The notes under the pieces: generated by a model
Databases searched by the model: none
Told to the model about the DNA's origin: nothing
What the model saw: only the letters and a program-made list of their open reading frames with translations
Shown here: positions 1 through 64,000 of the stretch, in pieces
Numbering within the stretch: the first letter of the stretch is position 1
Layout of the letters: each line of letters starts with the position of its first letter
Position numbers and translations under genes: made by a program
Assembly: GCA_027484085.1 (NCBI GenBank)
Contig: JAIXQF010000004.1
Coordinates: 960,162 to 1,024,161 of the forward strand
Source of the DNA: Actinomycetales bacterium
GTDB taxonomy: Bacteria; Actinomycetota; Actinomycetes; S36-B12; UBA5976
DNA: 64,000 bases
Direction of reading: 5' to 3'

Positions 1-191
1 CCACCCTGCGCACGAATGTCAGCTGGAACGCGCTCAAGTGCCATAACTGCAATTGCACCTGCATCTTCAGCAATCTTGGCTTGCTCTACGTTAACAACGT
101 CCATGATGACGCCGCCTTTGAGCATGTCTGCCATGCCGCGCTTGACGCGAGTAGTTCCGGTTACGCCTGTGCCTGTTGCATCCGTTGCCAT
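1..191 (-). CDS. pdxS: PdxS, pyridoxal 5'-phosphate synthase lyase subunit (N-terminal part, runs off left edge)
   Basis: PdxS condenses ribose 5-phosphate, glyceraldehyde 3-phosphate and ammonia (delivered by the glutaminase PdxT) into PLP in the cytosol. Only the first 63 codons are in the window. They carry the family's opening, [20 protein letters not shown], with the Asp of the GGVIMDV strand that helps hold the sugar phosphate, followed by an [20 protein letters not shown] segment. The ATG is at 191-189. It is the last visible gene of the minus-strand block that starts with thrS, and pdxS next to PI-mannoside genes is a common actinobacterial arrangement. No stop codon or frameshift is seen in the visible part. 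Confidence 0.93.
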
Positions 192-249
192 GTTTATCCT
201 CGTTGTGGTTCTTAGGTTTCCCCAAGTCTAGCGAGCCACGGGGGTTTTG

Positions 250-792
250 CTAGTTGGATAGGGCACTTGGAATCTGGACATCTAAATCCACTGGCACAGG
301 CAGTTTGGCTCGGCCGGCCAGCCGGAACACCCGAACTAACAACTGGCTTCGAATTTCTAGGCAGTCTCGCACGGCATCTGAGTGAAATTGATGGCTCATT
401 TTGATTCGCTCTGATACCTGCAGTAACTCGTCGAGCAAGAGCGAAGCGTGTTGGTTGCTACGAATTTCTTCGACTTCTTCAGGGTCGCTTAGTGTCATAA
501 GTAAAACGTTTGCTAGCTCATCTTCGGCCTGAGTCCATTTCGAGAGGGCCGTTTCGGGTGAGACTAAAGATTCGTGTGCGGCCTGTCCCCAAAGAACAGC
601 TAGCGCTGGATCTATCCCTGGAACCCCTGCGAGCTCTGCAACGATTCCCCCACGTCGCAACAATTGACCATGTAGCGCAAGTTCCGTTACTTCAATTCGA
701 TGATGCAGACGATCTAACCGACCAGCTTGATATGACAGGAACCAAACTGCGAGCGCTACGGCAACAATTATGAATACAGATTGATTGTTCAT
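250..792 (-). CDS. Conserved membrane-anchored protein of unknown function between pimA and pdxS
   Basis: A 180-aa protein with one hydrophobic segment at about residues 6-22, then an otherwise soluble, helix-rich chain. The layout (one N-terminal anchor plus helical body) resembles LemA-type proteins, but no LemA signature is clear, so no function is assigned. Its ATG at 792 shares one base with the pimA stop (TGATG), so translation is very likely coupled. A protein of this size in this slot between pimA and pdxS is common in Actinobacteria (recollection, not searched). Confidence 0.75.
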   Translation of the reverse strand: MNNQSVFIIVAVALAVWFLSYQAGRLDRLHHRIEVTELALHGQLLRRGGIVAELAGVPGIDPALAVLWGQAAHESLVSPETALSKWTQAEDELANVLLMTLSDPEEVEEIRSNQHASLLLDELLQVSERIKMSHQFHSDAVRDCLEIRSQLLVRVFRLAGRAKLPVPVDLDVQIPSALSN

Positions 793-1979
793 CAGTCATT
801 CCTAGATTCAGGTGTGATGCGTCCTCTTCCGAGTCGCCCGATCATTTGCCCGGTTAAGTCTGGTTCTACTTTCACACCTGGGACTCGCACGGATTCGTAC
901 ACATCAACTATTCGCTTTGCAACTACAGACCAATCAAATTCGGCTGCTCGAAGTTTTCCTTGATGGCATAATTCTGCTCTCTTCGAAGCATCACCGAGTA
1001 AATCACAAATCACTTTCGCCAAGTCATCTGGATTCTCATTTTCAAAAGTGATTCCCGCTTTGCCATGATCCAGCACTCTCTCAAATGCTTCGAGGTCACT
1101 AGCTACTACCGGAGTTCCGGTAGCCATAGCTTCGAGTAACACAATTCCAAATGATTCGCCACCAGTATTTGGCGCAACATAAATTGTTCCAGACGCCAAA
1201 ACACTCGCCTTATCCTGCGGCGCAATCATTCCTAAGACGGTTACGCCCACTCGATCACTTGGCGAAAGATTCCTTAAGACTTTCTCTGGCTCGCCTGGGC
1301 CAGCAATCAAAAGTCGCAGACCTGGATAACTTCGTCGAATCTCTGGATAGGCATCAACCAAAACAGATAGCCCTTTACGAGGTTCATCGCCTCTCCCCAA
1401 GAAAACCAGTGAGAGATTTGCTCCCGGCCAACCAAACATTGGTTTGGAGTTGTCAAACGATGCAAGGTCGACACCATTAGGAATTACCACTGCGTCGCCA
1501 CCAACATGCTTGATCAAAGTTGCCCGAGCCGCTTCACTGACAGCAATTCGGGCGGAAACTTTCTCCATCGCGGTTTGCGCGAGTTTTGAAAGCGTCAACA
1601 TCATTCGCGACTTCTCCATGGAGGAATGCCAGGTTGCAACTATTGGGCCTTTTGCAGCCCAACAAGCTAAAACCGAAAGGCTTGGTGCAAGTGGTTCATG
1701 GACATGAAGCACATCGAACTCGCCTTCCTCAATCCACTTGGAAACCTTTCGCGCAGCAATCGGGCCAAAACTTAATCGGGCCACCGATCCGTTGTATTTG
1801 ACTGCTCTGGGCTTTCCGGTGGACACCACATAATCCGGTAGCAATTCATCAAATTCCGCAGGCGCTAAAACGCTTACGAAGTGGCCCATCTGAATTAAGG
1901 CTTCAGCTAAATCGGCGACATGCGCACTAACGCCACCTGGAACATCCCATGAGTACGGGCAAACGATTCCTATCCTCAT
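792..1979 (-). CDS. pimA: PimA-like GDP-mannose-dependent alpha-mannosyltransferase
   Basis: A GT4-family GT-B glycosyltransferase, 395 aa, that would put the first mannose on phosphatidyl-myo-inositol on the cytoplasmic face of the membrane. The N-terminal Rossmann domain opens with CPYSWDVPGGVSAHV, whose glycine-rich loop contacts the acceptor. The C-terminal domain has GRGDEPRKGLSVLVDA (nucleotide-sugar loop) and the EX7E motif in GESFGIVLLEAMATG. It overlaps the acyltransferase gene by four bases upstream and the 180-aa gene by one base downstream, which places it in the thrS-pgsA-acyltransferase-pimA block. The neighbours support PimA over other GT4 enzymes. Confidence 0.9.
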   Translation of the reverse strand: MRIGIVCPYSWDVPGGVSAHVADLAEALIQMGHFVSVLAPAEFDELLPDYVVSTGKPRAVKYNGSVARLSFGPIAARKVSKWIEEGEFDVLHVHEPLAPSLSVLACWAAKGPIVATWHSSMEKSRMMLTLSKLAQTAMEKVSARIAVSEAARATLIKHVGGDAVVIPNGVDLASFDNSKPMFGWPGANLSLVFLGRGDEPRKGLSVLVDAYPEIRRSYPGLRLLIAGPGEPEKVLRNLSPSDRVGVTVLGMIAPQDKASVLASGTIYVAPNTGGESFGIVLLEAMATGTPVVASDLEAFERVLDHGKAGITFENENPDDLAKVICDLLGDASKRAELCHQGKLRAAEFDWSVVAKRIVDVYESVRVPGVKVEPDLTGQMIGRLGRGRITPESRND

Positions 1980-2896
1980 AGCCGCTTACTTCTTACTGGT
2001 TCACCTGTGAATAGATCCGGCCAAATTGGTTGTAATTGATGCCAGTTCTCAACATGCTCTCGAATGTGCACTTCGAAATTTGCTGCCACTTGCTGGGTGA
2101 TTTCTTGAGCGCGCCGAAGCCGGTCACGCCCTTGAACCGGACTTCGATCAAAAACGACTTCAGGATCAAAGGTAATGACGAGCTGCTCGCCGTCATACCA
2201 AGTAGCACAGGTAAACAGCGGTCTTCCAGTATCAAGAGCTAGCAAAGCTGCACCAATTGGAAGTGGTGCGCGATGACCAAAGAAGCTAACGCCCATTCCA
2301 CTTTTTGCGACATCTCGATCCCCTAGTAAGGCAACTAAGCGACCTTGATTCAAATGATCTCGCAAGAATTCATAAGTTCCGCCCTCGCCCTTAAGTGGCA
2401 TGAGCGTTATACCTCTATCGGTTCTTGCTTTTAAGAACTTCTGGAAGACGCCTTCCGGTCGCAGCCGTTCTGCGACTGTGACAAGTGACCCAAAGTATCG
2501 TGCAGCCCAGGCACCCGCCCAATCCCAATTTGCCAAATGAGGCAAAGTCAAGACTGCCCCTCCTGAGTTCAACGCCTCTAGAACTTCTTCGGCATTTTCG
2601 GATCGCACTTTCCCTAGCAACTGCTCATCGTTCCATCTAGGAAGCATGAAAGTTTCACAGTAATAGCGCATATAGCTTTTCATCGCCTGCAAACTTAGCT
2701 CGCGAACTCGATCGTCATTCAATTCACAATCTAGAACCCGCGCGATATTCAATTCAAGTTGCTGAACTGAGGAGCCTCTTCTACGCCAAACCATCTCAGC
2801 GGCTTTATCGAATAAATAAAACGCAGCTTTAGTTGGCATTATCCAAAGTGCATTCCAACCAAGCCAGAAGCCGAGGTCGACTAACTTTGACTTCAA
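1976..2896 (-). CDS. Phosphatidylinositol mannoside acyltransferase (LpxL/HtrB superfamily)
   Basis: A 306-aa acyltransferase of the lysophospholipid/HtrB type. In Actinobacteria the homologue between pgsA and pimA (PatA in mycobacteria) acylates the mannose of PIM. The catalytic HX4D motif is present as HLANWD near residue 120, after an N-terminal hydrophobic/amphipathic stretch that would sit on the membrane. The VALLGDRD segment downstream is typical of the family. The ATG at 2896 overlaps the pgsA stop by four bases, and its own stop overlaps pimA by four bases. Length is normal. Confidence 0.88.
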   Translation of the reverse strand: MKSKLVDLGFWLGWNALWIMPTKAAFYLFDKAAEMVWRRRGSSVQQLELNIARVLDCELNDDRVRELSLQAMKSYMRYYCETFMLPRWNDEQLLGKVRSENAEEVLEALNSGGAVLTLPHLANWDWAGAWAARYFGSLVTVAERLRPEGVFQKFLKARTDRGITLMPLKGEGGTYEFLRDHLNQGRLVALLGDRDVAKSGMGVSFFGHRAPLPIGAALLALDTGRPLFTCATWYDGEQLVITFDPEVVFDRSPVQGRDRLRRAQEITQQVAANFEVHIREHVENWHQLQPIWPDLFTGEPVRSKRL

Positions 2897-3528
2897 GACT
2901 TCAACACCAACTGATTACGGACAAAAAGCAATCTCTGGAAAACCGTGATGGTTGTGACGACTGCAAGCAGAATTAGCGCATAAAGCATTACATCGACATA
3001 GAAACCAGTGATTAGAAGCGACACCCATAGAATAATGTTTCGCTCTGCGCGTTCAGCGATACCGACTTTACATTCAGCATCTAATGACTCAGCCTTAGCT
3101 CGAATGTACGAAGTCATCAAGCTCATGACCAATGAAACAATCGCTGCGCCAACCATTAATTGTTTGTGATCTGTACCTGAATTGACATAGAAGAATATCA
3201 ACGCACACAACACGGCTGAATCTGAGATTCGATCTAACGTGGAATCTAAAAAGGCGCCCCATGAGCCGGCCGTTCCCAGCATTCGGGCCATGGTTCCATC
3301 CAGAAGGTCGACCAAACTAAATGCGCCATAAAGAATCGCTCCAACAAGGAAATTTCCTTGAGCCAAGAACACAGCCGAAATAACAACAGTTGCTATGCAG
3401 CCAAACCAAGTAATGCCATCCGGTGTGATCTTAAGTCGCAATAGGAACCTGGCGATTGGGTCGATGAATCGCGCTACTAAACGACGCGCATTCGCGTTAT
3501 CAAGCACGTTCAATACCTCTACAGACAT
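2893..3528 (-). CDS. pgsA: CDP-alcohol phosphatidyltransferase, probable phosphatidylinositol phosphate synthase (PgsA type)
   Basis: An integral membrane enzyme of 211 aa that transfers a phosphatidyl group from CDP-diacylglycerol to an alcohol. The whole catalytic signature is visible: D77-G78-xx-A81-R82-x8-G91-xxx-D95-xxx-D99, with D74 just before it. About six membrane helices surround it. In Actinobacteria the copy next to the PIM acyltransferase and pimA makes phosphatidylinositol phosphate from inositol 3-phosphate, so it feeds the next two genes. The inositol monophosphatase at 24 kb would fit the same pathway. It starts at 3528, back to back with the EF-G-like gene. Confidence 0.9.
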   Translation of the reverse strand: MSVEVLNVLDNANARRLVARFIDPIARFLLRLKITPDGITWFGCIATVVISAVFLAQGNFLVGAILYGAFSLVDLLDGTMARMLGTAGSWGAFLDSTLDRISDSAVLCALIFFYVNSGTDHKQLMVGAAIVSLVMSLMTSYIRAKAESLDAECKVGIAERAERNIILWVSLLITGFYVDVMLYALILLAVVTTITVFQRLLFVRNQLVLKS

Positions 3529-3558
3529 TTGACCGCTACGATTCGTAGGGATATGACG

Positions 3559-4563
3559 ATGTTACATAGTGACGGCCAACGCACCGGGTACCCGCACGTT
3601 CTAATCTATGTGATTACGTCAGAAACCTCGGATCTTGCTCAAGTTTTCGCAGACATTGGGGCTGACTCTTGGGTCGAAGAATCTCATGTAGCCACCTTTA
3701 AAAAGTTTCCCAATTTAGTTGCGATCGTGCATCGGCCATCACAGACTGACACAAGAATCCTTGAGTCTTGTGACGCACTTGTCGTTTCATTGGATGGTGC
3801 GGCTGGTGTTGATCCGAGAATCATTGAGATGTGGTCGAATGCACGCGACATAACGCTGCCGCGTCACATCCTTGCCTTCAATGTTGTTCATGGACGAGCG
3901 GATTTTGATGAACTTTGTGCAATCGCGAGTCGAGTCTTGGAGCCTGATTTGCTAGTGCGCTACTTGCCGATTGATTCTGATGATGAGCTTTCATTGACAG
4001 GTGTGTATGACATTCTCACTAGCGAAATTCATGCGCTGATTGATTCCCAGTGGATTACAAAGGCTGCTGACCCTGAACACATAGCAATCACAAGTTCAGC
4101 CCGCGAAGACTTATTCGACCAATTAGCGTTTCTAGGTTTGGACGACTCAACCCTGGAGAATCACCAAGCAGGTTTACCAATTAGCGTTACGAAGTTGGAG
4201 GGCGCCTGGTCGCATCCCGATGTGGTGTCAATCACGCCAATCGACGATGGCATCGGCGTAGACATACTTTCGAATTGGCTTGGCACCCTTAAACCAATTT
4301 GGATTCCTGTGCTTTCAGTTGATGACTTAGCTTGCGAAGTGAATGAGACCACAAGCCGAGTGGGCATCGCGATAACCGAACAGGTTGCTCGAATGTGGGG
4401 TCCCGACGTCGAAGCTCAGCTATTTGAAACCGTTTCTGCAGGTAAGCAGGGAATAGAACTAGTGGCTTCTACTCCAGTTGCAATCCTTGCCATTGGTTTA
4501 ACGCCAGGAAGCACCATTTCTGATGAGAATTTCGAAGCGGTTCTAGTCGCTCCAACTTTCTGA
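3559..4563 (+). CDS. Degenerate EF-G-like protein without GTPase motifs
   Basis: The open frame begins with TTG at 3529, but TAGGG at 3546-3550 sits eight bases before the ATG at 3559, so that start is preferred (334 aa). The fold of an EF-G/TetM G domain can be traced by its order of strands: VLIYVITSET stands where the P-loop should be, FPNLVAIVHRPSQTD where the DTPGH (G3) strand should be, and ALVVSLDGAAGVDPRI matches the AVVVVDAVAGVEPQT strand. The NKxD motif is replaced by FNVVHG. P-loop, DxxG and NKxD are therefore all lost, and the protein is about half EF-G length, so GTP hydrolysis looks impossible. It faces away from pgsA and its last 21 bases overlap the HIT gene. Function unknown; a regulatory or scaffold role is only a guess. 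Confidence 0.6.
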   Translation: MLHSDGQRTGYPHVLIYVITSETSDLAQVFADIGADSWVEESHVATFKKFPNLVAIVHRPSQTDTRILESCDALVVSLDGAAGVDPRIIEMWSNARDITLPRHILAFNVVHGRADFDELCAIASRVLEPDLLVRYLPIDSDDELSLTGVYDILTSEIHALIDSQWITKAADPEHIAITSSAREDLFDQLAFLGLDDSTLENHQAGLPISVTKLEGAWSHPDVVSITPIDDGIGVDILSNWLGTLKPIWIPVLSVDDLACEVNETTSRVGIAITEQVARMWGPDVEAQLFETVSAGKQGIELVASTPVAILAIGLTPGSTISDENFEAVLVAPTF

Positions 4564-5061
4564 CAGCAATATCCGAGTTTGTTCTATCAACTCTGGCAAG
4601 ACTTTAGTGCCACCTACTATCGGCATGAAGTTAACATCACCAGCCCAGCGCGGAACAATGTGTTGATGAATGTGGTCAGGTACACCTGCGCCAGCAACAT
4701 TTCCTTGATTGATTCCAATGTTGAATCCGGCAGCATTCGAGACAGAGCGTAAAGTTCTCATCGCCTGCGAGGTAAGTTCGCTGACTTGAGCCTGTTCTTC
4801 AGAACTGAGTTCGTCGTACATTGAAACGTGGCGGGTTGTGCAAACCAGCAAGTGTCCGCTGTTGTACGGATACTTATTCATAACCACGAACGCGGCGCTT
4901 CGTCTTACGACAACTAGCCCATCAACGTCTGAAGCTTTTTGCGCCTTGCAAAACGGGCAAGTTGCTCCATCAAACTTGCCGGCCTCATCCACTAAATATT
5001 CTTTGCGATGTGGCGCCCAAAGTCGGTCCCAGGCATTGGGGCCACGTGGATCAGTTGACAC
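4543..5061 (-). CDS. HIT-family hydrolase/phosphorylase (Ap4A phosphorylase type)
   Basis: A histidine-triad nucleotide-binding protein. Counting from the longest possible start (TTG at 5094), the triad HIHQHIV puts histidines at residues 141, 143 and 145, followed by PRW. A CPFC pair near residue 46 suggests a zinc site as in mycobacterial Ap4A phosphorylases. Members cleave dinucleoside polyphosphates such as Ap4A, a by-product of aminoacyl-tRNA synthetases, which fits its place directly after thrS. The TTG at 5094 would overlap thrS by 26 bases. The GTG at 5061, eight bases beyond the thrS stop, is chosen here because it avoids that overlap, but neither start has a clear ribosome site. Confidence 0.85.
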   Translation of the reverse strand: MSTDPRGPNAWDRLWAPHRKEYLVDEAGKFDGATCPFCKAQKASDVDGLVVVRRSAAFVVMNKYPYNSGHLLVCTTRHVSMYDELSSEEQAQVSELTSQAMRTLRSVSNAAGFNIGINQGNVAGAGVPDHIHQHIVPRWAGDVNFMPIVGGTKVLPELIEQTRILLSESWSD

Positions 5062-5068
5062 GAATAAC

Positions 5069-7075
5069 TCAGATTTGGACGCGAGCGGAAACAATCTCGA
5101 CTATCTTCTTGATTGCATCGGCTACGGGAACGGCATTTTCTTGGCTGCCATCTCGGTATCTAAAAGAAACCGCACCTGCTGAAATGTCTTCGTCTCCTGC
5201 TATCAGCATGAATGGCACTTTTTGAGTCTGAGCAGTCCGAATCTTCTTCTGCATTCGCTCGTCCGATCCATCAACCTCAACGCGGATTCCTTGCGCGCGA
5301 AGTTGTGCTGCAACATCCTCGAGATAATCGACGTGAGCGCCTGCAATAGGAATTCCCACAACTTGAACGGGCGCTAGCCACGGCGGGAACGCTCCGGCGT
5401 AATGCTCAAGCAATACACCGAAGAAGCGTTCGATCGAGCCAAACAATGCTCGGTGAATCATAATTGGACGACTACGGGTGCCATCGGAGGCCTGATACTC
5501 CAGCTCAAAGCGTTGCGGAAGTTGGAAGTCAACCTGAATTGTCGACATCTGCCAGGTTCGGCCAATTGCATCGCGCGCTTGAACCGAGATTTTTGGACCG
5601 TAGAACGCAGCACCACCTGGATCAGGCACTAACTCCAGACCAGACTTTTGCGCTGCCTCAGCCAAAGCTGCAGTTGCTTGCTCCCACTCAGCTTCAGTGC
5701 CGATTGACTTCTCCGGATTTCGCGTTGATAGCTCTAGGTAGAAATCATCCAAACCATAATCGCGAAGCAAATCTAAAACGAAACCTAGAAGGTTCTGCAG
5801 CTCGCCGCCCATTTGCTCCGGCGTGCAATAAATGTGAGCGTCATCTTGCGTCATACCTCGAACACGAGTTAGACCATGGATCACGCCTGAACGCTCGTAT
5901 CGATACACCGAACCGAACTCAAACAATCGCAACGGTAATTCTCGGTAAGAACGCCCACGAGACTTAAAGATCAAGTTATGGAATGGGCAGTTCATTGGCT
6001 TGAGGTAGTAGTCCTGGCCCTGTCGCTTTACCGTTCCGTCTTCGTGCAGCTCCTCATCAAGGTGCATCGCAGGGAACATGCCTTCGCGATACCAGTCCAG
6101 GTGACCTGACTGCTCAAACAGCGCACCCTTTGTGATGTGCGGCGTGTAAACGAACTGGTAGCCAGCACTTTCGTGGCGCACGCGTGAGTAATCTTCCATC
6201 TGGCGACGAATGATTCCGCCCTTTGGATGGAATACAGCTAAACCAGATCCAATTTCATCCGGGAAAGAAAACAGATCGAGGTCGACACCAAGACGCCGGT
6301 GATCTCGCTTTTCGGCCTCTTCCAGCATGTTCAAGTACTGCTTCAAACCATCTTTAGTCGGCCATGCGGTGCCGTAAACCCGCTGCATCGATTCATTCTT
6401 TTGATCGCCAAGCCAATAAGCGGCCGAAGTACGCATCAACTTGATAGCTCGAGCGTCTATGTAGCGAGTATCGGGAACATGTGGGCCGCGACAAAGATCG
6501 CACCAACGCAATTCACCGCTACGCAAATCGATGTTGTCGTAGATAGTTAGCTCGCCGCCGCCAACTTCCATAACGTCCTCGGACATCACAGTTGCATCTT
6601 CGTCGGCACCTAAAAGACGAATCTTGAATGGCTCATTACTTAATTCGGTTCGAGCGGATTCACGATTTGTAACGCGTCGTGAAAACTTCTGGCCTGAGTT
6701 GATAATCTCAACGCATTTCTTTTCGATTGTTACTAGATCGTCGGGTGTAAAAGTACGTGTCGTTCCAAAGTCATAGAAGAAACCGTCTTTGATTGGTGGG
6801 CCAATTCCAAGTTTTACGTCATCAAACACAGCCTGGGTGGCCTGAGCCACAATGTGGGCCACACTGTGGCGCAAAACTGATAGACCCTCGGGATCAGTGA
6901 TCAAAATTGGTTCGACGATATCGCCATCGTCAAGAACGTGAGAAAGGTCAACTACTTCCCCGTTAACTCTGGCAACTACAACTTGGCGCGCTTTATCGCC
7001 AACAACGTCATATGCGCAGGCTCCTGCCTCAATCTCAGTTGAGACTCGATCGGCTCCGACTAAAACGTGGGTCAC
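5069..7075 (-). CDS. thrS: Threonyl-tRNA synthetase
   Basis: A class II synthetase of 668 aa that charges tRNA-Thr in the cytosol. Domains in order: N-terminal TGS-like region, editing domain with HSVAH (the HxxxH zinc/editing motif) and CRGPHVP, catalytic core with the zinc cysteine in MNCPFHN and motif 2 in YRYERSG, motif 3 near [12 protein letters not shown], then the anticodon-binding domain from about residue 560. The start is GTG at 7075 with AGGAAA six to seven bases upstream. It heads the block leading to HIT and the PIM genes. Length is normal and no key motif is missing. Confidence 0.97.
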
Positions 7076-7168
7076 GGAAGTTTCCTTTTCAAACGTTAAT
7101 AACCAGAGTCTACGCGAGCGAAAGCTAAAGAAGAGATACCTGGCTCCTCATTAGCGCTAGACATTCAA

Positions 7169-7627
7169 CTAGATCTCGAAGTTGAACAGGTTTTCAATCG
7201 GAACCAAGATTGGTTCAAAACCTCGCATAGTGGCTCCCCACTTGGCCCAGTAAGCATAAGCAATGGCGACCAGCACAAATGTGACAACCAATATCACTTT
7301 GCTTCGCTTGGCACGAAACTCGTGACTAACAATCACACGGGCAATTTGCGATGAAAACTGTCGAACTGGATTAAGGATGCGTTGTGCCCAAGCGTATTCC
7401 GTTGCCAAAATAATTAGTCCGAAAAAGATAACTGCCCAGCCCGGACCTGGGAACAGCAGGAAGAACAAACCCAGGCCAACGATGGTGAGTCCGAAAATCA
7501 GGATTACGCCACGCCAAGTTGTGTCCAAAGCACGATTTGAGCGAATGGAATTTCGCCGCTGCATGTACCTGCTGTACATCCGATCACTAAATGAAGCGTA
7601 AACCTTCACGTCTTCGTCTGTGTTCAT
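7169..7627 (-). CDS. PGPGW-motif membrane protein (TIGR02611-like)
   Basis: A 152-aa protein with two or three hydrophobic helices. The second contains FLLFPGPGWAVIFFGL, the PGPGW motif that names the family, and a further helix begins at about residue 113 (VILVVTFVLVAIAYAYWA). The N-terminus is basic and soluble. The molecular role of the family is unknown. Its ATG at 7627 overlaps the stop of the aminotransferase gene by four bases, so it is cotranslated with the pabB-pabC pair. The 93 bp between it and thrS show no terminator. Confidence 0.8.
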   Translation of the reverse strand: MNTDEDVKVYASFSDRMYSRYMQRRNSIRSNRALDTTWRGVILIFGLTIVGLGLFFLLFPGPGWAVIFFGLIILATEYAWAQRILNPVRQFSSQIARVIVSHEFRAKRSKVILVVTFVLVAIAYAYWAKWGATMRGFEPILVPIENLFNFEI

Positions 7628-8496
7628 GGGTTTAAATTCTCAGCTCTCTGGGTTAAAAACATTTTACCCAGTTGTTGCGTAAGTAATCCGATTTCTAGTT
7701 TTCGCCGATCGACAACCGTGTCACTGGAATCAAGTCTTGCCAGTTCTGTTACTGGGTGCACATCCCTGGTTGAGGAAGTTATAAATATTTCTTGGGCACT
7801 CCATAATTCCTGTGGGTCTACATCTCGCTCAACAACGTCAAAGCCAGATTCACGGGCTAACTCGATGACTAAATCTCTGGTAACGCCCCTTAACAATCCA
7901 CTGGCTTCCGATGGTGTGACAATCTGGTCATCTTTGACAAAGAAAATGTTCGATCCGGTGCCTTCGCATAATCGCCCTGAGGTATCGCAAAAAACAGCCT
8001 CGGAAAATTCATGACGCTTTGCTGCAGCCAAAGCATAAACATTCTCGGCATACGAAGTCGTCTTCAATCCGGCCAGTGGCGAATTCTCATTTCGGCTCCA
8101 AGGAACCAAAAGCACTGCCGTGCTTGCTGGCCAGGCAGACTGTTCGGCCAGTGAAATCACCATCGTGGGTTCGCTCGAAACTCGATCTGAACCTAATGGT
8201 CCGGATCCACTAGTCAGCGTTACTCGCACTCTTCCAAAATCAATCTTTTGATTGCCTGAAAGGACTTGAGTAACGCCCTTGGATATCAGCTCAATGTCTG
8301 GTGCTGGCAGACCCAAACCAGTTGCAGACTTAGTTAAGCGCGCAAGGTGTCTGTCAAGGGCAAAGACTTTTCCATCACTCACCAATAAGGTTTCGAAGAC
8401 ACCATCGGCAACCGTAAAGCCGTGATCTAACACGCTAACTTTTGCATCAGCGATCGGCACTAAATCGCCATTTATCCAGTAATGCGAAACCGACAT
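7624..8496 (-). CDS. pabC: Class IV aminotransferase fold enzyme, probable aminodeoxychorismate lyase (PabC)
   Basis: A PLP-dependent fold-type IV enzyme of 290 aa. The Schiff-base lysine is K145 in LAGLKTTSYAEN, and the PLP phosphate site is the C-EGTGSNIFFV segment at 177-187. PabC removes pyruvate from 4-amino-4-deoxychorismate to give p-aminobenzoate for folate. Branched-chain or D-amino-acid aminotransferases share the fold, but the pabB homologue ending 14 bp upstream on the same strand makes PabC the best call. It overlaps the PGPGW gene by four bases. Confidence 0.85.
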   Translation of the reverse strand: MSVSHYWINGDLVPIADAKVSVLDHGFTVADGVFETLLVSDGKVFALDRHLARLTKSATGLGLPAPDIELISKGVTQVLSGNQKIDFGRVRVTLTSGSGPLGSDRVSSEPTMVISLAEQSAWPASTAVLLVPWSRNENSPLAGLKTTSYAENVYALAAAKRHEFSEAVFCDTSGRLCEGTGSNIFFVKDDQIVTPSEASGLLRGVTRDLVIELARESGFDVVERDVDPQELWSAQEIFITSSTRDVHPVTELARLDSSDTVVDRRKLEIGLLTQQLGKMFLTQRAENLNP

Positions 8497-8510
8497 ATTC
8501 CTAAGCCTAC

Positions 8511-9614
8511 CTACGAGTTACTGGTAAAACTTGCTTCGGATGACGGGCTTGATTGTTCCTCAAGAGTCATGGCTGCAATAGACAACAAGCGCTGCGCCTT
8601 TAACTCAGTTTCGTGCCACTCTCCGGTCGGATCACTTGCCCAAGTGATTCCTGCGCCGGTCCCAAAGTGCAACGACTTAGCGCCCGAGTTGTAGCCTTGC
8701 CAAAAAGTTCGAATTCCAACTGCAAGCTCCGCTGTTTTTGCGTCGGCATCTACCCAACCAAATCCGCCGCAGTAAATTCCTCGAGTACTATTTTCGAGTC
8801 GGTGAATTACTTCGAGTGCGCTGCTCTTAGGCGCGCCACTTACCGAACCAGGAGGAGACATGGCTGCCAGGATCTGGCTCCAACCAGTGTCTTTCGGCAA
8901 AGTCCCTTCAACGTCGGAAACTAAGTGAACTAAACCAGGATGTTGTTCCAACCTCAATAGGTCCACAACTTTGACGGATCCCGATTCACAAACTTGACCA
9001 AGATCATTTCGAACTAAGTCAACAATCATGATATTTTCTGTCTGATCTTTTTCAAGCAGTTCATCTGCGATGCGCGCAGTTCCCTTAATCGGACTTGTTC
9101 TCAAGGTGTGCTGGTTTCGAGAAAGAAAAAGTTCTGGCGAGGCACTGACAATCCGAACGTCTGCTTCCAAGCCAGATACCGATGCTGGGACTTGAAGAGC
9201 ACTCAGAAACGGTGCGGGGTTGTGTTTCGCTAGCAGATTCCACAGCGCGACAACATTTACGTCCTGAGTTATCGGTGCGCTCAGCACTCGGCACAGATTT
9301 GCTTGATAAACCCAACCTCTTGCGATGTCCTGCCTTATGCCCTCAACGGCATCAACATAAGCAGCTTGGGATAGCGAAGAACTCCAGTCGGAATGTGGGA
9401 TTGCTACGTGAGTTAGATCGTGACCAAGTTCTACCAAGATCTCTAAATCGATCGGTTGCAAACCCTCGAATCTAAAAGCCTGAAATTCGCCCTCAAATGT
9501 ATGGGTCACAGCCCACCAACCTTCACCGTCTAAACGGCTTACATCGGTTGTGGCTTCTATGAAATTAGTAGCCATAAAGTTGCCAAATATTGCAACTGCC
9601 AGGGCCGGTTTCAT
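8511..9614 (-). CDS. pabB: Aminodeoxychorismate synthase component I (PabB-like chorismate-binding enzyme)
   Basis: A 367-aa chorismate-binding enzyme that would convert chorismate to 4-amino-4-deoxychorismate with ammonia from a PabA glutaminase. Visible signatures of the anthranilate synthase I/PabB fold: PIKGTARI (catalytic lysine of the PIKGT type found in PabB), DLVRNDLGQVC, GSVSGAPKSSALEVI, RGIYCGGFGWVD and GTGAGITWASDP. It is shorter than the typical 450 aa because the N-terminal subdomain is reduced, a form seen in many Actinobacteria. No pabA lies nearby. pabC follows directly. Confidence 0.88.
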   Translation of the reverse strand: MKPALAVAIFGNFMATNFIEATTDVSRLDGEGWWAVTHTFEGEFQAFRFEGLQPIDLEILVELGHDLTHVAIPHSDWSSSLSQAAYVDAVEGIRQDIARGWVYQANLCRVLSAPITQDVNVVALWNLLAKHNPAPFLSALQVPASVSGLEADVRIVSASPELFLSRNQHTLRTSPIKGTARIADELLEKDQTENIMIVDLVRNDLGQVCESGSVKVVDLLRLEQHPGLVHLVSDVEGTLPKDTGWSQILAAMSPPGSVSGAPKSSALEVIHRLENSTRGIYCGGFGWVDADAKTAELAVGIRTFWQGYNSGAKSLHFGTGAGITWASDPTGEWHETELKAQRLLSIAAMTLEEQSSPSSEASFTSNS

Positions 9615-9699
9615 AACTACACCCTACGAACCTACTTGGGCTGACTTTGAACCCATCCCATAATTGGGCTAAGGTAACGAGGTCAGGCCTAGCCTGTAC

Positions 9700-9771
9700 G
9701 CGGATGTGGCTCAGTGGTAGAGCATCACCTTGCCAAGGTGAGGGTCGCGGGTTCGAATCCCGTCATCCGCT
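9700..9771 (+). tRNA. tRNA-Gly (GCC)
   Basis: A cloverleaf is readable by eye. Acceptor arms GCGGATG/CATCCGC pair over seven bases. The anticodon stem ACCTT/AAGGT holds GCC, and the T arm contains GGTTCGAATCC. Discriminator T at 9771; CCA is not encoded. First of a cluster of three tRNA genes. Confidence 0.96.
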
Positions 9772-9797
9772 CGGAAGAGCTCACATTGGGCTACCCC

Positions 9798-9868
9798 GGT
9801 GGAGTGGCCGAGAGGCGAGGCAAGGGACTGCAAATCCCTGTACACGGGTTCAAATCCCGTCTCCACCT
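9798..9868 (+). tRNA. tRNA-Cys (GCA)
   Basis: Acceptor arms GGTGGAG/CTCCACC, anticodon stem GGGA/TCCC around GCA, T arm with GGTTCAAATCC, discriminator T as expected for tRNA-Cys. CCA is not encoded. It lies 26 bp after tRNA-Gly and is probably cotranscribed with it. Confidence 0.96.
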
Positions 9869-9920
9869 CGTAAGTGCACGAACTCGTAAGTAAACCAAAA
9901 CTGAACATCCGTTTCACAAC

Positions 9921-9997
9921 GGTCGATTGGCGCAGTTGGCTAGCGCGCTTCCTTGACATGGAAGAGGTCACAGGTTCAAGTCCTGTATCGACCACCA
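9921..9997 (+). tRNA. tRNA-Val (GAC)
   Basis: Acceptor arms GGTCGAT/ATCGACC, anticodon stem CTTCC/GGAAG around GAC, T arm with GGTTCAAGTCC, discriminator A at 9994. Unlike its two neighbours it carries an encoded CCA end (9995-9997). Third member of the cluster. Confidence 0.96.
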
Positions 9998-10023
9998 TAG
10001 TTTTTACGACGTCAGGAAATTAG

Positions 10024-10716
10024 ATGTTAGATCTGCAACTGGCGACACTTCCTGAAATTGCCGCCCATTATCAATCCGATGAAATCAATTGGATCAGGGC
10101 AAACATGATTGTTTCTCAGGACGGTCACTTTGTTGGTGCCGGAGATTCCTCACGTGACCTAACCGGGGAAAGCGATCTCAAACTACTTTTGTTGCTTCGT
10201 GCCTTGTCAGACGCAGTTTTAGTTGGCGCAAATACTGCACGTCAAGAAAGTTATCGTCAGCCTAGGCGACGTGAAGAATTCACGTTCTTAAACCGACCAG
10301 CACCTAGATTGGTCATTGTCAGCGCAAGTTTAGATTTTGACGTTGCTTCGAATCTTTTCCATGGTGGTGAGCATCGCACTCTCGTGATTAATGCTGGCGA
10401 AGGTGTACCTAGTAAAGACCTACTAGAAGTTGCAGATGTTGTTTCAGTGCAGAGCGATCAGAATTTTGCTCAGTCCCTTGTGCAGGCGCTTGCTAGCTTG
10501 AACCTTCTAAAGATCACTTGCGAAGGCGGTCCAACCTTGCTAACTAAGTTGTTGGATGCCCAGATGGTTAACGAATATGACCTGACTATTTCTCCAATTA
10601 CAGTTGGTGGCACTGCGCAATGGCCTGAGGCACTACCCCGAATTACGGATTGGATTGAAGTTGATAGCGCCAGTTCAGGAGATTTCGAGTTCAAAAGACT
10701 TTTGCGACACAGCTAA
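10024..10716 (+). CDS. RibD C-terminal/dihydrofolate-reductase-like pyrimidine reductase
   Basis: A 230-aa stand-alone RibD_C-type reductase, without the deaminase domain of bifunctional RibD. It opens with NWIRANMIVSQDGHFVG, the first strand and substrate loop of the fold, followed by LTGESDLKLLLLLRA and DAVLVGANTARQESY (NADPH side), and later ITCEGGPTLLTKLLD with the EGG nucleotide-binding loop. Family members reduce the ribosyl group of the riboflavin intermediate, but free-standing actinobacterial copies outside rib operons are mostly untested, so the substrate is inferred. It starts 27 bp after tRNA-Val. Confidence 0.78.
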   Translation: MLDLQLATLPEIAAHYQSDEINWIRANMIVSQDGHFVGAGDSSRDLTGESDLKLLLLLRALSDAVLVGANTARQESYRQPRRREEFTFLNRPAPRLVIVSASLDFDVASNLFHGGEHRTLVINAGEGVPSKDLLEVADVVSVQSDQNFAQSLVQALASLNLLKITCEGGPTLLTKLLDAQMVNEYDLTISPITVGGTAQWPEALPRITDWIEVDSASSGDFEFKRLLRHS

Positions 10717-10752
10717 CGAACTTCTGCACTCGCCCGAAACGACTCGTTGCCT

Positions 10753-10758
10753 TAGCCT
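10753..10758 (+). promoter_or_regulatory. -10 hexamer (TAGCCT) placed for a leaderless msrB transcript
   Basis: TAGCCT fits the TANNNT pattern and ends six bases before the ATG at 10765. No Shine-Dalgarno sequence precedes that ATG. Transcription would then start at or next to the A of ATG. The same spacing recurs at several genes in this window. Confidence 0.45.
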
Positions 10759-10764
10759 TTGACT

Positions 10765-11172
10765 ATGAGCGAAAAGGTAATCAAGTCCGATGAGCAGTGG
10801 CGTTCCGAGCTAAGTCCTGAGGAATACCGCGTACTACGAGAATCCGGAACTGAAGCTCCGTTCATAGGTGAATACACCGACACTGAAACCAACGGCATTT
10901 ACGCTTGCCGGGCATGCGGCGCCGAACTATTCCGAAGTGACGCAAAATTTCACAGTGGCTGTGGCTGGCCATCATTTTTCACACCTCTGGCAGCAGAGTC
11001 GGTGACTGAAATCAAAGACATGTCACACGGAATGGTGCGAACCGAGATTCGATGTGCCGCATGTGACTCTCACCTTGGCCATGTCTTTGAGGGTGAAGGC
11101 TACAAAACACCGACCGACTTGCGTTATTGCATCAATTCAATTTCGATGACGCTAATTTCTGACGAATCCTAA
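10765..11172 (+). CDS. msrB: Peptide-methionine (R)-S-oxide reductase MsrB
   Basis: Reduces the R form of methionine sulfoxide in proteins. Visible: the zinc cysteines of CRACG and CAACDSHLGH, the SGCGWPSFF loop, and the catalytic cysteine in RYCINSISM. Length (136 aa) is normal for a single-domain cytosolic MsrB. A TTG two codons upstream is in frame, but the ATG at 10765 is preferred because the -10 box at 10753-10758 places the transcript start there. It ends 11 bp before the convergent transporter gene. Confidence 0.96.
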   Translation: MSEKVIKSDEQWRSELSPEEYRVLRESGTEAPFIGEYTDTETNGIYACRACGAELFRSDAKFHSGCGWPSFFTPLAAESVTEIKDMSHGMVRTEIRCAACDSHLGHVFEGEGYKTPTDLRYCINSISMTLISDES

Positions 11173-11183
11173 ATCGCTTCGAC

Positions 11184-12011
11184 TTAGCCCAGAGAAATAA
11201 GTGCTACGCCACTGAATGTAATAGCGATGCCAAGGTACTGCACTGGCATCAACCGTTCTTTGTGAATCCACCAAGCCAAGATCACCGTCACGATTGGGTA
11301 GAGCGATCCAAGTACCGAAACAACAGACAGTAGACCCAAAGATGCTGCAAATGCGAAAAGCACATTCGCGCCAGCGTCCGTCATACCAATCGCAGCAAGT
11401 AACGGAACATCTTTCTTGACCAGTCCGCCAATTGAACGCAGTGCGAGTGCGACGACGAAAACGATTGAAACTTGAGTTGCTCGCATTGCAGTGATGGTCA
11501 TTGTTGGATTTATTTGTCCACCCTTAGCCATGAAGTAAACACAAAAGCCGAAAGTGAATGCCGCAAAAAGCGCCAAGAAGACCGGTCGTGAATCTACCTT
11601 GCCATTTAGTTCTGGACCGCTGGCCAGGATCACGCCGATTAATGCAACAACGATTCCAGCAACTTGCAAACTTCCGGGGCGTTCACCTTGCACTAGTCCA
11701 ATAGTCACTGGCACAACGGCACTTAGGGACGAGATCGGTGCGACGATTCCCATCTGCCCAGTTGCCAGCGCAGTGTAAAAGCCAACTAGCCCAAGTAGTC
11801 CCATGGCGCCTGCAATTGCTCCGTTGATCCAAACTGTGGTGTCTAAAGTCCAGACACCGAGCACTAGTGCCAAAGCTGAAACAAAAAATAGACCGAAAGA
11901 TTGCGAGCCACCGATTACGGCTATCGCTTTGCGACGCTTGCTTAGAGTGCCACCTAGAAAATCAGATAGACCCCAGACCACACTTGAGAACAAAGCGAGA
12001 ATAATCGGCAT
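11184..12011 (-). CDS. EamA/DMT-superfamily transporter
   Basis: A 275-aa integral membrane protein with about ten hydrophobic helices in two similar halves, the mark of drug/metabolite exporters. The first helix has SSVVWGLSDFLGG and the last ends in AITFSGVALISLG, both common in EamA repeats. Substrate cannot be told from sequence. Upstream, TAGGCT lies six bases before the ATG, so the mRNA is probably leaderless. Its 3' end faces msrB. Confidence 0.85.
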   Translation of the reverse strand: MPIILALFSSVVWGLSDFLGGTLSKRRKAIAVIGGSQSFGLFFVSALALVLGVWTLDTTVWINGAIAGAMGLLGLVGFYTALATGQMGIVAPISSLSAVVPVTIGLVQGERPGSLQVAGIVVALIGVILASGPELNGKVDSRPVFLALFAAFTFGFCVYFMAKGGQINPTMTITAMRATQVSIVFVVALALRSIGGLVKKDVPLLAAIGMTDAGANVLFAFAASLGLLSVVSVLGSLYPIVTVILAWWIHKERLMPVQYLGIAITFSGVALISLG

Positions 12012-12017
12012 TCCGTC

Positions 12018-12023
12018 AGCCTA
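12018..12023 (-). promoter_or_regulatory. -10 hexamer (TAGGCT) for a leaderless DMT transporter transcript
   Basis: On the minus strand TAGGCT is followed by GACGGA and then the ATG at 12011. That is the six-base gap expected if transcription begins on the start codon. No ribosome site is seen. Confidence 0.42.
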
Positions 12024-12077
12024 ACTGACCGCGCGCCTATGCCAACAACCTGCACATTATTCATATGCTTATAGGAA

Positions 12078-12653
12078 ATGAATTCTTCTGGGGTGGGTGC
12101 AACAAACGTGGACGTTTGGCAGAGTGCCCTTGATAGTTTGCAAAGCCCAGTATTGCGGGCTGAATTCGCACTTGAAGAAGTTCCTGCTCCCCAGCGCTTA
12201 GCCCCCCACAGCATTGCGTTAGCAGTTGAAGCCGTGGATTCAGACGATGAAGAACTAGCCGTAGGGCGCTTTATTGTGTTGCATGATCCAGATGGGCAAG
12301 ACACGTGGGATGGAACATTTCGAGTCGTTTCATTCGTGCGAGCCCCAATGGAATCTGATGTTGTAACGGATGACTTGTTCGACGAAGTCGCTTGGTCTTG
12401 GCTTACAGATGCGCTCGCGGATGCTGGTGCGCAGTTTCATAATGTGTCCGGAACTGTGACACGGACAGTATCTCGATCCTTCGCAGGCCTCGAAGATCGA
12501 TCTACTGAAACAGATTTAGAAATTAGGGCGTCTTGGTCTCCTGACACTGAAGATCTATCTCTACATATTCAGGCATGGTTAGCTTTGGTCGAGAAAAGCT
12601 CCGGGCTAACGCCTCTTCCGGAAGGTGTTACTGCACTTTCTCGAAAGCGTTAG
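12078..12653 (+). CDS. DUF3000 family protein
   Basis: A 191-aa soluble protein recognised as the actinobacterial DUF3000 family. It has the opening helix and ALRAEF-like stretch (SPVLRAEFALEEVPAPQRLAP), the DPDGQDTWDGTFRVV strand and the VAWSWLTDALADAGA helix. Function is unknown. It sits eight bases before the RNase D gene, and DUF3000-rnd-dxs is a conserved actinobacterial neighbourhood (recollection), suggesting some link to RNA processing. Start: ATG at 12078 after an AGGAAATG stretch. Confidence 0.8.
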   Translation: MNSSGVGATNVDVWQSALDSLQSPVLRAEFALEEVPAPQRLAPHSIALAVEAVDSDDEELAVGRFIVLHDPDGQDTWDGTFRVVSFVRAPMESDVVTDDLFDEVAWSWLTDALADAGAQFHNVSGTVTRTVSRSFAGLEDRSTETDLEIRASWSPDTEDLSLHIQAWLALVEKSSGLTPLPEGVTALSRKR

Positions 12654-12661
12654 TAACTTTT

Positions 12662-13942
12662 ATGTCCGAACAAATTGATCCCGTACAAAATTCAAACGAA
12701 CCCGAAACTTCAGACACCACTGAAGTTGAAAGTGTTCGTATTACTGAACCTCAAGAGGGCCTACCGAGCATAGTTTCAACACAAGAAGAGCTAAGTGAAC
12801 TTATTGCTGCGATAGCTCGAGGCTCTGGTCCGATTGCACTTGATGCAGAACGAGCATCTGGATTCAAGTACAGTCAGCGCGCGTATTTAATACAACTGCG
12901 CCGACAGGGCTCTGGCTCTCACTTAATTGATCCAATTTTGTTTCCGAACTTGAATCCCCTACAGGAGGCAATGGATGGAGTCGATTGGATTCTGCATGCC
13001 GCTTCACAGGACTTGGTTTGCTTAGCCGAAGTTGGACTCGTACCGACTGCAAATGTTTTCGACACGGAACTTGCTGGGAGATTGCTTGGTTTGCCAAGAG
13101 TCGGTCTTGGTCCTTTGATTGAAACTCAACTTGGTTATTCATTGGCAAAAGAACACAGTGCAGCAGACTGGTCTACTCGCCCACTTCCTGAGTCTTGGCT
13201 GAACTACGCAGCCCTCGACGTTGAGTTCTTGATCGAGTTGTGGAACGTACTGGAGCTAAAGCTACGCGAAGAAGGCAAGTACGACTGGGCAATCCAAGAG
13301 TTCGAACATGTGAAGATCAATACTCGGCCGAATGAACGTGTAGATCCCTGGCGGCGAACTTCTGGAATGCATGTGATTCGCAATCGACGCGATCTAGCAG
13401 TGGTACGTGAGGTTTGGTACGCCCGAGATGAAATAGCACGCGAGCAAGACATTGCGGCTGGTCGGATTCTGTCTGACTCACACATTGTCACTCTGGCAAA
13501 CTCAGGGCTAACTAAAGCATCCGAACTTAAGACGCTTTCATTCATGCACCTTAGGAATGTAAAGCGACATTCGGAGCTTTGGATCTCGGCCGCACTAAAG
13601 GCACATAGCTTGCCTGAAGAAGAGTTGCCAGCACTCAAACTTCCGGTAACTGGACCACCTGCGCCAAGGAGCTGGGAAGTGCGCAACCCACAGGCCTGGC
13701 GCCGTCTCGAGTTTGCCCGCGGACAACTGTCCGCGTTAGCGGACAGCAAGGGTCTTCCAGTTGAGAATCTGATGACGCCGGACACAATTCGACGAGTACT
13801 TTGGTCTCCCCCAGACGATGCCGAAATGTTGCGTCAATCCCTTGCTGAGTTTGGCGCTCGCCCATGGCAAGTCGAATTGGTTGGCCCGATCTTAGAAGCA
13901 GCATTATGGGGTCTTGCCCGGAGTGAAACTAACGAACCGTAG
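12662..13942 (+). CDS. rnd: Ribonuclease D-like 3'-5' exonuclease with HRDC domain
   Basis: A DEDD-family exonuclease of 426 aa. The frame is open from 12575, but the ATG at 12662, just after the DUF3000 stop, is the sensible start. The exonuclease core shows the DxE pair in IALDAERASG, the second aspartate in the SQDLVCL/FDTELAG region and the YxxxD motif in YAALDVEFLIEL. An HRDC domain follows near the middle (RDEIAREQDIAAGRILSD region). RNase D trims tRNA and other stable RNA 3' ends. Its last 14 bases overlap dxs on the opposite strand. Confidence 0.9.
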   Translation: MSEQIDPVQNSNEPETSDTTEVESVRITEPQEGLPSIVSTQEELSELIAAIARGSGPIALDAERASGFKYSQRAYLIQLRRQGSGSHLIDPILFPNLNPLQEAMDGVDWILHAASQDLVCLAEVGLVPTANVFDTELAGRLLGLPRVGLGPLIETQLGYSLAKEHSAADWSTRPLPESWLNYAALDVEFLIELWNVLELKLREEGKYDWAIQEFEHVKINTRPNERVDPWRRTSGMHVIRNRRDLAVVREVWYARDEIAREQDIAAGRILSDSHIVTLANSGLTKASELKTLSFMHLRNVKRHSELWISAALKAHSLPEEELPALKLPVTGPPAPRSWEVRNPQAWRRLEFARGQLSALADSKGLPVENLMTPDTIRRVLWSPPDDAEMLRQSLAEFGARPWQVELVGPILEAALWGLARSETNEP

Positions 13943-15812
13943 TTTTTAATTCTTGCTCAATTGAGTCTGCAATACCTTGAGCATCAAGATTCAACTTACC
14001 CAGGATGGATTTGCGGGACGCATGATCCAGGAACTTCTTTGGAATACCCATGGAAGTTACGCGGGTTGAGGCTTTAGCGGCTCGCAGCGCGCTGCCGATT
14101 GCTTCACCAATGCCACCATCAACCAATCCGTCCTCGATCGTGACGACGAATTCTCGTTGGGCCAGGCATTCAATTAGTTCACTTGCTACCGGTAGCACTT
14201 GGATCGGGTCCAATACTTCAACGGAGAATCCTCGTTCGCGCAAAGATGAAGCAGCATCAAGTGCTTGCGTAGCCATCCCGCCAATCGAAACGATTGTTAC
14301 ATCTGGGTTTGTCTCTGCAATCAGAACATCCGCAAATCCAAGTGACTGGGCCGCAGGAATGTCATTTGGGATAGCTCCCTTTGGGAATCTTATGACTGTT
14401 GGGTGATCAGATTTATCAACTGAGTCTCGCAGTGCCGAAGTTAAGCGAGCACCATCACGAGGGGCAAACAATTCAAGACCTGGCACAACGCGCAACAGAG
14501 CCATGTCCCACATTCCGTTATGACTTGCGCCATCATCACCGGTCACGCCTGAACGATCTAAAGCAAACGTTACGCCGGCGTTATGAAGCGCTGCATCCAT
14601 GATCACTTGATCAATAGCTCGGTTCAAGAACGTTGCGTAAACGGCAATCACTGGGTGTAATCCAGCGTGCGCCATTCCAACTGCACTAGTTACGGCATGT
14701 TGCTCTGCAATTCCTACGTCAAAAGTGCGATCTGGGAACTTTCCTGAAAACGCATCAAGTCCAGTAGGTCCAAGCATGGCAGCGGTAATCGCCACAACGT
14801 CTTGGCGTTCACCACCGATTGCGACCAGTTCTTGTGAGAAAACCGAAGTCCATGACTTTGCAGCTTGAGTCAAAGGTTTTCCGGTGTCTGGATCCACAAC
14901 ACCTACCGCGTGAAAACGATCCGCTTCGTCAGTTTCAGCTGGTTTGTAGCCATGACCCTTTTCGGTGATCACGTGAACGATTACTGGTTTGCCGAAATCT
15001 CGAGCACGTTGCAACGCAAACTCTAAATTGGCGATGTTATGACCATCTACGGGCCCGATGTACTTCAAGCCAAGATCTTCAAATAGGCCTTGCGGTGCTA
15101 CGAAATCCTTTATTCCCTTTTTCATGCCGTGCAAAGCATCATAAATAGGCGCGCCGACTACTGGTGTGCGCTTTAGTACTGATTTACCCCAGCCCAAGAA
15201 CTTTTCATATTCTTTAGCGGTTCTAAGTTTTGCTAGGTGTCGAGCCATACCACCAATAGTTGGCGAGTAAGAGCGTTCGTTATCGTTAACAACAATTACA
15301 ACTGATCGGTCTGATCCATCGGCAATGTTGTTTAGCGCTTCCCAGGTCATACCGCCCGTAAGTGCGCCATCGCCGACCACGGCAACTACGTGACGATCGG
15401 TCTCATCATGAATTTCGAAAGCCTTGGCTATACCGTCCGCGTAAGAAAGCGCGGTTGACGCATGACTATTCTCAATGACGTCATGGATACTCTCGGCACG
15501 ACTTGGATAGCCAGAAAGTCCACCCTCTTGTCGCAAAGTTTCAAAATCATTTGCTCGACCCGTGACCATCTTGTGTACATACGATTGATGGCCGGTGTCC
15601 CAAAGGATTGGATCTTTCGGTGAATCAAAAACGCGATGTAAGGCCAAGGTTAATTCAACGACACCAAGGTTCGGTCCTAAGTGGCCACCTGTCTTAGTGA
15701 CGTTTTCAATTAATGACGCCCGGATTTCAGCTGCCAGATTGTCGAGATCTTCCGGGGCTACGGCGCGCAAGTCGCTAGGGGAATTTATTCCAGGCAAAAT
15801 AGCCACAGTCAT
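13929..15812 (-). CDS. dxs: 1-deoxy-D-xylulose-5-phosphate synthase
   Basis: Thiamine-diphosphate enzyme, 627 aa, that joins pyruvate and glyceraldehyde 3-phosphate in the first step of the MEP isoprenoid pathway. The ThDP site is visible as GDGALTGGMTWEALNN, and the transketolase-like pyrimidine domain as AEQHAVTSAVGMA and DRSGVTGDDGASHNGMWD. The C-terminal domain ends in DGLVDGGIGEAIG and a GIPKKFLDHASR stretch. ATG start at 15812. Convergent with rnd by a 14-base overlap. Confidence 0.97.
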   Translation of the reverse strand: MTVAILPGINSPSDLRAVAPEDLDNLAAEIRASLIENVTKTGGHLGPNLGVVELTLALHRVFDSPKDPILWDTGHQSYVHKMVTGRANDFETLRQEGGLSGYPSRAESIHDVIENSHASTALSYADGIAKAFEIHDETDRHVVAVVGDGALTGGMTWEALNNIADGSDRSVVIVVNDNERSYSPTIGGMARHLAKLRTAKEYEKFLGWGKSVLKRTPVVGAPIYDALHGMKKGIKDFVAPQGLFEDLGLKYIGPVDGHNIANLEFALQRARDFGKPVIVHVITEKGHGYKPAETDEADRFHAVGVVDPDTGKPLTQAAKSWTSVFSQELVAIGGERQDVVAITAAMLGPTGLDAFSGKFPDRTFDVGIAEQHAVTSAVGMAHAGLHPVIAVYATFLNRAIDQVIMDAALHNAGVTFALDRSGVTGDDGASHNGMWDMALLRVVPGLELFAPRDGARLTSALRDSVDKSDHPTVIRFPKGAIPNDIPAAQSLGFADVLIAETNPDVTIVSIGGMATQALDAASSLRERGFSVEVLDPIQVLPVASELIECLAQREFVVTIEDGLVDGGIGEAIGSALRAAKASTRVTSMGIPKKFLDHASRKSILGKLNLDAQGIADSIEQELKTTVR

Positions 15813-15888
15813 GCCCCTAACTATCTAGTAAGTCTCCTAAGTCTAATGAGGACTTGGGATTTGCGCCTGACCGCAGGCAGCAAAATCC

Positions 15889-16233
15889 TTAGAGAATCGG
15901 GGCTTTACTCGAATTCAAGGCTTCAATAACGGCCGTAGCCGCGCTTAATTCAAGTGCCAATCTCGCGCCTTCATGCTCTAGAGCGGAAAGCAGATCTGTT
16001 AATGCTTCGGGAGACAAATTCGCAGTGGTTCGCGCGCTCCGATAGGCGTCCCTAATTGCTTCAACTTGATGCTCAAGCTGAAACATAGCAACATAGCCAA
16101 GCGCAGCTGGATGGGAACGGAAAATTTCGTAGGTGCGAAACTCCGATGGGCAGCGGTCAAGTAACCAAGCAGTGGCCTTCACTTCCCAACCAGATGCCCC
16201 AGCTGGGATTAGATCAGATGGCCAACTACTCAT
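15889..16233 (-). CDS. Small hypothetical protein coupled to aconitase
   Basis: A 114-aa protein, probably all helical ([20 protein letters not shown] region), with no membrane segment or signal peptide and no family recognised. Its ATG overlaps the acnA stop by four bases, so it is translated with aconitase. Codon use looks like that of its neighbours. The visible [20 protein letters not shown] segment might help trace homologues. A role tied to aconitase is inferred only from the coupling. Confidence 0.6.
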
Positions 16234-18893
16234 GCTTTAGCAAGTGAACGCAAAACGTACTGCAAAATTCCACCATGGCGGAAGTAATCGGCTTCCCCTG
16301 GCGTATCGATTCGCACGACCGCCTCGAAGGACTTCACTGAACCATCAACTGCTGTTGCGGTCACCAGAACGGAACTAGGAGTGGTTCCAGAATTCAACGC
16401 CACAATTCCGCTTACGCTGAATGTTTCCGTACCAACTAGACCCAAAGAGTCTGCGGTCTGGCCAACCGGATACTGCAGAGGTAGGACACCCATACCGATC
16501 AGGTTCGATCGATGAATTCTTTCGTACGACTCCGCAATCACCACGCGCACACCAAGCAATGCAGTTCCCTTTGCAGCCCAGTCACGAGATGAACCCGATC
16601 CGTATTCTTTCCCTGCCAGGATGATTAACGGAATGTTCTTCTCGGCCGCATTCACCGATGCTTCATAGATAGAAGTTTGCGGTGCTCCGTCAACTGTGAA
16701 GTCTCTGGTGAATCCACCTTCAACGTCCTCTAGCAATTGATTACGCAAGCGAATGTTAGCAAATGTTCCGCGAATCATGACTTCATGATTTCCGCGTCGG
16801 GATCCGTAAGAATTAAAGTCCGCTTTAGCAACCCCATTTTCCTTCAGGTACTTGCCAGCTGGACTATCTTCACGAATTGAACCGGCTGGAGAAATGTGAT
16901 CAGTAGTTACCGAATCCCCCAGCTTTGCGAGTACTCGCGCGCCTACAACATCAGTAACAGGAACTGGCTCGACTGGCATGTTCTCGAAGTACGGTGGACG
17001 ACGAACATATGTGCTCTTTTCGTCCCAATCAAAAGTTGCACCTGTAGGTGTGTCGAGATTTTGCCAACGTGAATCGCCCGCGAATACATCCTTGTAGCGC
17101 GAAGTGAACATTTCTGCATCGATCGAAGAATCGATAACTGCTGCAACTTCTTGGGCGCTCGGCCAAATGTCTCGCAGGTAAACGGGGTTCCCATTTGTGT
17201 CCTCACCAAGTGAATCATTCTGCAAATCGATTGCCATAGTTCCAGCAATTGCGTAGGCAACTACTAGCGGTGGGGATGCCAAGTAGTTCATCTTTACATC
17301 AGGATTAATGCGTCCTTCAAAGTTTCGATTTCCCGAAAGGACTGCAACTGCGGCTAAATCATTGTCTTGAATTGCAGAGCTTATCTCCGGCGCGACTGGT
17401 CCAGAGTTTCCAATACAAGTAGTACATCCGTAACCAACCAAGTTGAATCCCAATGCGTCAAGGTATTGAGTTAGACCGGACTTGTTGTAGTAATCCGTTA
17501 CGACTTGTGAACCAGGAGCCAAAGTTGTTTTAACCCAAGGCTTACGAGTCAGTCCCTTTTCGACAGCCTTCTTGGCAAGCAGTCCTGCTGCCATCATTAC
17601 GGATGGATTCGATGTATTGGTGCATGATGTGATCGCTGCGATAACCACTGAGCCGTGCGCAACTTCAAAATTGTCACCATTCAACGAAACGCTTCCGGTC
17701 TTGTGACGATCCTGGGTGTAAGTCTGAACGGCTGTTTCAAAGGCTGGTGCTGCATTTGAAAGCTCAACTCGGTCTTGCGGACGCTTCGGTCCTGCAATAG
17801 ATGGCTTAACCGAACCGAGATCAAGTTCAATGTATTCGGAATACACCGGTTCAATTTCAGGATTGTGCCAAAGCCCTTGGGCTTGCGCGTATGCCTTAAC
17901 CAAAGAAAGTTGGGACTCTGGGCGGCCAGTTAGTCGCATGTAATTCAAGGTTTCTTCGTCAATTGGGAAGATTGCTGCAGTTGAGCCGTACTCCGGACTC
18001 ATGTTGCCAATCGTGGCGCGGTTGGCAAGTGACACCGCAGTAACGCCTTCACCGTAGAACTCGACGAACTTTCCAACTACGCCGTGCTTACGAAGCATCT
18101 CGGTAATTGTTAGAACCAAATCTGTGGCAGTTGTGCCTGGTTGCATTTGTCCAAATAGTTTGAAGCCAACAACTCGTGGAATTAGCATCGATACTGGCTG
18201 ACCTAGCATCGCAGCTTCTGCTTCGATGCCGCCTACTCCCCAACCAAGTACGCCAAGACCATTGACCATAGTGGTGTGAGAGTCAGTTCCAACGCAACTG
18301 TCTGGATATGCCATGCCATTGCGAACCATTACCACTCGGGCAAGAGCTTCAATGTTTACTTGATGCACAATTCCTGTGCCAGGTGGAACTACTTTGAAGT
18401 CATCAAATGCATCCTGACCCCAACGTAAGAACTTGTATCGCTCACCGTTTCGCTCGTACTCAAGTTCCACATTCTTTTCTGCGGCAACAGAGTTGCCAAA
18501 GAAGTCTGCAATTACTGAGTGGTCGATCACTAACTCGGCTGGGGCGAGTGGATTAATGCGATTTGGATCGCCACCTAACTCGGTGAATGCCTCGCGCATT
18601 GTTGCTAGGTCCACAACGCAAGGAACGCCAGTAAAGTCCTGCATGATTACCCGCGCTGGAGTGAATTGAATTTCGTCAGTTGGCTCCGCACTCGCATCCC
18701 AATTGGCCAAAGTTTGAATCTGAGCAGCAGTCACATTTGCGCCATCTTCAGTGCGCAACAAGTTTTCCAAAAGAACTTTGTGCGTAAATGGCAGACGCTC
18801 ACTGCCTGCTAAGGCATCGAGTCGAAAAATTGTAAATGACTGTCCATCAACAGTTAATTCGGATTGGGCCTGGAATGAATTGAGGCTGCTCAC
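16230..18893 (-). CDS. acnA: Aconitate hydratase A
   Basis: A 4Fe-4S TCA-cycle enzyme that isomerises citrate and isocitrate. The three cluster cysteines are visible in [12 protein letters not shown] and [13 protein letters not shown]. The swivelling C-terminal domain shows [14 protein letters not shown] and [15 protein letters not shown]. The frame extends to 18920, but the GTG at 18893 is the true-looking start: AGGAG (18898-18902) lies four bases upstream, and the product then begins near [14 protein letters not shown] as AcnA proteins do (887 aa). A perfect 16-bp palindrome lies 15 bases upstream. The 114-aa gene is coupled downstream. Confidence 0.96.
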
Positions 18894-18907
18894 GAAGCTC
18901 CTAAAGT

Positions 18908-18923
18908 ATCTTGACGTCAAGAT
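18908..18923. promoter_or_regulatory. Perfect 16-bp palindrome ATCTTGACGTCAAGAT, probable operator of acnA
   Basis: Both halves match exactly around the TGACGTCA centre. It lies six bases beyond the AGGAG ribosome site of acnA, so it would be in the 5' leader or at the promoter. Position and symmetry suggest a dimeric repressor, perhaps one sensing citrate, iron or redox state. The regulator is not in this window. Confidence 0.6.
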
Positions 18924-18964
18924 AGATTCTACGCCAAGAGCTAGCGGAACTTGTTAGTTGGAGG

Positions 18965-20155
18965 TTAGAACCGCTCGAAAAGTGCAATGCATTCAACGTG
19001 ACCCGTCATCGGGAAGGCATCCAATCCCACAAGCTGTGTCATGTTCCATCCTGCATCAGCAAGATACTTGGCATCTCTTCCCAAGGCACTTGGCTCACAA
19101 GCGACGTAAATGATTGAGCGCCTTGCAATTCGATCCAACTCGGTAACTACATCTAGCCCAGCGCCGGCTCGTGGCGGATCCAGAATCACCACATCAAAGT
19201 CTTCATCGATCTGAGTGATCCACTTAGAAACATCGGCAGTAATTAGGTCCATTTGAGGTAGGTCGCTGCAGGAGCGTCGAGCATCTCGCATTGAATCGAT
19301 TACCGACTCCACTGCAACAACTTCGCCCTTTTCGGTCACATCGGCAGCAATACTGGCAGCAAACAATCCGGCGCCAGCATATAGGTCAAGCGCCTTCTCT
19401 CCTGGTTTCAAACTGGCAAATCTACGCACGGTTTCGACAAACACTCGTGGTGCATCTTTATGCACTTGCCAGAATGAGCCGGCATGAATTCGCCAACTGC
19501 GATCACCTACTGTTTCATCCAGCCATGGTCCGCCACGTTGATCAACAACAACGTGTTGTCCGGTGGAACTTTGTGCCGTACTTATATCGCCTCGACCAAT
19601 GTGAACTTTGGCCTGGGCCAGTTCAACTGAACCTTCAACGGCAATTAAACAGTCATCAATTTCAATCACGGTGTGAGAGCGAGGCATTTTCATACCAACT
19701 GACACGTCGCCGATACGTGCATACCGATTCCGAGTCCGCCAACGTAATCCATCCTCGTTCGGACCTAATGCGATTACTTCAAAATCGTCTAATGGTTTTC
19801 CGTTGACGTGGGTTATGCCGCCGAGATGTGAAAGCTGTTCTCTAACAACTTCGCTCTTGAGACTTCGTTGATGCGAAAGGCTTACATGCTGCCAATCACA
19901 ACCGCCGCATGCACCTGCGTAGTTGCACGGTGCCACAACTCGATGCTCACTACCCTCAATGACTTCAACAACATCTGCTCGTAAAAACTTCTTGCTTATG
20001 TCAGTAATTTCGGCTTTGACAGTTTCGCCAGGGATGCCATGGCGCACAAACACCACTTGACCGTTGTATCGGGAAATGCAAAAACCGCCATTGGCAACCT
20101 TGTCGATTACCAAATCAACGACATCACCGATCTTCACTACATCGGCGTCAGTCAT
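18965..20155 (-). CDS. TrmA/RumA-family RNA (uracil-5-)-methyltransferase with TRAM domain
   Basis: SAM-dependent methyltransferase of 396 aa. An N-terminal TRAM domain (VKIGDVVDLVIDKVANGG) is followed by an iron-sulfur site, CNYAGACGGC, a class I methyltransferase fold (ALDLYAGAGLFAASIA) and the catalytic cysteine in VACEPSALGRDAKYL. Members methylate U in 23S rRNA or tRNA; which one cannot be told here. The frame is open to 20182, but GGGAGA lies before the ATG at 20155, so that start is used, giving an eight-base overlap with the DUF3159 gene. Confidence 0.88.
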   Translation of the reverse strand: MTDADVVKIGDVVDLVIDKVANGGFCISRYNGQVVFVRHGIPGETVKAEITDISKKFLRADVVEVIEGSEHRVVAPCNYAGACGGCDWQHVSLSHQRSLKSEVVREQLSHLGGITHVNGKPLDDFEVIALGPNEDGLRWRTRNRYARIGDVSVGMKMPRSHTVIEIDDCLIAVEGSVELAQAKVHIGRGDISTAQSSTGQHVVVDQRGGPWLDETVGDRSWRIHAGSFWQVHKDAPRVFVETVRRFASLKPGEKALDLYAGAGLFAASIAADVTEKGEVVAVESVIDSMRDARRSCSDLPQMDLITADVSKWITQIDEDFDVVILDPPRAGAGLDVVTELDRIARRSIIYVACEPSALGRDAKYLADAGWNMTQLVGLDAFPMTGHVECIALFERF

Positions 20156-20813
20156 TATTTCTCCCGGTCTTTTCTTTTGCACTTGATAGCAGTTTGAATG
20201 TTACAAATATTCCAAGTGCGAATAGTGGGTAACCCAAAAGCAGCTTTAGCGTGCCAAGTGCTGCGGTCTGCCCAAGTAAGAAGAGAGGGAACATGATCGC
20301 CACCCGAAGCCCAAAAATCAAAGCCCATAGCCAGGTAATTGTGCTGAACAATCGGTGCTCTTCGGGATTGTTGACCCAAGACATGTCGCGGCCGCGCATA
20401 GCTTGAATTACGTACCCCAATAGCGGTTTATGCACGGCGATACTGATCAAACAAACGCCGGCGTAAACCGCGTTGGTAATGATTCCAGGTAAAAAGAAGT
20501 TCTCAGCATTTCCAGTGCGCTGAGCTAGAAAAGCAGCAATCGCAATTCCCGCTAGACCAGAGACGACTTGGACTAATGATTGCTTACGAAGCAATCGCAA
20601 AACTGCCAATAGTGCAGCAGTTCCAACTGAGGCATAAAGTGTCGTTTCCAGATCTCGGTCGGTGACAAGGTAGACCAAAGTGAAAACCACGAATGGCAGG
20701 CCGGAGTCAATGACGCCCGCCCAGCCACCAAGTGCCGAAGCCAACAGTTCGGAATCATCCTTGATTTCAGAAACTATGTCTTCGTCAATTGGATCTGGAT
20801 CAGCGTTGCTCAC
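20148..20813 (-). CDS. DUF3159 membrane protein
   Basis: A 221-aa protein with an acidic N-terminus and about six helices, recognised as actinobacterial DUF3159. It has the SALGGWAGVIDSGLPFVVF opening, the VYLVTDRDLETTLYAS helix and a PLLGYVIQAMRGRDMSWVNN loop. Function unknown; a transporter-like or membrane-adaptor role is only a guess. It lies between DUF3710/dut upstream and the RNA methyltransferase downstream, with an eight-base overlap to the latter. Confidence 0.82.
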   Translation of the reverse strand: MSNADPDPIDEDIVSEIKDDSELLASALGGWAGVIDSGLPFVVFTLVYLVTDRDLETTLYASVGTAALLAVLRLLRKQSLVQVVSGLAGIAIAAFLAQRTGNAENFFLPGIITNAVYAGVCLISIAVHKPLLGYVIQAMRGRDMSWVNNPEEHRLFSTITWLWALIFGLRVAIMFPLFLLGQTAALGTLKLLLGYPLFALGIFVTFKLLSSAKEKTGRNND

Positions 20814-20857
20814 GCTATAACTGTAACCAGTTAACTTCTAATACTTTTCATCCACAC

Positions 20858-21478
20858 TTACAGTCGCACTTGAAAGTTTGCGAACTTGCTCTCTGCGCCT
20901 GAATTAGCCTTCATGGATGCGTTATCGCCATCCGCTTCCATGTCTGGGCTACGCAAGGCTAGCCTCTCGCCTGGCGGCAATGGCTCGTCTCCGCGATGAA
21001 CGACTAATTGAGCAATGAGATTGTTGATTTCAGTCACATCGCTTGGGCTCTGATTTAGATTTGCCAAAGCGCCGTCACCGCTAATCACAACTCGCACTAG
21101 CCAGCGCGTACCTCTTACGCCCAGAAACCTTACGGGCTGCACATGCGCGTTGCCATCCAAGTCCACGGTTGGCATAACTGCATGAATCTCGGTGCCGAAT
21201 CTTCCCATTTCGACGCTGCAATCCACTTGTTGCTCGCTCAATCCGGCAACGATTGCATCGCGCATGATCGCCCAGTGATCCTCGTTGCTGGCTGATGCAA
21301 AAACCTGAACTTCAGCAATCGTCATATTGAGATGAAGCGATACGGACTTACCGATACCTGACCTTGGATCTAAATCTAAATGGACTTCGAGTCCAGGAAT
21401 GTTGGGCACCAGGAGCGCGCCGAGATTAAGCATTGAGCTGGTATCTACTTCGTCAGATAACTCACGAATCTCGTCCAT
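20858..21478 (-). CDS. DUF3710 family protein
   Basis: A 206-aa soluble protein of the actinobacterial DUF3710 family: VDTSSMLNLGALLVPNIPG followed by a QVFASASNEDHWAIMRDAI helix and PVRFLGVRGTRWLVRVVISG near the middle. No catalytic motif is known for the family. Its ATG shares one base with the dut stop, so it is coupled to dut; this dut-DUF3710-DUF3159 order recurs in Actinobacteria (recollection). Residues after about 175 are low-complexity and probably disordered. Confidence 0.82.
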   Translation of the reverse strand: MDEIRELSDEVDTSSMLNLGALLVPNIPGLEVHLDLDPRSGIGKSVSLHLNMTIAEVQVFASASNEDHWAIMRDAIVAGLSEQQVDCSVEMGRFGTEIHAVMPTVDLDGNAHVQPVRFLGVRGTRWLVRVVISGDGALANLNQSPSDVTEINNLIAQLVVHRGDEPLPPGERLALRSPDMEADGDNASMKANSGAESKFANFQVRL

Positions 21479-21924
21479 TACGTTGCTATCCCTGTCGAAC
21501 CAAATCCCTTATCACTACGCTCCGTGTCATCAAGATCCTCGACCTGCAGGAACTTTGCAGTAGTGACTTCCTGGATTACCAGTTGGGCAATTCGACTACC
21601 TGCCGGAAGGCTCACAGTTTCAGTGCTATCTAAATTGATCAAGCAGATCTTTAGTTCACCTCGATAACCAGAATCGATTGTGCCTGGCGTGTTCACAATA
21701 CTGATGCCGTGTTTGTTTGCTAAACCTGAACGCGGATGCACGAGTCCTACGTAACCCGCAGGCAAGGCAATCGCTACTCCCGTCGGAACAAGCATCCGCT
21801 CACCAGGTGCGAGCGTTACATCCTCAACGCAAACAAGGTCGGCACCAGCATCACCATCGTGGGCATAACTTGGCGCTTGAGCTAACTCGTGCAGCAACTT
21901 GAATTCGACCGCTATCTGACTCAT
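21478..21924 (-). CDS. dut: dUTP diphosphatase
   Basis: Trimeric dUTPase, 148 aa, converting dUTP to dUMP and keeping uracil out of DNA. All five family motifs can be read in order: [32 protein letters not shown] with the catalytic Asp, [10 protein letters not shown], and the C-terminal [10 protein letters not shown] that closes over the site. Its ATG overlaps the thioesterase stop by four bases and its stop shares one base with the DUF3710 start. Confidence 0.97.
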
Positions 21925-22514
21925 GGGGCGATATCCAATTTGTTTACGTAATTAACGGCATTCGAGTCAGTTGTGGCTTTATCTAAATCTTCTTTACGAC
22001 CATGCTTCATAAAGTGATCAATCGGAACTTGCATGTAAAGGGAACCTGCCTCAACAGCCAATGGGCCATCAGGCGAATTCAATCTGCCTTCAGCCGTTGA
22101 CCAGATTTTTCGACCTTTGACTGCCTGCATAGTTGCTTTAATGTAGACACGAGTCCCGACGGGCACTGGAAGTCGATATGAAACCTCAAGATGTGCCGTA
22201 ACTGCAGACGCCCGAATCAACCAGTTAGTTGCCCCAAGAGATTCATCAAAAGCTAAGGACAAGATTCCACCATGCGCGATACCCGGTGCGCCTTGATGGT
22301 GTTGCGTAACCTCAAACACCGCGCGAGTGGACATGCCTTCACCCGCTTCGATTTGGATGTGCAGACCTGTTGGATGATCTATGCCACATCCAAAGCAATT
22401 GCGATAGTGACTAGCGAGTGACTCCCCAGGTTTTGGAGCATCGACATGGCGCTGTGGAACTTGAGCATCACTAGGGATGCTGAGCGGATGAATCTCGCGA
22501 CCAATTCGTTCCAT
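21921..22514 (-). CDS. PaaI-like hotdog-fold thioesterase
   Basis: A 197-aa hotdog protein. The central [20 protein letters not shown] segment is the PaaI/4HBT signature HGG plus catalytic acid on the long helix. [14 protein letters not shown] near the start is typical of actinobacterial members next to dut. The substrate acyl-CoA is unknown. It begins the four-gene run with dut and DUF3710, and is divergent from the DUF3093 gene with a 71-bp gap. Confidence 0.8.
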
Positions 22515-22585
22515 GTTCTTTAGGGTATCGTTTCCGATAAGTTCGATATCAAGCAGTGACCCGTAAGTTCAAAGAAAGTTGTTTA

Positions 22586-23059
22586 ATGACTTCCGAAGGT
22601 GTTGACGGCAAATCCCCTGTCTATAAAGAACGCCTTTGGCCTTCGCTGGGCATGTGGGTTTTCGCTTTCATCATGACAGCTTCGCTAGGGATCGCATATG
22701 GACGAGCTTATGGAAGTGATCTTGGAATAGTTGTCGGCATTTCTACATCTCTTGCCGTCGCACTAGGGATCGTCGTAAATACTCCGTTGATTCAAGTTGA
22801 TGAGCTAAATTTTCGAGCCGATCGCGCACGATTGCCACTTCAATATGTAGGTCAGATTAAGCAACTTGATAATGTGCAATCTCGTCGAGCGAGGTCAACT
22901 GATGCAAACTCAAATGCATACTTTCAATTGCGCGGCGGAATTAAGAATTCAGTAATCATTGAGGTCACTGATCCAGAAGATCCTCACCCTTATTGGCAGG
23001 TCTCAACAAGAAGGCCTGCGGAGTTGATAGCAGCTCTAGTAACAGTCAAAAATCAGTAA
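22586..23059 (+). CDS. DUF3093 family membrane protein
   Basis: A 157-aa protein with two N-terminal helices (MWVFAFIMTASLGIAYGRAY and DLGIVVGISTSLAVALGIVV) and a soluble tail with AYFQLRGGIKNSVIIEVTDPEDPHPYW-type strands, recognised as DUF3093. Function unknown. A GTG at 22556 is in frame, but the ATG at 22586 has AAGAAAG at a normal distance and gives the usual family length. It converges on DUF4193. Confidence 0.8.
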   Translation: MTSEGVDGKSPVYKERLWPSLGMWVFAFIMTASLGIAYGRAYGSDLGIVVGISTSLAVALGIVVNTPLIQVDELNFRADRARLPLQYVGQIKQLDNVQSRRARSTDANSNAYFQLRGGIKNSVIIEVTDPEDPHPYWQVSTRRPAELIAALVTVKNQ

Positions 23060-23080
23060 GACTCGCCTAGCTAAGTCTGA

Positions 23081-23377
23081 TTAAGCGCAATCAGCGCAGA
23101 CGGGCTGACCCTTAACTTCTTTAGCTAATGTGCTGCGGTGGTGAACCAAGAAGCATCGAGAACAAGTGAATTCATCAGCCTGCTTCGGAATCACCATTAC
23201 GGTAATTGATTCATCAGAAAGATCTGCGCCAGGCAATTCCAGCGATTCATTTAGATCAGCTTCGTCGGCATCGACACTTGAACTGACCTTCGAGGCATGC
23301 TGGGCTTTAAGGTTTTCGAGACTTTCCTCGTTTTCCTCTTCGTCCGTCTTTCTCGGGGCGTCGTAGTCTGTTGCCAT
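23081..23377 (-). CDS. DUF4193 zinc-ribbon-like protein
   Basis: A 98-aa protein nearly identical in layout to the actinobacterial DUF4193 family. It has an acidic N-terminal half beginning MATDYDAPRKTD, the LELPGADLSDE block, then ADEFTCSRCFLVHHRS and VCADCA, giving four cysteines in two CxxC pairs that probably bind zinc. Function is unknown. Its ATG is at 23377, with TAGGAG upstream at a longer than usual distance. Confidence 0.88.
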   Translation of the reverse strand: MATDYDAPRKTDEEENEESLENLKAQHASKVSSSVDADEADLNESLELPGADLSDESITVMVIPKQADEFTCSRCFLVHHRSTLAKEVKGQPVCADCA

Positions 23378-23473
23378 TACGTGCTAATTCTCCTAGCGTT
23401 TTTGTGATGAAGGTTTATTCCATCGTGTCGGAATTTACTTCATGCAATGCCCTTGTTGAGCACCGCCCCTAGG

Positions 23474-23992
23474 TTAATTGATTCTTTTCATTTCTAAGGG
23501 ATATCTGCGCGCATTTTCCGTATAAGTTTTTATGCTGTACGCGATAGTGGCTGGATCTGCTGCGCCTTCCTTGATCTTCGCGGGCACACCAACCGCAAGC
23601 GCGCCGCCTGGAACGACTGTGCCACCCAGTACTACGGCGCCAGCTGCCACTAACGCCCCGGTTTCCACGACAGCGTTATGTAGAACTAACGATCCAGAGC
23701 CCACAAGAGCTCCACTTTGAACAGTGCAACCTTCTAGGTGTGCGTTGTGGCCAACGGTGCATTCATCGCCCACGATTGTTGGTAACTCGGAAGTGCAATG
23801 AATTACGGAGCCATCTTGAATAGATGTCCGGGCTCCTATTTCAATGCGACTTGAGTCACCTCGCAGGACTGCGCAGGGACCGATGAACGAGAGTTCGCCA
23901 ATCGAGACATCTCCAATGATTACTGCTTCTGGGTGCACAAATGCGCTCGGGTGAATGTTCGGAACTTTGTCACCGAATGAATAAATCGCCAC
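23474..23992 (-). CDS. Gamma-carbonic-anhydrase-like left-handed beta-helix protein
   Basis: A hexapeptide-repeat protein of 172 aa. Repeated [LIV]-G-x4 turns run from FVHPEAVIIGDVSIG onward. Metal-binding histidines expected of gamma carbonic anhydrases are present in SVIHCTS and GHNAHLEGC. Many such proteins lack proven activity, so the enzyme name stays tentative. The frame is open to 24031, but the GTG at 23992, one base after the suhB stop and preceded by AGGATT, is preferred. It is cotranscribed with suhB. Confidence 0.78.
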   Translation of the reverse strand: MAIYSFGDKVPNIHPSAFVHPEAVIIGDVSIGELSFIGPCAVLRGDSSRIEIGARTSIQDGSVIHCTSELPTIVGDECTVGHNAHLEGCTVQSGALVGSGSLVLHNAVVETGALVAAGAVVLGGTVVPGGALAVGVPAKIKEGAADPATIAYSIKTYTENARRYPLEMKRIN

Positions 23993-23993
23993 G

Positions 23994-24842
23994 TTAATCC
24001 TGATCTGCCTGATTGACTTCAAGTATGGCAACTAAATGACCATGGATTGCAGGATTTGCCACGACAATCATGTCGTTTCCGATCGATTTGCCAAACAGTC
24101 CAGTTGATAACGCACCAGCTTCCCTAGCAATCAACTCTCCAGCGGCGTGATCCCAGGCGTTAACTCCTCGCTCGTAATAGGCGTCAAGAACTCCGGCAGC
24201 AACGAGGCACAGATCTATTGCGCAGGAACCAAGTCGACGAATGTCCGCCACATTTGGCAACACGTTTTGCAAAACTCGCGCTTGGCTTGCTCGTCTAGTG
24301 CTGGAATATCCAAAACCAGTTCCCACCAAAGCCTGGCTCAAGTCGCTACAACCAGAAACTGCTAACTCTTTTGGAACTCCGGCATCAATTACCCAAGAAC
24401 CTAAACCTCGACTTGAGATATACATCTGATCCAATTCGGGTACAAAAACAACCCCAGCTAAAGCCTGTCCAGTGCTTTCTTCCATCAGCCCAATCGAAAC
24501 GCACCAAAACGGAACTCGATGCAGGTAATTAACGGTGCCATCGATCGGGTCTATCACCCATTGAAATCCTGAAGTTCCGTCTTGATTGGCACCCTCTTCC
24601 CCCAAGATGGCGTCATTGGGACGATTTTCGTTGATTTGAGAAACTATGAAAGCTTCCGCGCGTTGATCCATCAACGTGACAATGTCCGTTGCTGTTGATT
24701 TGGTTTCAACCTGCAAGTCATCAGGACGATCCAAGAGAAGTTTGCCGGCGCCAGAGGCAATGCGCACCGCAAGCTCGAGGTTGGGATCGCTTGTAAGTTT
24801 GTTAAAGGAATCAAGACTTGCACTTGGCGGCAGAGAGGTCAT
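23994..24842 (-). CDS. suhB: Inositol-1-monophosphatase family protein
   Basis: A magnesium-dependent phosphatase of about 282 aa from the ATG at 24842 (the frame is open to 24992). Metal-site motifs: ILGEEG, WVIDPIDGTVNYLHRVPFW and NAWDHAAGELIAREAGA, all in the expected order. It would release inositol from inositol phosphate, which ties in with phosphatidylinositol mannoside synthesis at the left of the window; related enzymes act on histidinol phosphate or fructose bisphosphate. It is divergent from sepH and coupled to the gamma-CA-like gene. Confidence 0.85.
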   Translation of the reverse strand: MTSLPPSASLDSFNKLTSDPNLELAVRIASGAGKLLLDRPDDLQVETKSTATDIVTLMDQRAEAFIVSQINENRPNDAILGEEGANQDGTSGFQWVIDPIDGTVNYLHRVPFWCVSIGLMEESTGQALAGVVFVPELDQMYISSRGLGSWVIDAGVPKELAVSGCSDLSQALVGTGFGYSSTRRASQARVLQNVLPNVADIRRLGSCAIDLCLVAAGVLDAYYERGVNAWDHAAGELIAREAGALSTGLFGKSIGNDMIVVANPAIHGHLVAILEVNQADQD

Positions 24843-24954
24843 TTCGATATTGTCCTGCCTAGGTGTTAAGTCTTGCGACACACCCCGCAACAACCCCGAT
24901 TTTATTGATTTTTCCGCGAAAATAGGAGGGCATAAGCAATAGAAAAGGGTGGCC

Positions 24955-25743
24955 ATGAAAGAGCTAATTTTTGTCGGACGCTCCGAAGACAACCTTGAAC
25001 TTATCTTTATGGACGAAGACGGTGGCGAATTCGCAGTAGCCGTTGATGATCACATCCGTCGCAGTATTAATACAAATGACACCGCATCCGTCACCACCAC
25101 AGATTCCGGCATCTCGCCGCGTGACATCCAGACGCGAATTCGTCGAGGTGAAACCGCTGAAGAGATCGCAGCCGAAGCAGGTGTGGATGTTGCGCGCATT
25201 GAACGTTACGCAGGTCCGGTTTTGGCTGAGCGCTCATACATGGCAAAGCGTGCATCTGAAACTTTAGTTCGCCGTCCACACGGTGAAGTTATTCTTGGAG
25301 AATTAGCAACCGGACAATTAGCAAACCGTGGCATCGATACTTTGACTTTAGTTTGGGATTCTTACCGACGTGATGACGCCCGTTGGACTGTAACCGTATC
25401 TTGGGCCAGCGGAAGCGGCGGCGGAATCGCAAGCTGGATTTACGATCCTTTAGCGCAAAGCATTGTGGCTCTTGATGACGAAGCTCGTTGGTTGTTTGAT
25501 GAAGCCGCTGGCGTTAATGCCGCTGCCACAAAGGTTGAAGAAACAAAACCACGTTTAGTTGGACTGCCGACCGTTTCAGAACCAGTTGAAGAATTAGAAC
25601 CACCAGCTTGGGCCGGTCCAGGTCATCCAACAATGCCAGTGCCTATGCCGGTTGCAACACCTACGCCGGCACCAGTCGTGGCAGTCGATGATTCACCTTC
25701 GTGGGACGACATCTTGTTCGGACACCGTCCGAACGACCAGTAA
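24955..25743 (+). CDS. sepH: Septation protein SepH (DUF3071)
   Basis: SepH binds FtsZ and promotes its assembly during actinobacterial cell division. The N-terminal half carries the DUF3071 helix-turn-helix: SPRDIQTRIRRGETAEEIAA, then VDVARIERYAGPVLAERSYM. The second half is low-complexity, rich in Pro, Val and Ala with a MPVPMPVATPTPAP run, and ends in an SWDDILFG peptide that resembles the conserved C-terminal motif. A GTG at 24949 is in frame, but the ATG at 24955 with AAAAGGG upstream is preferred. The gene precedes parC by 34 bp. Confidence 0.9.
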   Translation: MKELIFVGRSEDNLELIFMDEDGGEFAVAVDDHIRRSINTNDTASVTTTDSGISPRDIQTRIRRGETAEEIAAEAGVDVARIERYAGPVLAERSYMAKRASETLVRRPHGEVILGELATGQLANRGIDTLTLVWDSYRRDDARWTVTVSWASGSGGGIASWIYDPLAQSIVALDDEARWLFDEAAGVNAAATKVEETKPRLVGLPTVSEPVEELEPPAWAGPGHPTMPVPMPVATPTPAPVVAVDDSPSWDDILFGHRPNDQ

Positions 25744-25777
25744 GCCCCCAAATAGTTAGCAAGGAATTCTCTTAACA

Positions 25778-28222
25778 ATGGCTAAGCCCACTTCATCGAA
25801 ACCTGCGCATAACGCTGGTCGGATCGTAGACATCGATGTTGCTAACGAAATGCAAGATTCGTTTCTTGAATATGCCTATTCCGTAATTTATTCCCGCGCC
25901 CTGCCGGATGCTCGTGACGGGTTAAAGCCAGTCCAGCGCAGAATCCTGCACACTATGGCTGCAATGGGATTGCGTTCCGATAAAGGACATGTGAAGAGTG
26001 CTCGTGTTGTCGGCGAAGTTATGGGCAAGCTACACCCACATGGCGATAGCGCAATTTACGATGCGTTAGTTCGCATGGCTCAATCGTGGTCGCTACGCCT
26101 TCCTTTTGTTGATGGGCATGGAAACTTTGGATCTCTTGATGAAGGCCCTGCTGCCTACCGCTACACCGAGGCTCGCCTGGCCAGTCCTGCAAGTGCGATG
26201 GTGGATTCAATCGATGAGGACACCGTTGATTTCGCGCCAAACTATGACGGTCGCGAACTAGAACCAACAGTTTTGCCATCGGCTATTCCAAATCTCTTAG
26301 TAAATGGCGCATCGGGTATTGCAGTTGGTATGGCCACCAACATGCCACCACATAACTTGCGTGAAGTTGTGGCAGCTGCCTCGCATCTGTTAGCGCATCC
26401 AAAAGCAACACTCGATGAGTTGATGTCTTTCGTTCCAGGACCTGACTTGCCAACTGGTGGCATCATTTATGGCCTTGACGGAATTCGTGAAGCTTACGAG
26501 TCTGGCAAAGGCAGTTTTAAAGTTCGTGCAAAAGTCGACATCGAACAGATTTCACCTCGCCGCCAAGGCATCGTGGTTCGCGAGTTGCCATATCAGGTAG
26601 GCCCAGAGCGAGTTATCGAACGAATTAAAGAACTTGTTACTAACAAGAAGCTTCAAGGTATCTCAGATGTCATTGATTTAACTGACTACGAATCAGGCTT
26701 AGAGCTAGTAATTGAAATCAAGAATGGATTTCACCCTGAAGCAGTGCTTGAGCAACTTTACAAACTCACTCCCCTTGAAGATGCATTCCACATCAACAAT
26801 GTTGCGTTAGTAAATGGTCAACCCGTAACTCTCGGTTTGAAACCATTGCTTCAAGTTTTTATCGATCATCGCTTGCAAGTGGTTCGACGTCGTAGTGAGT
26901 TCCGCCGAGCTAAAGCCAATGATCGATTGCACTTAGTCGATGGTCTGCTAATTGCAATTCTTGACATAGATGAAGTCATTGCAGTCATTCGTGGCAGCGA
27001 CGATACGGCTGCCGCACGCGAGCGATTGATGAACGTCTTTGATCTGAGCGAAATTCAAACAAACTACATTTTGGAAATGCCGCTGCGTCGCTTAACTAAG
27101 TTCTCTCGATTGGAATTGGAAAAAGAGCAAGACGAGTTGCGTGCCTTCATTGCTGACTTAACGGACATCTTGGAAAACGACAAACGCCTACGAAAAGTTG
27201 TCGGTCAAGAACTAACTGATGTAGCCAATAAGTATGGAGATGACCGACGCTCCCAGTTGCTTTCCGATGACGGCATAATTTCAGCAGCACTTCCAATTCC
27301 ACTTGAAGTGAAGGATGATCCATGCTTCGTACTAATGTCGGCAACTGGCCTGTTGGCAAGAACCACTGGTGACACCCCGCTTGAACATGCAAAGAAACGA
27401 ACCAGTCACGACACAATTCGATCCATGGTTCGCACCACTGCTCGTGGCGACGTCGGTATCGTGACCAGCTTCGGTCGAGTTATCCGCCAATCAGTTGTAA
27501 ATCTTCCAGCACTAGCCGAAGGCGCAGCGCTATCCGCAGCTGGCGGCGCAGCCCTTAAGGAATACACAACTCTTAATAAGGGTGAAACTACAATTGCATT
27601 GATGGCACTAGACCAACCAGAATCCACTCTCTTTCTGACAACTGCGTTTGGCACTGTGAAACGAGTTGTGAATGACGTACCTGGATCTGCGGGCGACTGG
27701 AATGTGATCCGCCTCGATGAAGGCGACTACCTAGTTGGGGCGATCCAGTGCGAGGACGAAAGTGGCGAAGTTGTTCTGATCACCAGCGACGCTCAGTTAC
27801 TGCATTTTGACGCTTCTGTAGTCCGAGCAACAGGTCGTCCAGCCGGTGGTGTAGTTGGAATTCGACTTTACGAAGGCGCCGAAGTCATCTTTGGCTCAGT
27901 TGTTGATGCGCATGATGAGTGTTTAGTTGCAACCGTTGGAGGCGAAGCTGGCGCTCTGCCAGGAACTGCCGCACATTCCATGAAACTAACTCCCCTAAGC
28001 GAATTCCCGGGCAAAGGTAGAGCAACTAGTGGCGTGCGTTGTCACAAGTTCTTATCTGGCGAAGACTTACTTGTTGCTGCCACTGCAGGTAACGGTCCGA
28101 TTCACGCTTGCGGATCCTCAGGTGCTGCAGTTGAAGTACCTGACAAGCACGGCAAGCGCGATAGCAGTGGAACTAAGTTGCAAAAGCCAGTTGCTGCGGT
28201 CTGCGCATCACCGCTTAGCTAG
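25778..28222 (+). CDS. parC: Type IIA topoisomerase subunit A, topoisomerase IV (ParC type)
   Basis: The DNA-breaking subunit of a type II topoisomerase, 814 aa. The catalytic tyrosine is Y129 in AAYRYTEARLA; the QRRILHTM and GKLHPHGDSAIYDALVRMAQ segments form the winged-helix region. The C-terminal third is the beta-pinwheel, but it lacks a clear GyrA-box (QRRGGKG), which favours topoisomerase IV over gyrase. The partner ParE lies 1.7 kb downstream on the other strand. The complex separates daughter chromosomes. Confidence 0.88.
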   Translation: MAKPTSSKPAHNAGRIVDIDVANEMQDSFLEYAYSVIYSRALPDARDGLKPVQRRILHTMAAMGLRSDKGHVKSARVVGEVMGKLHPHGDSAIYDALVRMAQSWSLRLPFVDGHGNFGSLDEGPAAYRYTEARLASPASAMVDSIDEDTVDFAPNYDGRELEPTVLPSAIPNLLVNGASGIAVGMATNMPPHNLREVVAAASHLLAHPKATLDELMSFVPGPDLPTGGIIYGLDGIREAYESGKGSFKVRAKVDIEQISPRRQGIVVRELPYQVGPERVIERIKELVTNKKLQGISDVIDLTDYESGLELVIEIKNGFHPEAVLEQLYKLTPLEDAFHINNVALVNGQPVTLGLKPLLQVFIDHRLQVVRRRSEFRRAKANDRLHLVDGLLIAILDIDEVIAVIRGSDDTAAARERLMNVFDLSEIQTNYILEMPLRRLTKFSRLELEKEQDELRAFIADLTDILENDKRLRKVVGQELTDVANKYGDDRRSQLLSDDGIISAALPIPLEVKDDPCFVLMSATGLLARTTGDTPLEHAKKRTSHDTIRSMVRTTARGDVGIVTSFGRVIRQSVVNLPALAEGAALSAAGGAALKEYTTLNKGETTIALMALDQPESTLFLTTAFGTVKRVVNDVPGSAGDWNVIRLDEGDYLVGAIQCEDESGEVVLITSDAQLLHFDASVVRATGRPAGGVVGIRLYEGAEVIFGSVVDAHDECLVATVGGEAGALPGTAAHSMKLTPLSEFPGKGRATSGVRCHKFLSGEDLLVAATAGNGPIHACGSSGAAVEVPDKHGKRDSSGTKLQKPVAAVCASPLS

Positions 28223-28259
28223 CCAATTGCCTCTTCTCGCAACTATGCGAAGTAACGGA

Positions 28260-28265
28260 TAAACT
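28260..28265 (+). promoter_or_regulatory. -10 hexamer (TAAACT) before the ferredoxin reductase gene
   Basis: TAAACT is followed by seven bases and the ATG at 28273, with no Shine-Dalgarno sequence between. The spacing suits a leaderless or nearly leaderless transcript separate from parC. Confidence 0.4.
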
Positions 28266-28272
28266 CGACGGT

Positions 28273-29241
28273 ATGAGTGATGTCTTAGTAATTGGTGCTG
28301 GTCCTGCTGGTTTATACGCTGCGTATTACGCAGGCTTTCGAGGATTTTCAGTAACGGTTCTGGATGTCTTAACCGAACCTGGCGGTCAGATCACTGCCAT
28401 GTATCCCGAAAAAGAGATCTTTGATATTGCCGGTTTCCCAGCCGTCAAAGGCCGCGATTTAGTGGACGGCTTGATGAAGCAAGCCGGCGCCTTCAATCCA
28501 AAGTTTGTTTTAGGCGAACGAGCCGAAGAGTTAGAAACTAGCGAAGAAGGTCCGGTCCGAGTGGTTACTGACAAGGGCACAGTAATCGAAGCCAAAGTTG
28601 CGATCATCACAGGTGGGATTGGTTCCTTTACTCCCCGTGAATTGCCAGCTGGAAATGAGTACGTTGGCAAAGGCTTGGTCTACTTCGTTCCCAAACTTGA
28701 TGTGCATGCAGGTAAAGATGTCGTGATTATTGGTGGCGGCGACTCGGCGTTTGACTGGGCTTACTCATTGGCCCCAATCGCTAAATCGGTAACTCTAGTT
28801 CACCGACGCGATACCTTCCGCGCCCACGCTGCAACAGTTGACCAGGTGCGTGCCATGGGTGTCGAACTGATTATCAACTCTGAAGTCGAAAGCGTTGCTG
28901 GTGAAGCTTGGATTGAATCAGTAACCATCAAGAACAAGGATGGGGAATCTCGAACCCTGCCAGCCCAGACACTCGTAGCTGCTCTCGGCTTCATCGCAAA
29001 CATTGGTCCAATTGCGAACTGGGGCATCGAACTAGAGAAGCGCCGAATCTTGGTTGACACGACAATGAAAACTAACTTGCCTCGGGTTTATTCCGCGGGT
29101 GACATCACAACCTATGTTGGCAAGGTTCCATTGATTTCCGTTGGTTTTGGTGAAGCCGGCTTGGCGGTAAACAATTCAGTGCCATACATCGATGAACATC
29201 AGGGTGTCTTCCCGGGTCATTCAAGCGGTGGCGGCGAGTAG
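28273..29241 (+). CDS. Thioredoxin-reductase-like ferredoxin--NADP+ reductase
   Basis: A two-dinucleotide-domain flavoprotein of 322 aa. FAD is bound by the N-terminal VIGAGPAGLYAAYYAGF and by the C-terminal YSAGDITTYVGK. NAD(P)H is bound by VVIIGGGDSAFDWAYSLA. There is no CxxC disulfide, so it is not a thioredoxin reductase; the closest type is the YumC-like ferredoxin/flavodoxin NADP+ reductase. PGGQITAMYPEKEIFDIAGFP is typical of that group. It is followed after two bases by the beta-CA gene. Confidence 0.88.
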   Translation: MSDVLVIGAGPAGLYAAYYAGFRGFSVTVLDVLTEPGGQITAMYPEKEIFDIAGFPAVKGRDLVDGLMKQAGAFNPKFVLGERAEELETSEEGPVRVVTDKGTVIEAKVAIITGGIGSFTPRELPAGNEYVGKGLVYFVPKLDVHAGKDVVIIGGGDSAFDWAYSLAPIAKSVTLVHRRDTFRAHAATVDQVRAMGVELIINSEVESVAGEAWIESVTIKNKDGESRTLPAQTLVAALGFIANIGPIANWGIELEKRRILVDTTMKTNLPRVYSAGDITTYVGKVPLISVGFGEAGLAVNNSVPYIDEHQGVFPGHSSGGGE

Positions 29242-29243
29242 AA

Positions 29244-29762
29244 ATGCCAAACCAACCATTTCCTAAAGATGTATTCAGCGATGTGCTGGCTGCAAATCTT
29301 GAGTACGAAAAAGATTTCGAGAGCTCGCATTTAACCGGTAAAGCAGCGCAAGGTCTTGCAATCATCACGTGTATGGATTCTCGAATCAGTCCGCTAGCAA
29401 TTGTTGGAATGGGACCAGGAGATGTAAAGATTCTGCGTAACGCAGGCGCACGCGTCACGGATGACGTTCTGCGAACCCTGGTATTGGCAACTTTCCTACT
29501 AGGCGTGAACCGCGTACTGGTAATGCCTCACACTGATTGTCGTATGGCCAGTGCCACAGAGCCTGAGATTCACGAAACCATTCTCAAGGATCATGGCGTC
29601 GATACTCGTAGCGTGGAGTTTAGAACCGTAAGCAATCCAATTGAGGCGCTGGAAACTGACGTAATGCGCATTCGTACTTATCCATTACTGGCTAGTGGCG
29701 TTGTAGTTGGTGGCGCTGTGTTCGATGTTAATACTGGCAAACTTCAAACGTACGACTTCTAG
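29244..29762 (+). CDS. Beta-class carbonic anhydrase-like protein
   Basis: A 172-aa protein with the beta-CA metal site. CMDSR gives the first zinc cysteine with the Asp-Arg dyad, and PHTDCRM gives the histidine and second cysteine. RNAGARVTDDVLRTL between them is the usual helix. It would interconvert carbon dioxide and bicarbonate in the cytosol; the short form found in Actinobacteria has few tested members. Bicarbonate would be useful to the crotonyl-CoA carboxylase/reductase at 46 kb (inference). Confidence 0.86.
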   Translation: MPNQPFPKDVFSDVLAANLEYEKDFESSHLTGKAAQGLAIITCMDSRISPLAIVGMGPGDVKILRNAGARVTDDVLRTLVLATFLLGVNRVLVMPHTDCRMASATEPEIHETILKDHGVDTRSVEFRTVSNPIEALETDVMRIRTYPLLASGVVVGGAVFDVNTGKLQTYDF

Positions 29763-29774
29763 ATAGGAAATCTA

Positions 29775-29975
29775 ATGCCGTTCATTACTGTGCAATTGAT
29801 CGAAGGACGCAGCGTCGAACAAAAGCATGCGTTGATCAAAGAGATATCTGAAGCAGCCATTCGAGTTCTAGATGCCGATCCCGACAACGTTCGAATCGTG
29901 ATTAATGAAGTTACTGCCGATGACTGGGGTGTCGGTGGCGTACCTGTAGCCGTGAGTCGGGCTAAAAAACCTTAA
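29775..29975 (+). CDS. 4-oxalocrotonate tautomerase-family protein
   Basis: A 66-aa tautomerase subunit. The mature N-terminus would be Pro-1 (MPFITVQLIEGRSVEQKHAL), the catalytic base of the family, and the VRIVINEV strand is typical. The substrate is unknown; such single copies are often of low specificity. A ribosome site TAGGAAA precedes the ATG. The last four bases overlap the stop of parE on the other strand. Confidence 0.88.
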   Translation: MPFITVQLIEGRSVEQKHALIKEISEAAIRVLDADPDNVRIVINEVTADDWGVGGVPVAVSRAKKP

Positions 29976-32053
29976 ACGTCAATCTTGGTGCGGTCTAGCT
30001 TGGCCGCGCCATCAATTATGAAATCTTTACGCGGCGCAACTTCGCTACCCATAAGCAATTCAAATACGTTCTCGGCAGATTTTGCATCGCTAACTGTGAT
30101 CCGGCGGAGAGTTCGCTTTTCGGGGTCCATTGTGGTTTCCCGCAACTGAACTGCATCCATCTCACCCAAGCCCTTGTAACGCTGAATTGGTTCTTTCCAA
30201 CGTCGACCTTGCTTGGTGAGGTCCTTAACAGTCGCAGCCATTTCTGCATCGCTGTAGGTATAGATGATCTCTCCTGGCTTCTTTGCAGCTCCGATTACTT
30301 CAATTCGATGAAGTGGTGGTACCGCGGCGTAGATCCGTCCTGCTTCAAGCAATGGAGTTAGATAGCGCTGGAACAGCGTCAAAAGCAAAGTTCGAATGTG
30401 CGCTCCGTCCACATCCGCATCCGCCAGAATAATGATCTTGTTGTAGCGCACTGACTCCATGTCGAATGATCTACCGGAACCAGCTCCAATTACCTGCAGA
30501 ATCGATGCGCACTCATTGTTCTTCAACATGTCAGCAAGTGAGGCTTTTTGAACGTTAAGTATCTTTCCGCGGATCGGAAGTAGAGCTTGGAACTCACTGT
30601 TGCGCGCAGACTTAGCGGTACCAAGTGCGCTATCACCTTCAACGATAAACAATTCAGTTCGTTCGTTATCTTCACTTCGGCAATCTTTAAGCTTGGCCGG
30701 CAAAGTTGAAGACTCCAGCGCAGTCTTACGCCGCTGGGTATCACGGTGCTGACGTGCAGCCAGTCGAGCTCGGGAAGCGTTGGCAACCTTGTCCAAAACG
30801 ATTCTGGTAGCCGGCTTAGCTCCTCTTGGTGGATTCGTGAACCAATTAGAAAGCTCATTGCTGACTACAGTGTTTACAATTTTTGCTGCCGCCGGCGTGC
30901 CCAGGATTTCTTTTGTTTGGCCCTCGAACTGCGGTTCAGCCAGTCTGACCGTTACAACTGCGGTCAAACCTTCTTGTACATCTTCTTTGGATACTGCGTC
31001 TTCGCCGGCTTTAAGCAAACGTTGTGCCTTTAACTGCTCATTAACTACTTTGACAATGGCGCGATCGAAGCCAGTGACATGTGTACCACCCTTTGGTGTG
31101 GAAATGATGTTCACATAGGACTGCAAAGTGGTGTCATAAGTGTTATTCCAAAGCAATGCAATGTCTACGCCAAGCTCGCGCTCTACTTCTTGCGGCGTCA
31201 TGTGCCCTTGGTCATCAAGTACGGGAACAGTTTCGGTGAACTTGCCAGTTCCCTTAAGTCGAATAACCGGCGATACTGCTTCACCCGTTGTCAAGAATTC
31301 GCAGAATTCTGAAATGCCACCTACGTGAACAAACTCAGTTGTGCTATCGCTCTTTAAGCGATTATCTGTAACGACAATTGTTAAGCCTGGAACCAAGAAC
31401 GAAGTCTGTCTGGCCCGAGCATGGATCTCGGTTAAATCAAAAGCTGCATCCGGTGTAAAGATTTGGGAATCAGCCCAGAACTTTATTCGAGTTCCGGTCG
31501 CGGTCTTCTTGGCTGGCTTGCCAGCTTTCTTTAAGCCACCTTGCTTAGTGAATTTGCCGGTCTCGTCCTTGCCAACGAATACACCAGGCGCTCCGCGACT
31601 AAAGCTCATTGCGTGAGTATTTCCAGAACGATCTACTTCAACATCTAAGCGGCTGGAAAGCGCGTTAACCACTGATGCACCGACTCCGTGCAGACCGCCG
31701 GAAGCCGTGTAGGAACCGCCACCGAATTTGCCGCCAGCGTGAAGCTTGGTCATGACAACCTCAACGCCTGTGAGCTTGGTTTTTGGCTCAACGTCCACTG
31801 GAATGCCGCGGCCGTTATCTCGAACTTCGGCAATCTGGTCGGAATGCAGTGTGACTTCAATTCGCGTGCAATGGCCACCTAGCGCTTCGTCAACTGAGTT
31901 ATCAATGATTTCCCAGAGGCAGTGCATAAGTCCGCGCGAATCTGTGGAACCGATGTACATACCTGGACGCTTGCGAACCGCATCTAAGCCCTCTAAGACC
32001 GAGAGATCTGATGCGTTGTAATCACCTGCAACAGAGGTCTTTTTGGCTGCCAT
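29972..32053 (-). CDS. parE: Type IIA topoisomerase subunit B, topoisomerase IV (ParE type)
   Basis: The ATPase subunit of topoisomerase IV, 693 aa. GHKL motifs: IDNSVDEALGGHC, VRDNGRGIPVD and GGLHGVGASVVNALS. The TOPRIM domain shows FIVEGDSALGTAKSARN and the metal triad in ILADADVDGAHIRTLLL. The chain ends with the MDPEKRTLRRI and EVAPRKDFI segments. It pairs with parC 1.7 kb away. In Actinobacteria parE, a DUF7455 gene and the principal sigma gene lie together, as here. Confidence 0.93.
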   Translation of the reverse strand: MAAKKTSVAGDYNASDLSVLEGLDAVRKRPGMYIGSTDSRGLMHCLWEIIDNSVDEALGGHCTRIEVTLHSDQIAEVRDNGRGIPVDVEPKTKLTGVEVVMTKLHAGGKFGGGSYTASGGLHGVGASVVNALSSRLDVEVDRSGNTHAMSFSRGAPGVFVGKDETGKFTKQGGLKKAGKPAKKTATGTRIKFWADSQIFTPDAAFDLTEIHARARQTSFLVPGLTIVVTDNRLKSDSTTEFVHVGGISEFCEFLTTGEAVSPVIRLKGTGKFTETVPVLDDQGHMTPQEVERELGVDIALLWNNTYDTTLQSYVNIISTPKGGTHVTGFDRAIVKVVNEQLKAQRLLKAGEDAVSKEDVQEGLTAVVTVRLAEPQFEGQTKEILGTPAAAKIVNTVVSNELSNWFTNPPRGAKPATRIVLDKVANASRARLAARQHRDTQRRKTALESSTLPAKLKDCRSEDNERTELFIVEGDSALGTAKSARNSEFQALLPIRGKILNVQKASLADMLKNNECASILQVIGAGSGRSFDMESVRYNKIIILADADVDGAHIRTLLLTLFQRYLTPLLEAGRIYAAVPPLHRIEVIGAAKKPGEIIYTYSDAEMAATVKDLTKQGRRWKEPIQRYKGLGEMDAVQLRETTMDPEKRTLRRITVSDAKSAENVFELLMGSEVAPRKDFIIDGAAKLDRTKIDV

Positions 32054-32290
32054 AACCCTTTAAGAATAGGCAGAAATTGCTGGTCTCTGGGGCTGCCACG
32101 CCGCTGCTAAGTGATCAGCATGTGCGCTTGTGAACACTTGCACCAGTGAACGCGAGAGCAATTAACTAATACGCCGGTAGTGAACCTGATCCAAGGTTGT
32201 CTGGTTTCGGCGTGTTAGAGAGCGAACTTTCTGAAATGATTGAACAATAGTCACAACGCGCGAAATGCTAACGAAGGAAATGGTGCCAGG
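32054..32290. other. Gap between divergent parE and DUF7455 genes
   Basis: About 237 bp. No convincing small gene or hairpin is seen. Three copies of GTGAAC occur at 32130, 32146 and 32180 with uneven spacing and are probably chance. The promoters of both flanking genes must lie here. For parE a TATTCT hexamer lies nine bases upstream of its ATG. Confidence 0.5.
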
Positions 32291-32491
32291 ATGAGTTCAA
32301 CAATCACTCGTACTCCACTTACTGCTGCAGACCGCTGCGATCGTTGTGCCGCTCAAGCTCTTGTGCGCGTGTTCTTAGAGGGCGGCTCTGCCCTTCAGTT
32401 CTGTGGTCACCACTTCAAGGAGCACGAAGTTCGCCTCCGCGCGGTAGCTGTTGATGTTCAGGACGAAACTCACCAATTAGACGGCGTCTAA
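32291..32491 (+). CDS. DUF7455 small zinc-binding-like protein
   Basis: A 66-aa protein with CDRCAAQA and FCGHHFKEHE, giving two cysteines, a third cysteine and paired histidines that could bind zinc. It is recognised as the small family lying between parE and the principal sigma gene in Actinobacteria. The frame is open from 32240, but the family begins at the ATG at 32291. The function is unknown; a role near transcription is a guess from position. Confidence 0.75.
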   Translation: MSSTITRTPLTAADRCDRCAAQALVRVFLEGGSALQFCGHHFKEHEVRLRAVAVDVQDETHQLDGV

Positions 32492-32504
32492 ATTTCTCAA
32501 TCGC

Positions 32505-33554
32505 CTACGACTTTGAAGGCGAAGGTGACGGAACTGCAGCCGGCGTGAAAGTCGCGTCGCCACTGGTTGTGATCACTTCAACCCAAGTCTTTCCAGGCGC
32601 CGGGTGAACCACATTTCCTAATGAATCAGTGAGTTTCATCTGGGATAGATCATCAGCTTTCGACCATGTTATGTCGGTAACAACGTTTCCAATGATCAAA
32701 TGTCCCTTGCCAGTTCCGGTAACTACTGTGCGCGGAACATAACCCCCAGTTGAACCCTTGTAGCCAGCGTCGGTTTCAGTTGCTCGGATGATGACCAAAC
32801 TCGTTGCTGATAATTGGTTACCACTAATTGCCATGTGTGGCTTCTTACCGTCATCGCGTAACCATAGTTTCGTTGCAGCATCCCAAGTCCAGTTTGGCTT
32901 TGACGCCATACTAAATTTCACAGCCACCTTTGTAATTTCGGTACCAGCAGGCGTAATTGCTTCCACTGGTTTTACAAAAAAGCCATCGGTCTTCGAAACT
33001 TTAGCTTTGCCACTGTCGATTACATCTTGTGGGTAGATGAATAAGTTATGTGGTTTGCGGTGATAGTCAGTTCGGTGCATGCCGGGTGCGCCTTCATTGA
33101 ACACAACGACATCATCTGGAATTGTGTTTGCAAAGTAATTCAAAGTAGCGCGAGCAGCGCCCGAGAAAATGAAGTAATCCGAGAACGTTGACACAATGCT
33201 GGCATCTACATGTCGACCGCTACGAACCGGTCCAGCCTCTTCTGGAATCTCTGACTGGAAAACCGAGATAAATCTGGTCATTCCGCCCTCGACAAGTTCC
33301 TCAAAAACAATGTCAGCCATATCCAAGCCATACTGCGGTCGAACGCTTGGATCATTTTCAATCTTGATTGCTAGGACTGGCTTCTCGGCAGCGTCTATCG
33401 GACCGGGCAGCTGGGTAAATGGCCATAACGTTTCTGGCGAAGGCGTTGGGCTAGGTGTTGGAGATGCATCGACTGCCTGATTGTCCTTTGAGCAGGCTGA
33501 TAGCAGTAGCGAAACGGCTACCAAGAGAGTTGCGCCGCGTCCAAGATTTTTCAT
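32505..33554 (-). CDS. DUF3048 lipoprotein (YerB-like)
   Basis: A 349-aa exported lipoprotein. The signal peptide ends in a lipobox LLSAC, followed by a Ser/Thr/Pro linker (PTPSPTPSP). The two DUF3048 halves follow: LAIKIENDPSVRPQYGLDMAD, with EELVEGGMTRFISVFQS and GPVRSGRHVDASI, then the C-terminal domain with W-DG- strands. YerB-like proteins are envelope proteins of unknown biochemical role. It lies downstream of the sigma gene and is separated from it by a strong hairpin. Confidence 0.85.
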   Translation of the reverse strand: MKNLGRGATLLVAVSLLLSACSKDNQAVDASPTPSPTPSPETLWPFTQLPGPIDAAEKPVLAIKIENDPSVRPQYGLDMADIVFEELVEGGMTRFISVFQSEIPEEAGPVRSGRHVDASIVSTFSDYFIFSGAARATLNYFANTIPDDVVVFNEGAPGMHRTDYHRKPHNLFIYPQDVIDSGKAKVSKTDGFFVKPVEAITPAGTEITKVAVKFSMASKPNWTWDAATKLWLRDDGKKPHMAISGNQLSATSLVIIRATETDAGYKGSTGGYVPRTVVTGTGKGHLIIGNVVTDITWSKADDLSQMKLTDSLGNVVHPAPGKTWVEVITTSGDATFTPAAVPSPSPSKS

Positions 33555-33631
33555 TCCAAACCACCAAAAACTAGATTACTTTTCTATTTAACCCTGCCCG
33601 AGACTCAATACGATAAGGGGTTACGACACGC

Positions 33632-33665
33632 AAAAAGGCACCAGCGGTTAGCTGATCCCTTTTTT
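33632..33665 (-). terminator. Rho-independent terminator of the principal sigma gene, probably bidirectional
   Basis: AAAAAGG (33632-33638) pairs with CCTTTTT (33658-33664). Inside, CACCAGC pairs with GCTGATC apart from one mismatch and a wobble, leaving a five-base loop. Both strands end the stem in a run of T. It lies 30 bp past the sigma gene stop. Confidence 0.75.
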
Positions 33666-33692
33666 GAGACGATGACTTATTATCAAAAATTC

Positions 33693-35150
33693 TTAATCTA
33701 AGTAATCGCGCAGAACTTGAGAACGAGACGGATGGCGAAGCTTTGACATTGTCTTTGATTCGATCTGGCGAATACGTTCACGGGTAACTCCGTAAACCTT
33801 TCCGATTTCATCCAAAGTCTTTGGCTGACCATCAGTCAGGCCAAAGCGCATCTTGACTACGCCAGATTCACGATCTGACAAAGTATCGAGCACTGAGTCC
33901 AACTGTTCTTGCAACAATGTGAACGAGACTGCATCGGCTGGAACGATCGCTTCTGAGTCTTCGATTAAGTCGCCAAATTCGCTATCGCCTTCCTCACCAA
34001 GTGGGGTGTGCAGCGAGATTGGTTCGCGACCATACTTTTGAACTTCAACAACCTTTTCAGGGGTCATGTCTAGTTCGCGAGCTAGTTCTTCAGGTGTTGG
34101 TTCGCGGCCTAGGTCCTGAAGCATCTGACGCTGAACTCGAGCCAGCTTGTTGATGACTTCAACCATGTGAACCGGAATACGAATTGTGCGGGCCTGGTCA
34201 GCCATGGCGCGGGTAATAGCCTGGCGAATCCACCAAGTTGCGTACGTCGAGAACTTGTAACCCTTGGTGTAGTCAAACTTTTCAACTGCGCGGATCAAGC
34301 CCAGGTTGCCTTCTTGAATCAAATCCAAGAACAACATTCCACGTCCGGTGTAACGCTTGGCTAAGGAAACAACGAGGCGAAGGTTGGCTTCAAGCAAGTG
34401 ATTCTTTGCGCGCTGACCATCTTCGGCGATCCATTCATAATCACCTTGACGACGATCCTTAAATGGGCCACGAGTTGCCAATAGTTCTTCGGCAAACAAA
34501 CCGGCTTCGATGCGCTTTGCTAGATCAACTTCTTCTTCCGCATTCAGCAAAGGAACTTTACCGATTTGCTTTAGGTAATCCTTTACTGGATCTGCCGTTG
34601 CGCCTGCGGTAATAACTTGTTGAACTGGTTCATCGGTGTCATCAACATCGGAGATCACTAAGTTGTCGCTGTCTGCGGCAACAACTGGCTTTGTCTCGTC
34701 TTCGTCAGCGATGTCAGCTAGATCAGCTACTAATTCAGTTTCTAGATCCACTTCAAGAACGGCTGCGGCAGCAAGCTCAACATCATCGATTACAACGTCA
34801 ACATCTAAATCGATTACTTCGCCATCAAGCTCAATCTCGTCGTCTGCACCAATCTTGGCAACCTTCTTACTTGCCTTCGCTGGAGCAGGTGCTGACGTAG
34901 CTTTCTTCGCAGGCGCTTTCGCAGGCGACTTAGCGGTCGTTTTGGCCGGAGCCTTTGCCGCGGACTTTTTTACGGGCACGGAATTCTTTTTGGCTGCGGG
35001 CGCAGACTTCGCAACGGATTTGGTCGCGACTTTCTTGGCTGGCTTTGCTGGTGCAGCCTTCTTTGCTGTTGCTTTGCTGGCGGTTGCCTTGCTAGCAGTT
35101 GCTTTGCTGGCTGTTGTCTTCTTGGCTGGTGTTGCCTTCTTCGCTGCCAC
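33693..35150 (-). CDS. sigA: Principal RNA polymerase sigma factor (SigA/HrdB type)
   Basis: Group 1 sigma-70 factor of 485 aa. Region 1.2 ([24 protein letters not shown]) begins near residue 185. Region 2 shows [28 protein letters not shown] and the DNA-melting [21 protein letters not shown]. Region 3 follows, and region 4.2 contains [14 protein letters not shown] before the RDYLD end. The first 100 residues are Lys/Ala/Pro-rich with near-repeats of the unit SKATA, histone-H1-like, followed by about 80 acidic residues. Start is GTG at 35150. Upstream TTGACA at 35203-35208 is a candidate -35, but its -10 is weak. Confidence 0.96.
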
Positions 35151-35296
35151 TTATGCCTCTTTCAGAACTAACTTGCAGTGTTTGTGCAATAACAAGAGCC
35201 CTTGTCAAGCAAGAAGCTCAACACGGGCCACACCGCAAGGATGTGATTTAAGTGTACTCCCCAAACGTGACATCGCAGAATCTAGGGTCTTAGGGG

Positions 35297-36142
35297 TTAC
35301 TGGTGAGAAATTCGAATGGTTCTGGCCGTCAAAATCGGCACCTCCATCGACTTGGTTTGCCGAATAACTTCGCCCCCAACGTCAAAGGTCCCAATTCCCG
35401 AAACTGTATAGACGGCTTCCCAGACGGCAGTTACTCCGACGTTATAGCGTCCAGGAATTCGATACTGGTGAGTTATCTGTCGGCTTGGGTATTGGGCTCC
35501 GGCCACACTCTTCCAACTTGAATTACCGTCTCCCCAGGTCCATCTCCAGGTTGGCTTTGCCGAAATCGAAACTGAATGACCGGAGAGCATGAAGCTGGGT
35601 GGCCTGAAGCTTGTTGGCTGTCCCGTCCAAAAGATCACTGGGATGGCCGTTAGCGAGCCTCCCGGTGGATCAAAGCCTGGAAGCAGTGGCGGCAGGTATC
35701 GAACTACGTAATCTTCTACCTGGGTTTCAATTTGGCGACGCGTGACTGGTTTGGTGCTTCCCCAGCAGACAGATCCGACAACTTCAAGTGAGTTCGCATC
35801 TCGACCGAACCAAACTCGGTACAACAAACTTCCACGCGGGCAGGACGTAACTGCATGTTTGCATGGCTCGTTATTTCCTTGCATGCAATAGATCGTGTAT
35901 TGCCAAGTACACCCCAGACAGTCTGAAACTTTCCATCTCGTCTCATCTGAACCTGAGAATGATTCGGGTAGCAACAGTCCGCCTGTTCCTACATAAGCTG
36001 CACTTGAGTTACTGCCGACAACATCAGGAATGGCCGCGAGACTCGGTGCGCTCGTTGCGGAAACCAATCCAAATGTGACTGCGGCAACCACACAGATACG
36101 CAAAGTCGTTGAAAACAAGTTCAACTCCCCTTTCGGCTTCAT
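35297..36142 (-). CDS. Secreted protein with PKD-like domain
   Basis: An exported protein of about 281 aa. A hydrophobic signal peptide (ICVVAAVTFGLVSATSAPSLAA) is followed by a cysteine-containing region (CLGCTW, CMQGNNEPC) and a PKD-like beta-sandwich with PTWRWTWGDGNSSW, the WxWGDG core of PKD folds, and ITHQYRIPGRYNVGVTAVW. Two starts are possible: ATG at 36142, or TTG at 36118, which has the much better ribosome site (AAAGGGGAG six bases away). Its partner or substrate is unknown. It is a possible surface or adhesion protein. Confidence 0.7.
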   Translation of the reverse strand: MKPKGELNLFSTTLRICVVAAVTFGLVSATSAPSLAAIPDVVGSNSSAAYVGTGGLLLPESFSGSDETRWKVSDCLGCTWQYTIYCMQGNNEPCKHAVTSCPRGSLLYRVWFGRDANSLEVVGSVCWGSTKPVTRRQIETQVEDYVVRYLPPLLPGFDPPGGSLTAIPVIFWTGQPTSFRPPSFMLSGHSVSISAKPTWRWTWGDGNSSWKSVAGAQYPSRQITHQYRIPGRYNVGVTAVWEAVYTVSGIGTFDVGGEVIRQTKSMEVPILTARTIRISHQ

Positions 36143-36283
36143 CCGGTATTCACTACGTCTAGTTCTGTAAGTCGGATAGAGCGGCAACTCGGTGAACGTT
36201 AGACAGCAAGAATCTGAGCCTAAGTTCATGCTTTAATTTTTTGGGCAGAGAATTTCTGACTGTGGATAAGTTGGATCGCACTG

Positions 36284-36856
36284 CTAAGCAGCGCCCTTAA
36301 GGCAGGCATCAAAACTGACGGCCGCTAGAGATGATGACCAAACACTTGCTGGCACGTCATGCCGAAGTGCAATATCTAAAAGTTGAGCGAGCGAATAACT
36401 GGAATCAATCTCTAGTGCGTGATCCACAGCCAAACGTGTCAGCTGACGTTCGCCTTCCAGCCATGCTATGCCGGCAAAAACCGTGGCAAGCGGTGCCGCA
36501 AAGTCTTGCTGGGCGCGACTAACTTCCCGAATCAAATGAGATTGAAATTGGCTGCGCAGTTCGGGCGCATCATGGAGCATTCGCAGTAAACCATCTCGAG
36601 TTCGGATGTCATTCAGACCTATGCAGAGTTGAGCATGTTCTTGCCAATTCAACTCTGTCGCTAGCTGGAGTCTGGCGAACATCTCAGTAACAAGCTGGTC
36701 TCGAGCCTGGTAAGCATCGACCGCAATCGCTTCCGCAAAAGCCTTGGCTATCGACAGAATCTGAGAGTCGCGCTGTTCTATTTGGTCCGCACTCAGCGCG
36801 TGTGTTACCAGGTCAAGCACCTGATCTTGAATCTGTTCTTCGGTTTTGTTTTTCAT
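36284..36856 (-). CDS. DUF4192-like protein, C-terminal part only
   Basis: A 190-aa helical protein from the ATG at 36856. It matches the C-terminal half of actinobacterial DUF4192 proteins (IAWLEGERQLTRLAVDHALE, IDSSYSLAQLLDIAL and DVPASVWSSSL), but those are usually nearly twice as long and have an N-terminal alpha/beta domain that is missing here. The reading frame is intact, so it is either a natural short form or a remnant kept in frame. Function of the family is unknown. Upstream is a 279-bp gap with a long hairpin. Confidence 0.6.
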   Translation of the reverse strand: MKNKTEEQIQDQVLDLVTHALSADQIEQRDSQILSIAKAFAEAIAVDAYQARDQLVTEMFARLQLATELNWQEHAQLCIGLNDIRTRDGLLRMLHDAPELRSQFQSHLIREVSRAQQDFAAPLATVFAGIAWLEGERQLTRLAVDHALEIDSSYSLAQLLDIALRHDVPASVWSSSLAAVSFDACLKGAA

Positions 36857-36988
36857 AACCGAAGCCTGAATCAAAAGAGAAAACGGTAACAGGTTGAGCT
36901 TGTAACTGTGAGCAAATTTCCGTTGTGAATAAGAGTTGAATTAGCCGAAATAACTCAACTAATTCCCACTTGATTTTGGGCACAAAAG

Positions 36989-37036
36989 AGCACCTAGAGT
37001 TCGGGTGGCTTCCCCTCCGCCGTCCCTCTAGGTGCT
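36989..37036. other. Long hairpin with CCCCTCC loop, unexplained; candidate structured RNA or terminator
   Basis: AGCACCTAGAG (36989-36999) pairs perfectly with CTCTAGGTGCT (37026-37036). Inside, after a three-base bulge, GGGTGGC pairs with GCCGTCC using two G-U pairs. The loop TTCCCCTCC has an anti-Shine-Dalgarno look on the plus strand. On the minus strand the stem is followed by CTTTTG, so it could end a minus-strand RNA. Downstream GACACGC-CCA-GCGTGTC (37078-37094) forms a second perfect stem, and CGCATC/GATGCG (37095-37122) a third. No known RNA family was recognised with confidence. Confidence 0.5.
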
Positions 37037-37153
37037 TACCGAAAATCTAGACAACAAACGCCCACAACCTCGGTAATGACACGCCCAGCGTGTCGCATCT
37101 CAAAACCTGACCCCGGTGATGCGGATCTGTCCCGGTTGTGCCAAAGTTTTCTC

Positions 37154-37789
37154 ATGCAACTAGATCACGTCGCTTACGCCGTTACGAATGCCGAACTTGC
37201 GGATACAGTGCAGCGCCTGGGCGCAGAATTGGGCGTTGCATTTATTGATGGTGGCAAGCACCCGCGTGCGGGCACCCGCAACTTTATTTTTCCTATGGCA
37301 TCGGGCCAGTACATCGAAATTGTCGCCCCGCTGGAACACCCCGTAGCTGAAACCGTTCCTTTTGGTCAAGCAGTTCGTAACCGCGCAGAAGCAGGTGGCG
37401 GCTGGATGGGTTGGGCAGTTCGAGTAGATGACGTTGCACCACTTGAGGCTCGCATTGGTCGTCCAGCAGGACTTGGACACCGGTTGCGCCCGGGCGGTAC
37501 AGACTTAACTTGGAAGCAAATTGGCGTTATCGACCTAATCGCTGAGCCAATTCTGCCGTTCTTCATCAAGTGGGATGACATGAGCGCCCACCCAAGTGTT
37601 GGCGGATCTCAATCCGTAAGCATTACAGAATTTGCATTAAGTGGCGACCGCGATTCTTTAACTTCCTGGTTGGGTGATTCACCGGAAGCGCTACTAGATG
37701 ACATCGCTTTAACTTGGGTTGAAGACGATGAAATTGGATTATCGTCCGTTACCTTCCAGACCCCAAGCGGCGCTGTAACAATTAGCTAA
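37154..37789 (+). CDS. Glyoxalase-like (VOC-type) domain protein
   Basis: A 211-aa protein of the Glyoxalase_3/VOC type. It opens with MQLDHVAYAVTNAELADTV, the HxxxxV strand and helix that start a VOC module, and continues with GTRNFIFPMASGQYIEIVAP, where the glutamate would be a metal ligand. The frame is open from 37076, but homologues start at the ATG at 37154. The substrate is unknown. The gene is followed by a hairpin shared with the convergent exonuclease gene. Confidence 0.72.
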   Translation: MQLDHVAYAVTNAELADTVQRLGAELGVAFIDGGKHPRAGTRNFIFPMASGQYIEIVAPLEHPVAETVPFGQAVRNRAEAGGGWMGWAVRVDDVAPLEARIGRPAGLGHRLRPGGTDLTWKQIGVIDLIAEPILPFFIKWDDMSAHPSVGGSQSVSITEFALSGDRDSLTSWLGDSPEALLDDIALTWVEDDEIGLSSVTFQTPSGAVTIS

Positions 37790-37790
37790 G

Positions 37791-37812
37791 TTCCTCGAAG
37801 TTTATCGAGGAA
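37791..37812. terminator. Perfect 8-bp hairpin between convergent genes
   Basis: TTCCTCGA and TCGAGGAA flank a six-base loop. It starts two bases after the VOC gene stop and overlaps the end of the exonuclease gene. There is no strong T run on either side, so it may act as an RNA 3'-end stabiliser or a weak bidirectional terminator. Confidence 0.45.
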
Positions 37813-38458
37813 GCAAAACTGAACTCTTGCCAATTCTTGGCTGCTCAGTTGGTGTTGTGAAGTAAGTAAGCGTCTTGTAGTTGGCCAACATTCGAGGAAG
37901 CATTTGGGCCACAACCTTGGCGTCGTCTAAAGCAGTGTGAGCACTTTCTTGTGAAATTTCAAAATGTGTTGCAAGTGTTCCTAGTTTGAAATTGTCAGTA
38001 CCTTTAACCGTGCTGCGCGCCAGCCAGTAAGTACAAATGGCCGGCATGGTCAAAAGTTTTGCTCCAGCCAATTGGGCTTCCGCAGCCACGAAGCCTTCAT
38101 CGAATTTGGCATGATGTGCAACGAAGATCGCGTTATCCATCACTCGCGCTAACTCATCAAAGATCTCATCAAAAGTTGGTGCCTCTTGAACCATGTCTGG
38201 CGTGATGCCATGGATCCAATCAGCCCCAGTGTTTCCATCTTCTGGATTTACCAGTGACGACATAGAGTCCTGGATTTGGCCAGCTTGATTAATGCGAACG
38301 GCAGCTATTTCGATTACTCGCGCCCCAGCAGCTGGATCCAGTCCGGACGTCTCAACATCGACGATGACAAAATCATTATCAAGTTCGTAGGTTCCGCCCG
38401 ATCCCCCGTAATGCAGGAATTGCCCAATATCACCAGGGCTGGCAAATCGTGAATCCAT
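37802..38458 (-). CDS. DEDDh-family 3'-5' exonuclease (DnaQ-like)
   Basis: A 218-aa exonuclease. The DEDDh motifs are all visible: FVIVDVETSGLDP (Exo I), the H-x4-D segment in VAHHAKFDEGF (Exo II) and HTALDDAKVV (Exo III). This form, without polymerase or helicase domains, occurs in Actinobacteria as DNA polymerase III epsilon-like or as an oligonucleotide-trimming enzyme; its exact role cannot be told. It starts at the ATG at 38458, divergent from a lipoprotein gene with a 94-bp gap. Confidence 0.87.
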   Translation of the reverse strand: MDSRFASPGDIGQFLHYGGSGGTYELDNDFVIVDVETSGLDPAAGARVIEIAAVRINQAGQIQDSMSSLVNPEDGNTGADWIHGITPDMVQEAPTFDEIFDELARVMDNAIFVAHHAKFDEGFVAAEAQLAGAKLLTMPAICTYWLARSTVKGTDNFKLGTLATHFEISQESAHTALDDAKVVAQMLPRMLANYKTLTYFTTPTEQPRIGKSSVLLPR

Positions 38459-38540
38459 ACGTTGAATGTACTCGCCTACTCAGACGTAATGGTGAGTATC
38501 CCGTCGTGTGTGGCTAACTCGCCTATGTGCACGCCAGACG

Positions 38541-38546
38541 TAGGGT
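38541..38546 (+). promoter_or_regulatory. -10 hexamer (TAGGGT) for the 176-aa lipoprotein gene
   Basis: TAGGGT fits TANNNT and is followed by exactly six bases and the ATG at 38553. The same bases could be read as a weak ribosome site (AAAGG), but that lies too close to the ATG. A leaderless transcript is the better reading. Confidence 0.4.
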
Positions 38547-38552
38547 AAAGGC

Positions 38553-39083
38553 ATGAAGTTTCGGATGTGCATTTCTGGTCTCATCGTAAGCCTGGCTATA
38601 GCTGGGTGCTCTGAACAGAAACCTGTTGCGTCTACTGCAGATGAGGGTTCAGCACCAGCCAGTATTGCGCCGAGCATTGCCTATGAGGACTTGCCACCAG
38701 TGGCGGAAGCTGACGTAACGCTGGAATGTGCGAGCTATTCCGCAGACGCGAAACCATTCGTGCGCCAACAATCCGATTTAGTTGTCAATGACGTTAAGTA
38801 TCGAGTGGCAACCGTGGCTTGTGGCGTCGAAAACAGTGAAGTAAGTGCTGAAGTAGTTGAATCTTTCGTCGCAGAAAACGGAGTTTGGGCTTCAAATGGA
38901 TTGATTTCGGGTTCTGATGTCCCCTTCAACACCATGGGACCCTGCGAAACTGACAACCTAGTGGTCACTTGCCCAGCTTTTGTCCTTAGTGAAGAAGGCG
39001 AAGCAATCGGCTTCATCGAAATCACCGGCCAAGACAATGGTTTGGTCTGGACATTTGTAGCCGAAGAAGAAGTGGCGTACTAA
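38553..39083 (+). CDS. Small lipoprotein of unknown function
   Basis: A 176-aa exported protein. The signal peptide MKFRMCISGLIVSLAIAGC ends in a lipobox IAGC with Cys-19 as lipidation site. A Ser/Ala/Pro linker leads to a beta-rich domain with four further cysteines (ECASY, VACGVE, GPCETD, VTCPAF) that could form two disulfides. No family is recognised. It ends two bases before the convergent psuK stop. Confidence 0.7.
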   Translation: MKFRMCISGLIVSLAIAGCSEQKPVASTADEGSAPASIAPSIAYEDLPPVAEADVTLECASYSADAKPFVRQQSDLVVNDVKYRVATVACGVENSEVSAEVVESFVAENGVWASNGLISGSDVPFNTMGPCETDNLVVTCPAFVLSEEGEAIGFIEITGQDNGLVWTFVAEEEVAY

Positions 39084-39085
39084 CT

Positions 39086-40000
39086 TCAAACTATTGGAGT
39101 GGCTCCAAGAGTTTTACAATTTTCTGCTGCGGTATGTGAGGCAACCAATAGCGATTGGGCATAATCCACATCGCCCAAGTTGTTCCAATCTTCGCGTAGG
39201 CACAATTGAGACAGCAGGCCGGCGGCAAAAGCATCTCCAGCACCTGTTGTGTCAATAACTTTGATGTCCTCGGCCTTGACGGAAGCTACTTCTTCGCCGA
39301 GCTTTAACCAAAGCGCTCCCCGTGAACCCCGCTTAACAATCAGGTTCTTGAATTCCGAAGTCCAGTCGCCTGGTGCACCTTGTTCAAGAGCTGCAAACTC
39401 ATCTTCGTTAGCCAGGACCAAATCAGCTCGCGACAAATACTTTCGAACCTTATCTGGGCCTGCGATCTGAATTGGTGAACTTGAAGCGGCATCAATCACC
39501 ATGCGGACACCAGCCTTTTCTACGCACTCCAGAACATCTAGGGCGAATTTACGAGACTCAGGTCGCAAGAATGTGTAAGCACTCATCACCACGATGTCAG
39601 ATGAATTGATCAGTTGCTCTAATTCCCCATCGACCGACTGCACCAGATTTGCCCCAAAGTCTGGCATCATCGATCGCGCTCCGGTTTCGTCGACCAAGAT
39701 CACACACGTGCCGGTGCGATTGTTGTTAATCGATCGAATGCTTGCATCGGACACACCAAAAGCCTGAAGCTGAGTTATCACCCAAGTGCCAAGAACGTCA
39801 TCGCCGATGGCGCCCACTAAATCGGTAGGAACTCCCAGATGGGTTAGCCAAACCGCGATGTTGCAAGTGGAGCCACCTAAAGTGATGGCGTTTACTGAAG
39901 TTGTGTCTGTGTTCTTTTGCAGTGGACCAGAGAGCAAGGTAATTACGTCAACATTTATGTCACCGATGACACAAATTCGAGTATTGACGCTGGCTGTCAT
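39086..40000 (-). CDS. psuK: PfkB-family sugar kinase, probable pseudouridine kinase
   Basis: A ribokinase-fold enzyme of 304 aa. The N-terminal ICVIGDINVDVIT opens the fold, GGSTCNIAVWLTHLG is the PfkB signature 1, and IDTTGAGDAFAAGLL carries the catalytic base Asp in the anion-hole motif. As a PfkB kinase overlapping a pseudouridine-5'-phosphate glycosidase gene by four bases it most likely phosphorylates pseudouridine; adenosine or ribose kinases share the fold. The two genes would salvage pseudouridine from RNA breakdown. Confidence 0.8.
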   Translation of the reverse strand: MTASVNTRICVIGDINVDVITLLSGPLQKNTDTTSVNAITLGGSTCNIAVWLTHLGVPTDLVGAIGDDVLGTWVITQLQAFGVSDASIRSINNNRTGTCVILVDETGARSMMPDFGANLVQSVDGELEQLINSSDIVVMSAYTFLRPESRKFALDVLECVEKAGVRMVIDAASSSPIQIAGPDKVRKYLSRADLVLANEDEFAALEQGAPGDWTSEFKNLIVKRGSRGALWLKLGEEVASVKAEDIKVIDTTGAGDAFAAGLLSQLCLREDWNNLGDVDYAQSLLVASHTAAENCKTLGATPIV

Positions 40001-40920
40001 GACGATTGAGCCGCTACGGCAATCTCAGCAGCTAACCGAGCGTTGGCATTGATCAACGTCACGTTCACCTCAAGAGATTGATTGTCGGTTTGGGTGTGGA
40101 ACCAGTCAAGCAAGAACGGCGTGACATCTTTACCAACGACTCCTGCTGCGTCGGCTGCTGCCATACCTTCGGCCAATACGCGATCATGCAAAGCAAGATC
40201 TAATTGATCTGCCTCGGAAACGGGCTTAGCAATGATTACTGCACCTGGCGCTTGAATGGCATCACGCTGAATACCCACGGCTGCTGCTTGAGCAACGGTA
40301 TCCACGCGCCACGTCACACCAAAGCCAGAGTCTGCGCGATAGAAACCTGGGAAGGCATCGGTGCCAAAGCCAACAACTGTGACGCCAAGAGTTTCCAGGC
40401 GCTCGAGTGTCGCGCCGACATCAAGGATGGACTTAACTCCAGCGCAAGTAACTGTGATTGGAGTCCGAGCCAGAGTTACTAGATCGCCAGATTCGTCGTA
40501 GGTATCTTGCGCGCCACGATGAACGCCCCCTAGACCACCGGTGGCGAAGAATTTGATTCCAGCTAAGTGCGCAATATGGCTGGTTGCTGAAACGGTCGTG
40601 GCACCATGACCCCCGGCTGCCAAAACCGGCCCTAGGTCACGAGTTGAAACCTTAACCACATCACTATTTGGGTCGCCTAGGATTTCAAGTTCTTGCGGTG
40701 TTAGGCCAACCTTAACCACACCATCGATGATTGCAATCGTGGCTGGGATTGCGCCACCATCACGCACACTTTGTTCGATGTCTCCAGCAACTGCGACATT
40801 ACGCGGACTCGGTAAACCGTGACTAATGATGGTTGATTCCAAAGCAACAACTGCCCGACCTGCGGTAAGGGCGCTTTGCACCTCTGGGTGAATTGTGAAC
40901 CGGGATGTATCAATAGCCAT
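39997..40920 (-). CDS. psuG: Pseudouridine-5'-phosphate glycosidase (PsuG/IndA type)
   Basis: A 307-aa enzyme that splits pseudouridine 5'-phosphate reversibly into uracil and ribose 5-phosphate. Family marks: VALESTIISHGLPSPRN at the start with the catalytic glutamate, GGHGATTVSATSHIAHLAGI, FFATGGLGGVHRGAQ, and TVVGFGTDAFPGFY. The ATG at 40920 has TAGGCT seven bases upstream, so the mRNA may be leaderless. It overlaps psuK by four bases, and is divergent from a DUF1989 gene across 48 bp. Confidence 0.93.
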   Translation of the reverse strand: MAIDTSRFTIHPEVQSALTAGRAVVALESTIISHGLPSPRNVAVAGDIEQSVRDGGAIPATIAIIDGVVKVGLTPQELEILGDPNSDVVKVSTRDLGPVLAAGGHGATTVSATSHIAHLAGIKFFATGGLGGVHRGAQDTYDESGDLVTLARTPITVTCAGVKSILDVGATLERLETLGVTVVGFGTDAFPGFYRADSGFGVTWRVDTVAQAAAVGIQRDAIQAPGAVIIAKPVSEADQLDLALHDRVLAEGMAAADAAGVVGKDVTPFLLDWFHTQTDNQSLEVNVTLINANARLAAEIAVAAQSS

Positions 40921-40927
40921 GGCTAAC

Positions 40928-40933
40928 AGCCTA
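40928..40933 (-). promoter_or_regulatory. -10 hexamer (TAGGCT) for a leaderless psuG-psuK transcript
   Basis: On the minus strand TAGGCT is followed by GTTAGCC and the ATG at 40920. The hexamer is identical to the one before the DMT transporter. No ribosome site intervenes. Confidence 0.42.
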
Positions 40934-40968
40934 AGGTGTCTCTATAACGTGTATTTATGGAGGTCAAT

Positions 40969-41574
40969 ATGTCTGAATTGAAACTTATTCCAGCCCGCCA
41001 CGGTGTAGCTGACCGCATGAAAAAGGGACAGACGCTCAAGGTCATCAATACTTTTGGGCAGCAAGTTATCGACTTCTGGGCATTTGCAGCGCACGACATG
41101 AACGAATACATGTCAATGCATCACACCCATGCTGCTCTTCTGAAAATCATTCCAAGTGTGGGTGACACATTGGTTACGACCAAGCGGCGCGACATCATGA
41201 CAATCATCGAAGACACCACTCCTGGAATCCACGACACATTAATGCCATCGTGTGATCGCTATCGCTATGAACAGCTTGGTTGCACCGAGTACCACATGAA
41301 TTGCAAAGACAACTTAGAAGTTGCATTAGACAAGATTGATGTTGAGCGCCTAGTTCATCCTGCGCCGCTAAACCTATTCATGAATATTCCAGTCAGCCAA
41401 ACCGACAACAACTCAATTAAGTGGGACGGATGTCCAGCTGGGGTTGGCGAATACATCACACTTCGCGCCGAAATGGATTGCATCATTGCATTTTCATCTT
41501 GCCCGCAAGACATCGTTCCGATCAATGGCCCGAACTGCGAAATTCAGGACACGCATTACTTAATCGAAGGCTAG
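40969..41574 (+). CDS. DUF1989 (urea carboxylase-associated) family protein
   Basis: A 201-aa protein of the DUF1989 group. GGAGGT at 40959-40964 sits four bases before the ATG at 40969, which decides the start over an upstream in-frame ATG. Visible family pieces: GQQVIDFWAFAAHDMNEYMSM, HTHAALLKIIPSVGDTLVT and the metal-type cysteines in PSCDRYRYEQLGC. Related pairs act as carboxyguanidine deiminase in guanidine breakdown, but those work as two-subunit complexes next to urea carboxylase or allophanate hydrolase; here the gene is single, so the substrate is open. Confidence 0.82.
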   Translation: MSELKLIPARHGVADRMKKGQTLKVINTFGQQVIDFWAFAAHDMNEYMSMHHTHAALLKIIPSVGDTLVTTKRRDIMTIIEDTTPGIHDTLMPSCDRYRYEQLGCTEYHMNCKDNLEVALDKIDVERLVHPAPLNLFMNIPVSQTDNNSIKWDGCPAGVGEYITLRAEMDCIIAFSSCPQDIVPINGPNCEIQDTHYLIEG

Positions 41575-41684
41575 TTCTGCTCAGACTTCTCTTCGACTGT
41601 TAGTTCTGGAAGTGACTCCACGTAATCCAAAAGGACTCTAAAAGGAACGTCAGGATCGTCGACCCAGTCATAAGCTTCAGACAT
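41571..41684 (-). CDS. Possible 37-aa protein at the end of the ethylmalonyl-CoA operon
   Basis: A short open frame starting ATG at 41684, 18 bp after the acyl-CoA dehydrogenase stop on the same strand, and ending at 41571 so that its stop overlaps the DUF1989 stop on the other strand. The product is acidic (about eleven Asp/Glu), starting MSEAYDWVDDPDV and ending VEEKSEQN. Amphipathic spacing in VLLDYVESL suggests a helix. AATAGAGAT lies upstream, with no strong Shine-Dalgarno. Codon use looks natural. It could be a small subunit-like protein or chance. Confidence 0.45.
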   Translation of the reverse strand: MSEAYDWVDDPDVPFRVLLDYVESLPELTVEEKSEQN

Positions 41685-41702
41685 ATCTCTATTATGAATG
41701 GG

Positions 41703-42908
41703 CTAGGTGCGGATTTTGTAATCTTCCAGCAAGCGGCGAGCAATAATCATGCGCTGGATGTCGGCGGTACCTTCACCGATAAGTAACATCGGTGCTTCGC
41801 GGTAAAGACGCTCGATTTCGTATTCCTTCGAGTAGCCATAGCCGCCGTGGATTCGGAATGAATCCTCAACAATCTCTTTACAGAATTCGCTAGCTATGTA
41901 CTTAGCCATGCCAGATTCCATGTCATTACGTTCGCCAGAATCCTTCTTACGAGCCGCATTAACCATCATGGTGTGAGCAACTTCTACCTTGGTTGCCATG
42001 TCCGCTAGGCGGAATGCAACTGCTTGGTGCTCTGAGATTGCCTTACCAAACGCATGACGTTGTTGCGCGTAATCAATTGCAAGTTCAAATGCGCGAAGTC
42101 CTAGTCCAGATGCGCGAGCTGCAACGTTAACGCGACCAACTTCAACACCGTCCATCATTTGGTAGAAGCCCTTGCCGGTTTCTCCACCCAACAGATCGTC
42201 ATTAGAAAGCTTTAGGCCATCCATGATTAGTTCCGTTGTATCAACGCCCTTGTAACCCATCTTTTCGATCTTGCCTGGGATGGTTAGACCTGGACGAACT
42301 TCACCAAAGCCTGATTCCTTCTCGATTAGGAAGGTTGACATCTTCTTGTAGACGCTGGCATCCGGCGCAGCATCTTCGTCGGCGCGAACTAAGACCGCAA
42401 CCAAAGTTGATGAACCACCGTTGGTTAACCACATCTTTTGACCAGTCAAGCTCCAACCTTCGCCATCACGAACAGCCTTTGACGTAATACCGGAAACGTC
42501 AGAGCCAACACCTGGCTCACTCATGCTGAAAGCACCGCGAACTTCGCCAGTTGCCATCCGTGGCAAGTACTTATCTTTTTGTTCCTGTGTGCCGTGCTGC
42601 ATCAACATGTAAGCCACGATGAAGTGGGTGTTAATTACACCACTTACTGGCATCCAGCCACGGGCAATCTCTTCAACAACAAGTGCGTAAGTAAGTAGTG
42701 ACTCCCCTAACCCGCCATACTCTTCCGGAATCATCAGACCGAACACCCCAAGTTCCTTTAGGCCATCAACAATCGCCTGTGGGTATTCATCAGCATGCTC
42801 AAGTTCATTGGCAACTGGAATGATTTCGTTTTCTACGAAGGAATGCACCGCATCCAAGATTGCTTCTTGAACATCGTTTAAACCTTCAGTTTGAGCAAGG
42901 CGTGCCAT
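41703..42908 (-). CDS. Acyl-CoA dehydrogenase, probable methylsuccinyl-CoA dehydrogenase
   Basis: A 401-aa FAD-dependent acyl-CoA dehydrogenase. Family signatures: GAFSMSEPGVGSDVSGITSKAV (FAD/substrate loop), WLTNGGSSTLV and the C-terminal HGGYGYSKEYEIERLYREAP containing the usual catalytic-region residues. It lies three bases after mcl in the ccr-ecm-mcl operon, so the oxidation of (2S)-methylsuccinyl-CoA to mesaconyl-CoA is the expected job. It is of ordinary length, unlike the longer proteobacterial methylsuccinyl-CoA dehydrogenase, as in other Actinobacteria. Confidence 0.85.
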   Translation of the reverse strand: MARLAQTEGLNDVQEAILDAVHSFVENEIIPVANELEHADEYPQAIVDGLKELGVFGLMIPEEYGGLGESLLTYALVVEEIARGWMPVSGVINTHFIVAYMLMQHGTQEQKDKYLPRMATGEVRGAFSMSEPGVGSDVSGITSKAVRDGEGWSLTGQKMWLTNGGSSTLVAVLVRADEDAAPDASVYKKMSTFLIEKESGFGEVRPGLTIPGKIEKMGYKGVDTTELIMDGLKLSNDDLLGGETGKGFYQMMDGVEVGRVNVAARASGLGLRAFELAIDYAQQRHAFGKAISEHQAVAFRLADMATKVEVAHTMMVNAARKKDSGERNDMESGMAKYIASEFCKEIVEDSFRIHGGYGYSKEYEIERLYREAPMLLIGEGTADIQRMIIARRLLEDYKIRT

Positions 42909-42911
42909 GGG

Positions 42912-43874
42912 TTATGCCTCCGGTGGGGTGAATGTCTGGGTGCGAGTCATTCCAGCGGCCCGGCCCTTGGCAGAAACCACCAAAGCCATCTTGCGGGATG
43001 CTTCATCAATCATTTCATCTCCGAGCATTACTGCACCTTTTGCGCCACCTGCCGAGCTGGTCGCCCAGTCGTAAGCATCCAAGATCATTTCGGCGTGATC
43101 GTAATCTTCTTGCTTTGGCGAGAACACTTCGTTTGCCAACGCAATCTGATCTGGATGCAGGGCCCACTTGCCATCAAAGCCAAGGGCAGCTGAACGACCG
43201 GCCACGCGACGGAAACCTTCAAGATCCTTGATGCCAAGGTAAGGGCCATCAATTGCTTGCTTGTTGTATGCGCGAGCTGCCATCAAGATGCTCATCAAGA
43301 TGTGGTGGTAAGCATCGCCAGTGTCATAACCCGGTGGCTGTTCACCAACAACTAGGGACTTCATGTTGATACTTGCCATAAAGTCGGCAGGTCCAAAGAT
43401 GATTGATTCTATGCGTGGGCTGGCAGCCGCAATTGCATTGATGTTGATGAGACCCATTGCGTTTTCAATCTGGGCTTCGATACCAAGGCGACCAACTTCA
43501 AGACCGTTAGTGCGCTCTAGTTGGGTAAGCAAAAGATCAAGGGCCACAATCTGGTCTGCAGTTTGCACCTTAGGCAACATGATGCAATCTAGGTTTGCGC
43601 CAGCACCTTCCACGATTTCGATGACGTCGGTGTAAGTCCACTGAGTAGTCCAGTCGTTGACGCGAACGGCGCGAATCTTGTCTTCGTAACCACCTTCGTT
43701 AAGTGCCTGCACGATGTTCTTTCGAGCATCAGCTTTTGCAAGCGGCGCTACTGCATCTTCTAGATCCATGAACAGCTGATCGGACTTCAGGCCGCGAGCC
43801 TTGTCCAGCATCTTTACGCTGCTGCCTGGCACAGCTAGGGATGAACGACGGGGACGTAGAACTTTGTTACTCAC
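42912..43874 (-). CDS. mcl: CitE/HpcH-family lyase, probable L-malyl-CoA/beta-methylmalyl-CoA lyase
   Basis: A 320-aa aldolase of the CitE superfamily. It opens RRSSLAVPGSSVKMLDKA, has the metal/CoA segment DQLFMDLEDAVAPLAK, the glutamate of IEAQIENAMGLININ and the GPADFMASINM loop with the metal aspartate. In the ethylmalonyl-CoA pathway it cleaves beta-methylmalyl-CoA to glyoxylate and propionyl-CoA and also L-malyl-CoA. It starts with GTG at 43874, overlapping ecm by eight bases. Confidence 0.88.
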   Translation of the reverse strand: MSNKVLRPRRSSLAVPGSSVKMLDKARGLKSDQLFMDLEDAVAPLAKADARKNIVQALNEGGYEDKIRAVRVNDWTTQWTYTDVIEIVEGAGANLDCIMLPKVQTADQIVALDLLLTQLERTNGLEVGRLGIEAQIENAMGLININAIAAASPRIESIIFGPADFMASINMKSLVVGEQPPGYDTGDAYHHILMSILMAARAYNKQAIDGPYLGIKDLEGFRRVAGRSAALGFDGKWALHPDQIALANEVFSPKQEDYDHAEMILDAYDWATSSAGGAKGAVMLGDEMIDEASRKMALVVSAKGRAAGMTRTQTFTPPEA

Positions 43875-45906
43875 TTATGACTCCAATGGTGTGTTCTTGC
43901 GCAACTGGTTTTGCAGTTAGTGGTGCTTTATCGTGATTACTTCGAATTACATTGAGTATCCCAAGGATGATCGCTGGGATGTCAAAATCTTTAGGGGTAA
44001 ATACCGCAGCAACTCCAGCGCCAACAAGCTTGAGTTCGTCAGCTGCTGGAATGATGCCACCCACAATTACTGGGATGTTGGAAATGTTATTAGCCTTTAA
44101 GCCATCAAGCACCTGAGGCACGAGGTCGGCGTGGGCTCCCGACAAAATGGACAGGCCGATGCAGTCCACATCTTCTTGAGCCGCGGCTGCCACAATCTCG
44201 TCCGGGGTTAGGCGAATACCTTGATAAATCACTTCAAAGCCGGCATCTCGGGCCGCTATTGCGATCTGCTCAGCACCATTTGAATGGCCATCTAGTCCTG
44301 GCTTACCGATCAACAAGCGAAGACGCTGACCGAGTTCTTGCTCGGTGACTTTCACGCAATCGCGAACTGCAGCGAGCGCGCCACTGCCACCTCCGACTGG
44401 GACATTAGCGAGACCAGTTGGAGCACGGAACTGACCAAAGACACTTCTTAGCGCATCGGCCCACTCGCCTGTTGTCACTCCGGCCCGAGCGCACTCCAAA
44501 GTTGGAATCATCAGGTTTGAATTTGTTCTAGCTGACGCAATAAGTGCCTGCGTTGCAGCAGTTGCTTTAACTTCATCACGTGCTGCTCGCCAAGCGGTCA
44601 AACTTGCAACCGCTTCTTGCTCTACTGCTGGATCAACATGAATGATCGCATCAGTAATACTGGCTGTTAGTGGGCTGACTTCAGATTCAGTAAAAGCGTT
44701 AACGCCGACCACAGTGCGAGCGCCTGATTCAATGTTGCGGCGATGCGTGGCATGAGAGGCAACTAATTGGCTCTTTAAGTAACCGGCATCAATTGCGGCA
44801 ACTACCCCACCCATGTCATCGATGCGGGCAATCTCGGCGCGAGCCGCTTCCATTAATTCATTAACCTTGGCTTCAATCACGGATGAGCCATCAAAAATGT
44901 CTTCGTATTCCAATAGGTCTGTTTCGAAAGCTAGAACTTGTTGCATCCGAAGTGACCATTGCTGATCCCACGGGCGCGGTAACCCAAGTGCTTCATTCCA
45001 TGCGGGCAATTGCACGGCGCGGGCGCGAGCAGACTTGGATAAGGTCACGCCCAACATTTCAATCACCATGCGCTGCACGTTGTTCTCTGGCTGGCTTTCG
45101 GTAAGTCCAAGAGAGTTAACTTGCACGCCGTAGCGGAAGCGGCGCTTCTTCTCATCGGTTACGCCATAGCGATTCAAGGTGATTTCATCCCAAAGCTGAG
45201 TGAAAGCCCGCATCTTGCAAAGTTCCTCAACAAAGCGCATGCCAGCGTTCACAAAGAATGACATCCGAGCAACCACGTCTGGGAAATCTTCAGGCTTTAC
45301 TTGACCTGAATCGCGAACAGCATCAAGGACTGAAATCGCAGTTGATAGTGCGAAAGACAGCTCTTGAACCGGTGTAGCGCCAGCTTCTTGCAGGTGGTAC
45401 GAGCAAATGTTTATCGGGTTCCACTTCGGTGCGTTAGCGACGCTCCAAGAAATCATGTCTGATATCAAACGCATTGATTCGGCGGGCGGGAAAATGTAGG
45501 TTCCGCGAGACAAGTATTCCTTGATGATGTCGTTTTGGGTTGTGCCAGCAAGTAGTGCCTGTTCCACACCTTGTTCTTCAGCGGCAATTGCGTATAGTGC
45601 GAGCAACCACATAGCCGGTGCATTGATTGTCATCGAAGTATTCATTTGAGCTAGTGGAATGCCATCAAGCAAAGTGCGCATGTCACCCAAGTGAGCGATT
45701 GGCACCCCAACGCGGCCGACTTCCCCACGCGCTAAGACCGCATCTGGGTCATAACCAGTTTGAGTTGGCAGATCAAAAGCGATGGATAGTCCGGTTTGGC
45801 CTTTAGCCAAATTCTTTTTATAAAGCTCGTTAGATTCCTTGGGCGAAGAATGACCTGCATATGTGCGCATCACCCATGGGCGATCCACATTGTTTTTGTC
45901 AGTCAT
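43867..45906 (-). CDS. ecm: Ethylmalonyl-CoA mutase (MeaA-like, B12-dependent)
   Basis: A one-subunit adenosylcobalamin mutase of 679 aa from the ATG at 45906 (the frame is open to a TTG at 45927). The TIM-barrel half begins WVMRTYAGHSSPKESN and carries GLSIAFDLPTQTGYDPD. The C-terminal B12 domain has the DxHxxG cobalamin-binding motif in GLDGHSNGAEQIA and the later GLSILSGAHADL and PVIVGGIIP segments. Context after ccr supports ethylmalonyl-CoA over methylmalonyl-CoA as substrate. Length matches single-subunit MeaA-type mutases. Confidence 0.9.
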   Translation of the reverse strand: MTDKNNVDRPWVMRTYAGHSSPKESNELYKKNLAKGQTGLSIAFDLPTQTGYDPDAVLARGEVGRVGVPIAHLGDMRTLLDGIPLAQMNTSMTINAPAMWLLALYAIAAEEQGVEQALLAGTTQNDIIKEYLSRGTYIFPPAESMRLISDMISWSVANAPKWNPINICSYHLQEAGATPVQELSFALSTAISVLDAVRDSGQVKPEDFPDVVARMSFFVNAGMRFVEELCKMRAFTQLWDEITLNRYGVTDEKKRRFRYGVQVNSLGLTESQPENNVQRMVIEMLGVTLSKSARARAVQLPAWNEALGLPRPWDQQWSLRMQQVLAFETDLLEYEDIFDGSSVIEAKVNELMEAARAEIARIDDMGGVVAAIDAGYLKSQLVASHATHRRNIESGARTVVGVNAFTESEVSPLTASITDAIIHVDPAVEQEAVASLTAWRAARDEVKATAATQALIASARTNSNLMIPTLECARAGVTTGEWADALRSVFGQFRAPTGLANVPVGGGSGALAAVRDCVKVTEQELGQRLRLLIGKPGLDGHSNGAEQIAIAARDAGFEVIYQGIRLTPDEIVAAAAQEDVDCIGLSILSGAHADLVPQVLDGLKANNISNIPVIVGGIIPAADELKLVGAGVAAVFTPKDFDIPAIILGILNVIRSNHDKAPLTAKPVAQEHTIGVISE

Positions 45907-45945
45907 TTTCTCTGCCCTATAACCCAATCAATCCAGTGGTCTCAA

Positions 45946-47280
45946 TTAATCCTGGCGAAACCGATTGATCGCATCGATGTGCTTGGCCCGAAGTTCTGGG
46001 TTTGTTACACCAAGTCCAGGCTCCTCAGCCAGTGCCAAAACTGCCACTTTGCCTTGGTGCAAGTTGTGGTGAACTTCGTATGCAGCCTGACCAGATTCTT
46101 CAAGCGTGAACGTCTTTGACAACGTTGGATGCACAAGGCCCTTTGCGATCAAACGATTAGCTTCGTAAGCCTCGCGGTAGTTAGCAAAGTGTGACCCAAC
46201 GATGCTCTTTAAGTTCATCCATAAGTAACGGTTGTCATATTCGTGCATGAAACCACTCGTTGAAGCACAAGTTACAATCGTGCCACCCTTACGAGCGACA
46301 TAAACACTGGCACCAAAAGTTTCCCGGCCTGGGTGCTCAAACACAATGTCAGCGTCATCGCCACCAGTTAGCTCGCGAATCTTGTTACCTAACCGCTTCC
46401 ATTCCTTTGGATCTTGCGTGGCATCGTCTTTCCAGAACTTGTAACCTTCAACGCTGCGATCAATTACTAATTCCGCGCCCATCTTGCGACAGATCTCTGC
46501 CTTTTCTGGCGAAGAAACAACACAAACTGGAATCGCGCCACCGTTTAGCGCGTATTGAGTTGCATAAGATCCAAGGCCACCAGTTGCGCCCCAAATCAAA
46601 ACCACATCGCCCTGCTTCATTCCAGCACCATTGCGCGAAACTAATTGACGATAAGCCGTTGAGTTGACTAGACCTGGGGTTGCTGCTTCTTCCCAAGTTA
46701 AATGTTCTGGCTTTGGCAACAGTTGATTCGCCTTAACGATTGCGAATTCAGCCAAACCTCCGAAGTTAGTTTCAAATCCCCAAATACGTTGCTCTGGATC
46801 CAGCATGGTGTCGTTGTGTCCAAGTGGAGATTCAAGTTCAACGCTCAAGCAATGCGCGACAATTCGATCCCCTGGCTTCCAAGTATTAACGCCTGGTCCA
46901 ACGCGAAGCACAACACCAGAGGCATCGCTTCCGATGATGTGATATGGCAAGTCATGACGCTTGGCATCTTCATGAGTCTTGCCATAGCGCTCAAGGAATC
47001 CAAAAGTTGAAACAGGCTCGAAAATTGAAGTCCACACGGTGTTGTAGTTAATGCTTGATGCCATTACGGCAATTAAGGCTTCACCTGGAGCTAGTTCAGG
47101 AAATGGGACTGTATCTATGTGAAGTGACTTCCGCGGATCTTTTTCTTTGGAGGCAAGTCCCGAAAACATTTCAGTTTCGTCTTTATGAATGGTTACTGCT
47201 TTGAAGGAGTCCGGAAGGGATAAGCCAGCAAAATCTTGGGCATTGCCGTGTTCTGTGATTGCCGTAACAACGTTTTTCAT
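45946..47280 (-). CDS. ccr: Crotonyl-CoA carboxylase/reductase
   Basis: A medium-chain dehydrogenase/reductase family enzyme of about 444 aa that reduces crotonyl-CoA with NADPH while adding CO2 to give ethylmalonyl-CoA, the key step of the pathway. Landmarks: MASSINYNTVWTSIFEPVSTF near residue 75, GSDASGVVLRVGPGVNTWKPGD, WGATGGLGSYATQYAL for NADPH, and FEHPGRETFGASVYV with the CO2-pocket region. TTG at 47292 is in frame but the ATG at 47280 is used. Two palindromes lie in its promoter region. It is the first gene of the operon. Confidence 0.94.
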   Translation of the reverse strand: MKNVVTAITEHGNAQDFAGLSLPDSFKAVTIHKDETEMFSGLASKEKDPRKSLHIDTVPFPELAPGEALIAVMASSINYNTVWTSIFEPVSTFGFLERYGKTHEDAKRHDLPYHIIGSDASGVVLRVGPGVNTWKPGDRIVAHCLSVELESPLGHNDTMLDPEQRIWGFETNFGGLAEFAIVKANQLLPKPEHLTWEEAATPGLVNSTAYRQLVSRNGAGMKQGDVVLIWGATGGLGSYATQYALNGGAIPVCVVSSPEKAEICRKMGAELVIDRSVEGYKFWKDDATQDPKEWKRLGNKIRELTGGDDADIVFEHPGRETFGASVYVARKGGTIVTCASTSGFMHEYDNRYLWMNLKSIVGSHFANYREAYEANRLIAKGLVHPTLSKTFTLEESGQAAYEVHHNLHQGKVAVLALAEEPGLGVTNPELRAKHIDAINRFRQD

Positions 47281-47361
47281 GACCCGTCCCAACGCCGATT
47301 CGCCGCACTCGGGCGATTCTCAACAATTGCACGGACCCATCAATCTCGCATCCGTATAAGG

Positions 47362-47395
47362 ATTGTATCCAATTTCAATGCAGATTGGATCCAAT
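47362..47395. promoter_or_regulatory. Tandem operator-like sites ATTGTATCCAAT and ATTGGATCCAAT upstream of ccr
   Basis: The first copy is at 47362-47373 and the second, a perfect palindrome, at 47384-47395. They differ at one base and start 22 bp apart, two turns of the helix, as expected for two repressor dimers on one DNA face. They lie 80-115 bp upstream of the ccr start. The first copy contains TACAAT on the minus strand, which could be the -10 box. Confidence 0.6.
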
Positions 47396-47423
47396 TTTGC
47401 AAAATCCCTGATGAAAGGCAGTT

Positions 47424-47885
47424 TTACTTAGTCATATAGCTTTCGGAATCATACAAAGCGTCATACAAAAGTCCGATATTCCGGCCATCCTGCGATTCTG
47501 GGTCATAAATCGAGTCCTGAGGCCCAGCTACCGACAGAACATAGCCATCTGCTCGGGCGACTTCACTGCCATATAGAGGTGGCTCATTGGGGTTAACTGC
47601 TCCATCGAACACAGATTCGGGCATGTAGTAAACGCCCATAAGTATTGTTGGATCGCCTTGCTCCGGTGTGTAAGTGACTGTGACCGCCGATTCAACCCCA
47701 GCACCAAACACATCGCTAGCCCAGTCCCCTGTCATTGGCTCGACTGAAAGCTTGCTCTCCAAACCACTTGGCGGATGAAAACTATACGGAACCGGATCCA
47801 AATCAACCATTCCTGTCATGCTGAGAGAACATCCAGCTACGAATGCTGCTGCAATACCCGCAGCGATAGCGCGCGTCAGATTCAT
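47424..47885 (-). CDS. Small lipoprotein of unknown function
   Basis: A 153-aa protein with a signal peptide ending in the lipobox VAGC (Cys-19), then a beta-rich acidic domain starting SLSMTGMVDLDPVPYSFHPPSG. No family is recognised. It follows the two-helix membrane protein gene by nine bases on the same strand and is probably cotranscribed with it. The 3' end lies close to the ccr promoter region; no clear terminator separates it from ccr. Confidence 0.65.
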   Translation of the reverse strand: MNLTRAIAAGIAAAFVAGCSLSMTGMVDLDPVPYSFHPPSGLESKLSVEPMTGDWASDVFGAGVESAVTVTYTPEQGDPTILMGVYYMPESVFDGAVNPNEPPLYGSEVARADGYVLSVAGPQDSIYDPESQDGRNIGLLYDALYDSESYMTK

Positions 47886-47894
47886 GGTTCAAAC

Positions 47895-48908
47895 CTACTT
47901 AACCCATGATGGATATTGCTTGCGCAAGAGCTCGATTTGCGACTCAATTGCAGCAACATCACGTGCAGCAATTTCTTGAGCTTCGGCAAACTTTTCCTTT
48001 TGCAACTTGATGCTCTCGGCTATCGCTGCTGCAATCTCACCGGCTGTTGCTTTTCCAGAGGTATCAAGTGATCGCGCCGGGATTTCATCTACCGCATCCA
48101 GCAAAGTTCCAGCCGCCCACATATCTGCAGGTCGAGAGAAAATCACAATCCAGTTGGTACCTTTACCGCTGGCTGAAATTCGAAGCTGGAACCCTTCTCC
48201 GGTCCAGTCAATGATTGCTGAGTAATCAGCTTTTCGATTAAACATCTCGCCGACATACGCAATGCCCTGGGTGCTGGCAATGAACCGACCGTTTGATTCA
48301 ATCAAAGTGAGTTCATCTGGACCTTGAGTCGAAACTGATCGAGACTTGCTACTTGATCGACCCGAAGCGCCGAGAAATACCCCTCCAACAGGAATACCAA
48401 TGAAGGGCCGACCTGCTGATCGCGAGGTACTTTCGGTAACTCTTGGTCCTTTGCGAGGTTCAACAAGTGCGACACCGTCGATGACCAAAACTTGCTCTTC
48501 GTTGTCCGTAACTGCGTTGAAATCAGGAAATGAGTCCAACAAAGATTGAAAGTGGGTCATTTCTTCGGTCAAACGGGTTTGGTAGGTGTGATGTTGGGCG
48601 AGAGACAACTGCATCTTGGAGTGCTTAGACCAGCCACCAAACAAATATGAAATCACTGACTGCGACTTGGCGGCGTTAATTTCTTCAGGCGCAACAGCCG
48701 CCGGCGCTGGAGTTGTTGGCAGATCCGTTGACTTACCTTTGGACCCAGAGTTACGCGCATCAATTGCAACCAAAACTACAACTAGCGCAAACCAAACCCA
48801 AGATCCGAAAGCATCGGCAAGTGGCATAGTAATCAGCCAACCAATGATTATCAGAAACCAGAAGGTGGGCCTTGTATACCAGGGCTTACGTATTGCAGAG
48901 CTAGCCAT
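47895..48908 (-). CDS. Two-helix membrane protein of unknown function
   Basis: A 337-aa protein. GGAGAAGG precedes the ATG at 48908 by about eight bases, so this start beats the in-frame ATG at 48926. Two adjacent helices (FWFLIIIGWLITMPLADAF and WVWFALVVVLVAIDA) are followed by a Pro/Ala linker, a beta domain with the Ser/Arg-rich loop SGRSSSKSRSVS and DELTLIESNGRFIAST, and a C-terminal coiled coil ending RKQYPSWVK. The middle part looks like a PH- or bPH-like domain but that is only an impression. Confidence 0.6.
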   Translation of the reverse strand: MASSAIRKPWYTRPTFWFLIIIGWLITMPLADAFGSWVWFALVVVLVAIDARNSGSKGKSTDLPTTPAPAAVAPEEINAAKSQSVISYLFGGWSKHSKMQLSLAQHHTYQTRLTEEMTHFQSLLDSFPDFNAVTDNEEQVLVIDGVALVEPRKGPRVTESTSRSAGRPFIGIPVGGVFLGASGRSSSKSRSVSTQGPDELTLIESNGRFIASTQGIAYVGEMFNRKADYSAIIDWTGEGFQLRISASGKGTNWIVIFSRPADMWAAGTLLDAVDEIPARSLDTSGKATAGEIAAAIAESIKLQKEKFAEAQEIAARDVAAIESQIELLRKQYPSWVK

Positions 48909-48993
48909 AACCACTACCTTCTCCATCTCAGCCAGGAAATCTGGCGTTGCTATTTAGGATAACGGCGTGGGCTGACAACAAAACTATTTGTTG

Positions 48994-49779
48994 TTAGTGA
49001 GTTCCGTAGACTCGCCGGGCGTTTTCGAAAGCCACCATGTTCACTACTCGAATTGCGTCCGCCTCAGACCAGTGGCCTTCGTCAACCCATCGACTAAACA
49101 GGCGGTCAACTTCGACTCGGAAAAGTTTGGCTCCTAGATAAGTTAAGTCCGAAAGTCCCCAGGCATCTGATGAGAAAAGAATCTTGTTAAACGGGGCCAA
49201 TTCAAAACTCTCGGCAATAATCTGGCTAGATTGCGCGCCGGTGTAGTTAATAGCTAGGCCAACATCTAGATAAACATTTCTAAACATCTGGGCCAAGTAG
49301 CCGGCATTTCGATGAAATGGATAGCAGTGCAGCAACATAAGCGGGATGTTTCGCGCTTCTGCGATCTTGATGAATTCAGTCATTAATAACGGATCGCAGC
49401 GGTGTAATTGCAGGTCTGGATCACCGTAACCAACATGGAACTGAATCGGCAGATTCAAATCCATACCTTCGTATAGGAAGTGACGAAGCAGAACTGGGTC
49501 AGCAACTCGAACCGATCCAGTCGCCTCAAAATCTTTGAGCAGCTCGGTAGCAGCCGCCACAACCTCAGATTCACTTGGTCGCAACGGATCAAAATCTAGT
49601 CCGTATCGATAAGCAATGATCGACTTAAGGCCAATTGCCCCGGCTGCCTCTACTTGAAGTTTTGCTCGATAGTCATTGATGAAACTACTTGCGGTTGTGG
49701 ACAAATCAAAGTTGAACTGATTAAGAATCGAATTGCCGAATACCCAATAACTGAGACCGCAACCCACTGGTACACCCAC
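48994..49779 (-). pseudogene. Amidohydrolase-family remnant lacking its N-terminal third
   Basis: Residues from about 19 onward match the C-terminal part of TIM-barrel amidohydrolases of the FluG/glutamine-synthetase-associated type: IGLKSIIAYRYGLDF, IQFHVGYGDPDL with a metal histidine, LMLLHCYPFHRNAG, and LFSSDAWGLSDL with the catalytic aspartate. The expected N-terminal barrel start with the HxH metal pair is absent. The first 16 codons of the open frame run antisense to a separate acetamidase/formamidase fragment, so the original 5' end is gone. The metal site would be incomplete. An intact short gene cannot be fully excluded. Confidence 0.6.
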
Positions 49780-50019
49780 GGCGCAATCGAAGAAAACGGC
49801 ACCCTCACAGAAGCCCTAACAATCGCTTGTGAAGAAGCCGCGAAGCTACTCGTTGATCAATGGGGTTTCACAATTGAAGATGCCTTCATTTTCTTGTCAG
49901 TTGCAGGCGATGCCGGCATTGCGCAATCAACACATGGTTCTGCCGGCGGTCCAGGAAGCGTAATTGCTCGCATGGGCGTGCCAAAGATTGGCGCTTGCCC
50001 ATCTCCGTTTAAGAGTTAA
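49732..50019 (+). pseudogene. C-terminal remnant of an acetamidase/formamidase
   Basis: From about 49732 the plus strand encodes IAEYPITETATHWYTHGAI, followed by LTEALTIACEEAAKLLVDQWGF, EDAFIFLSVAGDAGIAQ and a final RMGVPKIGACPSPFKS. This order (THW-T-G, helix, EDA--L-S-A-D--I-Q, PK) is that of the last quarter of acetamidase/formamidase family enzymes. The rest of the gene, including metal-binding parts, is missing: upstream sequence in this frame is only the antisense of the amidohydrolase remnant. It is therefore a broken 3' fragment. Confidence 0.6.
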
Positions 50020-50198
50020 TTAGTTCCAGAAAGCGCGAAGCCAGGCACTCCCACATTGGCAGGAATCCTGGCTCACTTTTGGCAGTCTACGTGTCCACCA
50101 ACTCTCTAATTTTGAACCTCATGCCTCTTTTTGTCAATGACTTTTGAAGCTGTGGATAATTTGCGTCCTCACAACTGACTGGCCTATAAGTTCTTCGA

Positions 50199-50723
50199 AT
50201 GACATGTAACTCTTATGTTGATGAGTCTGCGCGCTCACAGTACATGCTCTGCGGAGTCAATGTACGTCAGGAGAATCTGTCGGAGACAAGGAGTGCGCTA
50301 AAGGCGCTTACTCAAAGAGGTAAGTCAAGGGTTCACATGTATGAAGAAACTCGAGGGCGACAACACTATATTGCCCGCGAAATCAGCAATCTTGATGTTT
50401 CAGCTTGGTTAATCTCGGTTTCTAGCGCTACGTGCAAGCAGCCCGATTCTAGGTTTTTAGCCTTCAAGGCTCTTGCAGAAATCCGAATGCTCAAGGAGTC
50501 CCGAATCATGATCTTGGAGAACAGTAACTCAATGCGTCGCGACAATCGGACGTTAAATGAAGTTTCACGAAACGCCAGTTTCCAATTCCCCCATTACCGC
50601 CACATGAACTCTCGTCACGAACCTCTGCTTTGGCTGCCAGACATCATCGCTTGGTGCTACGGCCGTGGAGGCACTTGGCGAGACACAGTTGGGCCGCTGG
50701 TCACTGAAGTTATCGAAATCTAA
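50199..50723 (+). CDS. DUF3800-like protein
   Basis: A 174-aa protein opening CNSYVDESARSQYMLCGVNV, which resembles the YVDESG--Y-L-G-V strand of DUF3800 and related RNase-H-like proteins. The first Asp-Glu could be catalytic. Next come ETRSALKALTQRGKSRVHM, where the loop RVHMYEE matches the LH--D/E motif, and a C-terminal LPDIIAWCYGRGGTW helix. Function of this group is unknown. Close relatives are often found singly in Actinobacteria. It starts ATG at 50199 and ends two bases before the convergent neighbour. Confidence 0.55.
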   Translation: MTCNSYVDESARSQYMLCGVNVRQENLSETRSALKALTQRGKSRVHMYEETRGRQHYIAREISNLDVSAWLISVSSATCKQPDSRFLAFKALAEIRMLKESRIMILENSNSMRRDNRTLNEVSRNASFQFPHYRHMNSRHEPLLWLPDIIAWCYGRGGTWRDTVGPLVTEVIEI

Positions 50724-50725
50724 TC

Positions 50726-51091
50726 CTAATAAGCCGGTGCGATTAATCCGAAATACTCAGCCAGCGATCTGATCTTCCTGCGGAAGCGACCAATCCGAAC
50801 ATAGTTGCACCAAAGAGACATTCGCATCCCATACCAAAACTGCCCTGGCTCCCAATAGAAATTGGTTCTTGGGATTCGCTTCCAGTAAGTGAACTCACCG
50901 GAGAGTCGATCGTAAGAGATGGCTTCTCTTGGCAACATCACTGGTTCGTCGGCAAACGGATTTTCTTGCATGTATTCGATGGCGTATTCCAGATACTCCT
51001 CTTCGGAGATCTCATCCATATCGCGCCAACCACAGCGCATTCTCACATGAGCCTCAATGGCCAGCTGGTCTTCCTTAAAGTCCAAGTCCAC
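50726..51091 (-). CDS. Hypothetical protein
   Basis: A 121-aa acidic protein with no signal peptide or membrane helix and no recognised family. Visible features: an Asp/Glu-rich N-terminal half (EISEEEYLEYAIEYMQEN) followed by a Trp/Tyr-rich basic stretch (FTYWKRIPRTNFYWEPGQFWYGM) and KIRSLAEYFGLIAPAY at the end. It converges on the DUF3800-like gene with a two-base gap and diverges from the serine hydrolase gene. Confidence 0.5.
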   Translation of the reverse strand: MDLDFKEDQLAIEAHVRMRCGWRDMDEISEEEYLEYAIEYMQENPFADEPVMLPREAISYDRLSGEFTYWKRIPRTNFYWEPGQFWYGMRMSLWCNYVRIGRFRRKIRSLAEYFGLIAPAY

Positions 51092-51179
51092 TCCAGGTTT
51101 GCGCCGGTTTGTTGTTTATAAGGCTAAAGGCTCACTCGACATTTGGGAAGACCTGGTCTTGAGTTAATCTGAATCCACT

Positions 51180-52112
51180 ATGGGCAAAGTTGTGGATCTA
51201 GATTCGGCAAGCGAGAGGCTTGCCAAGGCTAAGCACCTAGATCCAGCAATCATTTGGACCAATCAATCTGGCACTCAATCAATTGGCCCAATTGATCAGC
51301 GATGGGAAATCGGATCAATCACAAAAGTTTTCACCGCGCTGTTGCTAGCCAAACTCCACACATCCAATCGTCTGGACATGGCCACACCAGTTGCCCAATA
51401 CCTGCCCAAGTCCCTGGTGTTGCCTGCGAACTTCCACCAAATCACTTTTGAACATCTTGCAACTCATCGATCTGGCTTGCCACGATTGCCAGCTGGAATG
51501 AAACTTTTTGGCAAAGACGCAATGGTTGATCCTTATGCGATCTTTTCCCAAGAGCGGGTTTACCAAGCCATCCAAGAAACGAAACTAAAGCGCACCCCAG
51601 GAACAAAGGGACCAAGGTATTCCAACTATGGCTTTGGATTACTTGGATTCGTTCTAGGGCTATCCCAAGAACAAACCTATGAACAGTTGTTGCAATCTGA
51701 AGTTCTGACTCCCCTCGGCCTAACTTCGGCCACGTTCACAGATGAAGGATTGCGCGTTGGACATGCCCGCAATAAGGAAGTGAGTCCCTGGCACATGGGC
51801 GACTTCAAAGCCATGGGCGGGCTTCGAATGACTGCTTCTGACCTAGATAAATTCCTCGTCCTATCCCAAGATCCAAACCATGAGCTATCGGCAGCCTTCG
51901 CCGAGACTTTCAAGATTCGGTATCAAGCAAAGCGTTCAGCTATTGGCCTGGGCTGGATGTTCCTCAAGGACAACAAGATCGTTGGTCATAACGGTGGCAC
52001 CCGAGGCGCTCGCACCGAAGCGTTCATAAACCTGGAAACCAATAGTCGAGTTGTAGTTTGCGGCGATGGCAACGGCGGAACATTCCCGGTAGCGATTGAT
52101 TTACTCAGCTGA
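51180..52112 (+). CDS. Serine beta-lactamase-like hydrolase (class C/PBP4* type)
   Basis: A 310-aa penicillin-recognising-fold hydrolase. The catalytic SxxK is S46-I-T-K49 in WEIGSITKVFTALLLAK. The YxN motif is Y147-S-N149, and the third motif reads HNGGTRG, as in esterase/DD-peptidase-like members. No signal peptide is seen, so it is probably cytosolic, unlike true beta-lactamases. The substrate is unknown. TAATCT lies nine bases before the ATG, giving an almost leaderless mRNA. The 3' end overlaps the convergent gene by 12 bases. Confidence 0.8.
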   Translation: MGKVVDLDSASERLAKAKHLDPAIIWTNQSGTQSIGPIDQRWEIGSITKVFTALLLAKLHTSNRLDMATPVAQYLPKSLVLPANFHQITFEHLATHRSGLPRLPAGMKLFGKDAMVDPYAIFSQERVYQAIQETKLKRTPGTKGPRYSNYGFGLLGFVLGLSQEQTYEQLLQSEVLTPLGLTSATFTDEGLRVGHARNKEVSPWHMGDFKAMGGLRMTASDLDKFLVLSQDPNHELSAAFAETFKIRYQAKRSAIGLGWMFLKDNKIVGHNGGTRGARTEAFINLETNSRVVVCGDGNGGTFPVAIDLLS

Positions 52113-53819
52113 GCAAACGATGTCAACATCCGGTAAATAGCCATCAACTAAGTACTTCGTTATTGCGTCATCAATGCAGGCAATTCCCGCAAATGATGTC
52201 ACATGGCCAGATCCTTCATATGTAAGGAGACGAGATTGCATACGCGCCGCTGTGTCGCGGGCATTCTCAATTGGTGTGACGGTGTCTAGTTTTGAACCGA
52301 TGAACAAGAAGGTTTGCCCTGACTTGTTTACTGGAGTTTCCATACTCGCTGGTGGGTCTGGGATATTTGGATCATCAAAAGCTAGCCATGACCATTCACA
52401 GCCTCCTCGATCCCCGACATATACATATCCTGAATCTGAGGCAAAGAATTCGGAAGTAAACGGATCAGCTTCGGCATAAATCTTTTCGTCTTCGATTACT
52501 TCTTCTTTAGTCCGCAGATCCCGGCTATCGGTATCCAGGCAGTTAACTATGTTGAGCAAGTCTTCGGAATTGTCTCGCTCCCACTCGCCATCTTTTTCAT
52601 AATTTGGAGTCCAGCCATAGAGAACTAGTGCTTCAAACTCAAAGTCCCATGCATCTCCAGCTACTAGCGAATTCATCGCATCAGAAAAATATGGGTAATA
52701 ATCCTCGGTTGCGGCATAACTCATCGACAAGAGACCATTGAAAATCAGTTCATCATCTGAGTTCACAAACTCATCATCTGAGGCCAAACTCGATAAGTTC
52801 TTTGCCGCACCAGAAATCTTTCCTGCATTGGCTTTATCTTGGGCAGCAAAAATGATTTCTTCAACTTCCGCAACAGAATCCCCTGGGCACTTCTTATCTT
52901 TTGCGCACAGTTCAAAGAGCGCCATGAAGGCTTTGTAAGTGCTTTCTAACTCGGCTTGATTATCGCCAGTGTCGTCATTTGATGTAACGCTATCTAAAAC
53001 GATTCGCCCGGCATTCTCTGGAAATGCCCGAATGTATTCCACGGCCAATGTTGTGCCATAGGACATCCCAACAAAGTTCAGCTTGTCTTCACCAGCAACC
53101 ACTTCACGCATGATGTCCATGTCTTGGACGGTGTTCAAGGTAGTCATAACCCACCAAGTTGGATTCAACTTAGCGCAAGCGGCGACAGATTCCTGATGCC
53201 ATTTACTGTTAGCAATTCCTTCCTGCTCATTCTCAGGAGAAGACACCGTCTCGAAGTAGTAATCGATCGAAGCACTGTCGTCACAACGAATTGGAGAAGA
53301 CTTGCCGACACCGCGAGGATCAAAACCGACAATGTCATACTTCTGTCGAATCTCGTTAGGAACTTCTATCCGCTGCAAAATCTCGATGCCAGAGCCGCCT
53401 GGACCACCCGGATTAAAGAACAGCGTGCCAAGCTTGTTTGCCTGATCGAGTGCTGGTGATTTCAAAACAGCAATGTTCAAGTCAGGTAAATCTCTGCCAA
53501 ATTCAGATGAATAACTTGCTGGCACATTAAACGAAGCACACTGAGCCGTATCGGCTTCAAAGCCATCATTTTGATAATCAGAAGGAAGGATCGAATCTTC
53601 AGAACAAGATTCCCATGACACAGACTGAGCCAGGTAAGTATCAAGATTCAGGTCACCCGTCGCAGACACCGGAGCTTCAGTGCCTGGGCTCAAATACCCG
53701 TACCCATATCCAGCTGCACCTGCCACCAAGATAAACACCAGCGCGGTAGCCAAAGCACGAATTACTGATGTACCTGATTCTGGTTCAAGATCTTGGTCTT
53801 GGTCATATAGCTCGGTCAT
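52101..53819 (-). CDS. Membrane-anchored alpha/beta hydrolase with TAP-like C-terminal domain
   Basis: A 572-aa exported hydrolase of the tripeptidyl-aminopeptidase (TAP) type. An acidic N-terminus precedes an uncleaved anchor helix at about 20-40. The oxyanion strand FFNPGGPGGSGIEIL comes before the nucleophile elbow GMSYGT with Ser-253. The C-terminal TAP-like domain includes PVNKSGQTFLFIGSKLDTVTP and SGHVTSFAGIACIDD, where the catalytic Asp and His are expected. It would trim peptides outside the membrane. AGGAG lies before the ATG. Confidence 0.87.
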   Translation of the reverse strand: MTELYDQDQDLEPESGTSVIRALATALVFILVAGAAGYGYGYLSPGTEAPVSATGDLNLDTYLAQSVSWESCSEDSILPSDYQNDGFEADTAQCASFNVPASYSSEFGRDLPDLNIAVLKSPALDQANKLGTLFFNPGGPGGSGIEILQRIEVPNEIRQKYDIVGFDPRGVGKSSPIRCDDSASIDYYFETVSSPENEQEGIANSKWHQESVAACAKLNPTWWVMTTLNTVQDMDIMREVVAGEDKLNFVGMSYGTTLAVEYIRAFPENAGRIVLDSVTSNDDTGDNQAELESTYKAFMALFELCAKDKKCPGDSVAEVEEIIFAAQDKANAGKISGAAKNLSSLASDDEFVNSDDELIFNGLLSMSYAATEDYYPYFSDAMNSLVAGDAWDFEFEALVLYGWTPNYEKDGEWERDNSEDLLNIVNCLDTDSRDLRTKEEVIEDEKIYAEADPFTSEFFASDSGYVYVGDRGGCEWSWLAFDDPNIPDPPASMETPVNKSGQTFLFIGSKLDTVTPIENARDTAARMQSRLLTYEGSGHVTSFAGIACIDDAITKYLVDGYLPDVDIVCSAE

Positions 53820-53909
53820 TTCAGCTCCTACCGCCTGTGTTGCTAATCAGAGTAACCAAGATGTCTGACAATTATTTGGTATCGATGAGAGCTATGCGAG
53901 CAAATATTT

Positions 53910-56354
53910 CTAGGTGTTGTCGCCGATTCCTAGGCGACATCCAACTCCTTGGACACAGGTGATCCCTGGAATGGCCCATGACATTGACGTAAGTTCCCAC
54001 CACAACAATGAACTACCAAATATGGCTTTAGATGAAAGCGCTGCGCAATCCGTATTATCAACTTTGCAGAGGGCAGAAGTCGCCTTTAGCCTCAATCCAA
54101 TTGCTTGATTTGTAGACTCAAACGATGACTCAGTTAACGCCTTAATGACCTTGTCCGTGGAGTTTCGGTGAAGCGCGACGGTTCCAAGAATGAACTCATT
54201 CCAAATCAAATCTGAATCTTGTTCATTTTGGAGAGAGTTTCTTACAAGAGTCAATAGAGTTTGCTCATTTGCAATTGGATTCAAAGCAATGCGGTATTGA
54301 AGCTCATAATCTCCAGATTTCGCAAGCTCTTCAAGCAAGTCCGAGTTGACACTGGGTGACAATACAACTGAAGCTGCCGGGCATTTTGTTCGATTAAAAT
54401 CATCGCTACCATCTCCAGCAAATGGATAAACCTGCATCTTTTTGACAGCAGGCATCACTGATGGGTCAATCAAATCTGCACCACTCAACACTGCGAAATA
54501 GGTTCCAACAAATTCGAAATCTTCTGCAATTAGCTCAAGCAAGGAATGCGAAATCATGTAACCAAAGTCCTTGGAAATACCTTCATCAATTAGGTCTTCA
54601 ATTACTTCCACGAATCGATGTTCGTTAACGGTAAAGAGCTTCTTCATTTGCTCAACTACCCTTGCGGCGGAATCATCCGACTTCTCGCGAGAATCAGCAA
54701 ATGATGCACGTAGTTCATCTTCTAGCGAAGGTTCTGCCCTTAGTGACTGAAGCAAGTCTGAAAACTCGTAATCAAGATTAGTGTCAGCAATGCGAATAAA
54801 ATCATCAAGATTATCGCTCAAGAAATCTAAGTCTAAAGACTCTCTTATGTGCATTCTAGTTTCTTCGGATAACGCTGGATTCAAAAATGCCGCGTACTTT
54901 AATAGCAAGGACTGGCAATCTACTACTTGCTGTAGGATGCGCTCATCACAGACATGCAGAATTGCGCTTAGCTTTTCCAAGGTTCCGGAGTATTCTTCGC
55001 CTTCTTTTTCGAGTGGCTCATCATAATATTGAAGGTAGCCAGCATTCTCGTCTGCGACAATCGAAGTAATTTCATCAACTCTCTTGGTGTCCGAAGTTTC
55101 AGGACGTGACGCAACAATTGCAGGCATGGGATCGATTAAGACGGAGTAACAATCCTTGAAAATCCCAATTAGTGATGGGCAAAAACCAAGTACATAGATT
55201 CTTGGAATCAATGAAAAGACTTCAATTAATTCACTGGGCAAAGAAGGCGTGGGTTTAGTGAAATTCCATTGAACATTAATCGTTTCTGGAAACGGCGAGA
55301 GAAACTTATTGCTTCTGTTGGCCGCCATCAAATAAAGTCCCTTCGGGTACCAGAAATCCTCTAAGTGTTGCCAGTCATAAAATTCGTGTTCAACAATTGC
55401 ACCAATCTCGCAGAGTAATTCAAATTCCTCTATCTCAAAAGGCACTTCATCGCCAGCTTCGAAGCCAAAACCTGCATTGTTTAAGAAGTCACCACGTGAA
55501 GCAAAATCATTGAAGAAAACCTCAAAATATCTCTCAAGTGAGACGCCAATTCTTGTCAGTTCACTTAGAAGGACTTCATCATCGGCATAAAAGTCACCTC
55601 GAAATGAGCCATCGGAGTTTGTTGCAAACAATGGGATCCCAGTATTGATCGTTCTGAGATGCAGTTCCTGTTGATTGTTTAGAGTCATAAAATCAGGGTC
55701 GTAGTTCAATGACTCTGACAATAAAAATCTGAACATTTCATCTACGTTCTCATCAAAATCTAAACCAATGAGCGACTCGAGTTCATTTCTTGCTTTTACC
55801 CTCCTTGTATCGTGTTCCGTTCCAGAACTATTTGGGCAGCTGCAATTTGCCAATCCTGCTTCGTAAATCCAGCCATAGATAAAAACTCTTAGATTAGAGT
55901 TTCCTTGCAATCCCTCTGAATCAACTTCAAAAGCGCTTTGGCAAAGTTCAATCACTACATCTGAAGGTGTCGAGCCAAATCGACCACAAACGAATGCCTC
56001 TAGTAAAGACCGACCGTTTATGGCTTCAAAAACATCAGATTCCGTCTCAAGTGCTTCATGAACCTGCTTTAAGACATTACCTAGTGTGGCGTAGTCTCCA
56101 TCAGGGTCAACTCCCCCAATCCAATGACATAGATCCTTCCATGTCTGATCTATCAAGCCATCGATCTCGTTGGATGTGAAACGATCAAGTTTGCTTGTGT
56201 CATACCGACTGTCACTTACCGTTCGAAGAGTAATCGATTGCAGTGCAAGTGGAACGCCAGCATCATTGTGCTTAAAGAAGTTTTCAAATTCAGGATCGTT
56301 CCCAAACGCATCGTAGAAGTCTGCGATGAGTTTGCCCTTTTGATTAACATTCAT
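53910..56354 (-). CDS. Large protein of unknown function with LRV-like repeats (paralog B of a three-gene operon)
   Basis: About 814 aa starting MNVNQKG, as its upstream paralog does (an in-frame ATG at 56369 is possible). Residues 1-550 match the paralog along their length: an N-terminal helical LIADFYDAFGNDPEFENF block, a CxC pair (NCSCP), FWYPKGLYLMAANRS, a SLIPRIYVLG strand and a DPMPAIVASRPE loop. The last third has helical repeats such as LLEELAKSGDYELQYRIALN followed by PIANEQTLLTLV, the style of leucine-rich repeat variant (LRV) or HEAT-like solenoids. No catalytic motif is recognised. It is acidic and AT-rich in codon choice compared with the core genes. Confidence 0.55.
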   Translation of the reverse strand: MNVNQKGKLIADFYDAFGNDPEFENFFKHNDAGVPLALQSITLRTVSDSRYDTSKLDRFTSNEIDGLIDQTWKDLCHWIGGVDPDGDYATLGNVLKQVHEALETESDVFEAINGRSLLEAFVCGRFGSTPSDVVIELCQSAFEVDSEGLQGNSNLRVFIYGWIYEAGLANCSCPNSSGTEHDTRRVKARNELESLIGLDFDENVDEMFRFLLSESLNYDPDFMTLNNQQELHLRTINTGIPLFATNSDGSFRGDFYADDEVLLSELTRIGVSLERYFEVFFNDFASRGDFLNNAGFGFEAGDEVPFEIEEFELLCEIGAIVEHEFYDWQHLEDFWYPKGLYLMAANRSNKFLSPFPETINVQWNFTKPTPSLPSELIEVFSLIPRIYVLGFCPSLIGIFKDCYSVLIDPMPAIVASRPETSDTKRVDEITSIVADENAGYLQYYDEPLEKEGEEYSGTLEKLSAILHVCDERILQQVVDCQSLLLKYAAFLNPALSEETRMHIRESLDLDFLSDNLDDFIRIADTNLDYEFSDLLQSLRAEPSLEDELRASFADSREKSDDSAARVVEQMKKLFTVNEHRFVEVIEDLIDEGISKDFGYMISHSLLELIAEDFEFVGTYFAVLSGADLIDPSVMPAVKKMQVYPFAGDGSDDFNRTKCPAASVVLSPSVNSDLLEELAKSGDYELQYRIALNPIANEQTLLTLVRNSLQNEQDSDLIWNEFILGTVALHRNSTDKVIKALTESSFESTNQAIGLRLKATSALCKVDNTDCAALSSKAIFGSSLLWWELTSMSWAIPGITCVQGVGCRLGIGDNT

Positions 56355-56444
56355 CGTATCAAGTTCCATTCAATCTCTATCAGGGACACGAGCAAACTTC
56401 GTGTTCATCGGATTACATCAATTTACTAGCGGGCTTAATGACGC

Positions 56445-58067
56445 CTAATCTCGAAACGTCTTTAGCAATTCAGCAAATTCATAGTCTCGGCTCTCTTCTG
56501 CTGAACTAATAAATTCTTCTAACTCGTCATGGATGTATTCCAGGTCTAACTCTTCCATCAGCGACTCTCTAGCCTCGAGAGAAAGAGCTGGATTTAGGAT
56601 CATCGCATGACTAAGCAAACCTGAGCCAAGCCCCGCCAATTTTTTCAGAGATTCTTGGTCATTTACGTACAATGTGGCAGCAATGTCAGTGAACCATGTG
56701 GTCAAGATTGATTCACTTTCAATTGAATCATCGTAGGCATAACCTTCAAGATCACCGCTCGTCATGCGCTCTCTTAGGTCTGTTAGCTGCTGAATTCTGA
56801 GAGAATCCTGAATTTCCGATCGAGTCATTACGAGGCCGGGCATGGGATCAATAAAGACATAATGACATTCCTGAAGGATCTCACCAAGTAATTCATTTTG
56901 AGAAAAAACCCTAAACCTTGGAATTAAAGAGAGAATCTCCTGTAGGTCAAGCGGGAAAAATCCAGGCGGTTCACCGCTTAGTTCATAATTCCAGCGCGTT
57001 TCTGTTCCTTCCGGAATCTTGCCAGGGAATCGGCTACTGCGGTTTGCCACCGCCGTATAGAGAGCTCTCGGATACCAGTTTTCATCTTCGAACACGTAAT
57101 TCACGAAGTCTTCTTCGTCTACACCATTTACCTCGTCGCGCAAAAACTCATACTCTTCAATTGCTTGATCCAGGCCCTCGCTGCCGTCAACGAGCATGTC
57201 AGATTCGACATACCTTAGATTGGTGAATACGAAATTGCCCGTTTCTAAAAAGTTTTGACTTGTCGCATCAATGAATTCATCAAAGTTTTTTCCAAGTGAC
57301 TCAATAAACTTCCTATGCGGCTCATACTTGCCTGGATCTAATTTGCCTTCTTTGGTGAAGGCACATGATGGGTCATCAAAGTCCAAAGCGGAACCGCGTT
57401 TAAATGCTTGATCGTCCATCAATTTATCTAACTTGCCCGTTTTGGTAGCCCTTACAATTAAGTAGGCGAGTATATTTCGATATCCGGTTTCCGGGAGTTC
57501 ATCAATACTTATTTGATTCAGCATTTCGCCGAACGGTTCAAATCTCTCGCTGTGTTCTTTACTACAAAAACATTTCTTGTCTCTTAGGCCTGACAGTGCT
57601 CCGTATATAAAGATCCTTAAGTGAGCGTTTTGGTCATCAGCGAAAGCAATCGGAACTAAATTTTCGAGCGCATCTATTGTCCATGCGCTGTACTTCCCCA
57701 GTGTGTATGTTTCTGATTTGTCTGAAGTCTCAATTCTTTCAAGAATCTCATCTACGCTTGCAAGAACTGGCATCCTATAATCGAGAAGTTCGGATAGTGA
57801 CTCAAATTCTAAATCTGGATTTATGTCTCCTAATTCATGGCAAAGTCCTACCCAAGCATTGTTGATTAACCTATCGACTTCATCTGAATTCACGTCATCA
57901 AATTCTTGTGGGTCTACCAAGTCATCTTGCCGCTCCACTCCCGCAACTGCATAGACAGACAGAGCTACGCCGTATTTTCGCATCGTAAAATACGTTCTAA
58001 ATTTTGGATCTTCTCGGAACCGCTTGTAAAACTCGAAGATTAGATTCCCTTTTTGATTAACATTCAT
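56445..58067 (-). CDS. Large protein of unknown function (paralog A of the same operon)
   Basis: A 540-aa acidic protein that shares with the downstream gene the start MNVNQKGNLIFEFYKRF, the FIYG-----CxC region (KCFCSKE), WYPRALYTAVANRS, SLIPRFRVFS, DPMPGLVMTRSE, and the end block ILNPALSLEARESLMEELDLE to LLKTFRD. It ends where the paralog's C-terminal extension begins. Its ATG overlaps the stop of the membrane protein gene by four bases, so the pair is coupled. The conserved Cys pair might bind metal or be redox-active. No known family was recognised. Confidence 0.58.
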   Translation of the reverse strand: MNVNQKGNLIFEFYKRFREDPKFRTYFTMRKYGVALSVYAVAGVERQDDLVDPQEFDDVNSDEVDRLINNAWVGLCHELGDINPDLEFESLSELLDYRMPVLASVDEILERIETSDKSETYTLGKYSAWTIDALENLVPIAFADDQNAHLRIFIYGALSGLRDKKCFCSKEHSERFEPFGEMLNQISIDELPETGYRNILAYLIVRATKTGKLDKLMDDQAFKRGSALDFDDPSCAFTKEGKLDPGKYEPHRKFIESLGKNFDEFIDATSQNFLETGNFVFTNLRYVESDMLVDGSEGLDQAIEEYEFLRDEVNGVDEEDFVNYVFEDENWYPRALYTAVANRSSRFPGKIPEGTETRWNYELSGEPPGFFPLDLQEILSLIPRFRVFSQNELLGEILQECHYVFIDPMPGLVMTRSEIQDSLRIQQLTDLRERMTSGDLEGYAYDDSIESESILTTWFTDIAATLYVNDQESLKKLAGLGSGLLSHAMILNPALSLEARESLMEELDLEYIHDELEEFISSAEESRDYEFAELLKTFRD

Positions 58068-59056
58068 TTTCTTCTACCTATCCAAATAGCGATCGCTGTA
58101 GATGTAAGTGCAATTGAGAGTCCCACAATTCCGCGTGGATTATTTAGTTTTTCGAGTTCAGCAGTAAGCCACACTGGTACTAGCGCCGCAATAGCAATAA
58201 TCAAGCCGGTGCGATTTAGCGCTGAAGAATTATTTACTTCCAACGCTCGATGCAGGTCTTGAAGTTCCTTGCCGAAAGCGTCAAACTTCTGCTCAATACT
58301 TAGTAGTGCCCTAAGTTCTCGATAAATCCTGCGTGACTCAAGATCAATAAATGCATCACTCCACTCCAGATTATGGCGATAACTTATGAACTTTTCACTA
58401 AATTTTTTGATTTCAGATTTATTGCCAGTTGAGGATGGCCAAGAGTTGTTAAGCATCTCTATCGCAAAGCTTTGTAGGGCCACAACCGCTAGTACATGTG
58501 AACATCTGCTGTGTAAAAATCTTGATTGACTTTTGTCTGTTAGGAATTCAAGCACATGGTCTCCTGCGGACAATACTTCAGGATCGTGCATGTTTTCGTG
58601 CATGACTGCGATACCACGCGTGGCAATCGAATGCATCTCCACATCACCTTGGAAAATCTTCTGAATAAATGTGGCTGATTTACTCGTTCTCGTTCGAGTT
58701 ATCCATTCGATCTCTCTTCTTCGGAAGTCATCCGTCGTACTCGCGTGATAATGGGTGCTGTCCTCAATGTGAATCAAGAGCAAATCGGGTAATCCATCTG
58801 GGCTGTGTAACCATTCCAGTCCCACAACGTCCATACTGTGATTGATTTCTACTGGCTCGCGCCAAAGTGATACAGACTTTCGATTCAGTGTGGACTGGAG
58901 CGGAAGCGGGAGTTCAGATTTAACTAAATCAGTTGCAGGCGATCCTGGCGCCCCAGCAGCTGTAACAGTACGGAGTGGCCCAGATTCCCAATCTTGGTTG
59001 GAAATCGATGGAGGAATTTCTTGATTTTTCATCGGCAGAGCGATTATGACGTCCAC
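58064..59056 (-). CDS. Membrane-anchored protein with C-terminal helical hairpin, first gene of the three-gene operon
   Basis: A 330-aa protein. GTG at 59056 is a firm start: GGGAGG (59064-59069) lies seven bases upstream. The first 280 residues are soluble and contain EWITRTRTSKSATFIQKIF and HVLEFLTDKSQSRFLHSRCS, mostly helical, then a coiled-coil-like QKFDAFGKELQDLHRALE. Two membrane helices follow at about 284-300 and 309-327, ending RRK. The layout (large cytosolic part, short membrane hairpin at the C-terminus) would tether it to the inner membrane. No family is recognised. Coupled to paralog A by four bases. Confidence 0.6.
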   Translation of the reverse strand: MDVIIALPMKNQEIPPSISNQDWESGPLRTVTAAGAPGSPATDLVKSELPLPLQSTLNRKSVSLWREPVEINHSMDVVGLEWLHSPDGLPDLLLIHIEDSTHYHASTTDDFRRREIEWITRTRTSKSATFIQKIFQGDVEMHSIATRGIAVMHENMHDPEVLSAGDHVLEFLTDKSQSRFLHSRCSHVLAVVALQSFAIEMLNNSWPSSTGNKSEIKKFSEKFISYRHNLEWSDAFIDLESRRIYRELRALLSIEQKFDAFGKELQDLHRALEVNNSSALNRTGLIIAIAALVPVWLTAELEKLNNPRGIVGLSIALTSTAIAIWIGRRK

Positions 59057-59186
59057 TCTTTTGCCTCCCTAGCACTACGGTTAAAGCCTATTTCAAATGT
59101 CTGACTCTGCTGATAGAAACCTAAATAATGTTGCAAATTGGCCTCAAAAGTGGGTCGATGGCAATCAATAGAAATGGGTGCGATTT

Positions 59187-59327
59187 ATGGCTGATGTTTT
59201 AGTTTTCCTCTTTCTGATTCTTATTGGGTTAATGGTTATTTCACTCGTGGCTGCGATAGTTTTTGGCTTCTACATGGGATTGACGTACGAGCCGGAGAAA
59301 GACAAGTTTGTAGATTCAGTGGAGTGA
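59187..59327 (+). CDS. 46-aa single-helix membrane protein
   Basis: A short gene with ATG at 59187 and stop at 59325-59327. One long hydrophobic helix (FLFLILIGLMVISLVAAIVF) spans most of it, then GFYMGLTYEPEKDK and an acidic end. AATGGGTG upstream could serve as ribosome site. It is divergent from the three-gene operon across 130 bp and converges on the 77-aa gene. Charge distribution (acidic end) would put the C-terminus outside or on a partner. No homologue is recognised. Confidence 0.55.
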   Translation: MADVLVFLFLILIGLMVISLVAAIVFGFYMGLTYEPEKDKFVDSVE

Positions 59328-59358
59328 ATTGCCAGACAATTCGCGCGAGGCTAGGGAC

Positions 59359-59592
59359 CTAACTGACAACTTCCGACGCACGTACCAGTTTTTCGATGAC
59401 ATCAACCGGTATTCCGCCTCCATGATTTTGAAACAGATCGCTGCGCATCGCTTCAGCAGTTGGCCAAGATCCAGAAAAGTATCCCAACTTTCCACCCGGC
59501 CCATAGATCTCCAGGTAGGTCAGATCCCGTCCCCCGTAATCAATACCCGTATCACCCAGTTCTTCAAGAACCTCAATGGTTATCTGCCACAT
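59359..59592 (-). CDS. 77-aa hypothetical protein next to the HD hydrolase
   Basis: A small protein, WQITIEVLEELGDTG at the start and DYGGRDLTYLEIYGPGGKLG in the middle, probably alpha/beta. Its ATG directly follows the stop of the HD hydrolase gene (TAG-ATG), so it is cotranslated with it. No family is recognised; the fused-looking VDVIEKLVRASEVV end suggests a helix. Confidence 0.6.
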   Translation of the reverse strand: MWQITIEVLEELGDTGIDYGGRDLTYLEIYGPGGKLGYFSGSWPTAEAMRSDLFQNHGGGIPVDVIEKLVRASEVVS

Positions 59593-60216
59593 CTACTTAC
59601 CGGCTTGCTCGGTGGCCATTTCTGCAACAACTCGGCGCAGGCGTCCAACCAAAACATGATCAGCGCCAAAAGCTGATTCGAATACGGCCAATGCACTGGT
59701 GTAATACCAAATCACATCCTCGCGACCCGCATTAAACCGATCCCATACAACAGGCCCAACATGATGCAAGTCATTAACTATTGATTGTCCGTTAGCCAGC
59801 TTGTCCGCCAACGGCACCAACAACGCTTCGGGATCAGTCTCCTGATGTAGAGCCATTTCATTCAAATGTGCTTGTTTGCGAGATCGCCAAGTAGTTTCAT
59901 CCCTTGGCACCCCAGAACTTCCATCAGTTGCAGCTTCAACGAGTTCAAGCACTCGAGCGCCAAACATCTCGCTGATTACAACGTGGGTGACTTCGCCATT
60001 TGGCGTAGTCGACTGATCTTCTAGGGCGTCATGCAACAGCCCGGCAATCAACTGATCATCATTAGCCCCAACCTGAATCAGCAAACTCATCACATCAATC
60101 AGGTGGGTCAAGTAAGGAATCTTTGGCGCTTCCTCATCTGAATTCTTGCGATACTGGTCGCCATGCAACCATTCAGCTAGCGCAAAAGCTTGCGCGGTTT
60201 TTGTTTGTGGGATCAT
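59593..60216 (-). CDS. HD-domain hydrolase of RelA/SpoT type, possible small alarmone hydrolase
   Basis: A 207-aa HD protein. Metal ligands are visible as H38 in PYLTHLIDV, the H62-D63 pair in LLHDALEDQST (the HDxxED form typical of (p)ppGpp hydrolases) and the aspartate of LADKLANGQSI. There is no synthetase, TGS or ACT domain. By length and motifs it may belong to the stand-alone alarmone hydrolases or to other HD phosphohydrolases; the nucleotide is not known. It overlaps the upstream 56-aa gene by four bases. Confidence 0.75.
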   Translation of the reverse strand: MIPQTKTAQAFALAEWLHGDQYRKNSDEEAPKIPYLTHLIDVMSLLIQVGANDDQLIAGLLHDALEDQSTTPNGEVTHVVISEMFGARVLELVEAATDGSSGVPRDETTWRSRKQAHLNEMALHQETDPEALLVPLADKLANGQSIVNDLHHVGPVVWDRFNAGREDVIWYYTSALAVFESAFGADHVLVGRLRRVVAEMATEQAGK

Positions 60217-60383
60217 CTTTGATCTCCTTCTTTTTCGTCTCGCTCTTGTGAGCGGAATTCTTTGGTTGGATCTAAATGGTTAAGTAATGCGCCATGTAAA
60301 GATGCGGCAAAAGCATCTATAGCGCTGTGATCATCCCAATCCAGGCCTTCAAACTTTAAGTAGATCCGATCTGGTATACCCAT
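60213..60383 (-). CDS. 56-aa hypothetical protein translationally coupled to the HD hydrolase
   Basis: ATG at 60383 with AGGAG (60390-60394) six bases upstream, a strong ribosome site. Its stop overlaps the ATG of the HD gene by four bases. The product begins MGIPDRIYLKFEGLDWDD and has a charged, probably disordered tail of Glu, Lys, Arg and Asp. No family is recognised. With the 77-aa gene it forms a three-gene unit 56 aa - HD - 77 aa. Confidence 0.6.
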   Translation of the reverse strand: MGIPDRIYLKFEGLDWDDHSAIDAFAASLHGALLNHLDPTKEFRSQERDEKEGDQR

Positions 60384-60409
60384 CGGCTTCTCCTAACTCG
60401 CTTTCCTGC

Positions 60410-60487
60410 GAGAGCTTCCCGCAAGCAGCTCTACCTCCGGGGCCACCGTTACATCGAGCTGGCGGTTGGCAGATAGTCAGCCGGAGG
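60410..60487. other. Gap with nested inverted repeats, candidate structured RNA or leader
   Basis: The 245-bp gap 60384-60628 holds no convincing gene. CCTCCGG (60434-60440) pairs with CCGGAGG (60481-60487), and inside it GCCACCG pairs with CGGTTGGC with one bulge. A further AGAGCT/AGCTCT pair lies at 60411-60432. On the minus strand this would form a structured leader just before the 56-aa gene. Confidence 0.4.
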
Positions 60488-60551
60488 GCTATCGACGATC
60501 TTCTTGAGCACTTTCAGTATGACATCGGGGTCTGACAGTTTCTAGAAACCA

Positions 60552-60592
60552 CTAATGCCCCGCAGGAAAGGGACAAAACTGCGGGGCATTAG
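60552..60592. repeat. Perfect 14-bp inverted repeat around a 13-base loop
   Basis: CTAATGCCCCGCAG (60552-60565) and CTGCGGGGCATTAG (60579-60592) pair without a mismatch. It lies about 37 bp beyond the 3' end of the 114-aa gene, so it may stop or protect that transcript, although no T run follows the stem on either strand. Confidence 0.6.
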
Positions 60593-60628
60593 CTGAAGGG
60601 GTCACAAGTAAGACTTAATTAACAGGTA

Positions 60629-60973
60629 TTACCGCATGTATCTCCGAGCTTCGTCATCTTCGACATCGTGCATCGTTGACCAGACTGAACTCAAGGCATG
60701 AGCAAAGTCGTATCCCCTGGTGACCTGGACTTCGCTCTTGAAGTTTGTGTATTCCATGAGTTCAAGACTCTTCGCAAGAAATACACCAAATTCATCCTTT
60801 GAAATGATGACTCGGTAGGGATAGTCCGCACTCGGCGTCTTTATGACATCAGATCCAGTCTGATCAATCAGTGGTCGAAGTGACTCTAGATCGCGCGAAC
60901 GCACCTTGATTTTGTTTGAACCGCGCTCGGTGCAAACAGCGCTTAAGAATCCGGTATCTGTGAAAATCCACAT
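60629..60973 (-). CDS. Small conserved hypothetical protein (MW-F-TGF-S family)
   Basis: A 114-aa protein beginning MWIFTDTGFLSAVC. The start, followed by a basic strand, a DYPYRVIISKDEFGVFLA segment and a YTNFKSEV helix, matches a small family I recall as scattered among bacteria and some phages or plasmids, without known function. AGGAGG lies eight bases before the ATG, a perfect ribosome site, and TATTAT about 15 bases upstream could be its -10. It stands between a structured gap and whiB. Confidence 0.65.
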   Translation of the reverse strand: MWIFTDTGFLSAVCTERGSNKIKVRSRDLESLRPLIDQTGSDVIKTPSADYPYRVIISKDEFGVFLAKSLELMEYTNFKSEVQVTRGYDFAHALSSVWSTMHDVEDDEARRYMR

Positions 60974-61064
60974 GTTTAGTACCTCCTATATAATATGTAT
61001 TTGGATTTGTTGTTTTTAGTGAATTGATTGGGAAATGCAAAGCGTAAACACGAGCGAACTGGCT

Positions 61065-61496
61065 TTATGAAGCCAAATCCTCGACTCCAAGCTTTACCTT
61101 CCAGCGGAAACAGTGTCTAACCGTCATTTTGTACTTCATTGCAAAAGCCTCAGCGGTAATTCGCTTTAGGTCATTGCGGAAATCCACTGCAAACCGACGT
61201 TCTTCTAGTGTGAAAAGTGGCTTACCTTGGCGAAGCTTCTTTCGCTCCCCTGCTGTGGCGCCACCCCAAACGCCGAATTCTTCGGCAAAGGTTGCGTACT
61301 CAAGACAAGTGGCCTTTAGCGGACAGCCGCCGCAAATTTCCCGGGCTTGGTTGATCTCGACAATGTTGTCGCTGAAGAACAAGTTCAGGTCCGCACCCAC
61401 ACAAGCGCCACCCTTTGTGATCTCGGTTGGGATCTGCAGGTTCTCTAGGAACTCTGGGTAAAGGCCCGAAATCAAGTCTGACATTTCTCTTTTCAT
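61065..61496 (-). CDS. WhiB-family iron-sulfur regulatory protein
   Basis: A 143-aa Wbl protein. The four cluster cysteines are C32, C55, C58 and C64 (C-x22-C-x2-C-x5-C), and the beta-turn GVWGG is at 75-79, followed by the basic GERKKLRQ. Wbl proteins bind a 4Fe-4S cluster and usually act with the principal sigma factor on redox- or stress-linked promoters. The C-terminal 50 residues (AEAFAMKYKMTVRHCFRWK) look like an additional helix-turn-helix-like tail. AGGAG precedes the ATG at 61496. Confidence 0.9.
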   Translation of the reverse strand: MKREMSDLISGLYPEFLENLQIPTEITKGGACVGADLNLFFSDNIVEINQAREICGGCPLKATCLEYATFAEEFGVWGGATAGERKKLRQGKPLFTLEERRFAVDFRNDLKRITAEAFAMKYKMTVRHCFRWKVKLGVEDLAS

Positions 61497-61664
61497 TCAT
61501 TCTCCTGTTCATACTAGAAATTTGTATTTCAACAAACTGCCGAAAAATACCGCCCGAGTGGCGGTAAATTCATTAACTGCACGAGATTCAGGGCTTTTTG
61601 GCCTTAAATCAACTTGCAGCTACCAAGATTTCAGATTGCAAGTGGTATTTCGCGCTCTGCTTTC

Positions 61665-61697
61665 TTGATAAACTTACAATACCACGATAAAGTATTG
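61665..61697 (+). promoter_or_regulatory. Sigma-70-type promoter with inverted repeat over the -10
   Basis: TTGATA (61665-61670), a 17-base spacer and TAAAGT (61688-61693) form a good promoter for the gene at 61718. CAATAC (61677-61682) and GTATTG (61692-61697) form an inverted repeat spanning the -10, a possible operator. AGGAG at 61709-61713 serves as ribosome site. Elsewhere in the 61497-61717 gap, TACCGCC/GGCGGTA (61548-61566) forms a small hairpin. Confidence 0.6.
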
Positions 61698-61717
61698 AAA
61701 GTCAACTTAGGAGTGCA

Positions 61718-62797
61718 ATGCAGGAACTAGATGGCGGTCTCGCAGCCGTAGTTATCCAAGATTTCGCCAAAGAAATCAAGGAATCGGCCGAAGCTGACCT
61801 GGATCAAAGACTCCGGGAAACGGCGTGTCGCGCTCTGCGAATTGACCCCAGCATGGTGCCTGGACGCCTGATCACTTCCCTATCCCGTGGTGCCGCTTCA
61901 ACCGCTTCTCGGGAACGCGCCAAAGACAGTATTGCCATGGTTTTGGGCAAATCGCTGAATTCAAGCGATCTGGATATCAGCTTTACGGACTCCTTCGACG
62001 CCGATCACATAATCAACGAAATCCTGGATGAAACCGAATCGCAACGTCGAGACACGCATGCCCTGCGCACTCAGGCATCCTTTATTCGAAGCGTCTGCCG
62101 TCCGCTTTACACATCTTGGATTGACGAGATCGAGAGCTCGGATGAGAGTGGATTGTTGCCACGTGAATACCTTGAGCGCAAGCAACAAGAGATGATTGAC
62201 TTCCCCATTAACTCCGAGTCCGACCTTAGGGATTGGCTTGGCTACATGTTCGATCGCTTCGACAATCTTTCAGATGTGAAAAAGGTGTCAAGTAGGTCTC
62301 AGGGTCGAATCAATTCAAGTGCCGTTCGCACCTATCGAAACGCTTGGATGACATTCACTACTCGAAACTTTGACAGCATTTGGCGCGAGATGCAGCGCCG
62401 AGCTGAAAACGGAGTAACGCCAAAGAATGTCCGCGATGAGCGATTCAAGCGCCCTCGTGAGTTATCTCGGACGATTGTCCGAATGGCAAGTTCCGAAGGT
62501 ATTGATTTGCATCCTGAGAAACCGCCGAAGATCACATCGGTCACAGCTACTCTTTTGGAAAATGGACCAAGTCCGATCAAGCTAACCAAGTCTTGGACCT
62601 CTGCGAAGTTTGCTCGCAATGAGATCCAAGCCTGGTTAGCTGATGCGGATGCGATTCTTGGCAAGAACCGAATAGATGTCGCAAGGCTTGATGTAACAGG
62701 CACTTCCGGACATGATCAGTTCTTGCTTGAAGAAGCGGAGTTACCCAGCATTTCTCTAATGTTTATTCGTTACCTTGATGCCAAGGCCAAGTATTAG
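61718..62797 (+). CDS. Hypothetical protein, 359 aa
   Basis: A soluble, largely helical, Arg/Glu/Ser-rich protein starting MQELDGGLAAVVIQDFAKEI. There is no signal peptide or membrane segment. Basic stretches such as ERFKRPRELSRTI and a W-x-R rich middle part (YRNAWMTFTTRNFDSIWREMQRRA) could bind nucleic acid. No family is recognised. Its promoter and possible operator are at 61665-61697. It is divergent from whiB, and its last four bases overlap the stop of the phosphatase gene. Confidence 0.6.
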   Translation: MQELDGGLAAVVIQDFAKEIKESAEADLDQRLRETACRALRIDPSMVPGRLITSLSRGAASTASRERAKDSIAMVLGKSLNSSDLDISFTDSFDADHIINEILDETESQRRDTHALRTQASFIRSVCRPLYTSWIDEIESSDESGLLPREYLERKQQEMIDFPINSESDLRDWLGYMFDRFDNLSDVKKVSSRSQGRINSSAVRTYRNAWMTFTTRNFDSIWREMQRRAENGVTPKNVRDERFKRPRELSRTIVRMASSEGIDLHPEKPPKITSVTATLLENGPSPIKLTKSWTSAKFARNEIQAWLADADAILGKNRIDVARLDVTGTSGHDQFLLEEAELPSISLMFIRYLDAKAKY

Positions 62798-63336
62798 GCC
62801 GCAGAGTTTGAGGACTTATTCTCAACAAACTCTGGAGCCCGCTCCACAAGCCAAGTCACGAAGTGGTTGTTGAACAACGCCATTTTTGAACGCTGCTTTC
62901 GGATCAACTTAATCGCATCTGCCGGTTGGTAGCCCGCGTGCATCAAAGTCAGCGCAGTTACCAGGCCAGATCGATTAAGGCCTGCTTGGCAGCGAATCAA
63001 GACTTGCTCACCGGCGTTCCAGCGATCAAATGCCCACTTGGATACGCGCAATAGTCGATCAGTATCGAAATGTTCAACGGAAGCATCAGCAAATCCGTAA
63101 CGCATCTCTTCAACTCCCCAACCCATTGGCTGGGCAAAGGAATACAGCGTCACAACTGCGTCGAATTGGCAGGAATCACCTAGGCCGGGTAGCGGCATTG
63201 AATAATTTACCGTTGCGTCGTCAGCCGTCCCACCCATGAAAAGTCCAGGCAGGATTTCAGCAAACAGTTCGGTTGGGTACTGGTCATCTGAATGCCAGCG
63301 TGGTGCGAACAGGTTATTTATTGGGGTTTTACTCAT
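62794..63336 (-). CDS. Dual-specificity/tyrosine-phosphatase-like protein, copy 2
   Basis: A 180-aa CX5R phosphatase. The catalytic loop is C116-QAGLN-R122-S in VLIRCQAGLNRSGLV. An early ILPGLFMGGTADD strand pair is typical of dual-specificity folds, and the helix after the loop ends RKQRSKMALFNN. The preceding gene encodes a close paralog. Substrates could be phosphoproteins, phosphoinositides or nucleotides; none is indicated. Start ATG at 63336. Confidence 0.78.
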   Translation of the reverse strand: MSKTPINNLFAPRWHSDDQYPTELFAEILPGLFMGGTADDATVNYSMPLPGLGDSCQFDAVVTLYSFAQPMGWGVEEMRYGFADASVEHFDTDRLLRVSKWAFDRWNAGEQVLIRCQAGLNRSGLVTALTLMHAGYQPADAIKLIRKQRSKMALFNNHFVTWLVERAPEFVENKSSNSAA

Positions 63337-63412
63337 GGTTTTGGGTTTCTCCTTTAGGTGCGAGTAATTGGTTTAGTGAGAATAAAGCATGGGCATGACA
63401 TTTTTGCCCTAG

Positions 63413-63928
63413 TTATGATCCGCCGAATAGCCAATCAGAAGTATCAAGAGCAAGAAGCCAGCGTTCAAACTCTGGATTATGCATTACCCAAACACTTCGC
63501 TTAGCTCGAATCAGTTCAATTGCATCGTTAGCGGTGTAACCGGCAGCAATCATTACAAGAGTCACCACTAACGCGGAGCGATTAAGGCCAGCTAAACAAC
63601 GAACCAAGATTCGTTTTCCGGCTTGCCAATCGGCATACACATTGGCAACCAAGAAACGTAGGTCATCTACATCAAAGTCAGCGACTTCCCCATCGTGAAA
63701 TGCTTGGCGTAACTCACGAACTTGCCAATCAACCGGATTACTCCAGGCATGCAGTGTCACGACGGTGTCGAACGAGTCTTTTGTAATCTGTGGCTCGATT
63801 TCGGGCATGCCAATCATGTCGTTGTCTGCGGTGCCGCCAATCCAAAGTCTTGGCAGGACTTCAGTCCAAAGATCTTTAGGTGTGAAATCTTCGTAGTTAT
63901 GATCCTCAAACATTGGACGATCATTCAT
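63413..63928 (-). CDS. Dual-specificity/tyrosine-phosphatase-like protein, copy 1
   Basis: A 171-aa paralog of the next gene downstream. Catalytic loop C111-LAGLN-R117-S in ILVRCLAGLNRSALV, with VLPRLWIGGTADN near the start in the same place as ILPGLFMGGTADD of copy 2. The C-terminal RAKRSVWVMHNPEFERWLL also matches. Its ATG shares one base with the stop of the upstream gene (TAATG), so three genes are likely translated together. Both copies keep the catalytic Cys and Arg. Confidence 0.78.
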   Translation of the reverse strand: MNDRPMFEDHNYEDFTPKDLWTEVLPRLWIGGTADNDMIGMPEIEPQITKDSFDTVVTLHAWSNPVDWQVRELRQAFHDGEVADFDVDDLRFLVANVYADWQAGKRILVRCLAGLNRSALVVTLVMIAAGYTANDAIELIRAKRSVWVMHNPEFERWLLALDTSDWLFGGS

Positions 63929-64000
63929 TAGCTCACCACCGATCCGCTAACCAATCCAGTTGCAGCGCTCAACCACATCTGTGGTGTGTAGTTATCTGGT
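63928..64000 (-). CDS. C-terminal end of a gene that runs off the right edge
   Basis: The minus strand is open from the right edge to TAA at 63928-63930, encoding PQMWLSAATGLVSGSVVS as its last residues. The stop overlaps the phosphatase start by one base, which argues that this is a real, coupled gene and not chance. Too little is visible to name it. Confidence 0.5.
   Translation of the reverse strand, partial: PDNYTPQMWLSAATGLVSGSVVS

Follow-up and report, generated by a model that had tools for sequence, protein, structure and literature searches.

Systems of the RexAB type bring about abortive infection with two parts, one of which is a membrane effector. They and other two-part abortive-infection systems share with the three-gene locus described here (the trio) the combination of a presumed soluble sensor and a membrane protein within one operon, and we know of no sequence similarity between these systems and the trio. 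A second likeness concerns type III CRISPR immunity, in which divergent CorA proteins that combine a unique N-terminal domain with C-terminal membrane helices serve as membrane effectors (PMC10600005). The SAM-AMP activated CorA-like effectors (PADLOC models PDLC01043 and PDLC01174) resemble the membrane protein of the trio, P330, in that a soluble N-terminal part is followed by a C-terminal membrane part, the two being connected by a weak profile match in the stalk/first membrane segment. Nevertheless, P330 counts 330 aa against the 446-457 positions of the models, its partner is a pair of paralogues, its relative P339 is not matched, and there is no CRISPR, Cas10, phosphodiesterase or cas gene among the trio and the scanned neighbours.

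The sequence analysed was a window of 64,000 nt (960,162 to 1,024,161) of contig JAIXQF010000004.1 of Actinomycetales bacterium GCA_027484085.1, and all positions below refer to this window unless a locus is named. Three long ORFs lie on the minus strand in one orientation between 59056 and 53910, in the order P330, P540 and P814 (Table 1). The operon-like layout claimed in the first-pass annotation is borne out by the common direction of the genes and by the ATGA that couples P330 to P540. The claimed four-base overlap holds at that junction and not at the next, where P540 and P814 are 75-90 bases apart. The GTG start codon of P330, at 59056, has a good ribosome-binding sequence in front of it, agggaggcaaaagaGTG. 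For P814 two start codons are available, the ATG at 56369 (819 aa) and a second ATG at 56354 (814 aa), and the start was placed at the latter because it aligns with the start of P540, MNVNQKG. The GC content of the three genes is 0.42, 0.43 and 0.45, whereas the remaining 58 ORFs of the window that reach 100 aa stand at 0.494 +/- 0.017. Indeed, they are the three lowest of all 61 such ORFs, in agreement with the AT-richness that had been remarked upon before.

Table 1. Features of the trio and of the inserted stretch in which it lies (window coordinates).
Feature	Coordinates	Strand	Description
P330	58064..59056	-	330 aa; soluble N-terminal part and two C-terminal hydrophobic segments; distant relative in another genus
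P540	56445..58067	-	acidic, pI 4.4; paralogous to P814; its start overlaps the stop of P330 as ATGA
P814	53910..56354	-	acidic, pI 4.3; paralogy with P540 over residues 1-540, then ~275 additional C-terminal residues
Inserted stretch	about 51160..59375 (~8.2 kb)		missing from congeners G001 and G016
TAP-like alpha/beta-hydrolase	52101..53819	-	PF08386, PF00561; within inserted stretch
Beta-lactamase-family protein	51180..52112	+	PF00144; within inserted stretch
46-aa ORF	59187..59327	+	one hydrophobic segment; divergent from P330; within inserted stretch; may not be a gene

The two large proteins were expected to be diverged paralogues, and they are 30% identical across the full length of P540 (540 residues; E 2e-65); therefore both frames are real genes. 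The motifs MNVNQKG, CxC, WYP, ANRS, SLIPR and IDPMP are conserved between them. By hydropathy neither of these strongly acidic proteins has a convincing membrane segment, and no signal peptide was evident by eye. A low-confidence AlphaFold2 model of a protein of this type was almost all-helical; two AlphaFold2 runs with two-row alignments gave pLDDT values of 43.7 and 38.8, too poor for use. An alpha-solenoid fold is a reasonable guess. The designation of the large proteins as repeat proteins finds slight backing in one LRV-like unit of P814 (LLEELAKSGDYELQYRIALNPIANEQTLLTLV, at about residues 671-712), which recalls the LRV proteins (PF01816). An LRV profile built from a protein of G484, a genome of the same class, scored 7.3 bits on P814 and was equalled by 2 of 2000 shuffled sequences, in a test that was partly after the fact as the LRV idea came from the G484 match itself. 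Unlike the LRV proteins, P814 shows no regular array, and Pfam gave no LRV match for it even with the cut-off relaxed to E 10. The internal repeats of P814 and P540 were no stronger than those of shuffled controls; this includes the best internal match, LNPALS (491-496, in the part common to both paralogues), which resembles the LRV-like unit.

The two hydrophobic segments of P330 span residues ~277-304 and ~308-328, and the N-terminal part of the protein is of mixed strand/helix character in a low-confidence AlphaFold2 model. None of the three proteins reached a Pfam or NCBIfam family, as anticipated for proteins of undescribed kinds, and the earlier remark that no effector domain is visible agrees with the lack of any enzyme, nucleotide-binding or toxin domain in the trio. 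The PADLOC CorA-like models gave a weak match to the C-terminus of P330 (residues 212-299; E 2.6e-4, over residues 212-292) in the stalk/first membrane segment. However, they did not match P339, P330 had no match to CorA (PF01544) in Pfam, and a profile of 27 classical CorA proteins from relatives failed to match it (-1.9 bits; hhalign P 0.35). The GMN motif, which follows the first membrane helix, is absent from the translations of both P330 and P339. An assignment of P330 as CorA was rejected on these grounds. Since the CorA profile misses P330 and the PADLOC models miss P339, the resemblance could stem from a coiled coil or from membrane segments, and P330 has at most a CorA-like layout, as the divergent type III CRISPR effectors have. 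By these profile searches the P540/P814 pair is new to all three collections (Pfam, NCBIfam, PADLOC) and is judged to be an undescribed family, and P330 is nearly as new.

A comparison with the congeners G001 and G016 confirmed the suspected accessory location. In both genomes no more than ~1 kb separates the HD-domain gene (59593-60216; 83-84% identical proteins) from the orthologue of the gene at 50726-51091. DNA similarity to the congeners reaches ~59380 on one side and resumes at ~51150 (by eye) on the other. The stretch in between holds the trio, the TAP-like hydrolase gene, the beta-lactamase-family gene and the 46-aa ORF, and in G001 the site is occupied by a predicted 225-aa lipoprotein (by eye). 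The site is one of gene turnover, and the trio is part of its accessory cargo. An insertion in this genome is a simpler reading than a loss in the congeners because two congeners lack the stretch and because of the AT bias, and the trio was probably acquired horizontally. The two ends of the stretch have no word of 9 bases or longer in common. The suggestion that the neighbours might be defence genes did not hold for the four that were scanned: PADLOC recognised no defence gene among these and the trio, the only matches being the weak CorA-like ones.

The genes around the site have features of their own. The HD protein (minus strand) is a single-domain protein that resembles the hydrolase part of RelA/SpoT (HD_4; partial match to NCBIfam spoT_relA, E 3.8e-17) and is a candidate small alarmone hydrolase beside the turnover site. 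Directly after its gene, a conserved minus-strand ORF of ~75 aa (59360-59583; MWQ...VEVLEELG..LTYLEIYGPGGK...), also found in G001 and G016, forms the right edge of the variable stretch. On the other side, the plus-strand ORF at 50199-50723 encodes a DUF3800-like protein (below cut-off, E 0.016), the orthologues of which lie nearby in the two congeners, apparently rearranged. Further away, the minus-strand ORF at 61065-61496 encodes a WhiB-like protein by its cysteine pattern (by eye), and the adjoining minus-strand ORFs at 62794-63336 and 63413-63928 have similar N-termini (LPGLFMGGTADD and LPRLWIGGTADN); the latter two are probably tandem paralogues, perhaps phosphatase-like.

For P330 one convincing relative was found in the order, namely P339 of G036, a genome of another genus of the same family (25% identity, E 2e-15; tblastn 4e-15). 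It is encoded on contig RFTO01000097.1 of an Actinomycetota MAG, and this contig was the only one recovered when 84,980 genomes were scanned with the P330 alignment, in a pattern-limited search that can miss distant relatives. Downstream of P339, at a distance of at most about 45 bases and on the same strand, lies the gene of a 402-aa WG-repeat protein (PF14903). No other WG-repeat protein came up in the 43 family genomes searched, and none was found in the trio genome. By family search WG-repeat proteins are unrelated to P540 and P814, and the locus is an independent one in which the partner has been swapped. The pair is flanked by a complex-I-49-kDa-like gene and an aldehyde-dehydrogenase-like gene, and in G031, which has an 88% identical version of the latter, two other proteins, one of them Fic-like, are encoded in the same gap (families read by eye; Fic from HPFTDGNGR). 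Comparison of the trio and the G036 locus shows that both known P330-family loci are accessory with a large partner gene directly downstream, and on these two loci the recurring unit is a P330-type membrane protein with a variable large soluble partner, not the trio. Indeed, the idea of a fixed system of three genes that travels between genomes was not upheld: the trio was found nowhere else in the sample, and the sole relative of its membrane protein has the WG-repeat partner. This non-co-occurrence arises because P540 and P814 have no relative in the sample at all, not because the genes were found apart. Short GC-rich palindrome-like stretches (..CCCGCGCACT..TGCGCGGG..CTCACTCGTTTG..) were observed on both sides of the P339/WG pair and also in G031 (L026 1453-1554 and 4032-4054; L107 3100-3202); they may be dispersed repeats or terminators.

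P540/P814 relatives were found neither in 60 near relatives nor in 166 genomes of the order, and none was found in 395 genomes of the class or 296 of the phylum, bar the weak match to the LRV-repeat protein in G484 (E 0.02, among the 395 class genomes). A 390-aa LRV-repeat protein from another family of the class (L089 1306-2478) is encoded upstream of a further ORF. No relatives of the trio were found in plasmids and phages by tblastn or in viral contigs, sequence searches of the PDB gave no relevant match, and a literature search on WG-repeat or LRV proteins in phage defence yielded nothing useful. Several further matches were dismissed as chance: a weak one to ClpB in G244 (L005); one of 38 aa in G012 (L007), out of frame with stops inside an amylase-like gene; those at L008 and L010, two other loci of the order with ordinary metabolic genes around them; and weak matches to the C-terminal part of the P330 profile in G508, G316, G493, G624 and G611 (L029-L033).

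As the best reading, though with less than even confidence, we tentatively propose that the trio is a module of a sensor or regulator and a membrane effector, which acts in the manner of abortive-infection systems of the membrane-effector kind. P330 would sit in the membrane by a hairpin of two C-terminal helices, with its N-terminal part in the cytosol, whereas P540 and P814 would be cytosolic, acidic, helical proteins that arose by duplication of one ancestor and that bind P330, or its trigger, and keep P330 inactive. Upon a stimulus, most likely phage infection or another stress, the P540/P814 partner would alter its grip, after which P330 would open or disturb the membrane and growth would stop. 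The partner would be exchangeable, considering the WG-repeat protein that follows the same kind of membrane protein in the related genus. Phage defence is a common role of sensor-effector modules in variable loci, and we infer the function of the module from its layout: this reading is put forward because the layout, the accessory location and the partner exchange fit it. The common gene direction and the ATGA coupling, the hydrophobic segments of P330 beside none convincing in P540 and P814, the P339/WG locus, the turnover sites, the AT-richness, the weak PADLOC match and the precedent of the type III CRISPR CorA effectors speak in its favour, whereas the lack of a PADLOC defence neighbour, the missing matches of P330 to the CorA profile and of P339 to the PADLOC models, the poor structure models, the lack of an enzyme, nucleotide-binding or toxin domain and the restriction to two loci speak against it.

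A more peaceful role is conceivable, though somewhat unlikely in our view: P330 could anchor its soluble partners in a membrane-tethered regulatory or scaffolding complex concerned with the envelope or ion balance, with no killing and no phage role. A soluble partner with a two-segment anchor would suit such a complex, WG-repeat proteins occur in many bacteria, and the TAP-like hydrolase and the beta-lactamase-family protein encoded in the inserted stretch belong to kinds that frequently work at the envelope. However, the patchy presence at turnover sites and the absence from nearly all relatives are ill-suited to a core envelope function. P330 could also be an ion transporter of a divergent CorA type that, together with regulatory partners, takes the place of the classical CorA missing from this genome. 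The trio genome has no PF01544 match whereas 33 of 60 relatives have one, and the PADLOC CorA-like matches fall in the stalk/first membrane segment; yet with the GMN motif missing from both P330 and P339, with P330 unmatched by the profile of the relatives' 27 CorA proteins, and with other congeners that lack PF01544 also lacking P330, we regard a transporter as very unlikely.

That the three genes have no common function, having come in as orphan cargo with a mobile element or a prophage that has since decayed and being kept neutrally, would agree with their AT-richness, their lack of relatives and the accessory site. It is nevertheless quite improbable considering the three long intact frames, the conserved motifs kept by paralogues at 30% identity, and the fact that another genus has likewise kept P330 next to a partner gene downstream, to which may be added that no phage, plasmid or viral-contig match and no shared word at the ends of the stretch were found. 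Large acidic proteins with a membrane partner are also reminiscent of toxin-antitoxin-like or interbacterial contact systems; the large proteins would then be delivered or exposed at the surface. The lack of a signal peptide by eye, and of a secretion or toxin domain in the family searches, makes this highly doubtful.

The sensor-effector reading can be taken one step further, to a claim that we consider unlikely as it stands: the two loci may belong to a novel family of modules, for defence or stress, in small-genome actinobacteria, which would combine one membrane effector family with interchangeable large cytosolic recognition proteins. The recognition part would have been swapped, with tandem acidic helical paralogues here and a WG-repeat protein there, while the effector stays. 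More loci could be sought by a simple rule, namely a turnover site where the gene of a large soluble, often repeat-bearing protein directly follows that of a P330-type membrane protein with two segments. If the sensor-effector reading proposed above holds, the module would bring to light, among small-genome actinobacteria, a family of membrane effectors that is undescribed and whose partners can be exchanged.
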